A stretch of 56,790 bases of DNA from Saccoglossus kowalevskii (taxonomy: Eukaryota; Hemichordata; Enteropneusta; Harrimaniidae): NCBI RefSeq assembly GCF_000003605.2, contig NW_003109983.1, positions 23,843 through 80,632 on the forward strand, in the 5' to 3' direction. The notes under the pieces were generated by a model that was given only the letters and a program-made list of their open reading frames with translations, made no database searches and had not been told where the DNA came from. The position numbers and the translations under genes were made by a program. Numbering within the stretch: the stretch's first letter is position 1; each line of letters starts with the position of its first letter. Shown piece by piece: positions 1 through 56,790 of the stretch.

Positions 1-24
1 CCAAAAAAAACAACAACAATTGTG

Positions 25-133
<109 letters not shown>

Positions 134-174
134 ATATGCATATATTTGCTTAATAAATTTCTGATTATTTTCAG

Positions 175-480
175 TCAATGTGCACCGACAATGTTTTTTA
201 CATGGGATCGGCTTTTCGTCGTTCTGAATCGCGCACTACAATCACAAATCGCCGTACTGCGAATACGAAACTATTCAACCGAGGGGCGCATGTCATGTCT
301 CGCAGTGAGACGAAGGAATTTGCACACGGCACAAACATAACACGGGAACGAGGCAGAGTTGACGAAGTGTCTAAAAGGCTGTTTCCTTTTTGTTTTCTAA
401 TCGTGTTAGGAGTATACTGGTTTTGTTACGGATATTATTTAAGAGTTGACCACAACTTCCAACGTACTGATACATTATGA
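175..480 (+). CDS. Terminal exon of a Cys-loop ligand-gated (chloride-type) channel subunit: end of M3-M4 loop, TM4, tail
   Basis: The exon opens after a good acceptor (TTATTTTCAG ending at 174) and runs open to TGA at 478-480, about 101 codons. The first 60 or so residues are basic and polar, rich in Arg, Ser and Thr, as expected for the cytoplasmic M3-M4 loop. Then comes [20 protein letters not shown] and a hydrophobic helix continuing WFCYGYYL, about residues 68-88 counted from the ATG at 178. The pattern acidic-xx-SxRxFPxxFLIxxxxYW is the hallmark of TM4 in GABA-A, glycine and GluCl-like receptors, which are pentameric plasma-membrane anion channels. A tail of about 12 residues follows. 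Everything upstream (signal peptide, ligand-binding domain, TM1-TM3) lies outside the window. Which ligand it binds cannot be told from this exon. Confidence 0.82.
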
Positions 481-1270
481 CAAACTTGCTCACAGTTTTA
501 TGACATATGCTCCACTGACATTTAGGCCATTTTTAGTTATTGTTTTAATATTTCACCCAGTTTTAATCAGTGTGACAACCTTTCGGCCAATTTTGTTAGT
601 TCATAATGTAGGCATAAAACAGAGTTTGTCAGTAGTTTTAGTTACTAATTTTTGTCCAGTACAGGTGTTTAATTAAGTTTAATTAATTCATGCTGCTCTT
701 GATCAGCACTATGTGTTGAGGTAACCCTTTACGGCACAAATCTTACATTTCCTAAATAGATTCCCACTAAAAACTGTACACCAGAAAACGAGTTTTCGCA
801 TCAGATATTATTAAATACAATTTTGTTCATTTCCAAAGTTCAGTACTACTCATTGGCTTGATATAAGTGTGTTTAATGTTGTTAGCTTTCCCAGGGTTTT
901 ACATGTATAGTGAAGTTATGAATTTGTGATTCCTATATTTCTATTTGTGTACCAAATAGTTTGGTGATCTGATCATACCGAGGAAATGCCTCGACGCTTG
1001 ACAATTGATACGCTCTAGAAATTCATACTGTCTGGAAACCTATGTTTCAGAGCCGTAAAGGATAATTAAGTTTAAAGAAAAGGCCTAAGTTCAAAGGCCC
1101 GTTTCATTAATAGTTCTCATGACCGCAAACAAAGTCTTCCATGATTGCTGCACTATGGAACGCTCGTTGATGGCCACGGAAGTCAGCAAGATTACTCCAT
1201 AGTATTTATAATGTGAAGTTACGTTTACGAGTTTACTTTCATATAATAACCATCTTTCTGTTTGAGACGA

Positions 1271-1438
1271 ATGACTACCAAATTTAACGATCTTGAATTT
1301 GTTCTACCTGCCATAAAACATATCCACAAATCGTCAGAAGTGTTCAAAGAGATCCGGGGAGGGCTGGATACCACTGACAATTCGTTTATCAAGAACAAAA
1401 AATGGTTTAACATACAGCCTGCTTGGAGGCAAATGTGA
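1271..1438 (+). CDS. Unrecognised 55-codon coding-like small ORF
   Basis: ATG at 1271 to TGA at 1436-1438. The peptide begins MTTKFNDLEFVLPAIKHIHK and ends with a Trp/Lys-rich stretch (KNKKWFNIQPAWRQM). It has a charge and hydrophobic balance typical of a real protein, unlike most chance ORFs in this AT-rich DNA. An in-frame stop lies 24 bases upstream of the ATG, so it is a short peptide, an exon fragment or a mobile-element remnant. I do not recognise a family. Confidence 0.2.
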   Translation: MTTKFNDLEFVLPAIKHIHKSSEVFKEIRGGLDTTDNSFIKNKKWFNIQPAWRQM

Positions 1439-1597
1439 CAATTAATGTATGCAATGGAATCTAGCAGCAGTGTGGACACAAGATTTGAAATGTTATTTTT
1501 TTCCCTTTTATACCCCTTTAATGTGAACATACCACACCATCCACAGTAGAATTTGCCACGTTTTTTTTGTAATGTAATTTTGTACTATTGATTTTAG

Positions 1598-1615
1598 AAT
1601 AAAAATTGTAATAAA
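1598..1615 (+). terminator. Tandem AATAAA polyadenylation signals
   Basis: Two AATAAA hexamers (1598-1603 and 1610-1615) on the channel-gene strand, followed by GT/T-containing sequence (TGTATCGAGTATCTTTTTC). Assigning them to the channel transcript is inference from strand and order. Confidence 0.4.
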
Positions 1616-1929
1616 TGTATCGAGTATCTTTTTCTAAATCCAGCTTGTGACTCGTAACTATTTCAAAGAGCTTCTCAAGAAAAAAAGTAAGTAATTCAAC
1701 GGCGAGTGTTCATAGTTAATGTCGGAAGAACAGTTGCAGACACCAATGAATTGTACTTTGAATGGCTGAGTGACTTCCCATTGATCGACTCTTCACAGAA
1801 ATCCTCTATAACTTTCGTCTTCCTTTCTCGATATTTATGAGGTATAGAATCCATTTTGAACAAAGGATAATTGTTCACAGTGCCGTCTGTCACTAAACGT
1901 TGATTCCAGATGCATTCTGCACGCCATTT

Positions 1930-2612
1930 TCACATACCCTGAGTGTCGGAAATCCAGTCACAACTGCAATACACAGATGAAACCAAATAATGTGTTTAAT
2001 GTCATCCAGCGACACGCATCAACTTTGAGGGGGAAATTCTTCTCCTCTGGGGTTCTCGAACACGTGTCAGGGGGAATTCTCGTCTGTCTCTATATATCGT
2101 CTGCTTGAGGTACCGGACCGGAAAATTCGCTTAAGCTTTACAGTCAAATAGACGCACACAACGAAATATGATTCAAATGTTAGTCTTAAGCCACACTGAG
2201 AACGCCTCGAGGCAAACTGCCTCCTCGGGGTCTCTCCCCAGCACTGACCAAGACTCTCTCGCCTCATGGATTATTTCTCTCTCTCTCCGTGACCAATGAC
2301 TTAGACTGTTTATTACCTATCAAAACTTAACCAATTACAGAAAAGTTAAAATACTCTAAGGTGTGGCCGTCAATCATACAGCCAATCACACTAAGTACTG
2401 GACACGTCATATCTTTTGATTAATCATTCACTATATTACTAACTGCGAATACCCAACTGTCAGATATAGCGGTCCGGATGGCAACGGTTATATCGTAGTT
2501 CCAAATCACTGAGTCAAGTTCCGTCCAGGACCTCGCATGAGCCTAAATGATGACAGATATAACACAGCCATTCACTAGTAATCAGCTAAATAATACGCGA
2601 AAACTAATTCAT
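1930..2612 (-). mobile_element. Possible solo LTR or LTR remnant
   Basis: Read on -, the segment has an LTR-like order. A long leader begins near TGTGTCATGAATTAG (2612). A TATA-like CGATATATAGAGAC (about 2095) follows, then roughly 100 bases later an ATTAAA (about 2000) and a GT/T-rich stretch ending ...TTGCAGTTGTGACTGG. It is clearly more GC-rich and less simple than its surroundings. No gag or pol ORF follows on either side and I did not find flanking target-site duplications, so this is a suggestion based on layout only. Confidence 0.25.
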
Positions 2613-3285
2613 GACACAACACCGAAGACATAAGATGAAATACATCGTAATAGTGTGAAACAAATGGACTGGGACATATGCATGCTCTGCCGAGAAGCGA
2701 ACTATAATATTGACTACATTCAGAAATGGCCTTTCAAATTGTAGGTTCCAGGCTAGATCAGCAGAAGAAAAGTATTATTTGGCTGAAAGGAACTCATTCA
2801 AAAGACTCACTACATGTTCTGGGCTGAGCTAAGCAGCAGCTGTGGCCCATGTTTCTCATAAAATTAATATTTTTTTATATTAATTAGTTTTATATTGTTT
2901 AGATTCAATGCAGCATATGTTTGCAGTTTGTTGTCCTGCTTACATTCAATAAATTGTCACTCGATTTGAGAGGAAGTTACTCAAAATATGTACGCCCTCA
3001 ATATTATTTCTTGGTTTATTTCTCATATAACATGCGTGGGAGCTGTCATAATTTTTTCCCATTGTTTTACATTGTTATATTGTCTATTGTTTGACACGTG
3101 TTAAATAAGTCATTATCCAGAAATATGCAGAGAATAAATAAAATACTATTATATTTAAATTTCCCCATTTAAACTATTTCGATCACAGAAAATAAAAATC
3201 ATAATGATACAACCAATGTGAACGTGAGGCAAAACAAACCAAAACGTATTACGTAGCTATAATGTATACGTACAACATATGAGCT
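2613..3285. other. Intergenic, nothing recognised
   Basis: AT-rich sequence without a convincing ORF or splice pattern. It separates the two LTR-like or promoter-like segments. Confidence 0.6.
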
Positions 3286-3289
3286 GTAA

Positions 3290-3461
3290 GCTGTATATAA
3301 AGCTGGGAAGTCGTCACCTGCGCATGCGTCAGATAGCCATAGCGTGTCATTGTTTACAAACAAGCGTCTACCCACGAGCCTTTGCGTCGCTTGGGACTCT
3401 ATTCTCGCGTGTGCACAGGTGACGGTCTAATCTCCCGATTTAATATAAAGTTTATTCTCAC
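3290..3461 (+). promoter_or_regulatory. TATA-containing CpG-rich segment: core promoter or LTR R-U5 remnant
   Basis: A strong TATA box (TGTATATAAAG, 3292-3302) is followed by an NRF-1-like TGCGCATGCGTCAG (about 3319-3332). A GC-rich transcribed-looking stretch comes next, then AATATAAAGTTTATTCTCACA, which resembles an LTR polyadenylation region ending in CA at about 3461. A 9-bp inverted repeat CGTCACCTG/CAGGTGACG (3312-3320 and 3416-3424) brackets the middle. No ORF starts downstream on +, so an LTR remnant is at least as likely as a host promoter. Confidence 0.35.
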
Positions 3462-3905
3462 AAGGGAATTTTTGGAAATTTAGCTAAATTAAGATTCTTT
3501 CAAATCTTCCATAGAGTCAAATTCGCTAAAATTGCTGGTAGCTATTTCAACATATTTTACAAATACTCTCCAGTAAGTGACCATACGTATCATGTCACAA
3601 TTAGATTGAATATATGTAATATAACCTGAACACGTATTTGTGTAAAACCAAGATATTAAGTTCATGGATTGGATTACAAATACATTGTAATCTAACATGT
3701 TCAAGATATGCTTCATTTTCATAAAATCGTAAAGCACCTTAATATCCGCCATGAAGCATTGTTAGAAGTAGTGGAAGTGGGTAATGCTATAACGAATAAG
3801 CTGACATGCAGACACAATACTGGGGACATTCACTTGAGTTTGGATATGCAAATTGCATCAATATAAAAAATAACACGCACACAATTGGTCTTTTCGTTAA
3901 TGAAA
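3462..3905. other. Intergenic between LTR-like segment and astacin 3' end
   Basis: Contains an 87-codon minus-strand ORF (3752-3489) with no recognisable domain and no supporting splice site in the phase needed to join the astacin gene. I treat it as chance. Otherwise AT-rich. Confidence 0.5.
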
Positions 3906-3908
3906 TTG

Positions 3909-3933
3909 TTTATTCCATTAATATGCATTTATT
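3909..3933 (-). terminator. Polyadenylation signals of the astacin-vWD gene
   Basis: Two AATAAA hexamers on -, at 3933-3928 and 3914-3909, about 150-175 bases downstream of the proposed stop codon (4086-4084). Their spacing from the stop fits a short 3' UTR. Confidence 0.5.
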
Positions 3934-4083
3934 TACTACCATTCTAAAATAATTCTATACGACCACCGACAAAGGCAAACCTCCACCAATATGGAAGTAA
4001 TATATTCCAATTAATAACCCTTTTTTTTCTGGACTTTATCTATATTCCGAAATCCATATTAGGCATATCCCGATCTTCTGACA

Positions 4084-4093
4084 TTACTCGCAT
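4084..4093 (-). CDS. Astacin-vWD exon 9: last 10 coding bases (R)-C-E-stop
   Basis: A good acceptor (GTATTTTTCAG) precedes 4093. Joined in phase 2, the exon reads A-TGC-GAG-TAA, completing Arg436 and adding Cys437, Glu438 and a stop. A cysteine just after the SWRV motif is exactly what a vWD domain needs to finish. AATAAA signals follow 150 bases on. Being so short, it rests on phase, splice site and domain logic only. Confidence 0.55.
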
Positions 4094-7000
4094 CTGAAAA
4101 ATACATTGATAAATTTTTCAAAATTATGGTGTATTTGTTTTGATAAACAATAACTCGACAGAACTATTCCTGCGTTTTTCATATGTTCTATGTTCATTTA
4201 AAGTGTCAAGAAATATATGGATAATTTGTAATGAATTATAATACAATTTACTATTTTCGAATGACATATTTTCTTCAAGTTATGTATAATAATCTGCATC
4301 GTTTTTGCAGTCCTTAACACCAACCATTTTTTAATAAAATAATTATTCCACACACGTTATTTAGTGTGTTCAATTGTTTACAGTGTGGCTTTTATATGTA
4401 CTCATCAAAAATATTAATAAAAAACCATTGTAACAGTGAAGCAAAGTTGGTTCATAATGCCGTGTGGCATTACGCTTTGTTTGCAATGGTCAATTTAAAA
4501 AGTACATACCTTTGGCCTGTCACTCTCCAGCTTTCTCCGAACGCAATAGCGTCAAGCACAGCAGCGCCATCGGGGGTTTGAAAGTCATTATGGGTGTCAC
4601 CATCGGCGTTACCCATCAAACCACATAGACGTCCATCGTATGCAGAGCCTTGTACAGATACATTTAAGACGTGTTTCCTCAGAGCCCATATCAAGGTGAA
4701 TGTTGTATTATTGGATGTGAATTCTAATGTAATCATGTTCTTTGCCTCTTGAATGCGGATTGCTCTAGCCATAGTAACACGACCTTTATTTCCCTGTGAT
4801 AACACAATGCATGTTAGAACATTTTGAAATAAGTTGTATGGATAATAATATGAAAATATTTTCTTTATTTTCGACCAGATACTTTATTTATTAGACGTAT
4901 GTATTGTGCAAGGGGTTAGTATACCTATACCATTTGAGACATATATTTTTAGTATATTACATAATGTTTTTAGGAATATTCCATAATGTCGTCGACCAGC
5001 CTATGACATGTCCATGATGACGTCATGATGAGAAACTTCGAAACTTTCAGCAATGAAACCTGTCAGTCTAAAAACAGTCAAATGAAACCCGCCACACATC
5101 AGTCACTATTAGTTGGCAGGGAACCAATTGATCGTAGTAATCGAGAATCAGTTGTGACTATGAGACAGAATTATAGCATAGTTCTATCGACTGTTAGAGA
5201 CGTATTGGTAATCAACAGCCTTTGGTGATTTGATGGAGGTTACGGGCAGTGGTGAATATTGTATTAGCTGAAAGTAGCCTAGTGTATCAGTCTACCACAA
5301 AGACACTAATTTACTTCAGAGAATTAATATAAGTCTCGACAACTATTCAGCATTGTTCTACGAGGTAGAGAGCATATATTATTGGCATTGAGCTGAGAAA
5401 TATCTGCAATCGATGACAGTGTTGTGCAAAGAATACCCGGTACATCCCGACGAATGAAATCGGGGAAAGAAAATCGCCCTTTATAGGTAATACCCTGTCA
5501 ATGACACGTTACTGCGACTTACTGTCAGCACGTCCATTCCATTAACAGTAGCATATTCCATCCCTACGGTAACATTGAAAGAAACTACTCTTGTTCTGAT
5601 GTGCTCGATAGTGCTGTCATTCCTTGGCTCAAATTTAACAGTGACTTCAAACTCGGGTTTATCAGAGGAGCAGTCTTTGAATAGAGTGTACCAGCATACA
5701 CCTTGGAAAGAATATGGGCGACCATCAAATGTCCTCAGGTGGGGATCGCCTGAAACTGTAATAAGAACGTCATTAAATATGTCATAATTTGAAAGTTCTG
5801 ATTTGCATATATTTTTGACAAATTAAAATGTTCTTGGCCCACTTTACTCCTTATACAAATGTTTGTCAAAATATAGTTTGTTTAATATTGATATCATATG
5901 GGAGATACTATGTATATTTCATTTGAAACTGACCTCATTTTGTGACAATACACACGAATATCTATCTGTCTAATTAGAATTCGACCTTTATTGAATAACT
6001 GATCAGACACCTCTATGATGAAATATATTATTTTATGAAAATGTGTGACAATATTTGTTGATATCATTTGTGGTCAGTGTGTAAAAACATGCAAACCATC
6101 TTCACATAGTTCCATTTGAAGAGGGTTCTTGCTGTAGCTGCGACACCGAACTAGTAGCATTGCGTGGACAAGGAATAATGTTTGGACACTGAACTATAGC
6201 AGTCAAACTCGGTGTGACAATCAAAATGTTATGTACAAGAAGATTATCCTACAGTTTATGTATGTAAGACCCAATATATATAGATGCCGATTTTCCCATG
6301 ATATGGAACCATCAACCTCGGGCATCAATGAATACATTTTGTATATACTTTCTCTGATGAAATTTTTAGTGTTGGAAACAAAAATAATAACTACCTCCTG
6401 GACTGGCATACATGGTATTAGCCAACAGAATATCAGCGGCGCTAAGACCAGTACGTTGGCCCATGAGTCCTTGGTCGTCTGGATTAACTGCGTCTATTGT
6501 GTTCAGGCCATTGGAGGTGAAATACTAAACACATTAAATGGATAAAGACAAGTATAACATGTAATTCAGAAAGGCGGTCAACTTAATAATTAATATTTCA
6601 GAAATATTATCTGAAATTGGCACAAAGTTTTAAAAAAAAGAAGTTTAAATCAATCTCAGAACATGTACTCACTGTCGCACCATAATGCATCAGAGATCCA
6701 ATGTCGTATGGCACTTGGTACGTATTAATAGTTCCCGTGTCGTATTTCTGAAAGTTACGCTCATAACCGGGTATGATATTCTCCTCGTTTATAACAACAT
6801 ACTCGTCTCTGTCCGGGCGACTTTGCTCGTGAAAGAAACCTATTGCATGACCTATTTCGTGCGCAATAGTACCCATCTGAAAGAACAACATAATATCCAG
6901 CAAACAGAGTACAGAAAATGACCAAGAAATGATACTAGTACTTTTTAGCATAATATATCAATCTTCGTAAAACATTATTTTGCATTATTCAACAATATTT

Positions 7001-10000
7001 GCCATTTCTGTATTTCCAGACACAGCTAGGTTCCACAGGGCTCCGATTGTGATTCTAGCTGTTCGTAATGAGCTAATTACTTACGTATGCACATCCGTTT
7101 CCAATAGAAATTTCCTGGGCTCCAGTAAAGACATGACCAACATATGACCAACATCTATTACATTAAACAACACATATATTTATGAAAGATTGCAAGAGTG
7201 AAAAACAATATATCGACAATATATCGGTTCTCGTACCAAGTAGTATTATCGCACACCATAAAATCGGCAGTTTCACTCATCTACTTTTGCGTGATAGTCA
7301 CTGAGTCTTTCAATTACCTACATGACAATTTAATGTTCAGTTGAAACACCATGAAAACGTTGCATGTGTTCGCCTCATTTAATATATGCACAAATCATGC
7401 GTTTTACTTCAGTGTGCTTATGTGATCGGGAAGAACACCAGGTGGGCCGGAAATCAACATCCCCCCACTAGTCATCAATTACCCAGGGAAAGTATCTATA
7501 GTATCTAAACATACTGTTTTACATAACACTTACACCATTCCCTTATACACCAATATCACATGTTTAGAAACTAAATCTAAAGTCAAATATTTTTTTGTCA
7601 CTGTCATCGGTGATATTCAATAATATAACAGTATATAGTAATGTGCCTGGGATACAGTAGCATTCATATACTGCATATATAAATAATACAATTATATTGG
7701 TTTTATTTATACAATGCTATATTCACGTTATTTCCCTATATTTAAGATAAATTGGGCACGGGGGAAAGCATGAAAATTACATAATAACTTTACCCGTCCT
7801 GCTTTGTGAAGCTTATGAAAGATGTATGTTCATCGGCATTATATTGTGGAAATCTAAGACTAGTTTTGCTCTCCCAGTGTTCAATTGCTGATAGTATTAC
7901 GTCAGTGTCGCCTGCACCTGTAAAGACATTAATCGTGATAATCACATCTAACTGTTGTTACGCATGATGTGATTTGTTGAGTCTCAGTCACATGACTTTG
8001 AACAAATACAAATGGGTATTACATGATATATCGCATGGATATCGCACTGAAACTACAGCGCGACAATACTACATATTGTCGTTCGCTACACTGGCGCTGT
8101 CCCGGTCACTGTTACTTTCGGGGCTGCTTTCAAGCATTTTGAGGAAATTTAGCCATCCAAAGTGGATATTAAGTAAGATACTCTGTTTTGATGTTAAGGG
8201 TATTCTTTATATGAAGCAAATAAGTACGATAACGCCGATTGAAACGTCCGATCCGGGATCGCTGTTGAGCGTTCTCCACTGTGAGCATTTCTACGCGACT
8301 TGTGATTTGTTGTAAATGGTAAATGTATGTAAATGTATGGCACGTTCGTGAGAAAATGGCGAGTGGAAAAAAAGATGTTTTAAATTCATTTCAAAAATTG
8401 GACACCCATTGCTGACACACAGGTACAAAAAATAGTTACCGTGTGTTTCGCAGTTTTTATTTTCAGCATGTATGTACGTATGCTATTGTATAATGTGTCA
8501 TTGTAATACATAAAATAAAACATTGTGTACTTCAAATATAAGTGTTGTTATTTTGTGCGAGAGCGGGTGTGATAGGTGTATGTTAGATGTAGTTGCGCAT
8601 GGTGGATGTCTGTTCGATGTGATAAAATAAATAACACATGTTGATTGGGGCAATATCACAATTTGTTGCCCTGAGCTGTTGGTCACCACACCTTGAGTGG
8701 GCAACAAATCGCGATATTAACCTCACAAACATGTGTTATTATTTAAATATACACTGACGTGAATGAGAAAAAAAAAACATGTATATCGCGTACAAAAAAA
8801 AAAAAATAGTACAGTGAACTTACTTTCGGGCTCGATTCTATAAGGCACAATACCATCTTCCCAACGTGTAGACAGGTCAGCATGAGCTTTTCTTGTTTCC
8901 AATCGGTTTGTTTGTGCTTCTATCTGTTTCTCAATTTGAGTACGCTGCTCTAACGTTAACTTCATATCAGATTCAAAAGTACCTTCACTTTCCAGCTCCT
9001 CTGGTCGCTCAACCTGCACATCAATTACATATATAAGCAAGATTTGTAATAAATCTCGGCGGCTAATATATATTTAGCAAAGAAACTCTCGGATATAAAT
9101 TAAATCATAGTTAACAACCGTCATCGTATTATTATGCTTGTAATAGGTGAACTGAGCACAAGATTGTAATAAAGGTTGGTCCAGGTTCCTCACAAAATCA
9201 CATAGGGAGGGTCTATGTGCTAGTATTTATGTTTGTTCGCATACGATGAATAAATACATAATTTATATCACCGAAGATGGGCCAATAAAAATGCAAACAA
9301 CTTTTTTCTTAACTATGCAGGTTTGCGGGTTACTATATAGCTATACTTTTTTTATATTTTGACATGCGAAAGAGCGTCCACGTTGTTTTATATAGGTTTA
9401 ATTATGTGGTCAACACGTTGTTTGAAATATTGCTAGAGGGGCAAACAACGTACTAATACCAGACGTAACGTAATAATACCAGACAAATATAGTATGGATA
9501 GTATGGATAAATGAGACAACAATATAGTGTGTAAGTTTCATGAATAACAAAAATGTACGTCAAAAAAGTTGAGAAAATGGATAATTTCCATAGTTATTTA
9601 CAAATACAAATATGTTTTACAACTATCATGTAAACAGAACAATGACTACTTTATAAGTAAATTAAATGGAAATTCCGGCTTCATATTTCACATCTAAATA
9701 ATATTTTGTTATTATTTATGTACAGCCTTGCAACTCTTGTTTTTTTTTTGAAAGCCACTGTCTGACATGAAACAGAGCCCCTTACTTAGGAATTTATGCT
9801 TTACAATAGTGCAATAAAGCAACATTCAACAAGAATCGTTTGATATTTTGCTTGGAGCGGGTTGCTAGTCAACTGAAATAATATATTCCGTAACCGTTCT
9901 AGCTTTCAAAGAGATATACATCTCTCAAACTATCTTGGATAAATTATCATAATTTCACTGACGTCAACGACCAGTTAATAAGCTGTCATTGATTAACTAA

Positions 10001-10804
10001 TAATTACATTTCAGTCAGTAAGGGTTTTGTCATGTGACATTATAAAAACAATGATTTGAATATAAGCCAGAATGAATGTGTCATTCACTCCGAATTGACT
10101 TCGAAACATTCTCCAGACATTCATCCATGGATTACAATTGTTTCCTTTGTTACTGATCGATTTGTTCAGATTGTAATTTCCTAAAAAAAATCTGTATTTC
10201 ATAATTTGGGAAAAGAGGAACTCTCCCCTAAACGAAAAGTGGGACTGTGACAATAACCTTTTCGTATATCTAACGGCAGCTGTATGTGGAAATTTGCAAA
10301 CAAACAAAACATTCCTCAAATTTCAATGAATACGGTGACCCCTCGCTACGTCACGGGTATTAGGGTCCAAGTAGGAAATGCGACTTAACAAGGGTTGTGA
10401 CTCATCAGGGACGGACATATTGAAAAATGACGTTAAATGACGACGACGTCAACATTGATTGTTTTATACCGATACTTCAATTGCTGATTAAATGCATAAA
10501 ACAACCGATTCGTTAGGCATTTTCCTTCACAGTTTCCACTAAATATCTCTACTTTGCAAAGCACGTTTATATGTTCTGGTTATCGCGTTATCCTCTCAAG
10601 TTTGTTTCTGGTTTATGAGAAAATATTGGAAAGATAAAACACCAGAAGAAAAATATTGTTTTAGCGTAATAACTTCATGTTGCTGGAGTGAACTCATAAC
10701 ATGAAAGATCATGACATGCTACTTGCCTTGTCTACATTACTCAGTGTCTTGGCATGGCAAACAAAGATAGATGCAGTGCTGAAGAAGATAACGTACTTCC
10801 ACAT
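4084..10804 (-). CDS. Secreted astacin (M12A) zinc metalloprotease with C-terminal vWD domain; 9 exons, 438 aa
   Basis: Exons on -: 10804-10727, 9013-8824, 7917-7794, 7154-7085, 6876-6673, 6524-6395, 5749-5523, 4793-4510, 4093-4084. They total 1317 nt and all phases match. Domains: signal peptide (about 1-18), propeptide with a helical segment and an FESD aspartate-switch motif (39-42), astacin catalytic domain (about 76-265), vWD domain (266-437). The zinc motif [18 protein letters not shown] (160-177) and Met-turn SLMHY (215-219) are intact, so an active secreted endopeptidase is expected. The Cys132/Cys152 disulfide is kept. The usual long-range pair is replaced by Ser109 and Ser263. The vWD domain starts [17 protein letters not shown] and contains [17 protein letters not shown] and MAM modules are absent. 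The first intron uses GC-AG. The last exon is the least certain. Substrate unknown; hatching, matrix or shell roles are only guesses. Confidence 0.88.
4510..4793 (-). CDS. Astacin-vWD exon 8: second half of vWD domain
   Basis: Acceptor TTATCACAG before 4793; donor AAAG|GTATGT at 4509 (phase 2). It encodes residues 342-435, including [18 protein letters not shown] (395-412), the vWD CGLCGNxxGD-type calcium loop, and [10 protein letters not shown] near the end, where vWD domains typically have an SWxV motif followed by the last cysteine. Confidence 0.92.
5523..5749 (-). CDS. Astacin-vWD exon 7: first half of vWD domain
   Basis: Acceptor TTACAGTTTCAG before 5749; donor ACA|GTAAGT at 5522 (phase 0). 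With the split Gly266 it reads [17 protein letters not shown] then [10 protein letters not shown], the canonical vWD start with Cys284 and Cys292. Two potential N-glycosylation sites (NDS 309-311, NVT 324-326) support an extracellular location. Confidence 0.88.
6395..6524 (-). CDS. Astacin-vWD exon 6: end of catalytic domain
   Basis: Acceptor GTTTAG before 6524; donor GGAG|GTAGTT (phase 1). It encodes residues 223-265, including IGQR-like [20 protein letters not shown] and then SPG. Family members normally end this motif LYxC. Here MYASP puts Ser263 at the cysteine position. Confidence 0.85.
6673..6876 (-). CDS. Astacin-vWD exon 5: zinc-binding site and Met-turn
   Basis: Acceptor TTCTTTCAG before 6876; donor ACA|GTGAGT at 6672 (phase 0). 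It encodes residues 155-222: [20 protein letters not shown] with zinc ligands His160, His164 and His170, catalytic Glu161, then ...SLMHYGAT with Met-turn Met217 and the fifth zinc ligand Tyr219. All catalytic residues are present. Confidence 0.95.
7085..7154 (-). CDS. Astacin-vWD exon 4 (70 nt)
   Basis: Acceptor GTAATAG before 7154; donor TAC|GTAAGT (phase 0). It encodes [20 protein letters not shown] then CAY (132-154). These residues hold both cysteines of the local catalytic-domain disulfide (Cys132 and Cys152). Too short for a plain ORF scan; found by matching phase and family motif. Confidence 0.88.
7794..7917 (-). CDS. Astacin-vWD exon 3
   Basis: Acceptor TCTTTACAG before 7917; donor GG|GTAAAG (phase 2). 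It encodes the helix [13 protein letters not shown] (100-112) and ISFTKQDG (124-131). In the family this helix reads ExKTCxRF. Here the cysteine is Ser109. Confidence 0.88.
8625..8744. mobile_element. Foldback/MITE-like hairpin in astacin intron 2
   Basis: Two arms of about 46 bases (8625-8671 and 8699-8744) are near-perfect inverted complements, separated by a 27-base spacer. The outer ends share AACACATGTT and the inner ends GGGCAACAAAT. The match includes most of the arm with only scattered mismatches. No ORF is present. Typical of a non-autonomous foldback element. Confidence 0.75.
8824..9013 (-). CDS. Astacin-vWD exon 2: propeptide and start of catalytic domain
   Basis: Acceptor ATGTGCAG before 9013; donor A|GTAAGT with the intron starting at 8823 (phase 1). 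It encodes residues 27-89: an acidic propeptide with FESD (39-42, equivalent to the FxGD aspartate switch that keeps astacins latent), a charged helical stretch, then [14 protein letters not shown]. The W-x-G-I-V-P-Y pattern marks the start of mature astacins. Confidence 0.88.
10727..10804 (-). CDS. Astacin-vWD exon 1: start codon and signal peptide
   Basis: ATG at 10804-10802 gives [18 protein letters not shown] then KTLSNVDK, a classic short signal peptide with likely cleavage after HA. The exon ends at 10727 in AAG, followed by GCAAGT, a strong GC-type donor in phase 0. This matches exon 2, which enters in phase 0. The nearby GT alternative (GTAGCA) would give phase 1 and break the frame. 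Confidence 0.75.
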
Positions 10805-10860
10805 TCTGGAACTAGAAATGAACACAGAGAAAATATAACCGAGCCTTTTGGTGAACAGCT

Positions 10861-10869
10861 GGTATATAG
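10861..10869 (-). promoter_or_regulatory. Candidate TATA box of the astacin-vWD gene
   Basis: Read on -, CTATATACC lies about 57 bases upstream of the ATG, which would place the start site about 25-30 bases before the ATG. A second AT-rich block (GGTTATATTTTC) lies closer, at about 10829-10840. No start-site evidence. Confidence 0.25.
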
Positions 10870-12060
10870 TTATCATGTTCGTTAACATGTTTATTTCCGA
10901 ATCGGTATTTTGTAATGATAATGTTTATAAATACATTTATAATAAAACGATTGTGGCATCACACATTATCTGTTACTGTGTGGAACATGTTTTTACTCTT
11001 ATGTGCGGACGAGTGGTGAGTTCTGTCACGCTCTGCTATTTCATTTAATATGACAGTCCACTCTTGTTTGAACACACACATGACGTGAAAGTCATATGTC
11101 GAGTTCCGGTCACGCCTGGATGAGGATTGTATTTTTTCGCCTTGTTTTACTTTGTTTGAACAAAATAAATTTCCCCTTCAAATAATCTCACTATCATAGT
11201 GATATATCAATACACAGAAAGTATATCATAATTACTTGAATGTGCCCAATGAGAAGGCATGAATAATTTAAAAGTCATCTACATATATTGCGCCCAACAA
11301 CATAAGTGGCGATATTGGTCGTTTGCAGTTTTGTACTTTGCAGTTTTTTGTTAATAACGAATTATATTTGTAGGGTAACGTACATGTCACAACACGTCAT
11401 TTTTCCATTCAGATCAATTTGAATAACGTTTAAAAAACGCTCCTGAAATATAGTTATTAACGTGAAAAATATACCATTTAAAAAGCTAATTGATTTTTTG
11501 TTCAACTCATAAAATTTTATGGTAAAGAAGTATTCGTCAGTTCGATTTTTTGAGCAGTGCGCACCAAACTGTCACGTCAACGCGTAAGTGAAATATATAA
11601 CACTAACTACACACAACAACACAGAAACCAAAGATGTACACACTGTTATATTGATGGTTAATCAAAGCATTCCCAATTTTGAAACAAAACACAGGGTTGA
11701 CAGAGTTCTCTATGGTTATCAGTTATCGTATTTCATACATAAACACCTCACTACCTAAAGTGTCTTACTCCCATAAACCCATTCTTACTATAGTATCTAG
11801 AGTTTGCTAGAGATGACAAACAAGAGTAAAACACATCGTATATAACTTTGTCAATCTATTCACTGTCTTATGGAAAACACCATAATTATACGAAATAGCT
11901 TTTCCGATTACTGCAAACAAGAAAAAGTTTACCTCCTTGACCATAAACAAGCGTCAGAAACATAACCACATCATTAACAAACTTAATAATGTCCTAAAAC
12001 GGAATATCATACGCATTGAATTGAAGTCGAAAATGCGAAATTGTCGTAAAGAACTACTAA
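10870..12060. other. Upstream intergenic region of astacin gene, no gene seen
   Basis: AT-rich sequence with short ORFs only. Any astacin enhancers would lie here, but I see no motif strong enough to name. Confidence 0.5.
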
Positions 12061-12535
12061 GTGTACCATAGTAAAATTAATACACAGTTTGCCATTCCTT
12101 GGATTCTCACAATACGCGCACGACCTTTCAAAAAAAAGCACGACGTCTTTCTATTGTTGGATTTTATCCGACAATCCAAAATTGAAGAATGGTTAAACTT
12201 GCCTTCATTCATTCAATCATGCAATAAGACATACGTCAGTTGTCCCGCGGAAACCGACAAGGCCGTGGGTGTCAATGTCCCTGAAATTTGACGGACTTTA
12301 TTATGTAAGTCCGGAAGACAGGATAAGTAGGGTAGATGTTTACAGTACTATTATTAGAGACGTTTTAGAACTATTTAGATTGACATTTGGTAAATCAGAA
12401 ATTGAAATAAGAACATCACTCAACAAATTAGACTGGATTTACTTGATGTTATCAGACATCAAATTGAATATTAACACTCGGAAGACACAGAAGAATCATG
12501 TCATCGGTCTACTGTTACAGTATGACTATGAGTAA
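12061..12535 (+). CDS. Unrecognised coding-like ORF pair in two frames (possible broken gene)
   Basis: The first ORF (12061-12291, frame 1, no early ATG) ends in ...YVSCPAETDKAVGVNVPEI. The second (12269-12535, frame 2) starts MSMSLKFDGLYYVSPEDRIS and continues with an amphipathic segment (TIIRDVLELFRLTFGKSEIE) and ends HVIGLLLQYDYE. The 23-base overlap and protein-like composition on both sides suggest either a frameshifted single coding region or an exon cluster. I recognise no family or catalytic motif. A mobile-element or viral-derived remnant is possible but unsupported. Confidence 0.3.
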
Positions 12536-13379
12536 AACATTATGAACCATTTACACGATCCTAGTTTGCATGTATCATCGTCCTCTATTCAATAACCCGA
12601 CTATATAATACACATAGCAATTCAATTACAGACAACTTTTCTTTTAGTTTCCAATGAGTACAACGATTATATTATCAATGTCGATCAGCTGAAAAGCTCC
12701 TGCTGTCATAGTACATATAATATCATAACACATATACAGTGAAAATGCAATCATGAGAAAATTCAAGTACTTGCCTCGTGTAGCCGGTGACGTCAGGTTT
12801 GAAGTAAATGTGGAATAGGACATCCTCATATTTATCTAAGTCACCTAACTAATTATGTAGATTACTAGTACATTCCATTCATGGTCACTAATTTGAATAA
12901 TCATACAATCGTTCATTTCAAACCAATGCAAGGATAATTATATTCATCACAAACATACGTATTTGCTCCATAACTATCAAATATGTATACTTTTCGGGAC
13001 ATGCGTAGTTGTTTTGTGGATTTTTGGATATATATTTTCGATTACGTGTCTCATTATAGTAAGGGCAAGGTGTTATAACAGCGGTGTTACAAAGTGGCCA
13101 CATGTTCATAAACCGCATGCCATTCTAGTATAGAAGCGGGTTTCTGTGTTGTGATGACTTACTTTTGAATACATGAATAATAATGACCAGTTATATTTCC
13201 TGTTATATAAATGATAATGATGACGCTAGTAGATTTCAGTAAAATTCATTTAGCGCGGTGTTTATTTGTAAAGAAACCTAATAACATACCCTTGTTCATA
13301 GCACGGTATCAGCTGTGATTCATTTCGTTAAAATATCTTGTATTTAATTTCGCACTATGTAACAATCACAAGTCGTTAA
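12536..13379. other. Intergenic, nothing recognised
   Basis: AT-rich; only short scattered ORFs without domains or good splice frames. Confidence 0.5.
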
Positions 13380-15090
13380 ATTTATTGAAGTATTTATATT
13401 TGCTACGATTTATATATTGTCGGCGCTTTGACGCAACATTTGATCTGTTTGAAATGTGAGCCGGAGACAATTTTATGCCAGTGTTATCAATAGTTATCGA
13501 ATGTATGTACCAAATTAATCATATATATATAGTTCAACATATTGTGTACGATGTTTATTTATGTTCTAGTGTTATCTCAAACGTTATCAAAATATATGTA
13601 ACATATTAATAACATATCATTCAAAATAATATTCGAATATCCGACATTTTTGTCAAATCTTGGCAGTAGAAATAAATCTCTTCCGTGTTATCTGAATAGT
13701 TATCAATTGTATTTACCAGATTGATCACACATAGTTCAACTTAATGATATATTTGATTATTGCTACTGTGTATTTATTCGGGTTTCATACTATCCGAATA
13801 TTGACTCAAAATCAGCAGTATTTGATTAGATTTGAGCAACAGACAAGTTTGTGTTGCTGTTATCACAATGATAATCATTATGTCACATATCATTAAAAAA
13901 GGTATTTATTTTCGCTGCGATGTATAATTTCAGGTTTAAAATTGTCAATTTTGTTACACAAAGTCGGACATTTTTTATATGCTTTGAGACGTAAACAATT
14001 TATTGCCAGTGTTATCTCAAGATTATCGATTATATATATCATAATCATGACATACTGTTCATCATAATGAAGTATTTCATTTCGCTATAATGTTGATTTA
14101 TTGTTTTAAATTTTTGTTTTGTTTTGTCATAAAATATTGCATGGGATCAAATTGTAGACGCGCAAAGTTGTGCACAGATGGTAGCTCAATGTTTATTAAA
14201 TGTATGCATTAATTATATATCGTTCAAAATAAAATGTAATTATTTTTGTTTACTCTATTTTCGGGCTTGGTATGTATTGCCGGCTTTTTGAGGTAAATGT
14301 CGGTAGTGTTTCATCAAATTATTGCCACAGACAACTGTGTAAATCTGTTATCTCAATAGCTATCAAATGTATGTACAATATTATTCACATAATGTATGTA
14401 AAGTATTTTTTATTGATATTATGAATTATGAGTTTTGAAGTTGTAGGTATATGCGCATAAATCAGAATTCGTGGTTCGATTTTAGCAGTGGCTAATTTTT
14501 CACAGTATGATCTCAACGGTTATCAAGTATATGTACCATATTAATTAACAATTATATAACATTTCATTACAATATAATATTATGTTTTTTGGTTTAATAC
14601 TGTCGGATTTTTTACGTCAAATCGATAGTGTTTAATAACAAATTTGAAACGCAAAAAAGTTTGTGTTGGTGTTATTTCAAAAATTATCGAACTTATGTAA
14701 AATATTTAATACAAATCATTAACAATAATGATGCGTTTAATTTCGCCATAATGTATATTTTAGTGAGCTTTGAAAATGTTGTTCTTTTGGTCAAATTAGA
14801 GAGTAGACAGTTTTTTTTTCTGGTTTGATATTGTCAGATATTCAACGGTGAATCGGATGTGATCAAATTTGTGCCATAGAAAATTTTATGTCGATCAAGG
14901 CAATGATTATTAAAGAATGGAATTACCATATTAATCACATATTAAAAATAAATGTGTATCCAATTTCGCAACTGTGTTTGTTTTGGGGCTTAATATCGTC
15001 GGCTTTTTTGACGCAAAATCGGGCATTTGTTTATCTCATTAGAGACACAGACAATGTTCTACCAGTGTTGTGCTTATTCAATTTATAAAC
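13380..15090. repeat. Degenerate tandem array, about 165-bp unit, about 10 units
   Basis: A recurring anchor, GTTATCTCAA-n-TTATCAAATGTATGTAC followed by CATATTAATCACATA, recurs near 13481, 13570, 13685, 13858, 14010, 14177, 14347, 14505, 14668, 14890 and 15063. Between anchors the same order repeats: a TTTCGCTATAATGTATATTTAT-like block, then ATTGTCGGATTTTTTGACGC-like, then AATCGGCAGTGTTTGATCAA-like, then GAGACACAGACAA-like. Most spacings are 154-171 bases. Units are heavily diverged, so the array is old. Confidence 0.75.
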
Positions 15091-18000
15091 TACATTATGG
15101 CAGTAACGAGGGGAACCAAATTTAAAAATGATTTGTGTTTACGATACTCTATAAAAGTGACTTAGCACTCCACTATAATAGTCTTATCATTATTTGAAAA
15201 CTTAGGTATACGCCAATGCGATAGTGCATTTTCCGTACCAATGTTTGTCTAACGGATTTTTTGGCTATTCCGAGTATTAAACACACCATTTTTTAACACT
15301 TTTAGTTAAGTAAATAACTTTTGAATTGCAGAGGGCTTTTATTTACATGTCCTTGTTTTCTAGCACTGAATACTAATTTGTAGTGGTAATTAATGTTGCC
15401 GTATCTTATTAGAAATTTTTTTTCCATTAAAAAACCAACAAACATTTAATCCGTCTATAACAGGCGTGCAGGTATTTTATCTATTGCTACATGCAGGAAA
15501 CTATCATGTCTGTACGTGTATACATGTGTCTTTGCAGAAATATTTGTTTATCAACATACAGTGAGGCAAAATGACAGTTAATATTACATTACTGTGCATT
15601 AATTATTAGTATTTAATATTAGCACAGGAAAAAAATACTGGTATACTTTCAAGAGTTAAACATGTGCATTAAACTTTATTATTTTCAATCTTTTTTTTAC
15701 AAATTACCATATACATATGAATTCATAATTGAGGCATAATATATTAGTAACATAAGTTGGATTAAGAAATCCATTTGTTAAAATATTATATGTTTAATGT
15801 TGAATTCTTGTATGTATCCTGATGGCGATGATCTGTGACGTGATTATGTACTGATCTGCCTCTTATAAATTATCCCTAATGTCAAACAATTTTCTCAGTG
15901 TGTATTCATATGTTAGAAAGAATTATTCAATTAAAAGTGCTTGAACATCATAAATCATACAGAAATTTTGGGTTAATCTTTTGTTTCAAAATACTGAAGT
16001 AAGAATATATGGTATTCGAACTACTTTTGTTGCAACAAGACATAGAAATGAGTCTTTGAGCGGGTTACTATTGGTTCATATGGTAGAAATATTCAGTGAT
16101 AATCAAATATTTTGTTTGGTGCTCCTTACTCCCAAATACCTAAAAAAAATCATGTGTAGTATTACGAAAGTTGCTTATTGAGATTTTCACAAAGTATTAA
16201 CGAATTCAGAATAGTGCTTCTCTATGTATTCTAATGATTCACTATAAACAGTTAGTTCATATAGTTTATTGAGTAAATGGCCGAAAACTGATTTAATGTA
16301 TATACATTTCTGAAATAAAGTATGCGAAGGAGTCATAATTTCTGCAGCGTTTAGCGAGAAAGGAGGGAGATTTGCCATCTCAATATTTTACATGTGACAA
16401 CTAACAATTGTTGAAGGCTTTCCTAATTTCGTATCTGTTTGTGAATGAATTCTCGACGTTGAGGTTAAGCCTTCATTCTACTTATGGTATGGGCTATCTC
16501 AGCGTGTATCTATTTTTTAGTTCGTGAACAGCAAAGTTTAGGATTTTTTGTTGAAAACAGTTCATTTCAATATCATCATCGCAGCTACGCCTGTCAAGAA
16601 ACCATTAAGGCCTGAGGTCAATGTCAATTACATGATTGTTACTGTTTACGATCAGACAGATTGTTTGTAAACTAAGACGCATAAGAACACGTTATGTGTT
16701 GAATTATTCCACTTGGCCTTGTGATTTGTATTCATTATCTTCATAAAAATCTACACAAGTTATCATATTGAGTGGTCTGCATCAAATCAAGCTTAAGCAA
16801 ATTTTTTTTTTCAATTTATTTGTCACATATTAACAGCCGTGCTGATCAATATCTGCATAACTAGAATAGAAATAAAAATGTTTTTTTTGCAGTATCAGGC
16901 CGAAAATATAGAAGGAGGCTAGTATTTAGTAAGGGTGGTCTTCCTAGGTTGAGATTTTGTTTCTACAAACTCAAATGTACAATGTATTATTATGTTTAAT
17001 GTTACTACATAAGTATGGTAAGAATACTTTTTTCAAGGAAATCTTTGATTAGTAATAAAATATTTTTGGTGTAATAAATATGCAATTTTTTAGATGTATG
17101 ATTACTGGTAATAGAATTCTGCTTGCCTTCTAATAACTGAAAATTCGACATTTAGGCATTTCAATAGAGAAATATATATACATTACAATCACATTTAAGA
17201 CAATGTATAAAAAACTATTTGTTAATGCGAGCGAATAGATACTGGCTTTATATTTACATATTATTGTTATAATGCCCTTACTGTTATAGTCTCATTAGTG
17301 TGCTAATTTTAAACACAGCGATGCTTTTGAAGTACATAATAACTATAGTTACAGTATTATTAAAACCATTTTTTTTATCGGGGTGATAATATCATCAAAA
17401 TAGTTTAATCCATAATTAAGTCTTATTGTAATTACAATTACCCGTGAAACTACGGGTTGTTAAAAATTCAGAGAAGCGCCCTCACGCGTTTGTTGAAAAT
17501 GGAATACAGGCGAAAGACGTGTGAAACATGATCATGACCGTTTGATTATGAGTTGGATCATATTTCTATCGATTACTATGAACATTTGTGTTCATTTAAT
17601 GTGTATAGTAGAACATTGTCGATTTTAGACCATGATTTCCGAGTAGAGCGAGCTGTTTTTGCGAGCTTTTGCTAGTGTCACAAATACCATTACATGCATG
17701 AATCATACTATGTAGCATTAATCATAAATATGATACGATACACGCTATAACGAAACATCAACAATTCTACAAAAACATGTGGACAACTAAAACAAGTTGA
17801 TAAACCCGGTGAACTAGTAAGATTCGATAGTAAGCTAAGCTCAAACGACCAATCAGAGAGTTTTCTGTGTACAAACTGTAAAGGCCGCTGACCAGCATAT
17901 CGTCTATTACTGCCGATATCTTCTGAACGGAATAATTAGATAGAACTCTTAGGCCCGTCGCTAACATGCAGTGAGATGTCCTCAGGACAATAACTGTGAG

Positions 18001-19096
18001 ATACATCTAAAAAAATCGAAAAAGATTAAACCGATGAATCAACTTTCCAAAAAAAGTGTATAATCCATACACTAACAGCTACATGTTAAAAGCCGCATTC
18101 ATGAAATATCGGTACATATTCAAACAGTACTATAATTGAAGAATGTTTCCTAGCCCACCGATGGTGGCGTACACACGACATCACAATTTGAGAGAAACAC
18201 AGGAGTATTAGACAAAACAGTCAGTAGAGTGACCACCTTACTACTTTATTGACATGTATTACTACACTACTGTTTATCTTTGTATATTTCCATTTGTTTA
18301 AGTTATCTTTTATTTCTTTCTTTATTTTTTTAAATATTACATTGCAATTTTTCATTATACTATAAAGATCGTTTCTATTATATTTTAGTTTATCTTTATA
18401 TATTTTTTTATATTTTATATTTTTTTTGGGATGTTTCATACCGGCTTTGTTATAAATCAGTTTATGTGGATTAGGTGTTTTAATCGTGTTACAGAAATAT
18501 CGTTTTTCCTCTGTGTTTGAAAATCATGGCATGATCTTCATAGTTGACAACTGTTTGCCAAAACATTAGTGTTCTCAATTTAAATTAAACAGCTCTCTAA
18601 CTGCCACAGCTGTTGTTCAGTTGTCGGCTCGATATAGCACATCAATCCGAACGGAAAATAAACATATAGGCTCCGCCTCTGAGTTAGGTTTCGTTTCCAC
18701 TCTACCATACTGGCACACAACGCACACGCCGGATATCAGTTTAGTGTAGTACCTTTGCCACGAGAACACGGATCTCAAAATTTATTAACAAATCTGTGTA
18801 GTAACTACGTATACATAGATGAGGAAATTGAACAGTAGTAACTATCGTACAAAAAATAGTAAAAACTGTGATCCCTGTAAGCGATACATAAGCCGTGCAG
18901 AAAAAAAAAACAGAAATGAAAACCCGAATAATGACTGGACTAAAATCCTCTGGAAACCTGTACCCGCCACATGCTCGAATGCACTTGAGGAAGGGTGGCG
19001 AGTTTCATCCCTATGCATGTAATGGAGTTGTTATTGCTTACTGCAATAAACAATGTTGTTATTTAAACCTCGAAATTACTTTGCTTAATAGCTACC
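15091..19096. other. Gene-poor AT-rich stretch
   Basis: Four kilobases with no ORF that looks like protein and no recognisable mobile-element domain. ORFs here are low-complexity products of AT-rich DNA, for example the Lys/Asn-rich minus-strand ORF at 18439-18221. A somewhat more GC-rich patch at 18655-18780 could be regulatory but has no clear core promoter. Confidence 0.5.
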
Positions 19097-19240
19097 ATGG
19101 AATCAAAACAGATTGAAAGGAATGTAGAACACAAAGCTGCTAAATGGTACGTGGCAACGCGTAGACTGACACAACTATGTTCAATTACTGACACACAAGC
19201 CACCGCGGTATGCGGGGAGCGCCCTCTAGAGACCGTGTAA
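19097..19240 (+). CDS. Small 47-aa ORF with strong Kozak context
   Basis: ACCATGG at 19094-19100 gives an ideal start context. The peptide starts MESKQIERNVEHKAAKWYVA and ends ERPLETV with TAA at 19238-19240. Codon use is less AT-biased than around it. It could be a first coding exon (a weak GTATGC donor lies inside at about 19208), a short peptide, or chance. No family recognised. Confidence 0.2.
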   Translation: MESKQIERNVEHKAAKWYVATRRLTQLCSITDTQATAVCGERPLETV

Positions 19241-20067
19241 ACATCCATTTCCCGATATACAGCGTAACGAAGAAAATGTCATAATTATGAACATATATAT
19301 TTCGATGAAAAGCAGAGGTTAACGAACCTTGTGTAAGGACATTCATGCCATGTTTATATAAAGCGTCCCTATATGGCTGGTATAAATCGTCCATCCCTAT
19401 ATACAACTGTGAATGACGTATTACTCCGTGTTGACATATTTGTTTGCAAAATGTACTATATAATCTAGGTTAGCATTAAAATGTGGATATCCACAGATCA
19501 ATGTCGATAGGCAATTACAATTATATCGCTACTCCGACATTAATTCGAAGTTTACGATCTGCACGTGAGGGACGATGTGAATTATCAATGGTCATGTAGT
19601 ACGCTCATTCTAACTTGCTTTAATTGCTTGTTTTTCACTGCCCTCTAGGGCGCGCATGTCGACGTGCAATGGCTCACAGAGTTTTCCCATGAGGCAAAGG
19701 TGATCCGCGTTTGTTTCATTAGTAAGGCACTCACAGGTCAGAATAACATAAATCTATTCACGCACACCTCTACATGCGAACTAATTTAACATGAAAAAAA
19801 TGTAATTTTAAGACAATATTAATATTTGTTGTATGTACTACTCCATATTAAATACAATAGTAGCGATTTTATTTTAAGGGAGAGTAACGTTTTTAATACA
19901 TCTTGAATCAGGCGCATGGCGAACTTGTGACCGGCTGTTGGACCGGAATACATGCTCTTCAGAAGACGTTTACATATCAACTTTCATCTGTTGAATAGAC
20001 CTAATCTAAGATGACCTTGGCTGATAAACAATGCCATTATGATCATTGCAACATTAGGTGATGTGAT
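19241..20067. other. Intergenic, nothing recognised
   Basis: No convincing ORF. A short GC-rich motif CCCTCTAGGGCGCGC near 19642 resembles CCCTCTAGAGAC near 19222 and may be part of a short repeat family. Confidence 0.4.
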
Positions 20068-20541
20068 TCAGTATAGAGTTGGTGTATCATTCAAAAATGC
20101 TATATTTTTAGACGTCACATACAAATTTATTTTATTTTTAGCAAGGTAGCGGGGAAAGATTCGATTTTTGGCGCATGCTTGTTGTTTTGATAATTTGTGA
20201 CCTGACGCGAAAATTAATCTTTGTTTAGAATCTTGTACCTGTTCTAGAGTGAAGGCCACTGCTTTAGTACTGGCATCGCAATAAATTTCAAATTCTTTGT
20301 TAAAATCTGGGAATCCTAAAACTGGATAGTTACATAACTTATCTTTCAACTCGACAAATGCCTGTTTACATTTGTCTGTCCATACGAATTTAGTGTTAGA
20401 TTTCGTTAGGTTATATAACGGACTAGCAATCTCTGAAAAAATTCTAATGCATTTTCTGTAATAATTTGCTAGACCAGTGAAAGGTCTGACTTCGCGTACT
20501 GTGGTGGGACGAGGATAATTCGCAATAGCCGATATTTATTA
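20068..20541 (-). pseudogene. Ty3/gypsy-type retrotransposon pol fragment (RT thumb/connection and start of RNase H)
   Basis: Read on -, the open frame after TAA at 20544 gives ISAIANYPRPTTVREV, then FTGLANYYRKCI, SEIASPLYNLTK, FVWTDKCKQAFVELKDKL, FPDFNKEFEIYCDASTKAVA, then SGHKLSKQ before similarity is lost. This is the standard order in gypsy pol: PRPTTxxE-xxFxGLxNYYRxxI, then APLxxLTK, then W-xxxC-xxAFxxLK, then the RNase H start YxDAS. No protease, integrase or LTR is attached. It is 5'- and 3'-truncated, ending in a likely frameshift near the C-terminal end. Non-functional on its own. Confidence 0.88.
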
Positions 20542-20544
20542 CAA

Positions 20545-22214
20545 CTACAATCGTCACCATACGCCCCCGGTCCTCTTCTAACTTAATACGCTAGAACCCC
20601 CCATTTTTATAAACGACAGTGTTAATCGTTCAACCAATAGTCTAAATACCCATAGCATCGTCATGACAACATCAATGCAACTTGGTGACACTGTGAACAA
20701 TGTGAGCGCTCCCCCACAACACAGAGAACCATATCGGAACGAGGGTAAACATTGACATTGAGTTGTGTAATTGTATGCAGTTTTGCAAATTACGCTCTAT
20801 GAATTATTCATATTATCATATCATCAGTTCCACGGATGCATTTTATGGAAGTGGGTTTTCGCATGACACAACTTCATAGTTCACAGTCGGTGAGTTCTAA
20901 CTACAGACTACATGCGTGAATACTTCAGCAAATATAGCAACTACAAGAATATGTCATATCAGAATATGCTTACAATTCTATTGTAATATTAATAATAAGT
21001 ATATGCATGTTTTTGTTAATATATTAACAGATATATTAATAGAAAGTAACCTGTTTCTCATTGACTATCAATTCAAAAGTAGGTATCAAATCGAAAATAA
21101 AAAGCAGAGATGAAAAACCAATATTTACTCGTTTACAAATAAAACGGATGTATGTGTACACTCATTTCCTGGTTGCGCGGATTAATTTATAAATTTTAGA
21201 CACTCTAGGAAACTCACAAATAATCACAAACTGTCAACTGAATTAACATCTACATTCATAAATCTTTCCAAAATGCACAGTTAACAACATTTATGGGTAA
21301 TCCCAAATGCGTGCAAATGGATATATAATTAAGGTAGAGATGCAGTTTACCTGGCAGGTATTTTAATTAGTTAATTAAGAAACCAAGATGACCTTTCTTG
21401 TCCACAAAACTATATATTTTCGGAAAGCTTATTGTATGAATTTTTAAATTTTGTTAGAATTATTTTTCCATGGACACCGTAGTTTGAAATATGCACAAAA
21501 ATGTGCTTTTTTGGTCAAAAGTGATTTAAAAAAAATTAGCTTCTAAACCATGCTTCTGTTTACTGTCAAAATTGGTATATGGGTACAACTGTATACTATG
21601 AAGAAAGTGCCGTCTTGAAAACTGTCTACCAGTTGTCAATTTTGCAGGGCAGCAGCTCAGATTTCACTACTTCAAGTTTATGCATAAGTTAACACCCATG
21701 CTAGTTGTCTGTACGATTGTTGTAACACTGTTCAACCCAAAACAATGCCCCGACGGCGTTTTGAAGATAAGCAAATTGTCAATCATTTGTGAAAATTTCA
21801 AAACAAAAGGTCAAAGCGTCTAGGAGTTATTTTTTTAAAGTTCTGGGATGTGCACCAAAAAGAAGCTGAGATAATTGCTAATTTGCATAACAATTCACTC
21901 AGTAAAAAGTTTGCTAATGCTCATATTTAAAATGGCTGTAACAGGTCGAAATTCAAACCTATTATCTTTTTGTGAAAAGTTAAATATAGTGCATAATATG
22001 GAGATCCCATCATAAATTTTTTCACCATGTTTCTTTTTGATTATTTATGTACAGCCTTGCTTAATCTTGCTATGCATTCAAAAGAGAGAATGTTTTCACC
22101 TGTTATCTATATTTTAAAATCGTTTTTTTTATTATGTTCCACTATTCAGAATTCTACAAAATTTTAACAGTCTATAGCCAAAACTGTTTGGATAATAAAA
22201 CGCAAAAAAAAAAA
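20545..22214. other. Intergenic; non-coding dispersed repeat likely in 21.3-22.2 kb
   Basis: No gene seen. The 21.34-22.2 kb part has the texture of a non-coding dispersed repeat. It shares ATTATTTATGTACAGCCTTGC (22-bp level identity) near 22040 with a site near 9711 in astacin intron 1. Further similarity around those sites is weak. Confidence 0.35.
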
Positions 22215-22840
22215 TCACTTTTTAACAAAACTTTGAATATCGGCAGTTGATGTCAAAGGTGAAAGCCTGGTAATAAACATCCTAAAAGGTATATTGTTAT
22301 AAAACAATTTAATGGCACAGTTTCTGTCTGGATTGTCAATACCCAGTCTGTGATTTTTACGTTTACGGTTCACAGTGATAAAACCATCACAGCTGTTGGC
22401 ACGTGACATCATGGTAAATTTCCCATGAGCAGGTTTTCTTACAATCACTTCATGAGACTTATGCGAAGAATCCACACCTGCGTAACTTATCGATAGGAAG
22501 GAATGTCGCCGAGTAGGTTCTGCTATGCAACTTGTTTTACTTGATTAAGGACCAGATGGAGATGGTTACTGCATTTGTCATATCCCTCATACAGTTCATC
22601 TCCATGCGAAACTCGTTAAGTCTATTTTTAAGGACGTCAACTTCTTGATGCAAATTCTACACGTCTTGCAATATTTCACAGCTTAAAACCGACCCGTCCG
22701 GTACATTCCATGATCTTTCAGTTCCGTCAAGTCTCGCCTTAGGGCTGTCATTTCCTTCATAACTACCGCGATATCCACATGCGTGATGCGGATTGGTGGT
22801 AATTTCGATAAGTCTTTCGAAATCCGTCACATGGACCAAC
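22215..22840 (-). pseudogene. LINE ORF1-like remnant (coiled coil plus RRM-like start)
   Basis: Read on -, three pieces in different frames line up. A helical KEMTALRRDLTELK (about 22760-22715) and LHQEVDVLKNRLNEFRMEMN (about 22655-22590) are coiled-coil-like heptads. The 86-codon ORF 22475-22215 ends IPFRMFITRLSPLTSTADIQ-SFVKK, matching the (V/I)F(I/V)(S/T)RL-xPxT-xxDI-xxFV motif seen in ORF1 proteins of invertebrate non-LTR elements. Stops and frameshifts separate the pieces, so it is dead. The exact LINE clade cannot be told. Confidence 0.5.
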
Positions 22841-23121
22841 TTTGCTACATCGAGAATATATGTAGATCGTGTATTTCGATCGTGTCGTTAATATACCACG
22901 CGCGATCATTTTTCACATACCTCGAACAAGATTTTCTTGAACCATTCAAGTTTTTTTCCCATTATGTAATCAGTACAAAACTTGACAATGGCATCGGTCA
23001 TAAATGATATCGATTTTATTTACAATAAAGCACATCATCTCATTAATTATTACGCCACTAGCAGTGTTAGATAATCTCTGCAACGATTTATCATTATTTC
23101 TCATCACCACTGTCTCTTCCT

Positions 23122-23184
23122 AAGCGTTTCCCATTGCAGCTTTGGCATAACAGAATGTCACCCTGACAACAGGTGACAGCCGCA
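23122..23184. repeat. 63-bp exact direct repeat, copy 1
   Basis: Identical to 23492-23554 (starts AAGCGTTTCCCATTGCAGC, ends GGTGACAGCCGCA). Inside, TGTCACC (23156-23162) and GGTGACA (23172-23178) form a 7-bp inverted repeat with a 9-base loop. The copies are 370 bases apart. Confidence 0.95.
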
Positions 23185-23491
23185 GATACAACTCTACAGT
23201 CTTCACATCTGAGGGTATTCATGATGATAGCTTCTAGTTACGCAAATAACAGCTACATATTCCGCAAAGTATTTGGCGATTTAAATCATAATACCACGAT
23301 TTGCATTCAATGGCTAGTTGGATATAATGTTACGAACACAAAGTTCCTATGTTTGTAATTCATTTGTTAGTGCGACTGTGCAATCGGCCTAATATGGCCA
23401 CTAGATACGTACGTGAGATTAGTCACATCCGAGCTGTGACAAATAAGAAACATTGGACTATCTGAGTTCTGTATATACATTTTCATATGCA

Positions 23492-23554
23492 AAGCGTTTC
23501 CCATTGCAGCTTTGGCATAACAGAATGTCACCCTGACAACAGGTGACAGCCGCA
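23492..23554. repeat. 63-bp exact direct repeat, copy 2
   Basis: Second identical copy of 23122-23184. The 307 bases between the copies are not themselves repeated in the window. Identity without any mismatch in otherwise diverged DNA implies recent duplication or insertion. Confidence 0.95.
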
Positions 23555-26135
23555 TATATCATTATGTATACTTCCCAAAATTACGACATAATAGACAAGT
23601 TAAAATATCATCATTGTGAATCTATTAATAACATCAAAATAGGAATGGTTTTCATCCACCACAGATCAAGCGATAATTTTCTAAACTGCGAATACCGCCC
23701 TCTAATGCGAGAATATTGCCAACCGTATTTGGCAGAGAGCATTCAAAGAGACAGTCTCAAAATGTAGTATACAAATGACAAAAAAGTGGCAATAATTATC
23801 ATCGCAGTGACATTTACTCTCAGCATAACTAATAACAGGCTATTAACACAGATAAATGTACTCGGTCTGATTTTACAGAGCTCATATATATATTATTCAA
23901 AACACGCATGCCAAGTCTCGAATGGTGGATATAATCCCAAATCCAACTGACTGAGATTGGTTAACTAACTATTGAAGCGCGAGGAAGACTTTGATCTCCC
24001 GGTTTAACGCTGCACTGTACACGGTTTGCATCGACTGTTTGTTGCATATCAAAAATATCTGAAGGGATAAACGAGACAAAAATGTCCGTAACAGACTCAT
24101 TGACATGCTTGTACATGCAAATAAAATATACACATGATGTTATAATAACATTTGTACATTTTTTCCATTCCATCTTAATAGTAGTTCCCATCTAAATTAC
24201 CTATTAAAATTCCCCTCGGTGAATAAAGCTCTTAAAATGACCGAGTGTCTAAGTTTCATATTGATATTAATAGTTGTTAAGTAGTACGCGCAGTTGATCT
24301 TCAGTAAATTCAATATACGGGGCTGCAATGCCTTTCGAAGGTCAAAGTTGTTTGCAGAAAATATAAATCACCAAGTATATGCACAAATGGCAGACTGACC
24401 TACATGAATTTTATATTTAGAAGAGGATACGCGATGTCTGGAAAAAATACTTAAGCGGCAATAACAAGTCTATTGGGTCTTTCGATCCCAATATTTCGAG
24501 CGGCTTTAACGTCTGAGATATGCTAATAAGTAAGCAATCCACGTTACTTCAAAAATTAAATATGGAAATACACTTGCCGAGGCAATCTCAAATACTATAT
24601 TTTTTCAAATTCAAGAGAAAGAAATAGCATTAGCCCAGACACTATATTCGGGTTATGAGGATGGGCTGTGGGGAAAATGCGTATGTCATACAAATAATGT
24701 GCGCATGCATGTCTATAGTTTGAATGCGCTTTTCACTCCCGTATCGCTTGAACAAAGTTTGTGATCTCAGCATAGAGGATACGATGTTATGATATTAAAT
24801 ATGTTATCTTTTTTATTTCCTTTAATTAAATACAACAATCTTACATAGATGGGAATATAGATTATGTGAGGGGACGAGAAAATAGGGTAACAAATCGGTC
24901 TAGTTATCACTAGCAAAAAAAGTTTACACTCGGTTTTGTAGTGATAGTATTACAAATGAAAACAAAATATAACAACGTAAAATCGTACCATTATGTTTAT
25001 ACAATATAACCACGTGTAAATACCAGATCGTATTTGAATTGTAGACAGTACCGTTAAAAATAGCTTTCTTTGGTCACGTTTGCTTTTAACTGTCTCATCT
25101 AAAAGGCTACATAATAATATATGGTAATCACAGGTCGATACCTCAGGGGATAAATCGCTTAAAAGTGAAATAAACCATGCCACTATATATCTTTTGCCGG
25201 CTGTACACCGCCAGTGAGTCCCGGATATACTTTGGACCTTGAGTCATTTATACATTCAGTGTCGATTTAACGAGGCATTTCCACTGTCCAGTCATAAAAC
25301 GTCATTCATTGAGAAACCGCCGTCCCGAATCACATAACCCCCTTCAATCTATCGTTATTACAAAGCCCATTTCATTAAATAACTACTTTTCATCTAGAAT
25401 CATCATTTGGTCAAACATACAACTGTAGTATTGAATAGACCATTTATTTTTGTTTAAATCATTATTAACACAGCGATTTATGTGGCTTTCAAATCACCCA
25501 CAATGTAATCGCATAGTGTTACATAACAACTGGAAATCCAACTTTTCATCCTAATGCGAAATATTTAGGAGGGAATACATTTAGCGATTATGACTGATGT
25601 GTAGTCATTCAGTTGACTCTGTTATTATCACTGAGAATAGCTTATGCATTTATGGGTTGCTACATCAGCCGAGATGTATTTGGAGTAACCATGGTGACAG
25701 CATCATGATCATTTTAGATTCATCATTTAGTTTAGAGATATGATTTACATGTGATGTCGTGATGTACGCTATCGAAATAACGTTGACAGTGGTGGTAAAG
25801 TGACCGCTATAAGCCTCGCTGTGGGTTACCAGGAGGTCCTTAAATACATGGTTTAAAATATGAACATCCGCGGTATTGTGCAAGCTAGTAAAGTTTGTAA
25901 TGATCATTACAACGTGTACGAATCGCTGCTATACAGTGTGATTAAGTATTCAAGATGGCTGTGATTCGCAATGTTCAACTGAATTTCGTTAACCATTGAT
26001 GGCTGTGGTTGTTTTTGATAATTTGAGGTTATTAGGAGGATACCTAAAAGTATGCACAGAAGAAACAGTACAGCGGGAGTATCGACTGACGCGCAGCGGA
26101 GGTCGATGCGACGGCGTACTGTCTGCGTACTGCCA
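23555..26135. other. Intergenic, no gene supported
   Basis: Contains coding-like but unassigned minus-strand ORFs at 24191-23961 (with a good acceptor TTATCCCTTCAG inside at about 24065) and 25907-25665. Neither shows a known motif or a consistent exon chain. Confidence 0.4.
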
Positions 26136-26390
26136 GGATACATCATGGGAATACCGCAATCCAAAAAAATTAGAACAGAATCAGCGAACTTCTTTGTGTG
26201 GAGTCCGGTCAAACCCTGGGGGCCGCCATGTTTTTGTGTTTATTATTAGAGGACGCTTATGCGTGTAATCATTCCATATTTGGAATTCTCATTTCCTTAT
26301 ATGGTAGGATGAAAATACCCCGTAAAATACCGCACAATTACGGCACGCTGTAACTTATGGCGCTAAGGTGACAGATGTATAATAATAAAT
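26136..26390 (+). mobile_element. Dispersed repeat copy A (MITE/SINE-like, no ORF)
   Basis: Aligns by eye with 32098-32311 in the same orientation. Shared blocks include GGATACATCAT, GGTCAAACC, GCCATGTTT, TTTATTATTAGA, GTAATCATTCCATATTT, CGTAAAATACCGCA, ATTACGGCACG and GGTGACAGATGTAT. Copy A has about 30 extra bases near the start. Orientation is arbitrary. Confidence 0.8.
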
Positions 26391-29300
26391 GTTACGCATT
26401 TCAGATAAAAGACATGACACATGCATTTTCCTTTATACAGGAGATTCTATTCACTTTCCTACGAGAATATTCCGCCATTATGTCAATTTTGGGCAATAGC
26501 GAATATGGTTAGTTTTTTTAGTTATACTATTGGTTGTAACCAAAAATATTAATATGGATTTTATAAAAGAATAAAAGTTTCTTTTCCCACTTGGGTTCAA
26601 TAATGTTATTTGGCGGTTATTGCCATTGCACCCGAAAATGAAACCATAAAACAAACTGTGTTTTGAAGAAAATGTTTATTTTCAAAAACAAATGAAAATG
26701 ACGTACACCATCGTTCCAACTGTGACACTGTGTATTACGAATAATCGTATTACACATACATGACACCAGCCAAGCACACATCGATAAAGTCCACCAGAGT
26801 AACTTTACTGTAGTCATTTTAGAAGCACACCATCGAAAAGGTACATGATGTGAAACATTCGAGCAGTGTAACCCATTCAAATATGACTGAATTAGTAATG
26901 CCGAACACGCAACTGGTCATTTCACATGAAATTATATCATAAACTTTATTAATTATTGTAAATATAATAATTATCTAATATTTCATTTTCCAGTAAAACG
27001 TCCCACTAGATTAATTAATTATTGTATTGCGTCCAACGATAATTGTTGTGAGAAATAAAAGTTGGTGCTATTAAAAGAAAAATAATATCAGTGCGAAAAT
27101 AGTTGTCCCTTAAGAGATATATTTTAATAACATGTTAACGTCAATGCAACTTTCAATAAATAGATAACTATTAATTTTCGGGGCAGATTTATGTTCTTCC
27201 AGATTAACTAATTAATTAATTAATTAATTAATTTCATAAAAAGAAAGAAATAACTTTTTGGGTGGCATATTTTACCATGTTCGTTTGTATTTTATACTTT
27301 ATGAAATCTGACTATTTTATTTATTTCGTTCTATTCAATCAATGATAATGTATTGTTTTGTTTACGTTCGTTGTTTTATTAGCCGGTTCCATTTTAATTT
27401 ACCAGTGCTACTCAGACACATAAGCCTCTAACGAGAATTGCACAAAGTACATAGACGTCACCATGTCTATACAACATATATGTACAATACACCCACTCAG
27501 AGAAGGATGCTTTTATCTTTATTTCTAGAATTCCCAAAACATTTTTCTTCACAAGAACCGGAAAATAGTGTGCAATAATGAGGCAATACTTTATATGTGC
27601 GGTGCCTTTATTTTTTTAGCTTACATGTGCAAAGTACACATGGGAGCTATTACAGTTAGCCAGCCTGTCTATGCAGTCAGACAATATTTCAATCCAAAAC
27701 TTAAAACCACAAATTTGATACAAAGATTCAACACAAGCATTATTAAAATTCATTGTTTTCCAATTTTGTAAATTTTCTTGTGAATTCTCATGTTGTTAGA
27801 GTTTGTCTATTGATTTAGAATATTGACATTCTGCCTATTACCTATCTTAGCATAAGAAATAATTTTCAATTACTAGTAAGCCTGTTTATCTTAATAAACT
27901 CTATCTATGAGAGAGTACGTTTTTATCGAGTTTGTGCAATCCGGATAATGACTTGGGATGAATCACGAGGTCAGCTCTTTTATTGCAGCTCTCATTTTAA
28001 TAGATGCCCGATTTTCAGTAGTTGTGTTGTCAAATGGTTGAGTCGAACTTTAGTCTTGGAAAGTTGTTGTTGCTTTGAATGCTACCAACTTTTTAACTTC
28101 CAGAAAAAAATCCTTACATCATATTTTCGCTTATTATACGCTATAAAAAAAGAATATCTACTTTATATGAATTTTGGTACATATTTTTTATCATATCTAA
28201 TCTTAGTGGTTCTCTAATTCGCGAGATGTCGTGATTTGTACTGAATCAATCATTAATCTAAACCATTTGTTCGTGGGGGCGGCAGGTAAGGATTATGCAC
28301 TTTAACATACTGCTCTTGAACCAAAAGCCTTCGGATAAAAGGAAAACAAAACTCTTTCTGGAAAAATATTCTGTTCATGTTTGTGAGTGAAGATTTGCTG
28401 TCATAAGAAGGGCAATTTGTGATGTGGGAAGAAGGTTCAGCCCGATGAATACTTACATTTTGGTAACAATCGTCTGGCTATCTAGCTCTGTTGCAAATAT
28501 AGAAATGGTTTTGTCTCCTCTTACTGTCATGTTTATGTGTCCATTTCCCTCCAACATTTATTAATTTTATTCAAATTTTACACAAAAAGAAGGCGTTTTG
28601 TGCCCTCTAATGTTAATTCATTTGAATACAACGCAGGGCTCAAAAATAACAAAGTTCTTAGTAGTTTACTTGGCTTGCAATTGTATTGATGGGTATATAG
28701 TTCAATGCTAATTTCAAGCGCCCTTTATCTAACGCATCTGACCATTGCTCAAATGGAATCTAAATAACTCATACGAAGTTCATTGCTTCAATGGTTGATT
28801 GACATCAAATTCCTTAAAATCATTCTGTTTCAATATAAGGCTCTGGAAGGAACACACTGCAAAGTAGTTATGAGGATGATCTTAGACTCGGACTAATGAA
28901 TATGAACCACTTGTCAAGATAAATACATCGGCGATGGTACGTTGACAATAAATAAACTGGCAGCCGGAGGGTGATTTCTTCAAAACGTACAACCTGGGAA
29001 CACTATCTTTTTAAAACGTAACAAATAAAAATACTAAAATGAGAAGTACATCACTAGAAGCCCGGATATAACAAAATTTCCAGCTGCTCCACTTCCGAAC
29101 ACGCCACCGTCAAACACACCAGCTCATTATAATGTTAATGCCATTGTAAAAAAAATAGTGTTTTAAGAAAAACTTGCAAAAACACTATTAACAGTAGTTG
29201 CAGATCGGGACATATTACAAAATTGCAACACATCTCAGAAAACAGCTGCAAATCCCATCATTGTCAAAGAAACAGTATCATTCCAGTTTCCTGAATATTT

Positions 29301-32097
29301 ATAAATATGACAATGAATACAATTTAGCATTTGTATGTAATCTCTCAACATCTATATTGTCATAATAAATTACGTCATTTATGTGTACAAATATGAGTCA
29401 TAGTATGGCTCTAAAATATTTGGTTGATCAAGGTTATGGGATTAGTTTTATAAATCATTTATATTTATGTATTTTAGGATAAATTTGATATACTATAACT
29501 GACAAACAATATACTTGGATGGTAATAAAATGTGATATGAAAATAGTATTTTGTATACATCTTGTTAGGTTATTTTTCAGTTAGTGATTTCAAAACCGAA
29601 GTATTTTTCGTATATATTAATTTGAAACACAAACGTGACCATGCATTCATTCTCAACCAGTCATAAACAAAAAAAAGAATACAAAAAAGTGTGTTTGACA
29701 AAATATAACACAGCATCACTTTTTTAATTGTGATACAATAAATTTACATTGTACCACGACACATCCATCACACCAGCCAGGAACACATTGCCAGTATGAT
29801 GAATGTATCCAGTATGACTACCAAGGAACATATATATGTACGTGCTATGTAAATTAATATCGATATAGCTTCACAGGTCCGTAGTAACCCATTCAACTGT
29901 TTGAATAAATATTGTTGAAGCCGGTAATATCCACAATAGTCTATTCAGCACAAATATACAATGTCAATATCAGTTCCTATGATACCGTACAGGCAATTAC
30001 TGTATAGTGTAATACGCATACCGTATTTAATTGAAATATTTTATTCAGATTAGCGTGAAAATAATTGAAAACAGTTGTTTCTCGTCAATCAAAGTAGGAA
30101 ATGTACTTTTATGATCGGTAAACTTTGATGTGTTTCTCAATAGATGGACAAACTATTAATCGTCGGGACTGGTTGATGTTGTTCTAGAGTGATTGTATTC
30201 GTGTGGTCAATGAATTTGAATTTGAATGAAATAGTGATTAGGATGAGTTGAATTATCAAGCTTTTCTGTATATTCTGCAATACGTTTAAAACATGGAGGT
30301 GTAGGCTTCAAAGTGTTTTTTTATTTGACTTAATTGCTGTATTTCATTTGTTAAAACAATGATGTATAATTGCGTTTCTATTGGATTTGTTATTAAAGTT
30401 TCATAATTTCATTTTGGAAAAAAATGTTTTATAGCAAAACATATAGTACATCAAGTACTATTTGTGTAACTTCATTTTCCTTGAAAACCAGCAGTTTCAA
30501 AATTAATGACTAAAACACTAGTTCGAGCAGGGGAACAAGGAATGTTTGATACATTTATTTCCCATGCAATATTCGAGTTGATTTCACGCTTACAACCAGT
30601 ATAATGTGAGTCCCAAATATCTTCCTTCGCTCATAAGCTTGTTTGATCGGCTGGGCATGAAATTTGAGTGCCATTTTTATTCAAGATCATCACGGGTCGT
30701 AGTCGTTGCATATAGTTTTACCTATAGATTACAGATTACATCTGTCTGTGTGACACGACAAGAGAATGTACAACTTACAAGATAGTAGATTCGGTGACGT
30801 ACCCGGACACAAAAGCATTTCTATGCTATGAACCACGAAATCGACACATTTAACATATTGATATGTTACGGTATCAACCATCATCTGTGTCAAATGTTTT
30901 TGCGATATGCCTAATACATTTCGTAACATTCGCCTGAACAGAAATACTACTTTCATCAAAATATGGTTGTCAATTTACATTGTATCAGAATATCATTCCA
31001 CTTCGGTTATGGTGTCGTGTATAATATCTTGTTTGGTTTAACTATGTTAGTCGCAAATAACGAAATGTGTGAATGTAAACACCCACAGTGAGATTACAAA
31101 TATGCACAACGAGTATGTTAAGGTGGCATATGCATGTGCTTGTCATTGTGCTTGACACGATCGTGTCTAGTTGATGAAAAATATCCCAAGCGGTGTCAGC
31201 AAAGTTAAATAAAAGACGAAAGAACGTAGTAAATGTTCATGAAGTGCATTGACCTTAAACATTCATTTTGCGTATACATCGTTGTATACTTGATTTGAAA
31301 CACATGTATGGCATAGTATAATTACATATCACTGTATATATTACACACAGTAATTTCTGTGTAAATTTATTTTGAAATCAAGATCCTACAATTCTCCTGG
31401 GCTCTTCCAGTGTTGTTCGATTTATCGCGGCGATTACTGTATCCACATTTACGCAGTGCCCTAAACTTTGTGTTTTCACACATGAACTAATACTGAAACA
31501 CGTCTATTTCTCCATCGAATAACGATTTACACTACACGTGCGGTGAGCGTGATGTGATGGATAGCGCAATCTTATTATATGTTGTGGTTGAAACACTTGG
31601 TTACGTAGAATGTCATGGGTTATATAATTGTGAGGTTGGTGCATCGTAGAAGTTTGTGTGTTATTTGCGATCCACTCCATACGTTTATCTGTCTGTGTGT
31701 CTTTTCATATGTACGTATATTCTCTTCTGTAATGTTGTTGGTTGAGCCGACAACGTTCAAAATATCTGCACTCTAGTTTCTAGTGGAAAATGGTTATTTA
31801 TACGAACACGAACGTGATCATATCAATTTCAACTTTGAATTTGAACTATAGTAATTGTTTGACCTCATTAGTGTTTTTAGATGTTTATATTAATTCTTTG
31901 TTACTGGCACATACTTATCAACTACTTTTCTTACAGCCCAGTCGTCTTTAATACCAAAAGGCTAATCCAAAAATACATCGAGTTTCTTAATTGAAATATA
32001 CATACAGTACTCAGTATAAGTTACATGTGGCATTGTATCCGCCGCGTGGGGCCAGCGACCTACAACAGCACAAACTTCCTTCCAAAAAATACATCAA
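26391..32097. other. Long gene-poor intergenic stretch
   Basis: No ORF with recognisable domain. Minus-strand ORF 30959-30729 reads like protein in part and has GTAAGT near its end, but no acceptor, promoter or partner exon supports it. A (TTAA)n tract lies at 27209-27233. The rest is AT-rich. Confidence 0.45.
27209..27233. repeat. (TTAA)n microsatellite
   Basis: A run of about six TAAT/TTAA tetramer units in AT-rich sequence. Confidence 0.9.
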
Positions 32098-32311
32098 GGA
32101 TACATCATCAGAATCAGCGAAATTCTTTGTATGCAGTCTGGTCAAACCGCGGTGGCAGCCATGTTTGTTTTTATTATTAGAAGACGCTTACGCGCGTAAT
32201 CATTCCATATTTTTGGAATTTCCTAATATGCTAGGATGAATATACCTCCGTAAAATACCGCAAAATTACGGCACGATAAAACTTATGGCGTTACGGTGAC
32301 AGATGTATACA
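32098..32311 (+). mobile_element. Dispersed repeat copy B
   Basis: Second copy of the element at 26136-26390, same orientation, about 6 kb away, diverged by scattered substitutions and a deletion after GGATACATCAT. It carries no coding capacity. Confidence 0.8.
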
Positions 32312-32628
32312 AATAAATAATTCATTCGAAGTACCATGAGTAACATTACAATGGATTCACATATAAACGTCCATTACATACGGCAGATACAGTAATACAG
32401 CGTTCAATTTCATTTACGATGGTTACTACCCTCTCATTGACCCTGATTCACAATTTTACATTTATGTTTGCATTCAGTGTAAATATCAGGTGATGTATCA
32501 ACACGCATAGCATAATTTATTTTACGATGCAACGATGATTGGTTCAAAACGGACGCATATGGTGAACGAGTACAATATTTTGAATATGAACTGCGACAAA
32601 AAACATACTAATTTTCCTGGTTGGGTTA

Positions 32629-32965
32629 ATGCATAACATAGATGAAATTGAAAATGAGTTTCACTTTCTCCTTGTTTGCGCATATTACCATGAATTGCGA
32701 ACTTCCTACTTACCCAATAGATTTGATAATACTCCGTCTTTTGATCAATTTATAGAACTTGTTACTTCTCAAAATTCTGACATTTTACAACCACAGGCTA
32801 CATCTTTCATGCATTGAAACTTAGGAACGAGATATGTGATTTTATTTAAATATTCTTCTTGTACAGTATGTAAAGTATTTTTATTTTTCGAATATTTTTC
32901 CTGTACATGTAAATACTTTAATGGGCCGATGGCCTTGAATTTGTAATTAAAGACCATATAAAGTT
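32629..32965 (+). pseudogene. Non-LTR retrotransposon 3' end (RT C-terminal Cys/His segment plus 3' UTR)
   Basis: The ORF 32629-32817 reads IDEIENEFHFLLVCAYYHEL then RTSYLP and further, the typical LINE ORF2 ending (I)E(D/N)E(F/Y)HFLLVCxxYxxLR. The usual CPxC just before it is missing, so the copy is 5'-truncated here. The 3' UTR ends in TTTAATGGGCCGATGGCC and AATTAAAG, like the element at 48487-48908, which suggests one family. Only about 340 bases survive. Confidence 0.7.
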
Positions 32966-33004
32966 AATGTATTCCTTAAGGGTACGTACGTGCCGTAAAA
33001 AAGG

Positions 33005-33223
33005 TCAGTTATTGCATATATCCATAAGCAGAAGACGATATATACACACACAAACGTTTCGAATTAGGGGAATGTCGTAACCAATTTCACCCTTTTCAGT
33101 GCTTTGATGTAATCTATTAATGCTGCCGATTATCTGATGTTGGGTGAAGTAAACAAGAGACAAATGTTTCCCAGGTGTCTTACGGATCGATGATTTGATG
33201 TTTTCCACCGTAACAAAACACAT
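33005..33223 (-). CDS. Unrecognised coding-like ORF, 72 codons
   Basis: Reads MCFVTVENIKSSIRKTPGKH, LSLVYFTQHQIIGSINRLHQ, STEKGEIGYDIPLIRNVCVC and a short hydrophobic end. Composition and codon use resemble coding DNA more than the local background. It lies on the same strand as, and 490 bases downstream of, the exon candidate at 33901-33716. No good acceptor precedes it, so the link is unproven. No family recognised. Confidence 0.2.
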   Translation of the reverse strand: MCFVTVENIKSSIRKTPGKHLSLVYFTQHQIIGSINRLHQSTEKGEIGYDIPLIRNVCVCIYRLLLMDICNN

Positions 33224-33715
33224 ACATAAGGCTTTTAGTTATTCAAATTTAACGCAATCCGAGCTACGGATCACGATTTACGTTTCTTGATGACCACGAT
33301 AATAACACTTTCATTGCCGAGTAAGTTGGCGATATACGTTCGTTTGCCTTCAGGCCCTGTAAATATTTACGCCCATCGAATCATAAAGCTTTTAGCCCCC
33401 AAAAAGTAGAATAATACACGTCATTCAATGTCTCTTCCGTTGTTTCAGTCTCTTTTGGGATATGATGATCGTTATCTCTGTTGCACTAAAGTACACTTGC
33501 AAAATCAACATTGTCCCAGTACTGATTATTCATGACGGATACGAATGGAGATAATGACGCTAACCAGAGTTAGTTGATGTGAATATTTTACAATATATTA
33601 ATTTTATAACGTTGCCTTCATTGTGTAGTGTAAAGTAGTGCACAGATTCATTGCTATGCGTTCAACTTTTATGCATATGTCATGTCTGATGGGAATGATT
33701 CTTTTGCATTCTTAC

Positions 33716-33901
33716 CTTAAAAAACAAACATATTTCAGCATGTTTTACAACCCACATAATTGGTGATAAGAGTTTGTTAACTAACTCCGAAATTGTAGAT
33801 TTCCAATCCTTTCGAAATTTAAAGGGCAATGGTCGTCGCGCTGTGCATGTGCTACATTTGTGTTGACATACATTGATTTTCTTACAATCCAATGCGCTCA
33901 T
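33716..33901 (-). CDS. Candidate first coding exon, 62 codons, Cys-rich N-terminus, unknown protein
   Basis: ATG at 33901-33899 gives MSALDCKKINVCQHKCSTCT, then ARRPLPFKFRKDWKSTISEL, then a hydrophobic stretch ending CLFFK. The exon ends exactly at a strong donor, AAG|GTAAGA (33715), in phase 0. Cysteines at residues 6, 12, 16 and 19 include CxxxC and CxxC spacing. A CpG-rich patch with an NRF-1-like site lies 150-250 bases upstream on the correct side. Not recognised; a domesticated or decayed mobile-element protein is an alternative. Confidence 0.3.
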
Positions 33902-34054
33902 TCCAACATGAGAAACCAAGTATAAGGTTTGACCTGGGCGCGATTTGCATCATTACCTCCGGTGACTCCTACGATACCTCTAATCACCTAAAAAAAACAC
34001 CTAATTAAAATTTGGTAACGTCTTAGTTTGTACTCGTTGATTTGCTCAGTCACG

Positions 34055-34150
34055 TCAAGGTCGCCATCTTTATTTATATGAGACCCATAAATCTCGCGCA
34101 TGCGTGGCGCGACGTCTACATAAATCCATTAGGTGTAGGAAGCTATGCGC
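34055..34150 (-). promoter_or_regulatory. CpG-rich patch with NRF-1-like and YY1-like sites
   Basis: In AT-rich surroundings this stretch has TCTCGCGCATGCGTGGCGCG (NRF-1-like TGCGCATGC core and several CpGs) and GTCGCCATCTTT (YY1-like GCCATCTT). It sits upstream of the minus-strand exon candidate at 33901-33716. The strand assignment is inference. Confidence 0.3.
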
Positions 34151-35393
34151 GTTAATGATTTCGTGCGTGTCCATTACTACGTGGCGAAAATTAAATCATT
34201 GCAACTTAGAACAAAACATGTCATGAAATATATGGACATTAATCTGCTAAACGTATTCACCACCATTCAAAATTGCATTCGCATCTTGCATGGTTGCTCT
34301 TTTCTTGAGTGCTCGGCCCACTAGAGGTACAATGAGTGTTATAGATTCACTCTCGGGTTCACTGTCATTATGTCGGATGAAGTATTCCCATATCAAATAT
34401 ATTCTAGTCATATGACCTTTCAAGACGTTTCACTATGCATTTGAACATGTTGTATTCATTCATGTAAACAATAATTCACAATCAAGCCAATTTTTCTCAC
34501 ATCCGGGCAATTGTTGAAGGTACACATTATATGTACATAGTTAGTTATTGGAATACAATATCTTAAAATATGTGAGCTCATCTGCAGTTGATTATGTGTT
34601 TCCTTGGGCCCAAGTTCAGTGTCATGACCAATGCGCTTCATAACGTTTAAATGGCTTTTCTCTTTTGTTTCATTATAAACCACCAGGGATATATCGTAAT
34701 TTGTGTATTCATCTGTAAACTGGCTTGATAATTAGCGGAATAATAAATTTGATGCTTTTACTATGAGTAATCGAGGGTTTTATTATATGTACGCTTGCTG
34801 AACAAGAATAATACCCTTGATGTTGGCTACTTAAAAAAGAGATATCGGTAAAGCCGAACGAATGAGAGTAAAATCATTTTTTGTACTTTCATGCGAGGAA
34901 GGATGCAGACCGGGGATACAGACGAGCAGTCATGGAAGGTAGTTCGTTATTCTAAGCTGTTTTCGGTAATTCCACGAGTTTACTATATGCAGAAAGTGTG
35001 AAATATTCTTGAGATCTTCAAGAGAAGGGCAAATTAATACATTATGTAACCATGTTGTATTCTACAAATATAGTTAATATTAGTTTCCACGATTTCTTTC
35101 CTGCAATAATAAGCAATAAAAACGTGGCGACATTCTTATTTGCTTGAGACAGATACGAGAAATAAATATTGTCCAGGTTGAAGGTGAATATTAAACATTC
35201 CGGTAGTTTTCAAGTTTATCCACAGTTTAAATTTAACCATTCCAATCAAATACCAATGATATCTCATCTTTGACATACTTAACAATTTGGCTCTTTACCG
35301 TATTATAACACATCACTCGTTAATACTGTACTGTAGTTGGTCAAAACAGGATCACGTGTTATCGGCTAAATTACCATAGTAGCGACAGGGAAA
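34151..35393. other. Intergenic, nothing recognised
   Basis: Only short ORFs without domains; no clear repeat seen. Confidence 0.5.
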
Positions 35394-35761
35394 TTACGAG
35401 TTCTCTAGGGAGACTAGTACATCAACTAGTGCCCGGGGATGACGCCACTCGTCACTTGATTGTGTGATTTCCAATATGTCGTCTGCTAGTTCGGTCGCTG
35501 ATATCGATGGACCGCCTCGAAAGACTGGACGATTTAGCTTTAGTTGACGCTTTAGCTTCAGTTCAGAAAAAGAACTTGACACACTAGTAGAAAACAAGAT
35601 GCACCGAAGACGAAGGACGCAATCAGGTTTTCTAGAAGCGTCTTTACATCGTTTTGTGAAAAAATCGGGACACCGCTAGCAAACGTCGAGAAGAAGACGG
35701 CAGATGATCTATTCGCGTTCCTAGTATGAACGTGTAATGTGTTATAAAACACATATTGCAC
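35394..35761 (-). pseudogene. Coding-like remnant beside a foldback, probably mobile-element derived
   Basis: Two overlapping minus-strand ORFs (35761-35558 and 35597-35394) read like protein: SGVPIFSQNDVKTLLENLIA in one frame, then SELKLKRQLKLNRPVFRGG and ADDILEITQSSDEWRHPRAL in another. Higher GC than surroundings and a frame change in the overlap suggest a decayed coding region. I do not recognise the family. It abuts the foldback at 35779-35910. Confidence 0.25.
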
Positions 35762-35778
35762 GGCCTAATTCGGGCACA

Positions 35779-35910
35779 AGTATACGTCTATTTTCCCCTC
35801 GGGTTTTGTTGGTACCAACAATACCTTCTATTTCCCTCGGCCTGCGGTCTCGTGAAATAGCAGGTATTGTTGGTACCCCACAACCCTTCGGGGGAAATTT
35901 AGTGTACTTT
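35779..35910. mobile_element. Long inverted repeat / foldback element
   Basis: Core arms of 24 bases (35811-35834 and 35854-35877) match at 23 of 24 positions around a 19-base loop. Each begins or ends with GGTACC. Looser pairing extends outward through CCCCTCGGG/CCCTTCGGGGG to AAGTA/TACTT at about 35779 and 35910. The long ORFs that cross it on both strands are by-products of the palindrome. Confidence 0.8.
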
Positions 35911-35949
35911 TTAAGACACGGCATCTCCGATAACCAAATATAACATGAA

Positions 35950-38900
35950 ATAACGTAAATAATTCCTCGTAAGGCGTGTTGGCCTTCATCCGGACTCACT
36001 CCAGAATATTTGCTTTTGTACTTAGCTAAGGAGCTTTCCACTAAACACAAATGTAAGGATTATTGGCTTTAATCCAAATCTCCATTGGAAGAGTTGTAAG
36101 CAAAAATGTTCACATGAAAACAATTTTAATCTTGGAACCTTGGATGAGATTATAACAAAAACCATTTAAAAGTCGTTGCAATCTATTCATAGAATGTGAC
36201 AATAACTTAATAATTTAACATCAGTGTACTAGTAATAAATTGGGATATTGTCATGCTGCGTAAATAACTACATTCATATATTAAACAATAAGCAACAGAT
36301 TATTTGAATTTGTGCACACTAGTATTATGATTGGTTAAAGCATGTGAATTAATTTTTTGACAACCGGTTGCAAATCATTAAATCTCATTGGTTCTAGCTT
36401 ATTGTTTACGGATCAAATTGCCAATTGCATCCCTGACACTGCGAACATAGTTAATTTAAAAATAATCATGTTCAGTCTTTAGATAAGATAACGGTTATAT
36501 ATGCTTATAAACGATGATCATATATGCAAATGAAACAGGATGCTCTGCGAGATAATGAATGAGCGTTCTCGAGCTAAGTCACGGAACAAATACAAATAAA
36601 CGAATCCATCTAATATCTTAATAGTCCCTTATATATATATTTTCTGTTAATGAACGCATTTGTCAAACATCAACATGACTGCGCACCGTAAGTTTTTGTT
36701 ATCCAGTTCTAGTGTCCTAATTTGTGAACATTGTATTAAGGCAATGTGTTAATTGAATTAAAAAAAATAAAGATAAAATGTGCAAAGCGACTGTTGAAAT
36801 AAAGCATGATACCAATTATGCAGAATAAAGAAAACACATCCAGTAAATATGGATACGAGAATGCTCGTCAGTATAACATATTGACTAGTAATTTAACTAC
36901 TGGTTTTATTGATAGCCTTGTCCACTTTTATTGAATACGCTACGTTAATGAAACATTTTGGCTGTTATAATAAAAACAATATAACATAATTCATCAAGCG
37001 ACGGCGAATCATACCAATGGCAACGACGCTTGCGGCTACAAAAAGATATGCAATAGATAATCATTAATGGAAAGTGATTGATTATGCACACTTCCGGGAA
37101 TTATGCCAATAATCAATGTTCGGGATTCCTAGTCACACATCTCTCGATTACTTATTACTTGACTATATGATTGACTCGGTCGTTGTGATGCGTAGATATA
37201 CGATCATAACATCGTCACACGTTACCAATGTAAAAAGGTTAAATACAAATATTTCTAATTGTATTGAATTTCATATCACAATACTTGGTATAATATATAT
37301 ATATGATATATCCATCTGACAATAATCTATAAATTATTATGTACATGCACTGTGATTAATCAAGATAAAAAATGTATTGCGTTTTATTGCATTTCACTGC
37401 ATTGTATGCTGTCTAAATAAATCTAATGAGCTTTCTATTTATAGTATTATCGTTCTCGAGTACAAATGTATGTCTTCGCGAAATAAAAAAATACGCGCAG
37501 CGGTTGGCGTATGCAGAGTATGCCTCTTTAGTACATTACATCAAGCGTATTTTTGTGACAAATTATTCGACTGTTTTGTGTAATTCAATATTCAATTTGT
37601 TGACTTTAGCGTACTGAAAATAATTGAAAGCACATTTAGTTTATTCACGATTCAGTGCATGCCTCATCTACTTTGAGACATATTATATATGTATATTAAG
37701 TGAATTCATTTGCATCCATAATACATATTTGATACATAATATTCTAAAGTCAGAAACCGTTCAGCATTATTTCTCTGTATAATTGGCATTCACTGTATCA
37801 GCCGCAAATAATGTATAGTCTAATCGAAAACAATCATATACGTGTATAGTGGTGATGATGAATACTGGGCCACACTTTATTTATTTGTTATGTTATCACG
37901 TGCAAACTGTCAGACCCACAGAGCAATTCACCTTTCCATAGAATTCCTCAAGCGCCATTCGAGCATTATTATGACAAAAAAAACAACCGCTGTTGCAGGA
38001 TATTGATCAGAAAAAATGAGCTTTCACTGTTTTGATATACGTACCTTAGATGAAATATACAGTGGAAAGAGCAGTTCCTTTTTTATATCATTATAGCATT
38101 CGAACTATAGACAGTCATATGAAACATTTTGCACATTCAAAATGCACACAACAAGTGTGATAATTAGTTAATTTGTTATGTGCTATTAGACATGTATGTG
38201 TGCGTATTTTGAAAAAAAAAACGATGTGTGCTTAAGTCAGGGTTACCGCCCCCCCAAAACGCGGACTCGTCCGTGATATGGAATTCGACCCGTGCGGCCG
38301 AGACACTTTGTCGCGATGAAGACTTTATATTCAAGAAGAGCACGCATAATGTGAGACTGAAAATCTGCCACCCAATGTATATACATTTTGAGAGAGACTT
38401 AAAAATGTATTCATGTAAGCAGTCCTGTGCAAATTCCATTCTCTGGAAAAGCACTATTCTCTTTCTTTCCTTCATATGTAATGCGCTATACTAGACAGGT
38501 GACTCAATCAGGTGACGAATCAAAATAATGTATATAGTGCCTGACAATGAAGTATTTTGTTTACTGTAAACAAGACTCGGTTCGTATTATTTCAGATCTT
38601 ACCACAATCTGTATTTGGACATTATATTACGTCATTGATATACATTATCATAAGATGAAGTATTACTCAATTACTTTCCATGGTCGATGAACAGTAACCT
38701 CGTATTTGTTTCTGAGCCACGTTATACTACGCCACATACTGGCTGGCGTACCAATCCCGTTTTGAATGTCAAGCAAACCAACACATGCATATTTTCCGTG
38801 GATCAATCAGTTGAACACATACGATAGTATCACGAAATTAATAATGAACTCTCATGAGTATCATGTTAGATTCAGGGTCGATCGATTAAATCGATTCCTC

Positions 38901-40870
38901 ATCCAATATGGCACATTGGGTTGTTAATTATTCTTATAATAACGAGATACGAGAATGATTGCAAATATCGATCCTTCATCAGGATGTAAACTCCAACACT
39001 GGGAATATCGCATAATTTGCTTATCATGGTAAAAAAACCATCACATCACAAAACAACGTATGAAGGTGTGTATTTACGGGAGTACTCATTCCCGGGACAA
39101 CAATATAATATGGCAATTACATTAAAACATCGACCTATGAATAAGGATATTTGTGAATTGTCATACATCAATAAATCATTGTTCCGTCTGACATTTAATA
39201 AAGAAATTAAATGATTTACGGCAGAAATTTGACTACAGGGAAATGATGTTAGGAAGTTTCTTTCGTAAGAAAAAGATTAATGTATGCAAATTTACAGTAA
39301 TAAATCAATATGTATTCATAATTTCGGATTGTAACTCAAGTATAACGAGAATTTGGGCAAGGAGTAATGATTTATGCACATAAAAATTGTGGCTGCATAA
39401 AGCCCCCAAAGAAAACAACCATTGTATGTGCCACAAGGCATATCAAAGAAACGTACACATTGTATATTTTTATCCTGCATATCACAATAAGGTCAACACA
39501 GGGCAGAAAGGAGCTGAATAATTGAAGTCAATATTGCCTTTAAATGTAATGTGATAAAGTGATCTCATTTCTGTCACTCACGTCATCTAGGTAGCACTGA
39601 GTGCATTTCTACGTTAAAAACATTATCTACGGAGATGGTGATGATATAACAACTATGTGTGGAATGCTACAATGCACGAAGTGTTGGGAAGGTAATACAT
39701 TCCCAATTTGTGATCAAGATAAAAACAAGGAGATAAGATTTATACTGAGAAAATGTTTTTCTTTTACGACAGATTAGATTATTCATCCGTCAAAAAAAAA
39801 AATGTAGAAATATTTACCATCATAACATTTCTGCATCATAAGTACTATTCAACTGGAAACATGTATCCACCATGTGTGCATAAATATCCTGAAATTATAT
39901 GATAAATTCAAGTTCAAATGCGATCCTCAGGTATTTCTACTGAAGTGAAAAAATATTATGACTAAAAGCATGACCGTACACAAATATCGTCTTCCTTATT
40001 TTGTGAGAACGCTTTTCACGATATAATTGGTGCTGTTAATTGTAGTGTAACCAGTAAAAATATTTTAACATATGTCATAAAAATATATATTGGAATAAAT
40101 GTTTATTTAATGCATGCGACTACTATCAACATTATATACATGTTCATCGGAGAATATATAGGGTAAACCTCAATTGACAATGAGTCCTGGAGGGTGACTA
40201 AAACTATGTCCATCGCTGTTAGGATGAACAATATTAAAAACAATATAATTGTATTATTATACCGAATAAAATGTATTGCAAAAATTAAAATTCACAGTTT
40301 TATCAAGCTATGATCTCCACAGGACTGGTGTTCAGTTTAATAAAAACACTACTTTTACAAACTCTGTCCATCGCTGCTGCACTGTCCTGGGCTTAGTGAT
40401 GTCAAGTTCGCATCAAAAAACTGAACTCACACCATTATTTTCTTTTCACACATACCCTATACATTATATTTAGATAAAATAAAAACAACCGAATACGATT
40501 CAAATTCGAACTAACCGGTGTCCTACATAGGCGAAATGGTAGATTCACCGACGCCTTTCACAGATTAGTTGCGCAAGAGCAGATCGAATGTATGTACTCA
40601 CGACAGGCGAAATAGAAAGAAGCGAAATATATAGCTACAACATTACAGTTTTTTTCAAAACAAGCATGCCACACCTATCATTTCATTGATATTACCGCGC
40701 AACGTTTCCTCTTGACAAGTATTTACATCCGGATGGCCACAATAACCTCGATTTCCTATTTATTCATATTGAATCTAAGTTTGCGTAGCTTAGGGCTATG
40801 GAAAGTTGGAAGGTGTGGTAATCTGTTCCATATAACACCACACCATACTTAATTAAAACAAACCATAAAT
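35950..40870. other. Gene-poor AT-rich stretch with one GC-rich island
   Basis: No gene supported. The exception in composition is about 38236-38310: a run of seven C, then CpG-rich sequence around ACTCGTCCGTGA, with self-complementary GGAC-GA-GTCC on the other strand. An ORF at 39017-39214 has no recognisable features. Confidence 0.45.
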
Positions 40871-40876
40871 ACGGAT

Positions 40877-40990
40877 GCAATTTAATTGAGTTTAATTAAA
40901 TTGTACTTAACTTGAATTTCTATAGGATTACAATTTAATTGAGTATAATTAAATTGCCTTTCAATATAGGAATGCAATTTAATTTTAAAT
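40877..40990. repeat. Three-unit array of an AT-rich palindrome
   Basis: CAATTTAATT-GAGTTT-AATTAAATTG (40878-40903) and a near-identical unit (40931-40956) are palindromes with perfect 10-bp arms. A third, half unit starts at about 40974. The stretches between also share GAATTTCTATAGGA/CTTTCAATATAGGA, so the whole roughly 50-bp block is repeated. Confidence 0.85.
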
Positions 40991-41905
40991 CGCATATCGT
41001 AAATTGTGGTTCAAGGATAGAGGGAGACTTTGGGTCAGGTACACATTCGAATATATATCACTATAAAGCGTGAATGTGATTAGCTGTCCTGGCTATGAGG
41101 TATAATATAGAATTCTTATTGGTATCTCTCATTGTTGAACAGTAAATAACTACGCAAATATTTTGTGCAACTTGAACTATTGATTAGTTATCGCTAAACA
41201 TATGTTTGGAATCTTTTTGTGTTGGCTGCACATGAGTATTTAAAAGACAATTGATGTGTGGACATAGTTATGTCAGTTGAGTCCAAATTAGTTACTGTGT
41301 CACTATATTAGACATTATGATCTGTTTTGATCAAGACAATTGCATTTCTAATTGTTAAACTGCATGTCTGTTTGTCCTTCGTTGCACTCATTCAGAAGCC
41401 GCGTCTGGCACATCATCTACTTCCCACGTATATGGTACATCATTCTGAAACTACATTTCCATACAACAGATCCAGATCGGTGTAACTAACTATCTATGCC
41501 CGTGATCTCGCGTTGTTTCTTTCGCGATCTTGATAAAACACGAATCTTCAAAATAATAGGATATCACAGAGATTTTTGTATATTAACTATATATTTGCTT
41601 AGACCGCGCTTATTGGTCGATCATTATCACTGTGAAATCATTAATGCAACATCGGCTGCATAAAGTATTAGTTTCCCATCTGCCCCTTTATGCCTGCTCA
41701 ATAAGGCTGGAACCATTTCATCACATTTCCTCATTACTTGTTTTTCTTAATATGTTAAAGTGACACTGTCTATTCTATTTTGAGCTTGTGGTAATTAGGA
41801 TAACGTTGCTACAACAACAATCACGTGCGGCATCAATGTCAATTTTAAGGTTTAAACTATTTAGGCTTCATATAGTCCGATATGGCGTGAAGGTGAATAT
41901 ATTTT

Positions 41906-42406
41906 TTGCGTTTTTCGCAAAGGAATCTGCATTCAGTCCTGTATTCCAATCTCTTCCCTTGTTGTGGAAATACGGTCTCAGGATACACCGCATCATTGAT
42001 TGAAAATAGCTTTGGTACGCTGCAAACGAAACGGAATTCTATTATATTCATTCATTTGCACTATTTTAGCTTGTTAAACCACGGTGCCGATAATATGATA
42101 CGGTATTGCATTACCAAGGGTATCATGCCGGTGGCACGGTTTGAATACAATAGCATTAAATTGTTCTGGTCTGGAAGGAATATTAAAAATATCTTTGCAG
42201 TAATCACACAATTATTTGAGACTTGTGGTGCCACTGTTACGCCAGCACGCAGTGCATGTAATCAGAATATAACGTACACATATTATTCTAATAATAATTG
42301 GGGTATTTTCTGTAGTGATGTTATTCATTATTTTATATATTTGAAAAACATTCCCGCTGTTAGCAATGCACGTTTCAATAAAAGAACTGAAGATATTAGA
42401 AAATGA
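41906..42406 (+). CDS. Longest open frame in the window (166 codons), unrecognised
   Basis: Open from 41906 (TTG; the first good ATG inside is at about 42092) to TGA at 42404-42406. It contains segments such as HGADNMIRYCITKGIMPVAR, FEYNSIKLFWSGRNIKNIFA and ETCGATVTPARSACNQNITY. No signal peptide, zinc motif or known catalytic signature is evident. It ends 2 bases before the first unit of a minisatellite, so it may belong to the same mobile element. Chance in AT-rich DNA remains possible. Confidence 0.25.
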   Translation: MRFSQRNLHSVLYSNLFPCCGNTVSGYTASLIENSFGTLQTKRNSIIFIHLHYFSLLNHGADNMIRYCITKGIMPVARFEYNSIKLFWSGRNIKNIFAVITQLFETCGATVTPARSACNQNITYTYYSNNNWGIFCSDVIHYFIYLKNIPAVSNARFNKRTEDIRK

Positions 42407-42407
42407 G

Positions 42408-42960
42408 CAAATCTGAGGGAGGTCTATCTGAGGTACCTACATATATAATATGAAAGCAATCGGACACTGGTTGGGTTGAGAATTAAAGATGTCATCACTA
42501 AATAACCAAATCTGAGGGAGGTCTAACTGTAGTACGCATATTTATAATACCAAAACAATCGGACTTGCGGTTTTCAACAAGAAATCGAAAATATCACTTT
42601 TTACCAAAAATGACAAAAATATTCATTAAAATTAGAGAATCAAAAATATCATCACGAAATAAACAAATCTAAGAGCGGTACAATTGTAGTACCTATGTAT
42701 TTAATATCAAAGCAATCATACTAGCACCTTTCAACAAGAAATCGAAAATATCGCTTTTTAACAAAAATATTCATCAAAATTAGAGAATCAAAGATATCAT
42801 CACGAAATCAACAAAGCTGACTGAGAACTACCCTACGAATCTATGTTGCAAATATGAAAGCATTTGGTTGAACGATATTTAAGAAGAAGATAAAAATGTA
42901 AACAGTCGACAACAGACTACATACTACAGGATACAGTTTACTTACTACTGTCTACATACT
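42408..42960. repeat. Minisatellite array with structured tail
   Basis: Units anchored on CAAATCTGAGGGAGGTCT-like sequence start at 42408, 42507, 42664 and 42812. Each continues with ATAATA-n-AAAGCAATCGGACT-like, TTTCAACAAGAAATCGAAAA, TATTCATCAAAATTAGAGAA and ATCATCACGAAAT. Complete units are about 150 bases; the first is about 50 bases shorter. The tail contains CTACATACTACAG twice and then GACGACGACGGACAC and GTGTCGTCGAC, which can pair over 7 bp. Confidence 0.85.
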
Positions 42961-43409
42961 ACAGCCTGACGACGACGGACACTTAGTAATTTAAAGGACT
43001 CCGTGTCGTCGACTTTTTCATCAGCGGGGCTAAATATGTGGTGAACTGTGTATAATATTTTGCGTGCAAATAATTGTTATTCTAGTAGTATAGTGCAAAA
43101 TTTGGAGTTGAACTAATTGAAAAAAATATTTCTTTCAGCTTAATTAAAACGACCATTTCCAAAATAAATACAAAACACAAGTAAATTGTGTCATAAGTTT
43201 GTTATAAACCTTTTTTTATTCGAATTTGAATTATCTTGTTTACCATTGACGATATGTTCACTAAGATCGAATATAATGTAGTTGCTTTATATGTTGAAAA
43301 ATATATTTTATAAAGTTTATCTACCCCAAACATTTTTAATGCCATTCTTGTCATTTTGTAAGATACTGTACGCATTTGACATTCTGTCACGGATAACAGT
43401 GTAACTTAC

Positions 43410-43564
43410 TATCAATTGACCATGCAAACTAGATTTGTTAAACTGCAAGGAAAAAACAGTGTCCTCTTGAATGATTGCAATGACTCCACCTGGTGCACGT
43501 TGATTGAAGGAGACACAAATATTTTTTTTATATGGATTTCTCAATGCGAGGATATACATGTTTT
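43410..43564 (-). CDS. Candidate internal exon, unknown protein
   Basis: Between an acceptor ATTCAG (before 43564) and a strong donor ATA|GTAAGT (43409), the frame reads NMYILALRNPYKKNICVSFN, QRAPGGVIAIIQEDTVFSLQ and FNKSSLHGQLI. Protein-like beta-strand-rich composition. Entry phase 1, exit phase 0. It could follow the candidate at 44397-44185. I do not recognise the domain. Confidence 0.3.
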
Positions 43565-44184
43565 CTGAATACGGATCTTGTACAACATTTCATTCCTAGC
43601 CATATGTTTGTGGCAGTGTTGAAAGAGTATCTATAGGATGGAAAAATAAGATTATCACTGAGATCACTCGGAAGAAAAAGACGCCACAAACACTGGTTTA
43701 CGAGAATGACTTGATAAAAATGTTGGAAGTCCGGAAAATAAAATTGGGGTTAAACCACGAATGAGAAAGATTAATTAGCAGGCAGTGAAACCATGTAGAT
43801 AGCGAAACATACAATCGAACATTTTGATTTGACTAGAACCTATTGGTATATTTAAGATAGTAACAAGTTTTATAAATTGATCGTGAAAAGCTGAAACATG
43901 AAACATGAGACACAATATAGCAGACATAAAACAAGACTGTATGTAGTTGGTTATTGGAGTGGGATTTACAATACATTGTTTGTTGAGAAACAGTAGTTAG
44001 ACGTTATGTTTATATTACTTTTTTGTGAAATTTATTTATAATATCTCAACTACAATAATATCAGGCTCACAAATATCATATCGTTATTGTGCTTTTTGCA
44101 TATGATTAATTTGAAAATATGGGGTTGGCATTATAAGCTACATACGCTCCCAGATCCCCACACTTTAACTGTAGAACCTGAAAT

Positions 44185-44397
44185 CTATTTTGAAAATTCG
44201 ACATTTTCACTTAAAATTAATCTTTCATTTCCGTCAACTATTACGTGATAAATAACTGTTTCGTAGCTTGACTCATTGCACACAATTCTCTGTTTGCAAT
44301 TAACACCATCGTAGACTAGTACGGACCCGCTAGTAAGACCTTTACGTTCGAGCTTTATAGGTTTGTTCACACTCAATTTCATTTGACATGTAATCAT
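44185..44397 (-). CDS. Candidate exon or ORF upstream of 43410-43564, unknown protein
   Basis: Minus-strand ORF containing SVNKPIKLERKGLTSGSVLV, YDGVNCKQRIVCNESSYETV and IYHVIVDGNERLILSENVEF. The composition alternates beta-strand-like and charged segments, with two cysteines, like an extracellular beta domain. A possible donor TTTTAA|GTGAAA (about 44206) gives phase 1, which would join the exon at 43564-43410. No convincing acceptor or signal peptide was found at its 5' end. Confidence 0.28.
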   Translation of the reverse strand: MITCQMKLSVNKPIKLERKGLTSGSVLVYDGVNCKQRIVCNESSYETVIYHVIVDGNERLILSENVEFSK

Positions 44398-44399
44398 GA

Positions 44400-47300
44400 T
44401 AATTTAGTTGCCAGTCTTCGTGAAAATAAATATTGATAAATTTGTATCATACCAAGACATGATTTCAATTCTCCCGAATTAATAGAATAAATTTACTCAT
44501 CCGCAGCTGCAAACCATATGCATTTAACTTTAGTTTCAATTAGATAACCTTAGCTTTCATGGACTTTTCAGTTTTAAGTGAATTTTATACCACTGTAGTC
44601 GCTATAATACTTCAACTAGTATCTCCAGATTCAACTAGTATCTCCAGATTCTCTTTTCAGTTGTCTCCACGGATACAAATTGTACACATACATACTTCTC
44701 TCTTCCTTATAAAGTCTGATCAATTTTTTGCTTGTAACAGTTTCATACTTTCATATCCCTCTTCAAATAATTTACAGTACATTATCAGTAATTTATCAAA
44801 TTGACGCTCAACTGTGGATTCTGTATCGGTACTACTGAATAAGTTGCTCTATTCAAACCTCATATGATTGAGCCAATTTCTATTCGACAATGTAGGTTTC
44901 TTCCACATTTTGCTTCAATGATACATCTGGAGCAGCACTTTTCCTGTACATGTTTTCAAAGTACCACTAGATTTACGATTAGCATTACGCCACTTACTGA
45001 AATTTCGAATACTAATAATTGAGTAATTTACAACTGTATCTGCTTGGTCCATTATCTGATGGTCCATTACTGGATATTTTTTTTATAGTGAAACCATTTT
45101 TTTTAGTTTCACGAGTACCCACGGAATACAGATAATAGATGTTTGAATCAGTTATGACACAGTTAGTACACTGCATTTACCTTTTACGCAGGTTTCACAC
45201 GATTCATTTGTCATGTTTACTATGACGCACAGGAGTAATATAACCTACTTGTGTACATTATATTAGGTCTTTAAAATGTTTGGTTTTGTGGTGCGTGACT
45301 GCTACCTCATATTTAGCATAGCATTTTCTTGGCCTCATTACATGAACTTGGCTATTAATAACACTTAGACAAACTATAGGACTTCAGGATTTTGCAAATG
45401 AGTGCAATTTGTGCACACACACATTGAGCATAATTACACTCGAGGGTAACACATCTAGAGGTGTATCTTAACACTATATATTATACTAACACCATTATGT
45501 CACGACAAAAAATTGTGAGATATAGAGATAATATCCTTCCTATAGGGAATAATGAATTATGTTAACAAGTTATTTAACACTTCAACATTGGAATAAAATG
45601 TTTACAATAATTGACCCAATTTGGCCTTAAATTGCTTACATGCTCTGTATAAAAATGACTTTTGGGTATTTAAACAAAGCTTACATTGTTGGAACAGATG
45701 ATGAAAAACGTTTTTATAATAAAGTAATTAACAAAAAACATAAAATCTTTCTGTTATGATCACATTTGTCATCAGAACTAATGATGTTAAAAAGCCTTGC
45801 CTATTACACTGCACTTATCGCTTTCTGAAACTGAAATAGATTGAACTTATTGGCCTTGGAATGTTGTGGTTCAATATAAAATACATCGATTACGTATAAA
45901 TGCACGTATAGCATGCATGGTCATATATATATACAACCCCACATATTCTTTTATCCAACAAGAAGTAGAGAGTGCATACTGAATTATCTACTGTCATGCA
46001 CTTGAATACTAAATCAAACGCGGATGTAATTGGAAGCCTCCACTTTAAAGACGTCATTAACCTGTTAATATAGCGAATAGTAAATTCGCTCTATCGACAG
46101 CGGAAACATATCGAGAAGCTAGCCATCTTGGCTGTGTAATAATCTCTGTCATAATTTTTTATATTTTGTCATGACAGTTACTCTAATTACATTCAGATAC
46201 CGAAAGAGCCAACGATCGATAAATTAAATGTTGTTGCTCATTAAGAAAATTACATTAGCCATCCATGGGATATAATTTCTAATTTACATAATCGTGATGT
46301 GTACTCGTGAGCACAAATTATATCTTCTAAATAAATTTGTTATATTATTGCATAGACAGCAATTGATTGTGTCTCTGGTATTATGTATCGTGTGTTTTGC
46401 GAATATAAATCCCAATGGACCATCGAATGGTGACACTTTGATTGACGAGGTTATTATTGTTTCCTCAAAATTACATTCAACTTAGATAGTGCTTTTTTAA
46501 TATAATCCATTCTGTAATGCACTAATGATAGAATAAGCTGTGCTCATGGGATTGCATCTTGAAATGAATTAGTGATAGCTTCCAATAATATTTAATTATT
46601 TTTCCACTATATAGAAAAAGAAGTTGAAAATTTAAATTGCATGTAAAGTGAAGACTATTCTAACAATGTTGTCGATTGGTGGAGTTTTCGATGGTAAATA
46701 TGTGCAATACAAATTATATACAACTAAACCAACCGTTTGAAAAGTTTTTAATAATTCGAAAAATCAAATTGTGAATTACGTTCAGGTTAAACATATTTCA
46801 AACATCACATAAGCTGGCCTATTGCAATATTGCTACACTTTAATTAAAACAGAAAAATCAAGAAACATTAGCTGAGTTTCTCGTTTTCATCTGGACGGCA
46901 ATTTCGTAACATCCATCGAGTGATGTCAAAGGAAATTGAAGTTACAACATTTGCATCTAGAGATCAAACGAAGTTTTCAAATCAAACGTATTATACTTTA
47001 TTGTGACTTTATACAGGTAGATAATCCATCTCATGTGCTGACAAAGTCAGTATCTGTGTTTTGATTTGATGTCAACGTGTCAACGTGACTTTTCTCTTTA
47101 ATCTAAGAAACAGTACATTATACTTCTGAGAGTAATTTCAAGAAGGGCTAAACCTAAATCGATACTGATAACTGAATTTTAATTTTTATCTTAATAAATC
47201 TGAAACCGATCCGACGAAAACATCATCGTAAATCAGTCAGGAAACAAGGATAAACTGTTCCTGATTGAATATCGATTATTCAATAGTAGATAACTTGAAA

Positions 47301-48415
47301 GTGACTTTTTTAATTAAAAAATAAGGTTCTGACATTTATACATTCATACAGCATCCCTTGATACATTTAGTTAATCATTCCATTCTTCGTGTCGGATGCG
47401 CATCTCAAATCATATAACACTTCAAATTACTTGTAAATAGTAGTAGCCATTATGACTGTACCTTGTTCATGTGAGACTTGTAAGGATTTGAATGTAACCT
47501 AAATTGTAATCAGTTGTTTATTCAGCGTTTTGAGACTTGACATTCCGAAACAGCACTGTATGATTGAGAGTAAATACGGTGGAGTGGGTTCGTCGACTCT
47601 GTTTACTAAAGAATGGCCAACTATGAATGTATAACGCGCTTTATTCAGTAGAAATAACATGTAATACTTCTATAGTTAGATATATATATTGTAAGACTTT
47701 ATTTGTGTGTTAGTGTACCCCACAACAAAATAAAAAGTCATTTGACATTTTTGGACATTCAACTTTTTCTTTCTTTGTGAAACAATTTCATGGACCATGA
47801 TTGTAACCACGGCAACATAAATAATTCAGTCAAATGGCTGTGAATAGAAAGACATGTTCAAGTTACACTCATGGCTGCTTTCCGCATTTACTTGTTCATG
47901 TCGCGTGCGAGATTACAAGTACCACGATTTAATGCACTCAATTACCGGTTGCTATAGTAACGAGTCCGACGAAATCGTTCGCTTGCTCATAGATGTATAT
48001 GCATGGATTTCATTTTGTATTACTTTGTACCCCTAGTCAATATGGGAATATAGATTTAAAAGTTATAGGGTCGATGACCTATTTTCGAATAAAACACTAT
48101 GATTGTATTTTCAAGAATGAGAGTGATGACAGTATTAAAATGATTTTACCATCATTTGATTCCTATGGTGGAGATATCATGCAATATGCTGACGACATAG
48201 TGTTACATGTACATATATAATGAATGATGATATATTTTCAATACTCTACATCTTTTTTTAAAAATCAAGATGTTTTAAAGAGTTGAACAATGCCAATTTA
48301 CTTTCATATTGTGTTTCAAGCTTTTTTGTAAAATTAAAATAGCGATATTTAAAAGGAAATTTAGTAAAATGTGTCCTGGATACGCTACTGTAACACACAA
48401 ACAGAATATTGTTTC

Positions 48416-48420
<5 letters not shown>
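44400..48420. other. Gene-poor AT-rich stretch
   Basis: No supported gene. There is an 18-bp tandem duplication CTAGTATCTCCAGATTCA at about 44616-44652. The ORF at 47993-48220 ends in an isolated YADD-like string without other reverse transcriptase motifs. Confidence 0.45.

Positions 48421-48486
<66 letters not shown>
48421..48486. repeat. (AT)n microsatellite at LINE 3' end
   Basis: A 66-base uninterrupted AT run that directly abuts the 3' terminus of the minus-strand LINE fragment. It may be the LINE's own tail repeat or its insertion site. Confidence 0.95.
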
Positions 48487-48488
<2 letters not shown>

Positions 48489-48908
48489 TTATTTCGTACT
48501 GTGGCCATTGGCCTTATGTACAGATACAAATAAATACATAATAAATTAGATTGGAATGGTCGCAGAAACAAGTAAAGAAAAACAAATATAAAATCATAAT
48601 ACATAACATTTGCATAATTAAGTGTTCTCTTCAAGCATAAGCTGACGTACTTGAAAACTATAAAATATAAATTTACCAAGGTTTAATTGTATATATGGGG
48701 TTTGATTCTGAAATAATGAAATAAACTTTATCTCTGTAGGTGGGGAGTAGTAATACTGTGCAATAAACTTCAACCTTAGGGAGTTATATTTGGGACAAAC
48801 TAATGTAAAGTGGTATTCGTCCTCAATTACATTACAGCCAAAAGGACACAACCTCTGGTTACGTGGAGTACCACTGGCCCTACCCTTTTCAGTTGTTTCA
48901 TATTATCA
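48487..48908 (-). pseudogene. Non-LTR retrotransposon 3' end (ORF2 C-terminus plus 3' UTR)
   Basis: Read on -, the open frame gives ETTEKGRASGTPRNQRLCPF then GCNVIEDEYHFTLVCPKYNS and LRLKFIAQYY, ending ...RQLMLEENT-stop at 48618. The C-x3-C...H-F-x3-C pattern is the usual zinc-knuckle-like end of LINE ORF2 proteins. The 3' UTR ends AAGGCCAATGGCC...AAATAAAG and then the (AT)n tract. A stop codon lies just upstream of the fragment, so it is 5'-truncated, as is normal for LINE insertions. Not functional. Confidence 0.85.
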
Positions 48909-50467
48909 AGGAACTATGGGTCCATGATTATACATTTTGACGCAATGACCATTGTCATGCGATGAATGCACAAGTAGGCTTCTACATTGATTGAATTTGT
49001 CAGCTATAACAAAGTATTTGGCATGCTTTGTCGTTGAGCATGAAATAATTGCATCGTGGAATTTACACCTTACACCGCACACAAATTAAATGTAATAAAA
49101 TATGGAGTACTGTAACAGCCAAATCATTAACGTACACACTTTTTAATGGTTTAAAGATATTATATGAGACAAAAATAATTATCATACATACATCGACAAC
49201 CGAAAGGCATCTTTATGTTTAATGGAGCCTTTTTCTCCGTTATCACAGGAGCGTTAATGATACGAGTACATGCGTTGGAGTGAAAGGGCTTGTCGACTCA
49301 CGTCCACGAAAATCAACACCAAGTCTACGTTTGTTATATATTTCGACTTACAGAGGAAACAACAGAACAAACAGATCAAACGCGTTACATCACAGACAAT
49401 TACCTAATGTTGTCGAATAATTATATTGAGGATAAACTTAGTTCTATTTGGGTGATTTATTTTTTCAACATAATTCACGACGTCATCGATCGATCAAAGC
49501 GATCCTTACTGTTTGGTTGCATCGTGGCATCTTCGTTTACACGTTTACTCTGGTGACAAGCTTTCAATGCTCGTAATAATAATTTAGTTAGAGAGAGCCG
49601 CCCGATGGGCAAGCCAAAAAGGTTAAACGTGGCTGTCCGTGTTACCGTTTGCGTGATTTATTATGGCCGTTTCCGGTGTAAACAAACAGCATATTCGAAT
49701 GTGATGTAACTATATTAGAACGTGTCAAATAGTGGTGCCATAGTTTACACCAAATACGAGCGATGTTCATGGAGTTCAAAGATTGTCGTCATACTTCATG
49801 ACTGGTTATACAACATTTCATTTGATGAGAGTCGGCCCAGGAGTGACAGGCCCAAGCTACGATGTAAACTGTCTTATACTGCCTGTTTGTCAATTATGGA
49901 GCTAATCGCTGTATATTGTACATGACAGAGCGCATTCCGCCAATACGCCAACTGAATATTTAGTAATGTATATAAGAACCATACATGGATGAGAGTATTC
50001 AATATTTTATTCAGACACACAGCTTCTACTTAGCAATTGCGATGAAAATGTGACATATATTACATAGCATGAAGCTTACGAAAGACACTCCTTGTAAGAT
50101 AGTATTGAAGCACAGAAACGTGCAAAGGCACAGGGCACTCGAGAAGTACTGCCCAGTGGATAGACCATGCAGTGAGATGTGTGAATGAAACTGAAGAATA
50201 AGCTTCACTTATTCAATGTAGTCTCTTAACTAGTCTCTGGAAATATTGAATTGTTCGGCTTGAAATGCAACTATCTTTTCAATCTTCGTATTTTAGATTT
50301 GTAGGGTGTACATCAAACAGTTAGACTCTGAAACTGGGAATGAGAAACAAGAAAATTTGTTAAAAGCAGATATGTAATACAATCAATTTATTGATTAATG
50401 ATGTTATAATATATTGATTTTTCTGCGATATAGTATTTTTTTATTTGAAATTTCTATACAATATTCA
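48909..50467. other. Intergenic, nothing recognised
   Basis: Short ORFs only; no domain, array or element boundary that I can support. Confidence 0.45.
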
Positions 50468-51250
50468 CTCAGATCGTTAGCTTTAGATTCGCTCCGTTCG
50501 TTCGAATGAAAACAGGTATACGAGATAATAAAAATAAAATAAAAACAAATAAAAATATGGCAGAACACTTCACAAGACTCAGTTAGTTAAACAACTGCAA
50601 TTTCTAAGCAATCATCTGATTGGTATGTGAGTGAGTATATTCCTTTGAGTGGTTCGATGGAGAATAAGATAGATCGTATTTGATATCTTCCTATTACAAA
50701 CGTCGGTTTGGTAAGCATGTATGTGTTTGTTTAACCATACAGACGAGACAGATGCGTGAAATTTGACCTAAATGCAACCGTCTTCGTGTGCGGCGTAGAT
50801 ATTCATCTCCAGACAAATATCATCATCGTAATCCACCGATTTTCGAAAACGCAGAAACACATTTTTCCGCCATCGTTTAGCATACATCAAATTATTTATA
50901 TTTTAATTAGGTTTGTGGCTATGTTTGTTATTTTATTTCAAATTTAGCTCCCGACACATTTTCTCACTACACTACAAATATTAAAAATAAAGCAAAAAGT
51001 TTAATTGAACCGACCATAGATTATCATTTTTCAGTGACCCCATGCATTAGCTTTGCAGTCAGTGTAAATTAGTATGACAGAAATTTTGACCGTGACTCAT
51101 TTTTTGTTTTTGCATTAGGTTCTGTATAAAAAATAATAAGCAACATATTCACAAAGTAATAACAATTTCAACATTCATTAAAATACCTTGAGCAATTTAT
51201 TGAATGATGATCTTTTTTTGGCGATGATTTTTCTATTCAAAATACATTAT
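50468..51250. repeat. Local duplication, copy 1
   Basis: Shares an ordered series of blocks with 51251-52600 and 54410-56330: ACTCAGATCG-n-TTAGCTTTAGATTCG, CTGATTGGTATG, GCATGTATGTGTTTGTTTAA, GACAGATGCGTGAA-n-TTGACCT, ATCTCCAGACAAATATCATC and AACATATTCACAAAGTA. Length about 780 bases. Substantially diverged. Confidence 0.75.
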
Positions 51251-52600
51251 GCACTCGGATGTTTAGTTTAGATTCGGTCCCTTCGAATGACAACTTTTGT
51301 TATCTTATAAAAATAAACACATTCGATTACAAAATGAAGACAACACAAGTTGATTTTCCGACACATAATTACGATCGGTATGCCAGTGTACATGCTGCAT
51401 CGACCTGTGATTGGTATGCCGAAGAATAAAATAGATATCATATTATTGAAGTGAGTATTCGTACAGACGTAATTGTGGTACGCATGTGTGTGTTTAATCA
51501 TGGAGAGAATTCCAATCAAGCAATGACTAGACAGGGGCGTGAACCTTGACCTCTGTGCTGCCGTTTAACTGTGTTACGAAGATACCAATCTCCAGACAAG
51601 AGTTATCACCACCGATTTCTGACAACTAATCTAAATTAAGAACACAGATTCGAATATCGCTTACTCGCTTAGTTGTCAAATGTCACATCACTTGTTTTAG
51701 TAAATCGTTAAAATTTGCAATATGGACGAGGGCATAACATTTATAAGAATGTTGTCAGATTTTGTAAATTGACGAATACATTAAAATAAATATTTATGGG
51801 ACACTAACAACGTTATTCTTGCAGCTAACACTTTTTAATCACCGTAAATTAATACACGTTGATTCTAAACATTTCGATCCATGACTTTCCTCTCGTTCGC
51901 AATCTTATATAGAAATATGTAACATATTCACAAAGTATCAGCAGTTTTCAAGAACATTCAACAGTGATCAAATATCGAATGGCGGAATGTATGTTATTTT
52001 CATTCGAAATCTTCAAGTTGATAATATATACGCTTAGTTGTAAGAAACGGCGGATTACTAAAAGTATGGCAGTGCATACGAAACGACGTCACTCACCTGC
52101 CCTTGAGACATGTCAATTCAACGCATCGCATTAACCGAAATTATATTACGTAGCAGATGTCGTTCTACTGTACTAATGTATCTAATTGTTTGTTTGAGCT
52201 GATGACGCATAGATTGCATGTCCCCGGTGTATGTCCCGGTGCAATCAGTTGATATTGTCAACAGCTATTTATATATTATTCATATGTCTGTCCAATTATG
52301 GGTTCTTGTGCGCATGGTCTCTTTTAACGATTGTACCCCTGACGATGTTACGTACAAACCTGTATAGTGCCAGAATACACATTTGTATTGCGTTTTTCAA
52401 AATGACAGTATGGATGACAAATAAAGTTATGTCACGTCATTATTTGCGAGTGACTTCATAATGCAATGTATGAAAAGTATTCATTAGTAATGTTTTACAT
52501 TTAGAAGTCATTGGAGTGGGAATGTAATTTTGTAGCTTTTACTTTTACCACTCGAAGAACTAGCCTATGCTGTTTTGTACGACCTGATTATAGTTACCTC
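51251..52600. repeat. Local duplication, copy 2
   Basis: Directly follows copy 1. It begins GCACTCGGATG-n-TTAGTTTAGATTCGG, carries the same block order, then extends with blocks shared only with copy 3: GACGTCACTCACCTGCCC, TTACGTAGCAGAT, CAATTATGGGT, GAATACACATTTGTATT and GTCATTATTTGCGAGT. Confidence 0.8.
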
Positions 52601-53079
52601 ATTCTCACTCTGGTGGGATGATTGAATTTCTACGCGTTCATTCAATGTGGGAGATAAAACCCGCTTTAAAAACATTAATACATTAGCAGATCAATTAAAA
52701 CTCAATTCGTTTGTTTAGTCAGGATCTTTAAAACAACGATACATCCAATGATTGAATAACACTAAAAAAACATGATTATTTTATTCTAGAAAATTACGTA
52801 GTGGCGTGTGTTTCTGTGTCGTTTGCTGGTGAACGTTCTGCAAAATGAAATACAAAAACCAACGACGCGCTTACTACAATATCGATTTATTCTCGAGCTG
52901 CAACTGCACGTATTTTCACGATTTTCTGGGTATTATAGATTGAACAAGTCATTGTTAATGAAATAGTCCCCGTGGGAATTAGGGGAAAATGTTATTCATG
53001 TATCCAAACTGAATTTCATTTGTGCAGGATCATGTAGAAAGATATAGTAGCATAGACAAAAAGCAAGATTGCAGGCAGT
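52601..53079. other. Spacer between duplication and minisatellite
   Basis: No ORF or repeat recognised. Confidence 0.4.
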
Positions 53080-53550
53080 CAACCAACTTTGATCCGATTG
53101 TATCCTAACATGTACAATTTGAAATTTAAAAAAAAGGTGGCTGCCAGATGGTCATTTCGTATTCGAACACGAAACGAATCATCATGTATATGTATAATGT
53201 TTTCAAAAAAAATATGATGGATGCCAGTCGGCCATCTTTGCTCTGATTATGGAGCAAACTGACATGAGCATGTACTCCTATATGTATGATGTATGTATCA
53301 AAAATGAATGAGGATGGAATGCAAGATGTCTACCAGTCGGCCATCTTTGATCCGATTGTAAAACATATTGTCATGGACATGTAAACTAAAATGTATATAT
53401 ATATAGCAAATTCGAATGAAAACGACAAAAAATGTCCATGGTACTACATTTCCAAAAAAGAAGATGACCGCCGGCCAGCCATTATTGCTCCGATCGTGAA
53501 ACGAATAGGCATGTTTCCTAACATCTATAATGTATTTACAAAATGTGAAC
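53080..53550. repeat. Degenerate minisatellite, about four units
   Basis: The block GCCAGTCGGCCATCTTTG-n-CCGATTGT-n-AAAC-n-ATTGTCATG-n-ACATGTA recurs near 53140, 53225, 53332 and 53472, with spacings of roughly 85-140 bases. The ORFs on both strands here are products of the repeat. Confidence 0.75.
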
Positions 53551-54409
53551 AAAAAATCAGTAAACCAATGCATGTCCTCATGTTCTAGATAAAGCAATTG
53601 TGCCATACCTTTCCCCTTTTACTAAACCTAAGCTCGGAACTTTTATTTAATTAAACTTAAAGGAAACATCAATCCAAACAACATAATGATCCCTCAAGAA
53701 AAAGCTCCACAAATGTAGGAGAATGCAATTTACAGTTTTTTTTATATCACAGCTCAACTGGTTCGTAACCGGTCTTGTGATTGGTTGTTGACGAAATGCT
53801 GAACAGGCCACGCCCCCAACTGTACCGTGCGTTCGGGCAAACCGTTAGGAATTCCAAAATGGAGTAAATTTGTGTAGTTTTCTTGATTTATTCTGCAGAT
53901 ATCCGTAAAATGTAGGTCATTAGAAATTAGAAGGAGTAACTAATATTCTTCAACCTGGTATTTTTTTTTAGATTTTATTTTTCATTTTGTTCGTCTGTTT
54001 TTTCGAGTTTAAAACATGTGAGCTGGCTGGAGCCTTCATCCCTTGTCTATTTCTTACACTAGATACCAGCCGATACCCCCCCCCCCCTCCGCTCATAGAG
54101 ACTGCGTACTACAGTTGATTATGGTTCCTGGGCTCCCTGTGGCTAACATAAGCCAAACACGTGCATTGTGTCATGCAGGTATTCATGCGGACTATAAATA
54201 TGAATTTGTCAAATGAGTTTACGTAGACACAATAGTACGTACACAACGCCATAACAAATGAAAACCGCTTTATTTTGTTAATAATTGTACAATAATCACA
54301 TTCCGAATCGGTAAAATGAAACGAAACGCCGAATGGCAAGAGTTTTAGAGCTAACAATATACGAGTGTGCATACTGAGTCGACCTTTAATTGCTTTCCCA
54401 AATATTAAA
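53551..54409. other. Intergenic, includes a C13 homopolymer
   Basis: No gene seen. A run of about 13 C at 54077-54089 stands out and may be a site of sequencing or assembly error. Confidence 0.5.
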
Positions 54410-56330
54410 AAAATATTATTATATCATAGCAATGGATATTATTACATACGTCAGTTTGGTATGCATGATGTGTTTAATCATTAAGATAATTTTAATTAGG
54501 CATTGACTAGACAGAGGCGAGAACCTCGACCTAAGTGCAGATGTTTTTATACGGTGAAGTTATGAATTTCCAGACTGGACTCATTACCATAATCCACCTA
54601 AAGTATTTGAAAATAAATGAGCTGCTGTGGAATATGATACAACATAGCCGAATGACGTTTAACCTCAACAATCAAACAATGGTGATGACAGTAGTTTAAC
54701 TAAGGAGGTAACATTAATAGAATAACCCAATGACTGTCTTAATGTTCAAATCACATGACCAACAAACTTTGAATTTTAAAGTTGCAATATAGACGACGAC
54801 AATGCAATTAGTAGTGATAACGAACTGAAAACGTTATTGAAGCCTACATCCAAGTATTCGTTCAATGAAATAATGAACGACTGTATTCTGCATGCGCACT
54901 AAATGTTTTAGTACGTACAGGAGCAATCACCACACATGCGTAGGAGGTTTATATTTCATTGAACGTAGACTATGTATACAGTGTACTTCTTAAGCAAGCT
55001 TTGTTAATGGCATGCATTTTTCAGATACCACTATCCATGTCACGTTCGTATATTATATCAAGGGACTGAGTGAGACAAGTTTTATTATTATTTTACAAGC
55101 CAGGCTTGCATAAACTGAAATAAAGAAGCATTTACATCGGGTGCGTCCGAAATCTGAAAAGATCGTGGGTTTTGACGTAAAAACACTTTCTCTCGGCCAT
55201 GTTTCAGTCTATGGAAAATTAGTTGTATAACAAATATGTCCGTCTTTTTGTCTTCTGATTTAAATGTGTACATTATTTGAAAAAAAACAATAGAATTTTT
55301 TATCACTGAACCGGCCGTGCTTCAAACATTTCCCATTGTTTCATGTATTACCTCAATAACCATCACAACGTTGATCCAAAACGTTTTGATCCATGACTTT
55401 TAATTTCGTTTTTAATATAGTTGTTGACACAGTGTTTCATTGCATCAATTCCCCCTCACTCAAAATAAAAACGGTATTTTTTTTAAAAATTAAACCGTCT
55501 CTGTTTTAAACCTTTTCTTATGGTCCCATGTATTGACATATGAACTTTCAAACAAAAATATTCATGCAACTATTTCGATCGCCTTCATATTTATTCGTCT
55601 GAATACACATAGCGATTAAATGCCAAATGACGAAATGTAGATTCGAAGACTTCAAGCGAACAATACATACGCATCGTTGCCAGAAATATTGAAAGCAGAT
55701 TACTAAATGTATGTCAGTAGGTACTAGACGACGTCACTCACCTGCCCATGAGACATGTCGGCTTACTGCATTACAAAGGCAATGCATTAAAAATCCCTGA
55801 ATTTATGTTACGTAGCAGATTTTATTCTCCTGTACTAATGTGTCTACCTTTTTGTGTGTGTAAGAACATGTCGCACAGACTGTAAGTCACAAAGGGATAA
55901 CAATTAAGCAATTTCAAATTTATTTCATATATATTATTCATATCTATGCCCAATTATGGGTGTTTGTGTGCACGATTTCTTTGCTTGAGTGTACACCTTA
56001 CGGCGTTACGGTGGAGTAAAATTCTGCATAGTACCGGAATACACATTTGTATTTCATTTTTGACAACATAGAGGACGAATAAAGTCACATGTCATTATTT
56101 GCGAGTCAGAACACGAGCCGATCACTGAAACAGATCATTGAGTGATCTTTAACATTTCGATTACCACAAGTCGTTTCATATTATATTTAGCCTCCCACGC
56201 GAGAAAACAAATTATTGTTTCTCGCTGAAGGATTAATTCATATACCCGTAGGACACAATTTATGTTGTAGCTTTTATCATGAATAGTACTACCAGGCTTG
56301 TTATTGTTATATTATTGTTGCACTCATTGG
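54410..56330. repeat. Local duplication, copy 3
   Basis: Repeats the blocks of copy 2 in the same order and orientation: TTTGGTATGCATGATGTGTTTAATCAT, GACTAGACAGAGGCG (near 54509), TTTTGATCCATGACTTT (near 55383), GACGTCACTCACCTGCCC (near 55730), TTACGTAGCAGATT, CAATTATGGGTGTTTG, GGAATACACATTTGTATT and GTCATTATTTGCGAGTCA. It carries an extra 600 or so bases in the middle (about 54680-55310). Confidence 0.8.
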
Positions 56331-56790
56331 ATAGATTATATGTGTACGTTGCTCTCATTGTGTAGCGTGAGTCAGTGCACAGATTGAGGGCAAATTGTTA
56401 TTCTTGTTAGAGACACATACATCAAATACAATGTACCTGTAATTTACTTGCGATTACCGAACGCGTCTAAACGCCCGTGCAACAAAAACATGAGGTACGT
56501 TCTATTTACATATATGCAATTGCAACAATAAATAGTACATGGTTATTTTTATCGTATCGTCTGGTGTATAATTTTATTATTGTTATCATACGACATTTTC
56601 TGATTACAACACTTTTTGTCTAATTCATATGAACGGTCTTGCCCTTGTTATCCAAAATAAATAGAATAAACAGCCAATGTTAATAGAATGGCCGAGGTGT
56701 TAAAATTAATTAAGTACTGGCTAATCGAATTCAGCTTAAGTATTCCTCTAATGCATGATTTTTAGTTAATTTTGAGTACTTTTTTGGACT
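56331..56790. other. Window end, nothing recognised
   Basis: No ORF or element. A short match CATTGTGTAG-n-AGTGCACAGATT near 56358 also occurs near 33621. Confidence 0.4.

Follow-up and report, generated by a model that had tools for sequence, protein, structure and literature searches.

Serine at both positions of the long-range disulfide in an intact astacin gene of the acorn worm Saccoglossus kowalevskii

Crayfish astacin has two disulfides, joining residues 42 to 198 and 64 to 84 (PMC9848320). How, then, has an astacin gene of the hemichordate Saccoglossus kowalevskii come to encode serine at both residue 42 and residue 198? The gene lies in the stretch of 56,790 nucleotides analysed here (contig NW_003109983.1, positions 23,843 to 80,632; hereafter the window, whose numbering is used throughout). 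The change reads ESKTSLRF in exon 3 and MYASPG at the end of exon 6, and both codons are AGT (7859–7861 and 6402–6404, minus strand). The original prediction, whose interval of 6395–7917 matches the span from the low end of exon 6 to the high end of exon 3, was correct in finding both residues replaced, and also in describing the zinc motif, the Met-turn and the second disulfide (Cys64 and Cys84, in GCWSYVG and NGCAY) as intact and the number of cysteines as even: one Cys belongs to the signal peptide, and the rest of the product has six, two in the catalytic domain and four in the vWD domain.

The gene is on the minus strand and runs from exon 1 (10727–10804) to exon 9 (4084–4093), in the predicted order signal peptide, prodomain, astacin catalytic domain and vWD domain. 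An acceptor AG is present at every intron, and the donors are GT except for a single GCAAGT after exon 1, an apparent GC-AG intron. Exon 1, the putative signal peptide exon, was placed by its sequence and its phase fit with exon 2, and appears the least certain of the nine because no homologue was found in the upstream stretch of L062, one of the two nearest paralogues. Exon 2 (8824–9013), with the prodomain and the start of the catalytic domain, is equal in length to that of L062; no counterpart was found in the examined stretch of L061, the other near paralogue. Sequence and paralogue comparison define exon 3 (7794–7917, with the Cys42 position), exon 4 (7085–7154, with Cys64 and Cys84), exon 5 (6673–6876, with the zinc motif and the Met-turn SLMHYG) and exon 6 (6395–6524, the C-terminal part of the catalytic domain), while Pfam and paralogue comparison define exons 7 (5523–5755) and 8 (4510–4793), the first and second halves of the vWD domain. 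Exons 3 and 7 could each use an alternative in-frame acceptor 6 bases further on. The tiny exon 9, common to L061 and L062, follows the acceptor TTTTTCAG and encodes (R)-C-E-stop, that is, the fourth vWD cysteine and the end of the protein. A dispersed repeat occupies 7938–8060, in the intron adjoining exon 3, and the repeat side of a 301-base query accounted for 38 of its 41 genome matches, at 78–89% identity. Elsewhere, the window has a pure TA repeat of about 50 copies (31–131) and a fragment of the RNase H-like domain of a retroelement reverse transcriptase (20071–20535; Pfam, 63.3 bits), and an Rfam search of it gave no match.

Pfam assigns the protein an Astacin domain at 209.3 bits (cut-off 22.5) and a VWD domain at 87.3 bits (cut-off 22.9), and exon 5 carries two signatures of astacin family M12A, the zinc motif HEXXHXXGXXHE and the Met-turn SxMHY, the latter as SLMHY. 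The prodomain motif FXGDI, common to animal orthologues (PMC9848320), reads FESDM, with Asp kept and Gly replaced by Ser. These features point to a zinc protease of the astacin type that is secreted, carries an Asp-switch prodomain and ends in a vWD domain, and its description as such forms part of the explanation to which we assign an overall probability of roughly 0.7 below. Among solved astacins, the protein matches by sequence tolloid-like 1 (3EDI), meprin alpha, zebrafish ZHE1 and crayfish astacin (1AST), none of which, to our knowledge, has a vWD domain. In alignments, the first three share its zinc motif, Met-turn and Cys64/Cys84, but unlike it they have Cys42, and tolloid-like 1 also has Cys198. 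Myroilysin (PDB 5GWD, 5ZJK and 5CZW) provides a solved bacterial relative. In the part of the matching literature covered, no title or abstract opening names an animal astacin without the 42–198 pair.

A paired substitution of this kind might be an error of assembly or base calling, a minor allele, or the product of a locus in which alternative exons restore the cysteines, and the sequence does come from one assembly. The same kind of change is, however, found at two codons in two exons, and the window holds no convincing substitute for exon 3 or exon 6, and one of the outcomes that the original prediction named as refuting it, alternative exons that restore the pair, thus did not materialise there. 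The next best match to the exon 3 DNA in the assembly, at 83% identity, is to the paralogues, and no second near-identical copy was found among the 40 of 76 candidate matches scored. We consider an artefact or a restored pair very unlikely. The rest of the protein is conventional: at 30 near-invariant columns (a single residue reaching 90% or more, over no fewer than 20 animal rows) it departs at two, which are the bonded pair, and keeps the other 28. The chance of hitting one specified pair out of 30 is 1 in 435, a post-hoc figure for a site chosen for its oddness. At the level of sequence, these comparisons confirm that the paired change is real and specific to this gene, in an intact variant of a known family.

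We searched the assembly (572 Mb, 4830 contigs) with the Pfam Astacin profile and obtained at least 51 exon matches, which fall into 31 loci besides the window gene; these are minimum numbers, and pseudogenes may be among the loci. Cysteine is present at site 42 in all 28 of these 31 loci that are readable there (unread: L019, L021 and L157) and at site 198 in all 27 readable ones (unread: L002, L015, L027 and L157). Both sites are readable in 25, six being unread at one or both, and among the readable paralogues the paired loss is unique to the window gene. Its nearest relatives, L061 and L062 on contig C1851, have the same astacin and vWD architecture, exons 3–9 equal in length (352 codons), catalytic domains 81–82% identical to its own and the same vWD domain on the same short linker, but they keep Cys42 and Cys198, and L062 further differs in having FEGD in the prodomain. 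The codon at site 42 is AGT in the window gene versus TGT in both paralogues, and that at site 198 is AGT versus TGT in L061 and TGC in L062. In a tree built without the two Cys columns and including 27 of the 31 loci (L021, L027 and L030 were too short, and L157 was also left out), the three genes form one clade with support 97/97, which places both losses on the window gene's own branch. Synonymous divergence between L061 and L062 is 0.41 in the catalytic exons and 0.03 in the vWD exons, and the low value in the vWD half looks like gene conversion. A separate search for vWD exons gave at least 157 matches, with 150 of 323 candidates scored; among the matches listed, most are on contigs for which no astacin exon was listed, suggesting that the genome has a large family of vWD proteins built differently.

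The loss of two near-invariant residues could be part of an early decay in which the gene is becoming a pseudogene. The prodomain would fit this, with its Ser for Gly and a higher dN/dS in its exon (0.64 versus L062; NG86, 63 codons), although FESD occurs likewise in four paralogue loci that keep both cysteines (L005, L008, L013 and L016), and a link between the motif change and the Cys loss was rejected for that reason. Against decay, the comparison with L061 and L062 shows no indel over 352 codons and the window gene no stop in them, its splice sites are kept, and the other 28 near-invariant columns are undisturbed. The dN/dS of the window gene versus the two paralogues is 0.27 and 0.26 (NG86), against 0.23 between the paralogues themselves. 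A three-taxon codon model, whose window branch also covers the stem leading to the paralogues, puts omega on that branch at 0.30 over the whole coding stretch and at 0.24 over the catalytic part; in both cases a value of 1 is rejected (39.5 and 20.8, respectively). These sequence comparisons show a gene under continued purifying selection, and we regard early decay as highly improbable. The earlier argument, for a paired change that was tolerated or selected and against decay, therefore stands as regards decay, with the near paralogues that keep both Cys and the paired behaviour in bacterial relatives (see below) also on its side, but there is no sign that the loss itself was selected.

Bacterial astacins present a different picture. 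The best 80 of at least 114 confirmed loci were compared, and they are 26–47% identical to the window protein. In 46 of the 80 the canonical columns 42 and 198 both lack Cys while Cys64 and Cys84 are kept, four of these 46 having a shifted pair, and the canonical pair is present in only three, all from Sphaerisporangium (L067, L068 and L078). One Granulosicoccaceae protein (L063; TSI..MYATD) is like the window protein in lacking the canonical pair and keeping Cys64/Cys84, although it is bacterial, about 42% identical and without a vWD domain. In four others (L064, L072, L083 and L111) one Cys follows site 42 by two residues and another follows site 198 by a few, a pattern that may represent the same bond shifted in register. 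A second alignment gave L064, L072 and L083 a Cys at column 198 and none at 42, and its seven changes scored these three as Cys-bearing, so that count is unreliable. The distribution supports the idea that the two sites behave as a pair in bacterial relatives, in a co-occurrence test with few independent groups behind it (Sphaerisporangium, one Bacteroidota clade and L111). The Sphaerisporangium sequences group with animal astacins, near the acorn worm locus L017, and are candidates for transfer from an animal. Among viruses, a single short match was the only relative found in 43 pattern stretches.

That most of the 80 bacterial astacins are without the bond could suggest that the window gene never had it, having retained the state of a bacterial-like ancestor. 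Unless the tree is wrong, this is refuted by the gene's position among animal genes that carry the cysteines, where it groups with L061 and L062 (97/97), and we give the idea almost no weight. For the family at large, some bacterial rows mix with animal ones in a 75-row quick tree (44 of the 80 bacterial rows, with loci L107–L142 left out), where one animal row, L018, falls among the bacteria, and this tree does not settle in which direction the bond changed, by loss in bacteria or by gain in animals.

We suggest, with a probability of roughly 0.7, that the 42–198 bond is an optional brace and that its two cysteines were lost as a pair on the window gene's own branch. The catalytic domain would be held by zinc, by the packing of its core and by the remaining disulfide 64–84, whereas in other animal astacins the 42–198 bond would fasten the domain's end to its N-terminal half as a dispensable brace. 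One of the two cysteines would first have been lost by a single T-to-A change, leaving a free thiol; with that thiol present, a second change of this kind that removed the other cysteine could have been neutral or beneficial. That the product folds and is active, in which order the cysteines went and that a free thiol intervened are inferences here. The absence of the bond in an otherwise intact gene, together with its usual absence in the bacteria sampled, is what makes it look like a removable brace and not an essential part, although precedents only 26–47% identical need not mean that the window protein tolerates what they do. With that proviso, the Ser/Ser state appears best explained as an ordinary paired loss with broad bacterial precedent.

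The loss might instead have been selected, for movement between the catalytic end and the vWD domain or for fit to a redox or thermal milieu. The bond's C-terminal anchor lies only a few residues before GDPH, where the vWD domain starts, so that the junction could be freed, and both sites became Ser under strong purifying selection. However, two paralogues with the same vWD domain and linker keep the bond, and ten bacterial forms scanned, nine of them without the canonical pair, have no vWD domain. The same two observations count against the original suggestion that the catalytic domain may owe its stability to packing against the vWD domain. Nor is a separate omega for the window branch needed (2dlnL 0.46 and 0.54 for the whole coding stretch and the catalytic part, respectively), although two sites would hardly move omega. 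Selected loss thus seems unlikely to us, and its specific form, an adaptive paired loss in which the C-terminal end of the catalytic domain moves with the attached vWD domain, somewhat more so. If the latter were true, the activity or stability of the protease would be set by its vWD partner, a state that would be absent from the two-disulfide paralogues and from the vWD-free bacterial forms.

This genome offers a natural experiment with three genes of the same architecture, two with the bond and one without, and their comparison bears on the role of the long-range disulfide in astacins. The comparison with bacteria suggests that the 42–198 bond belongs mainly to animals and comes and goes as a whole, and as such it may bear on how astacins have moved between animals and bacteria.
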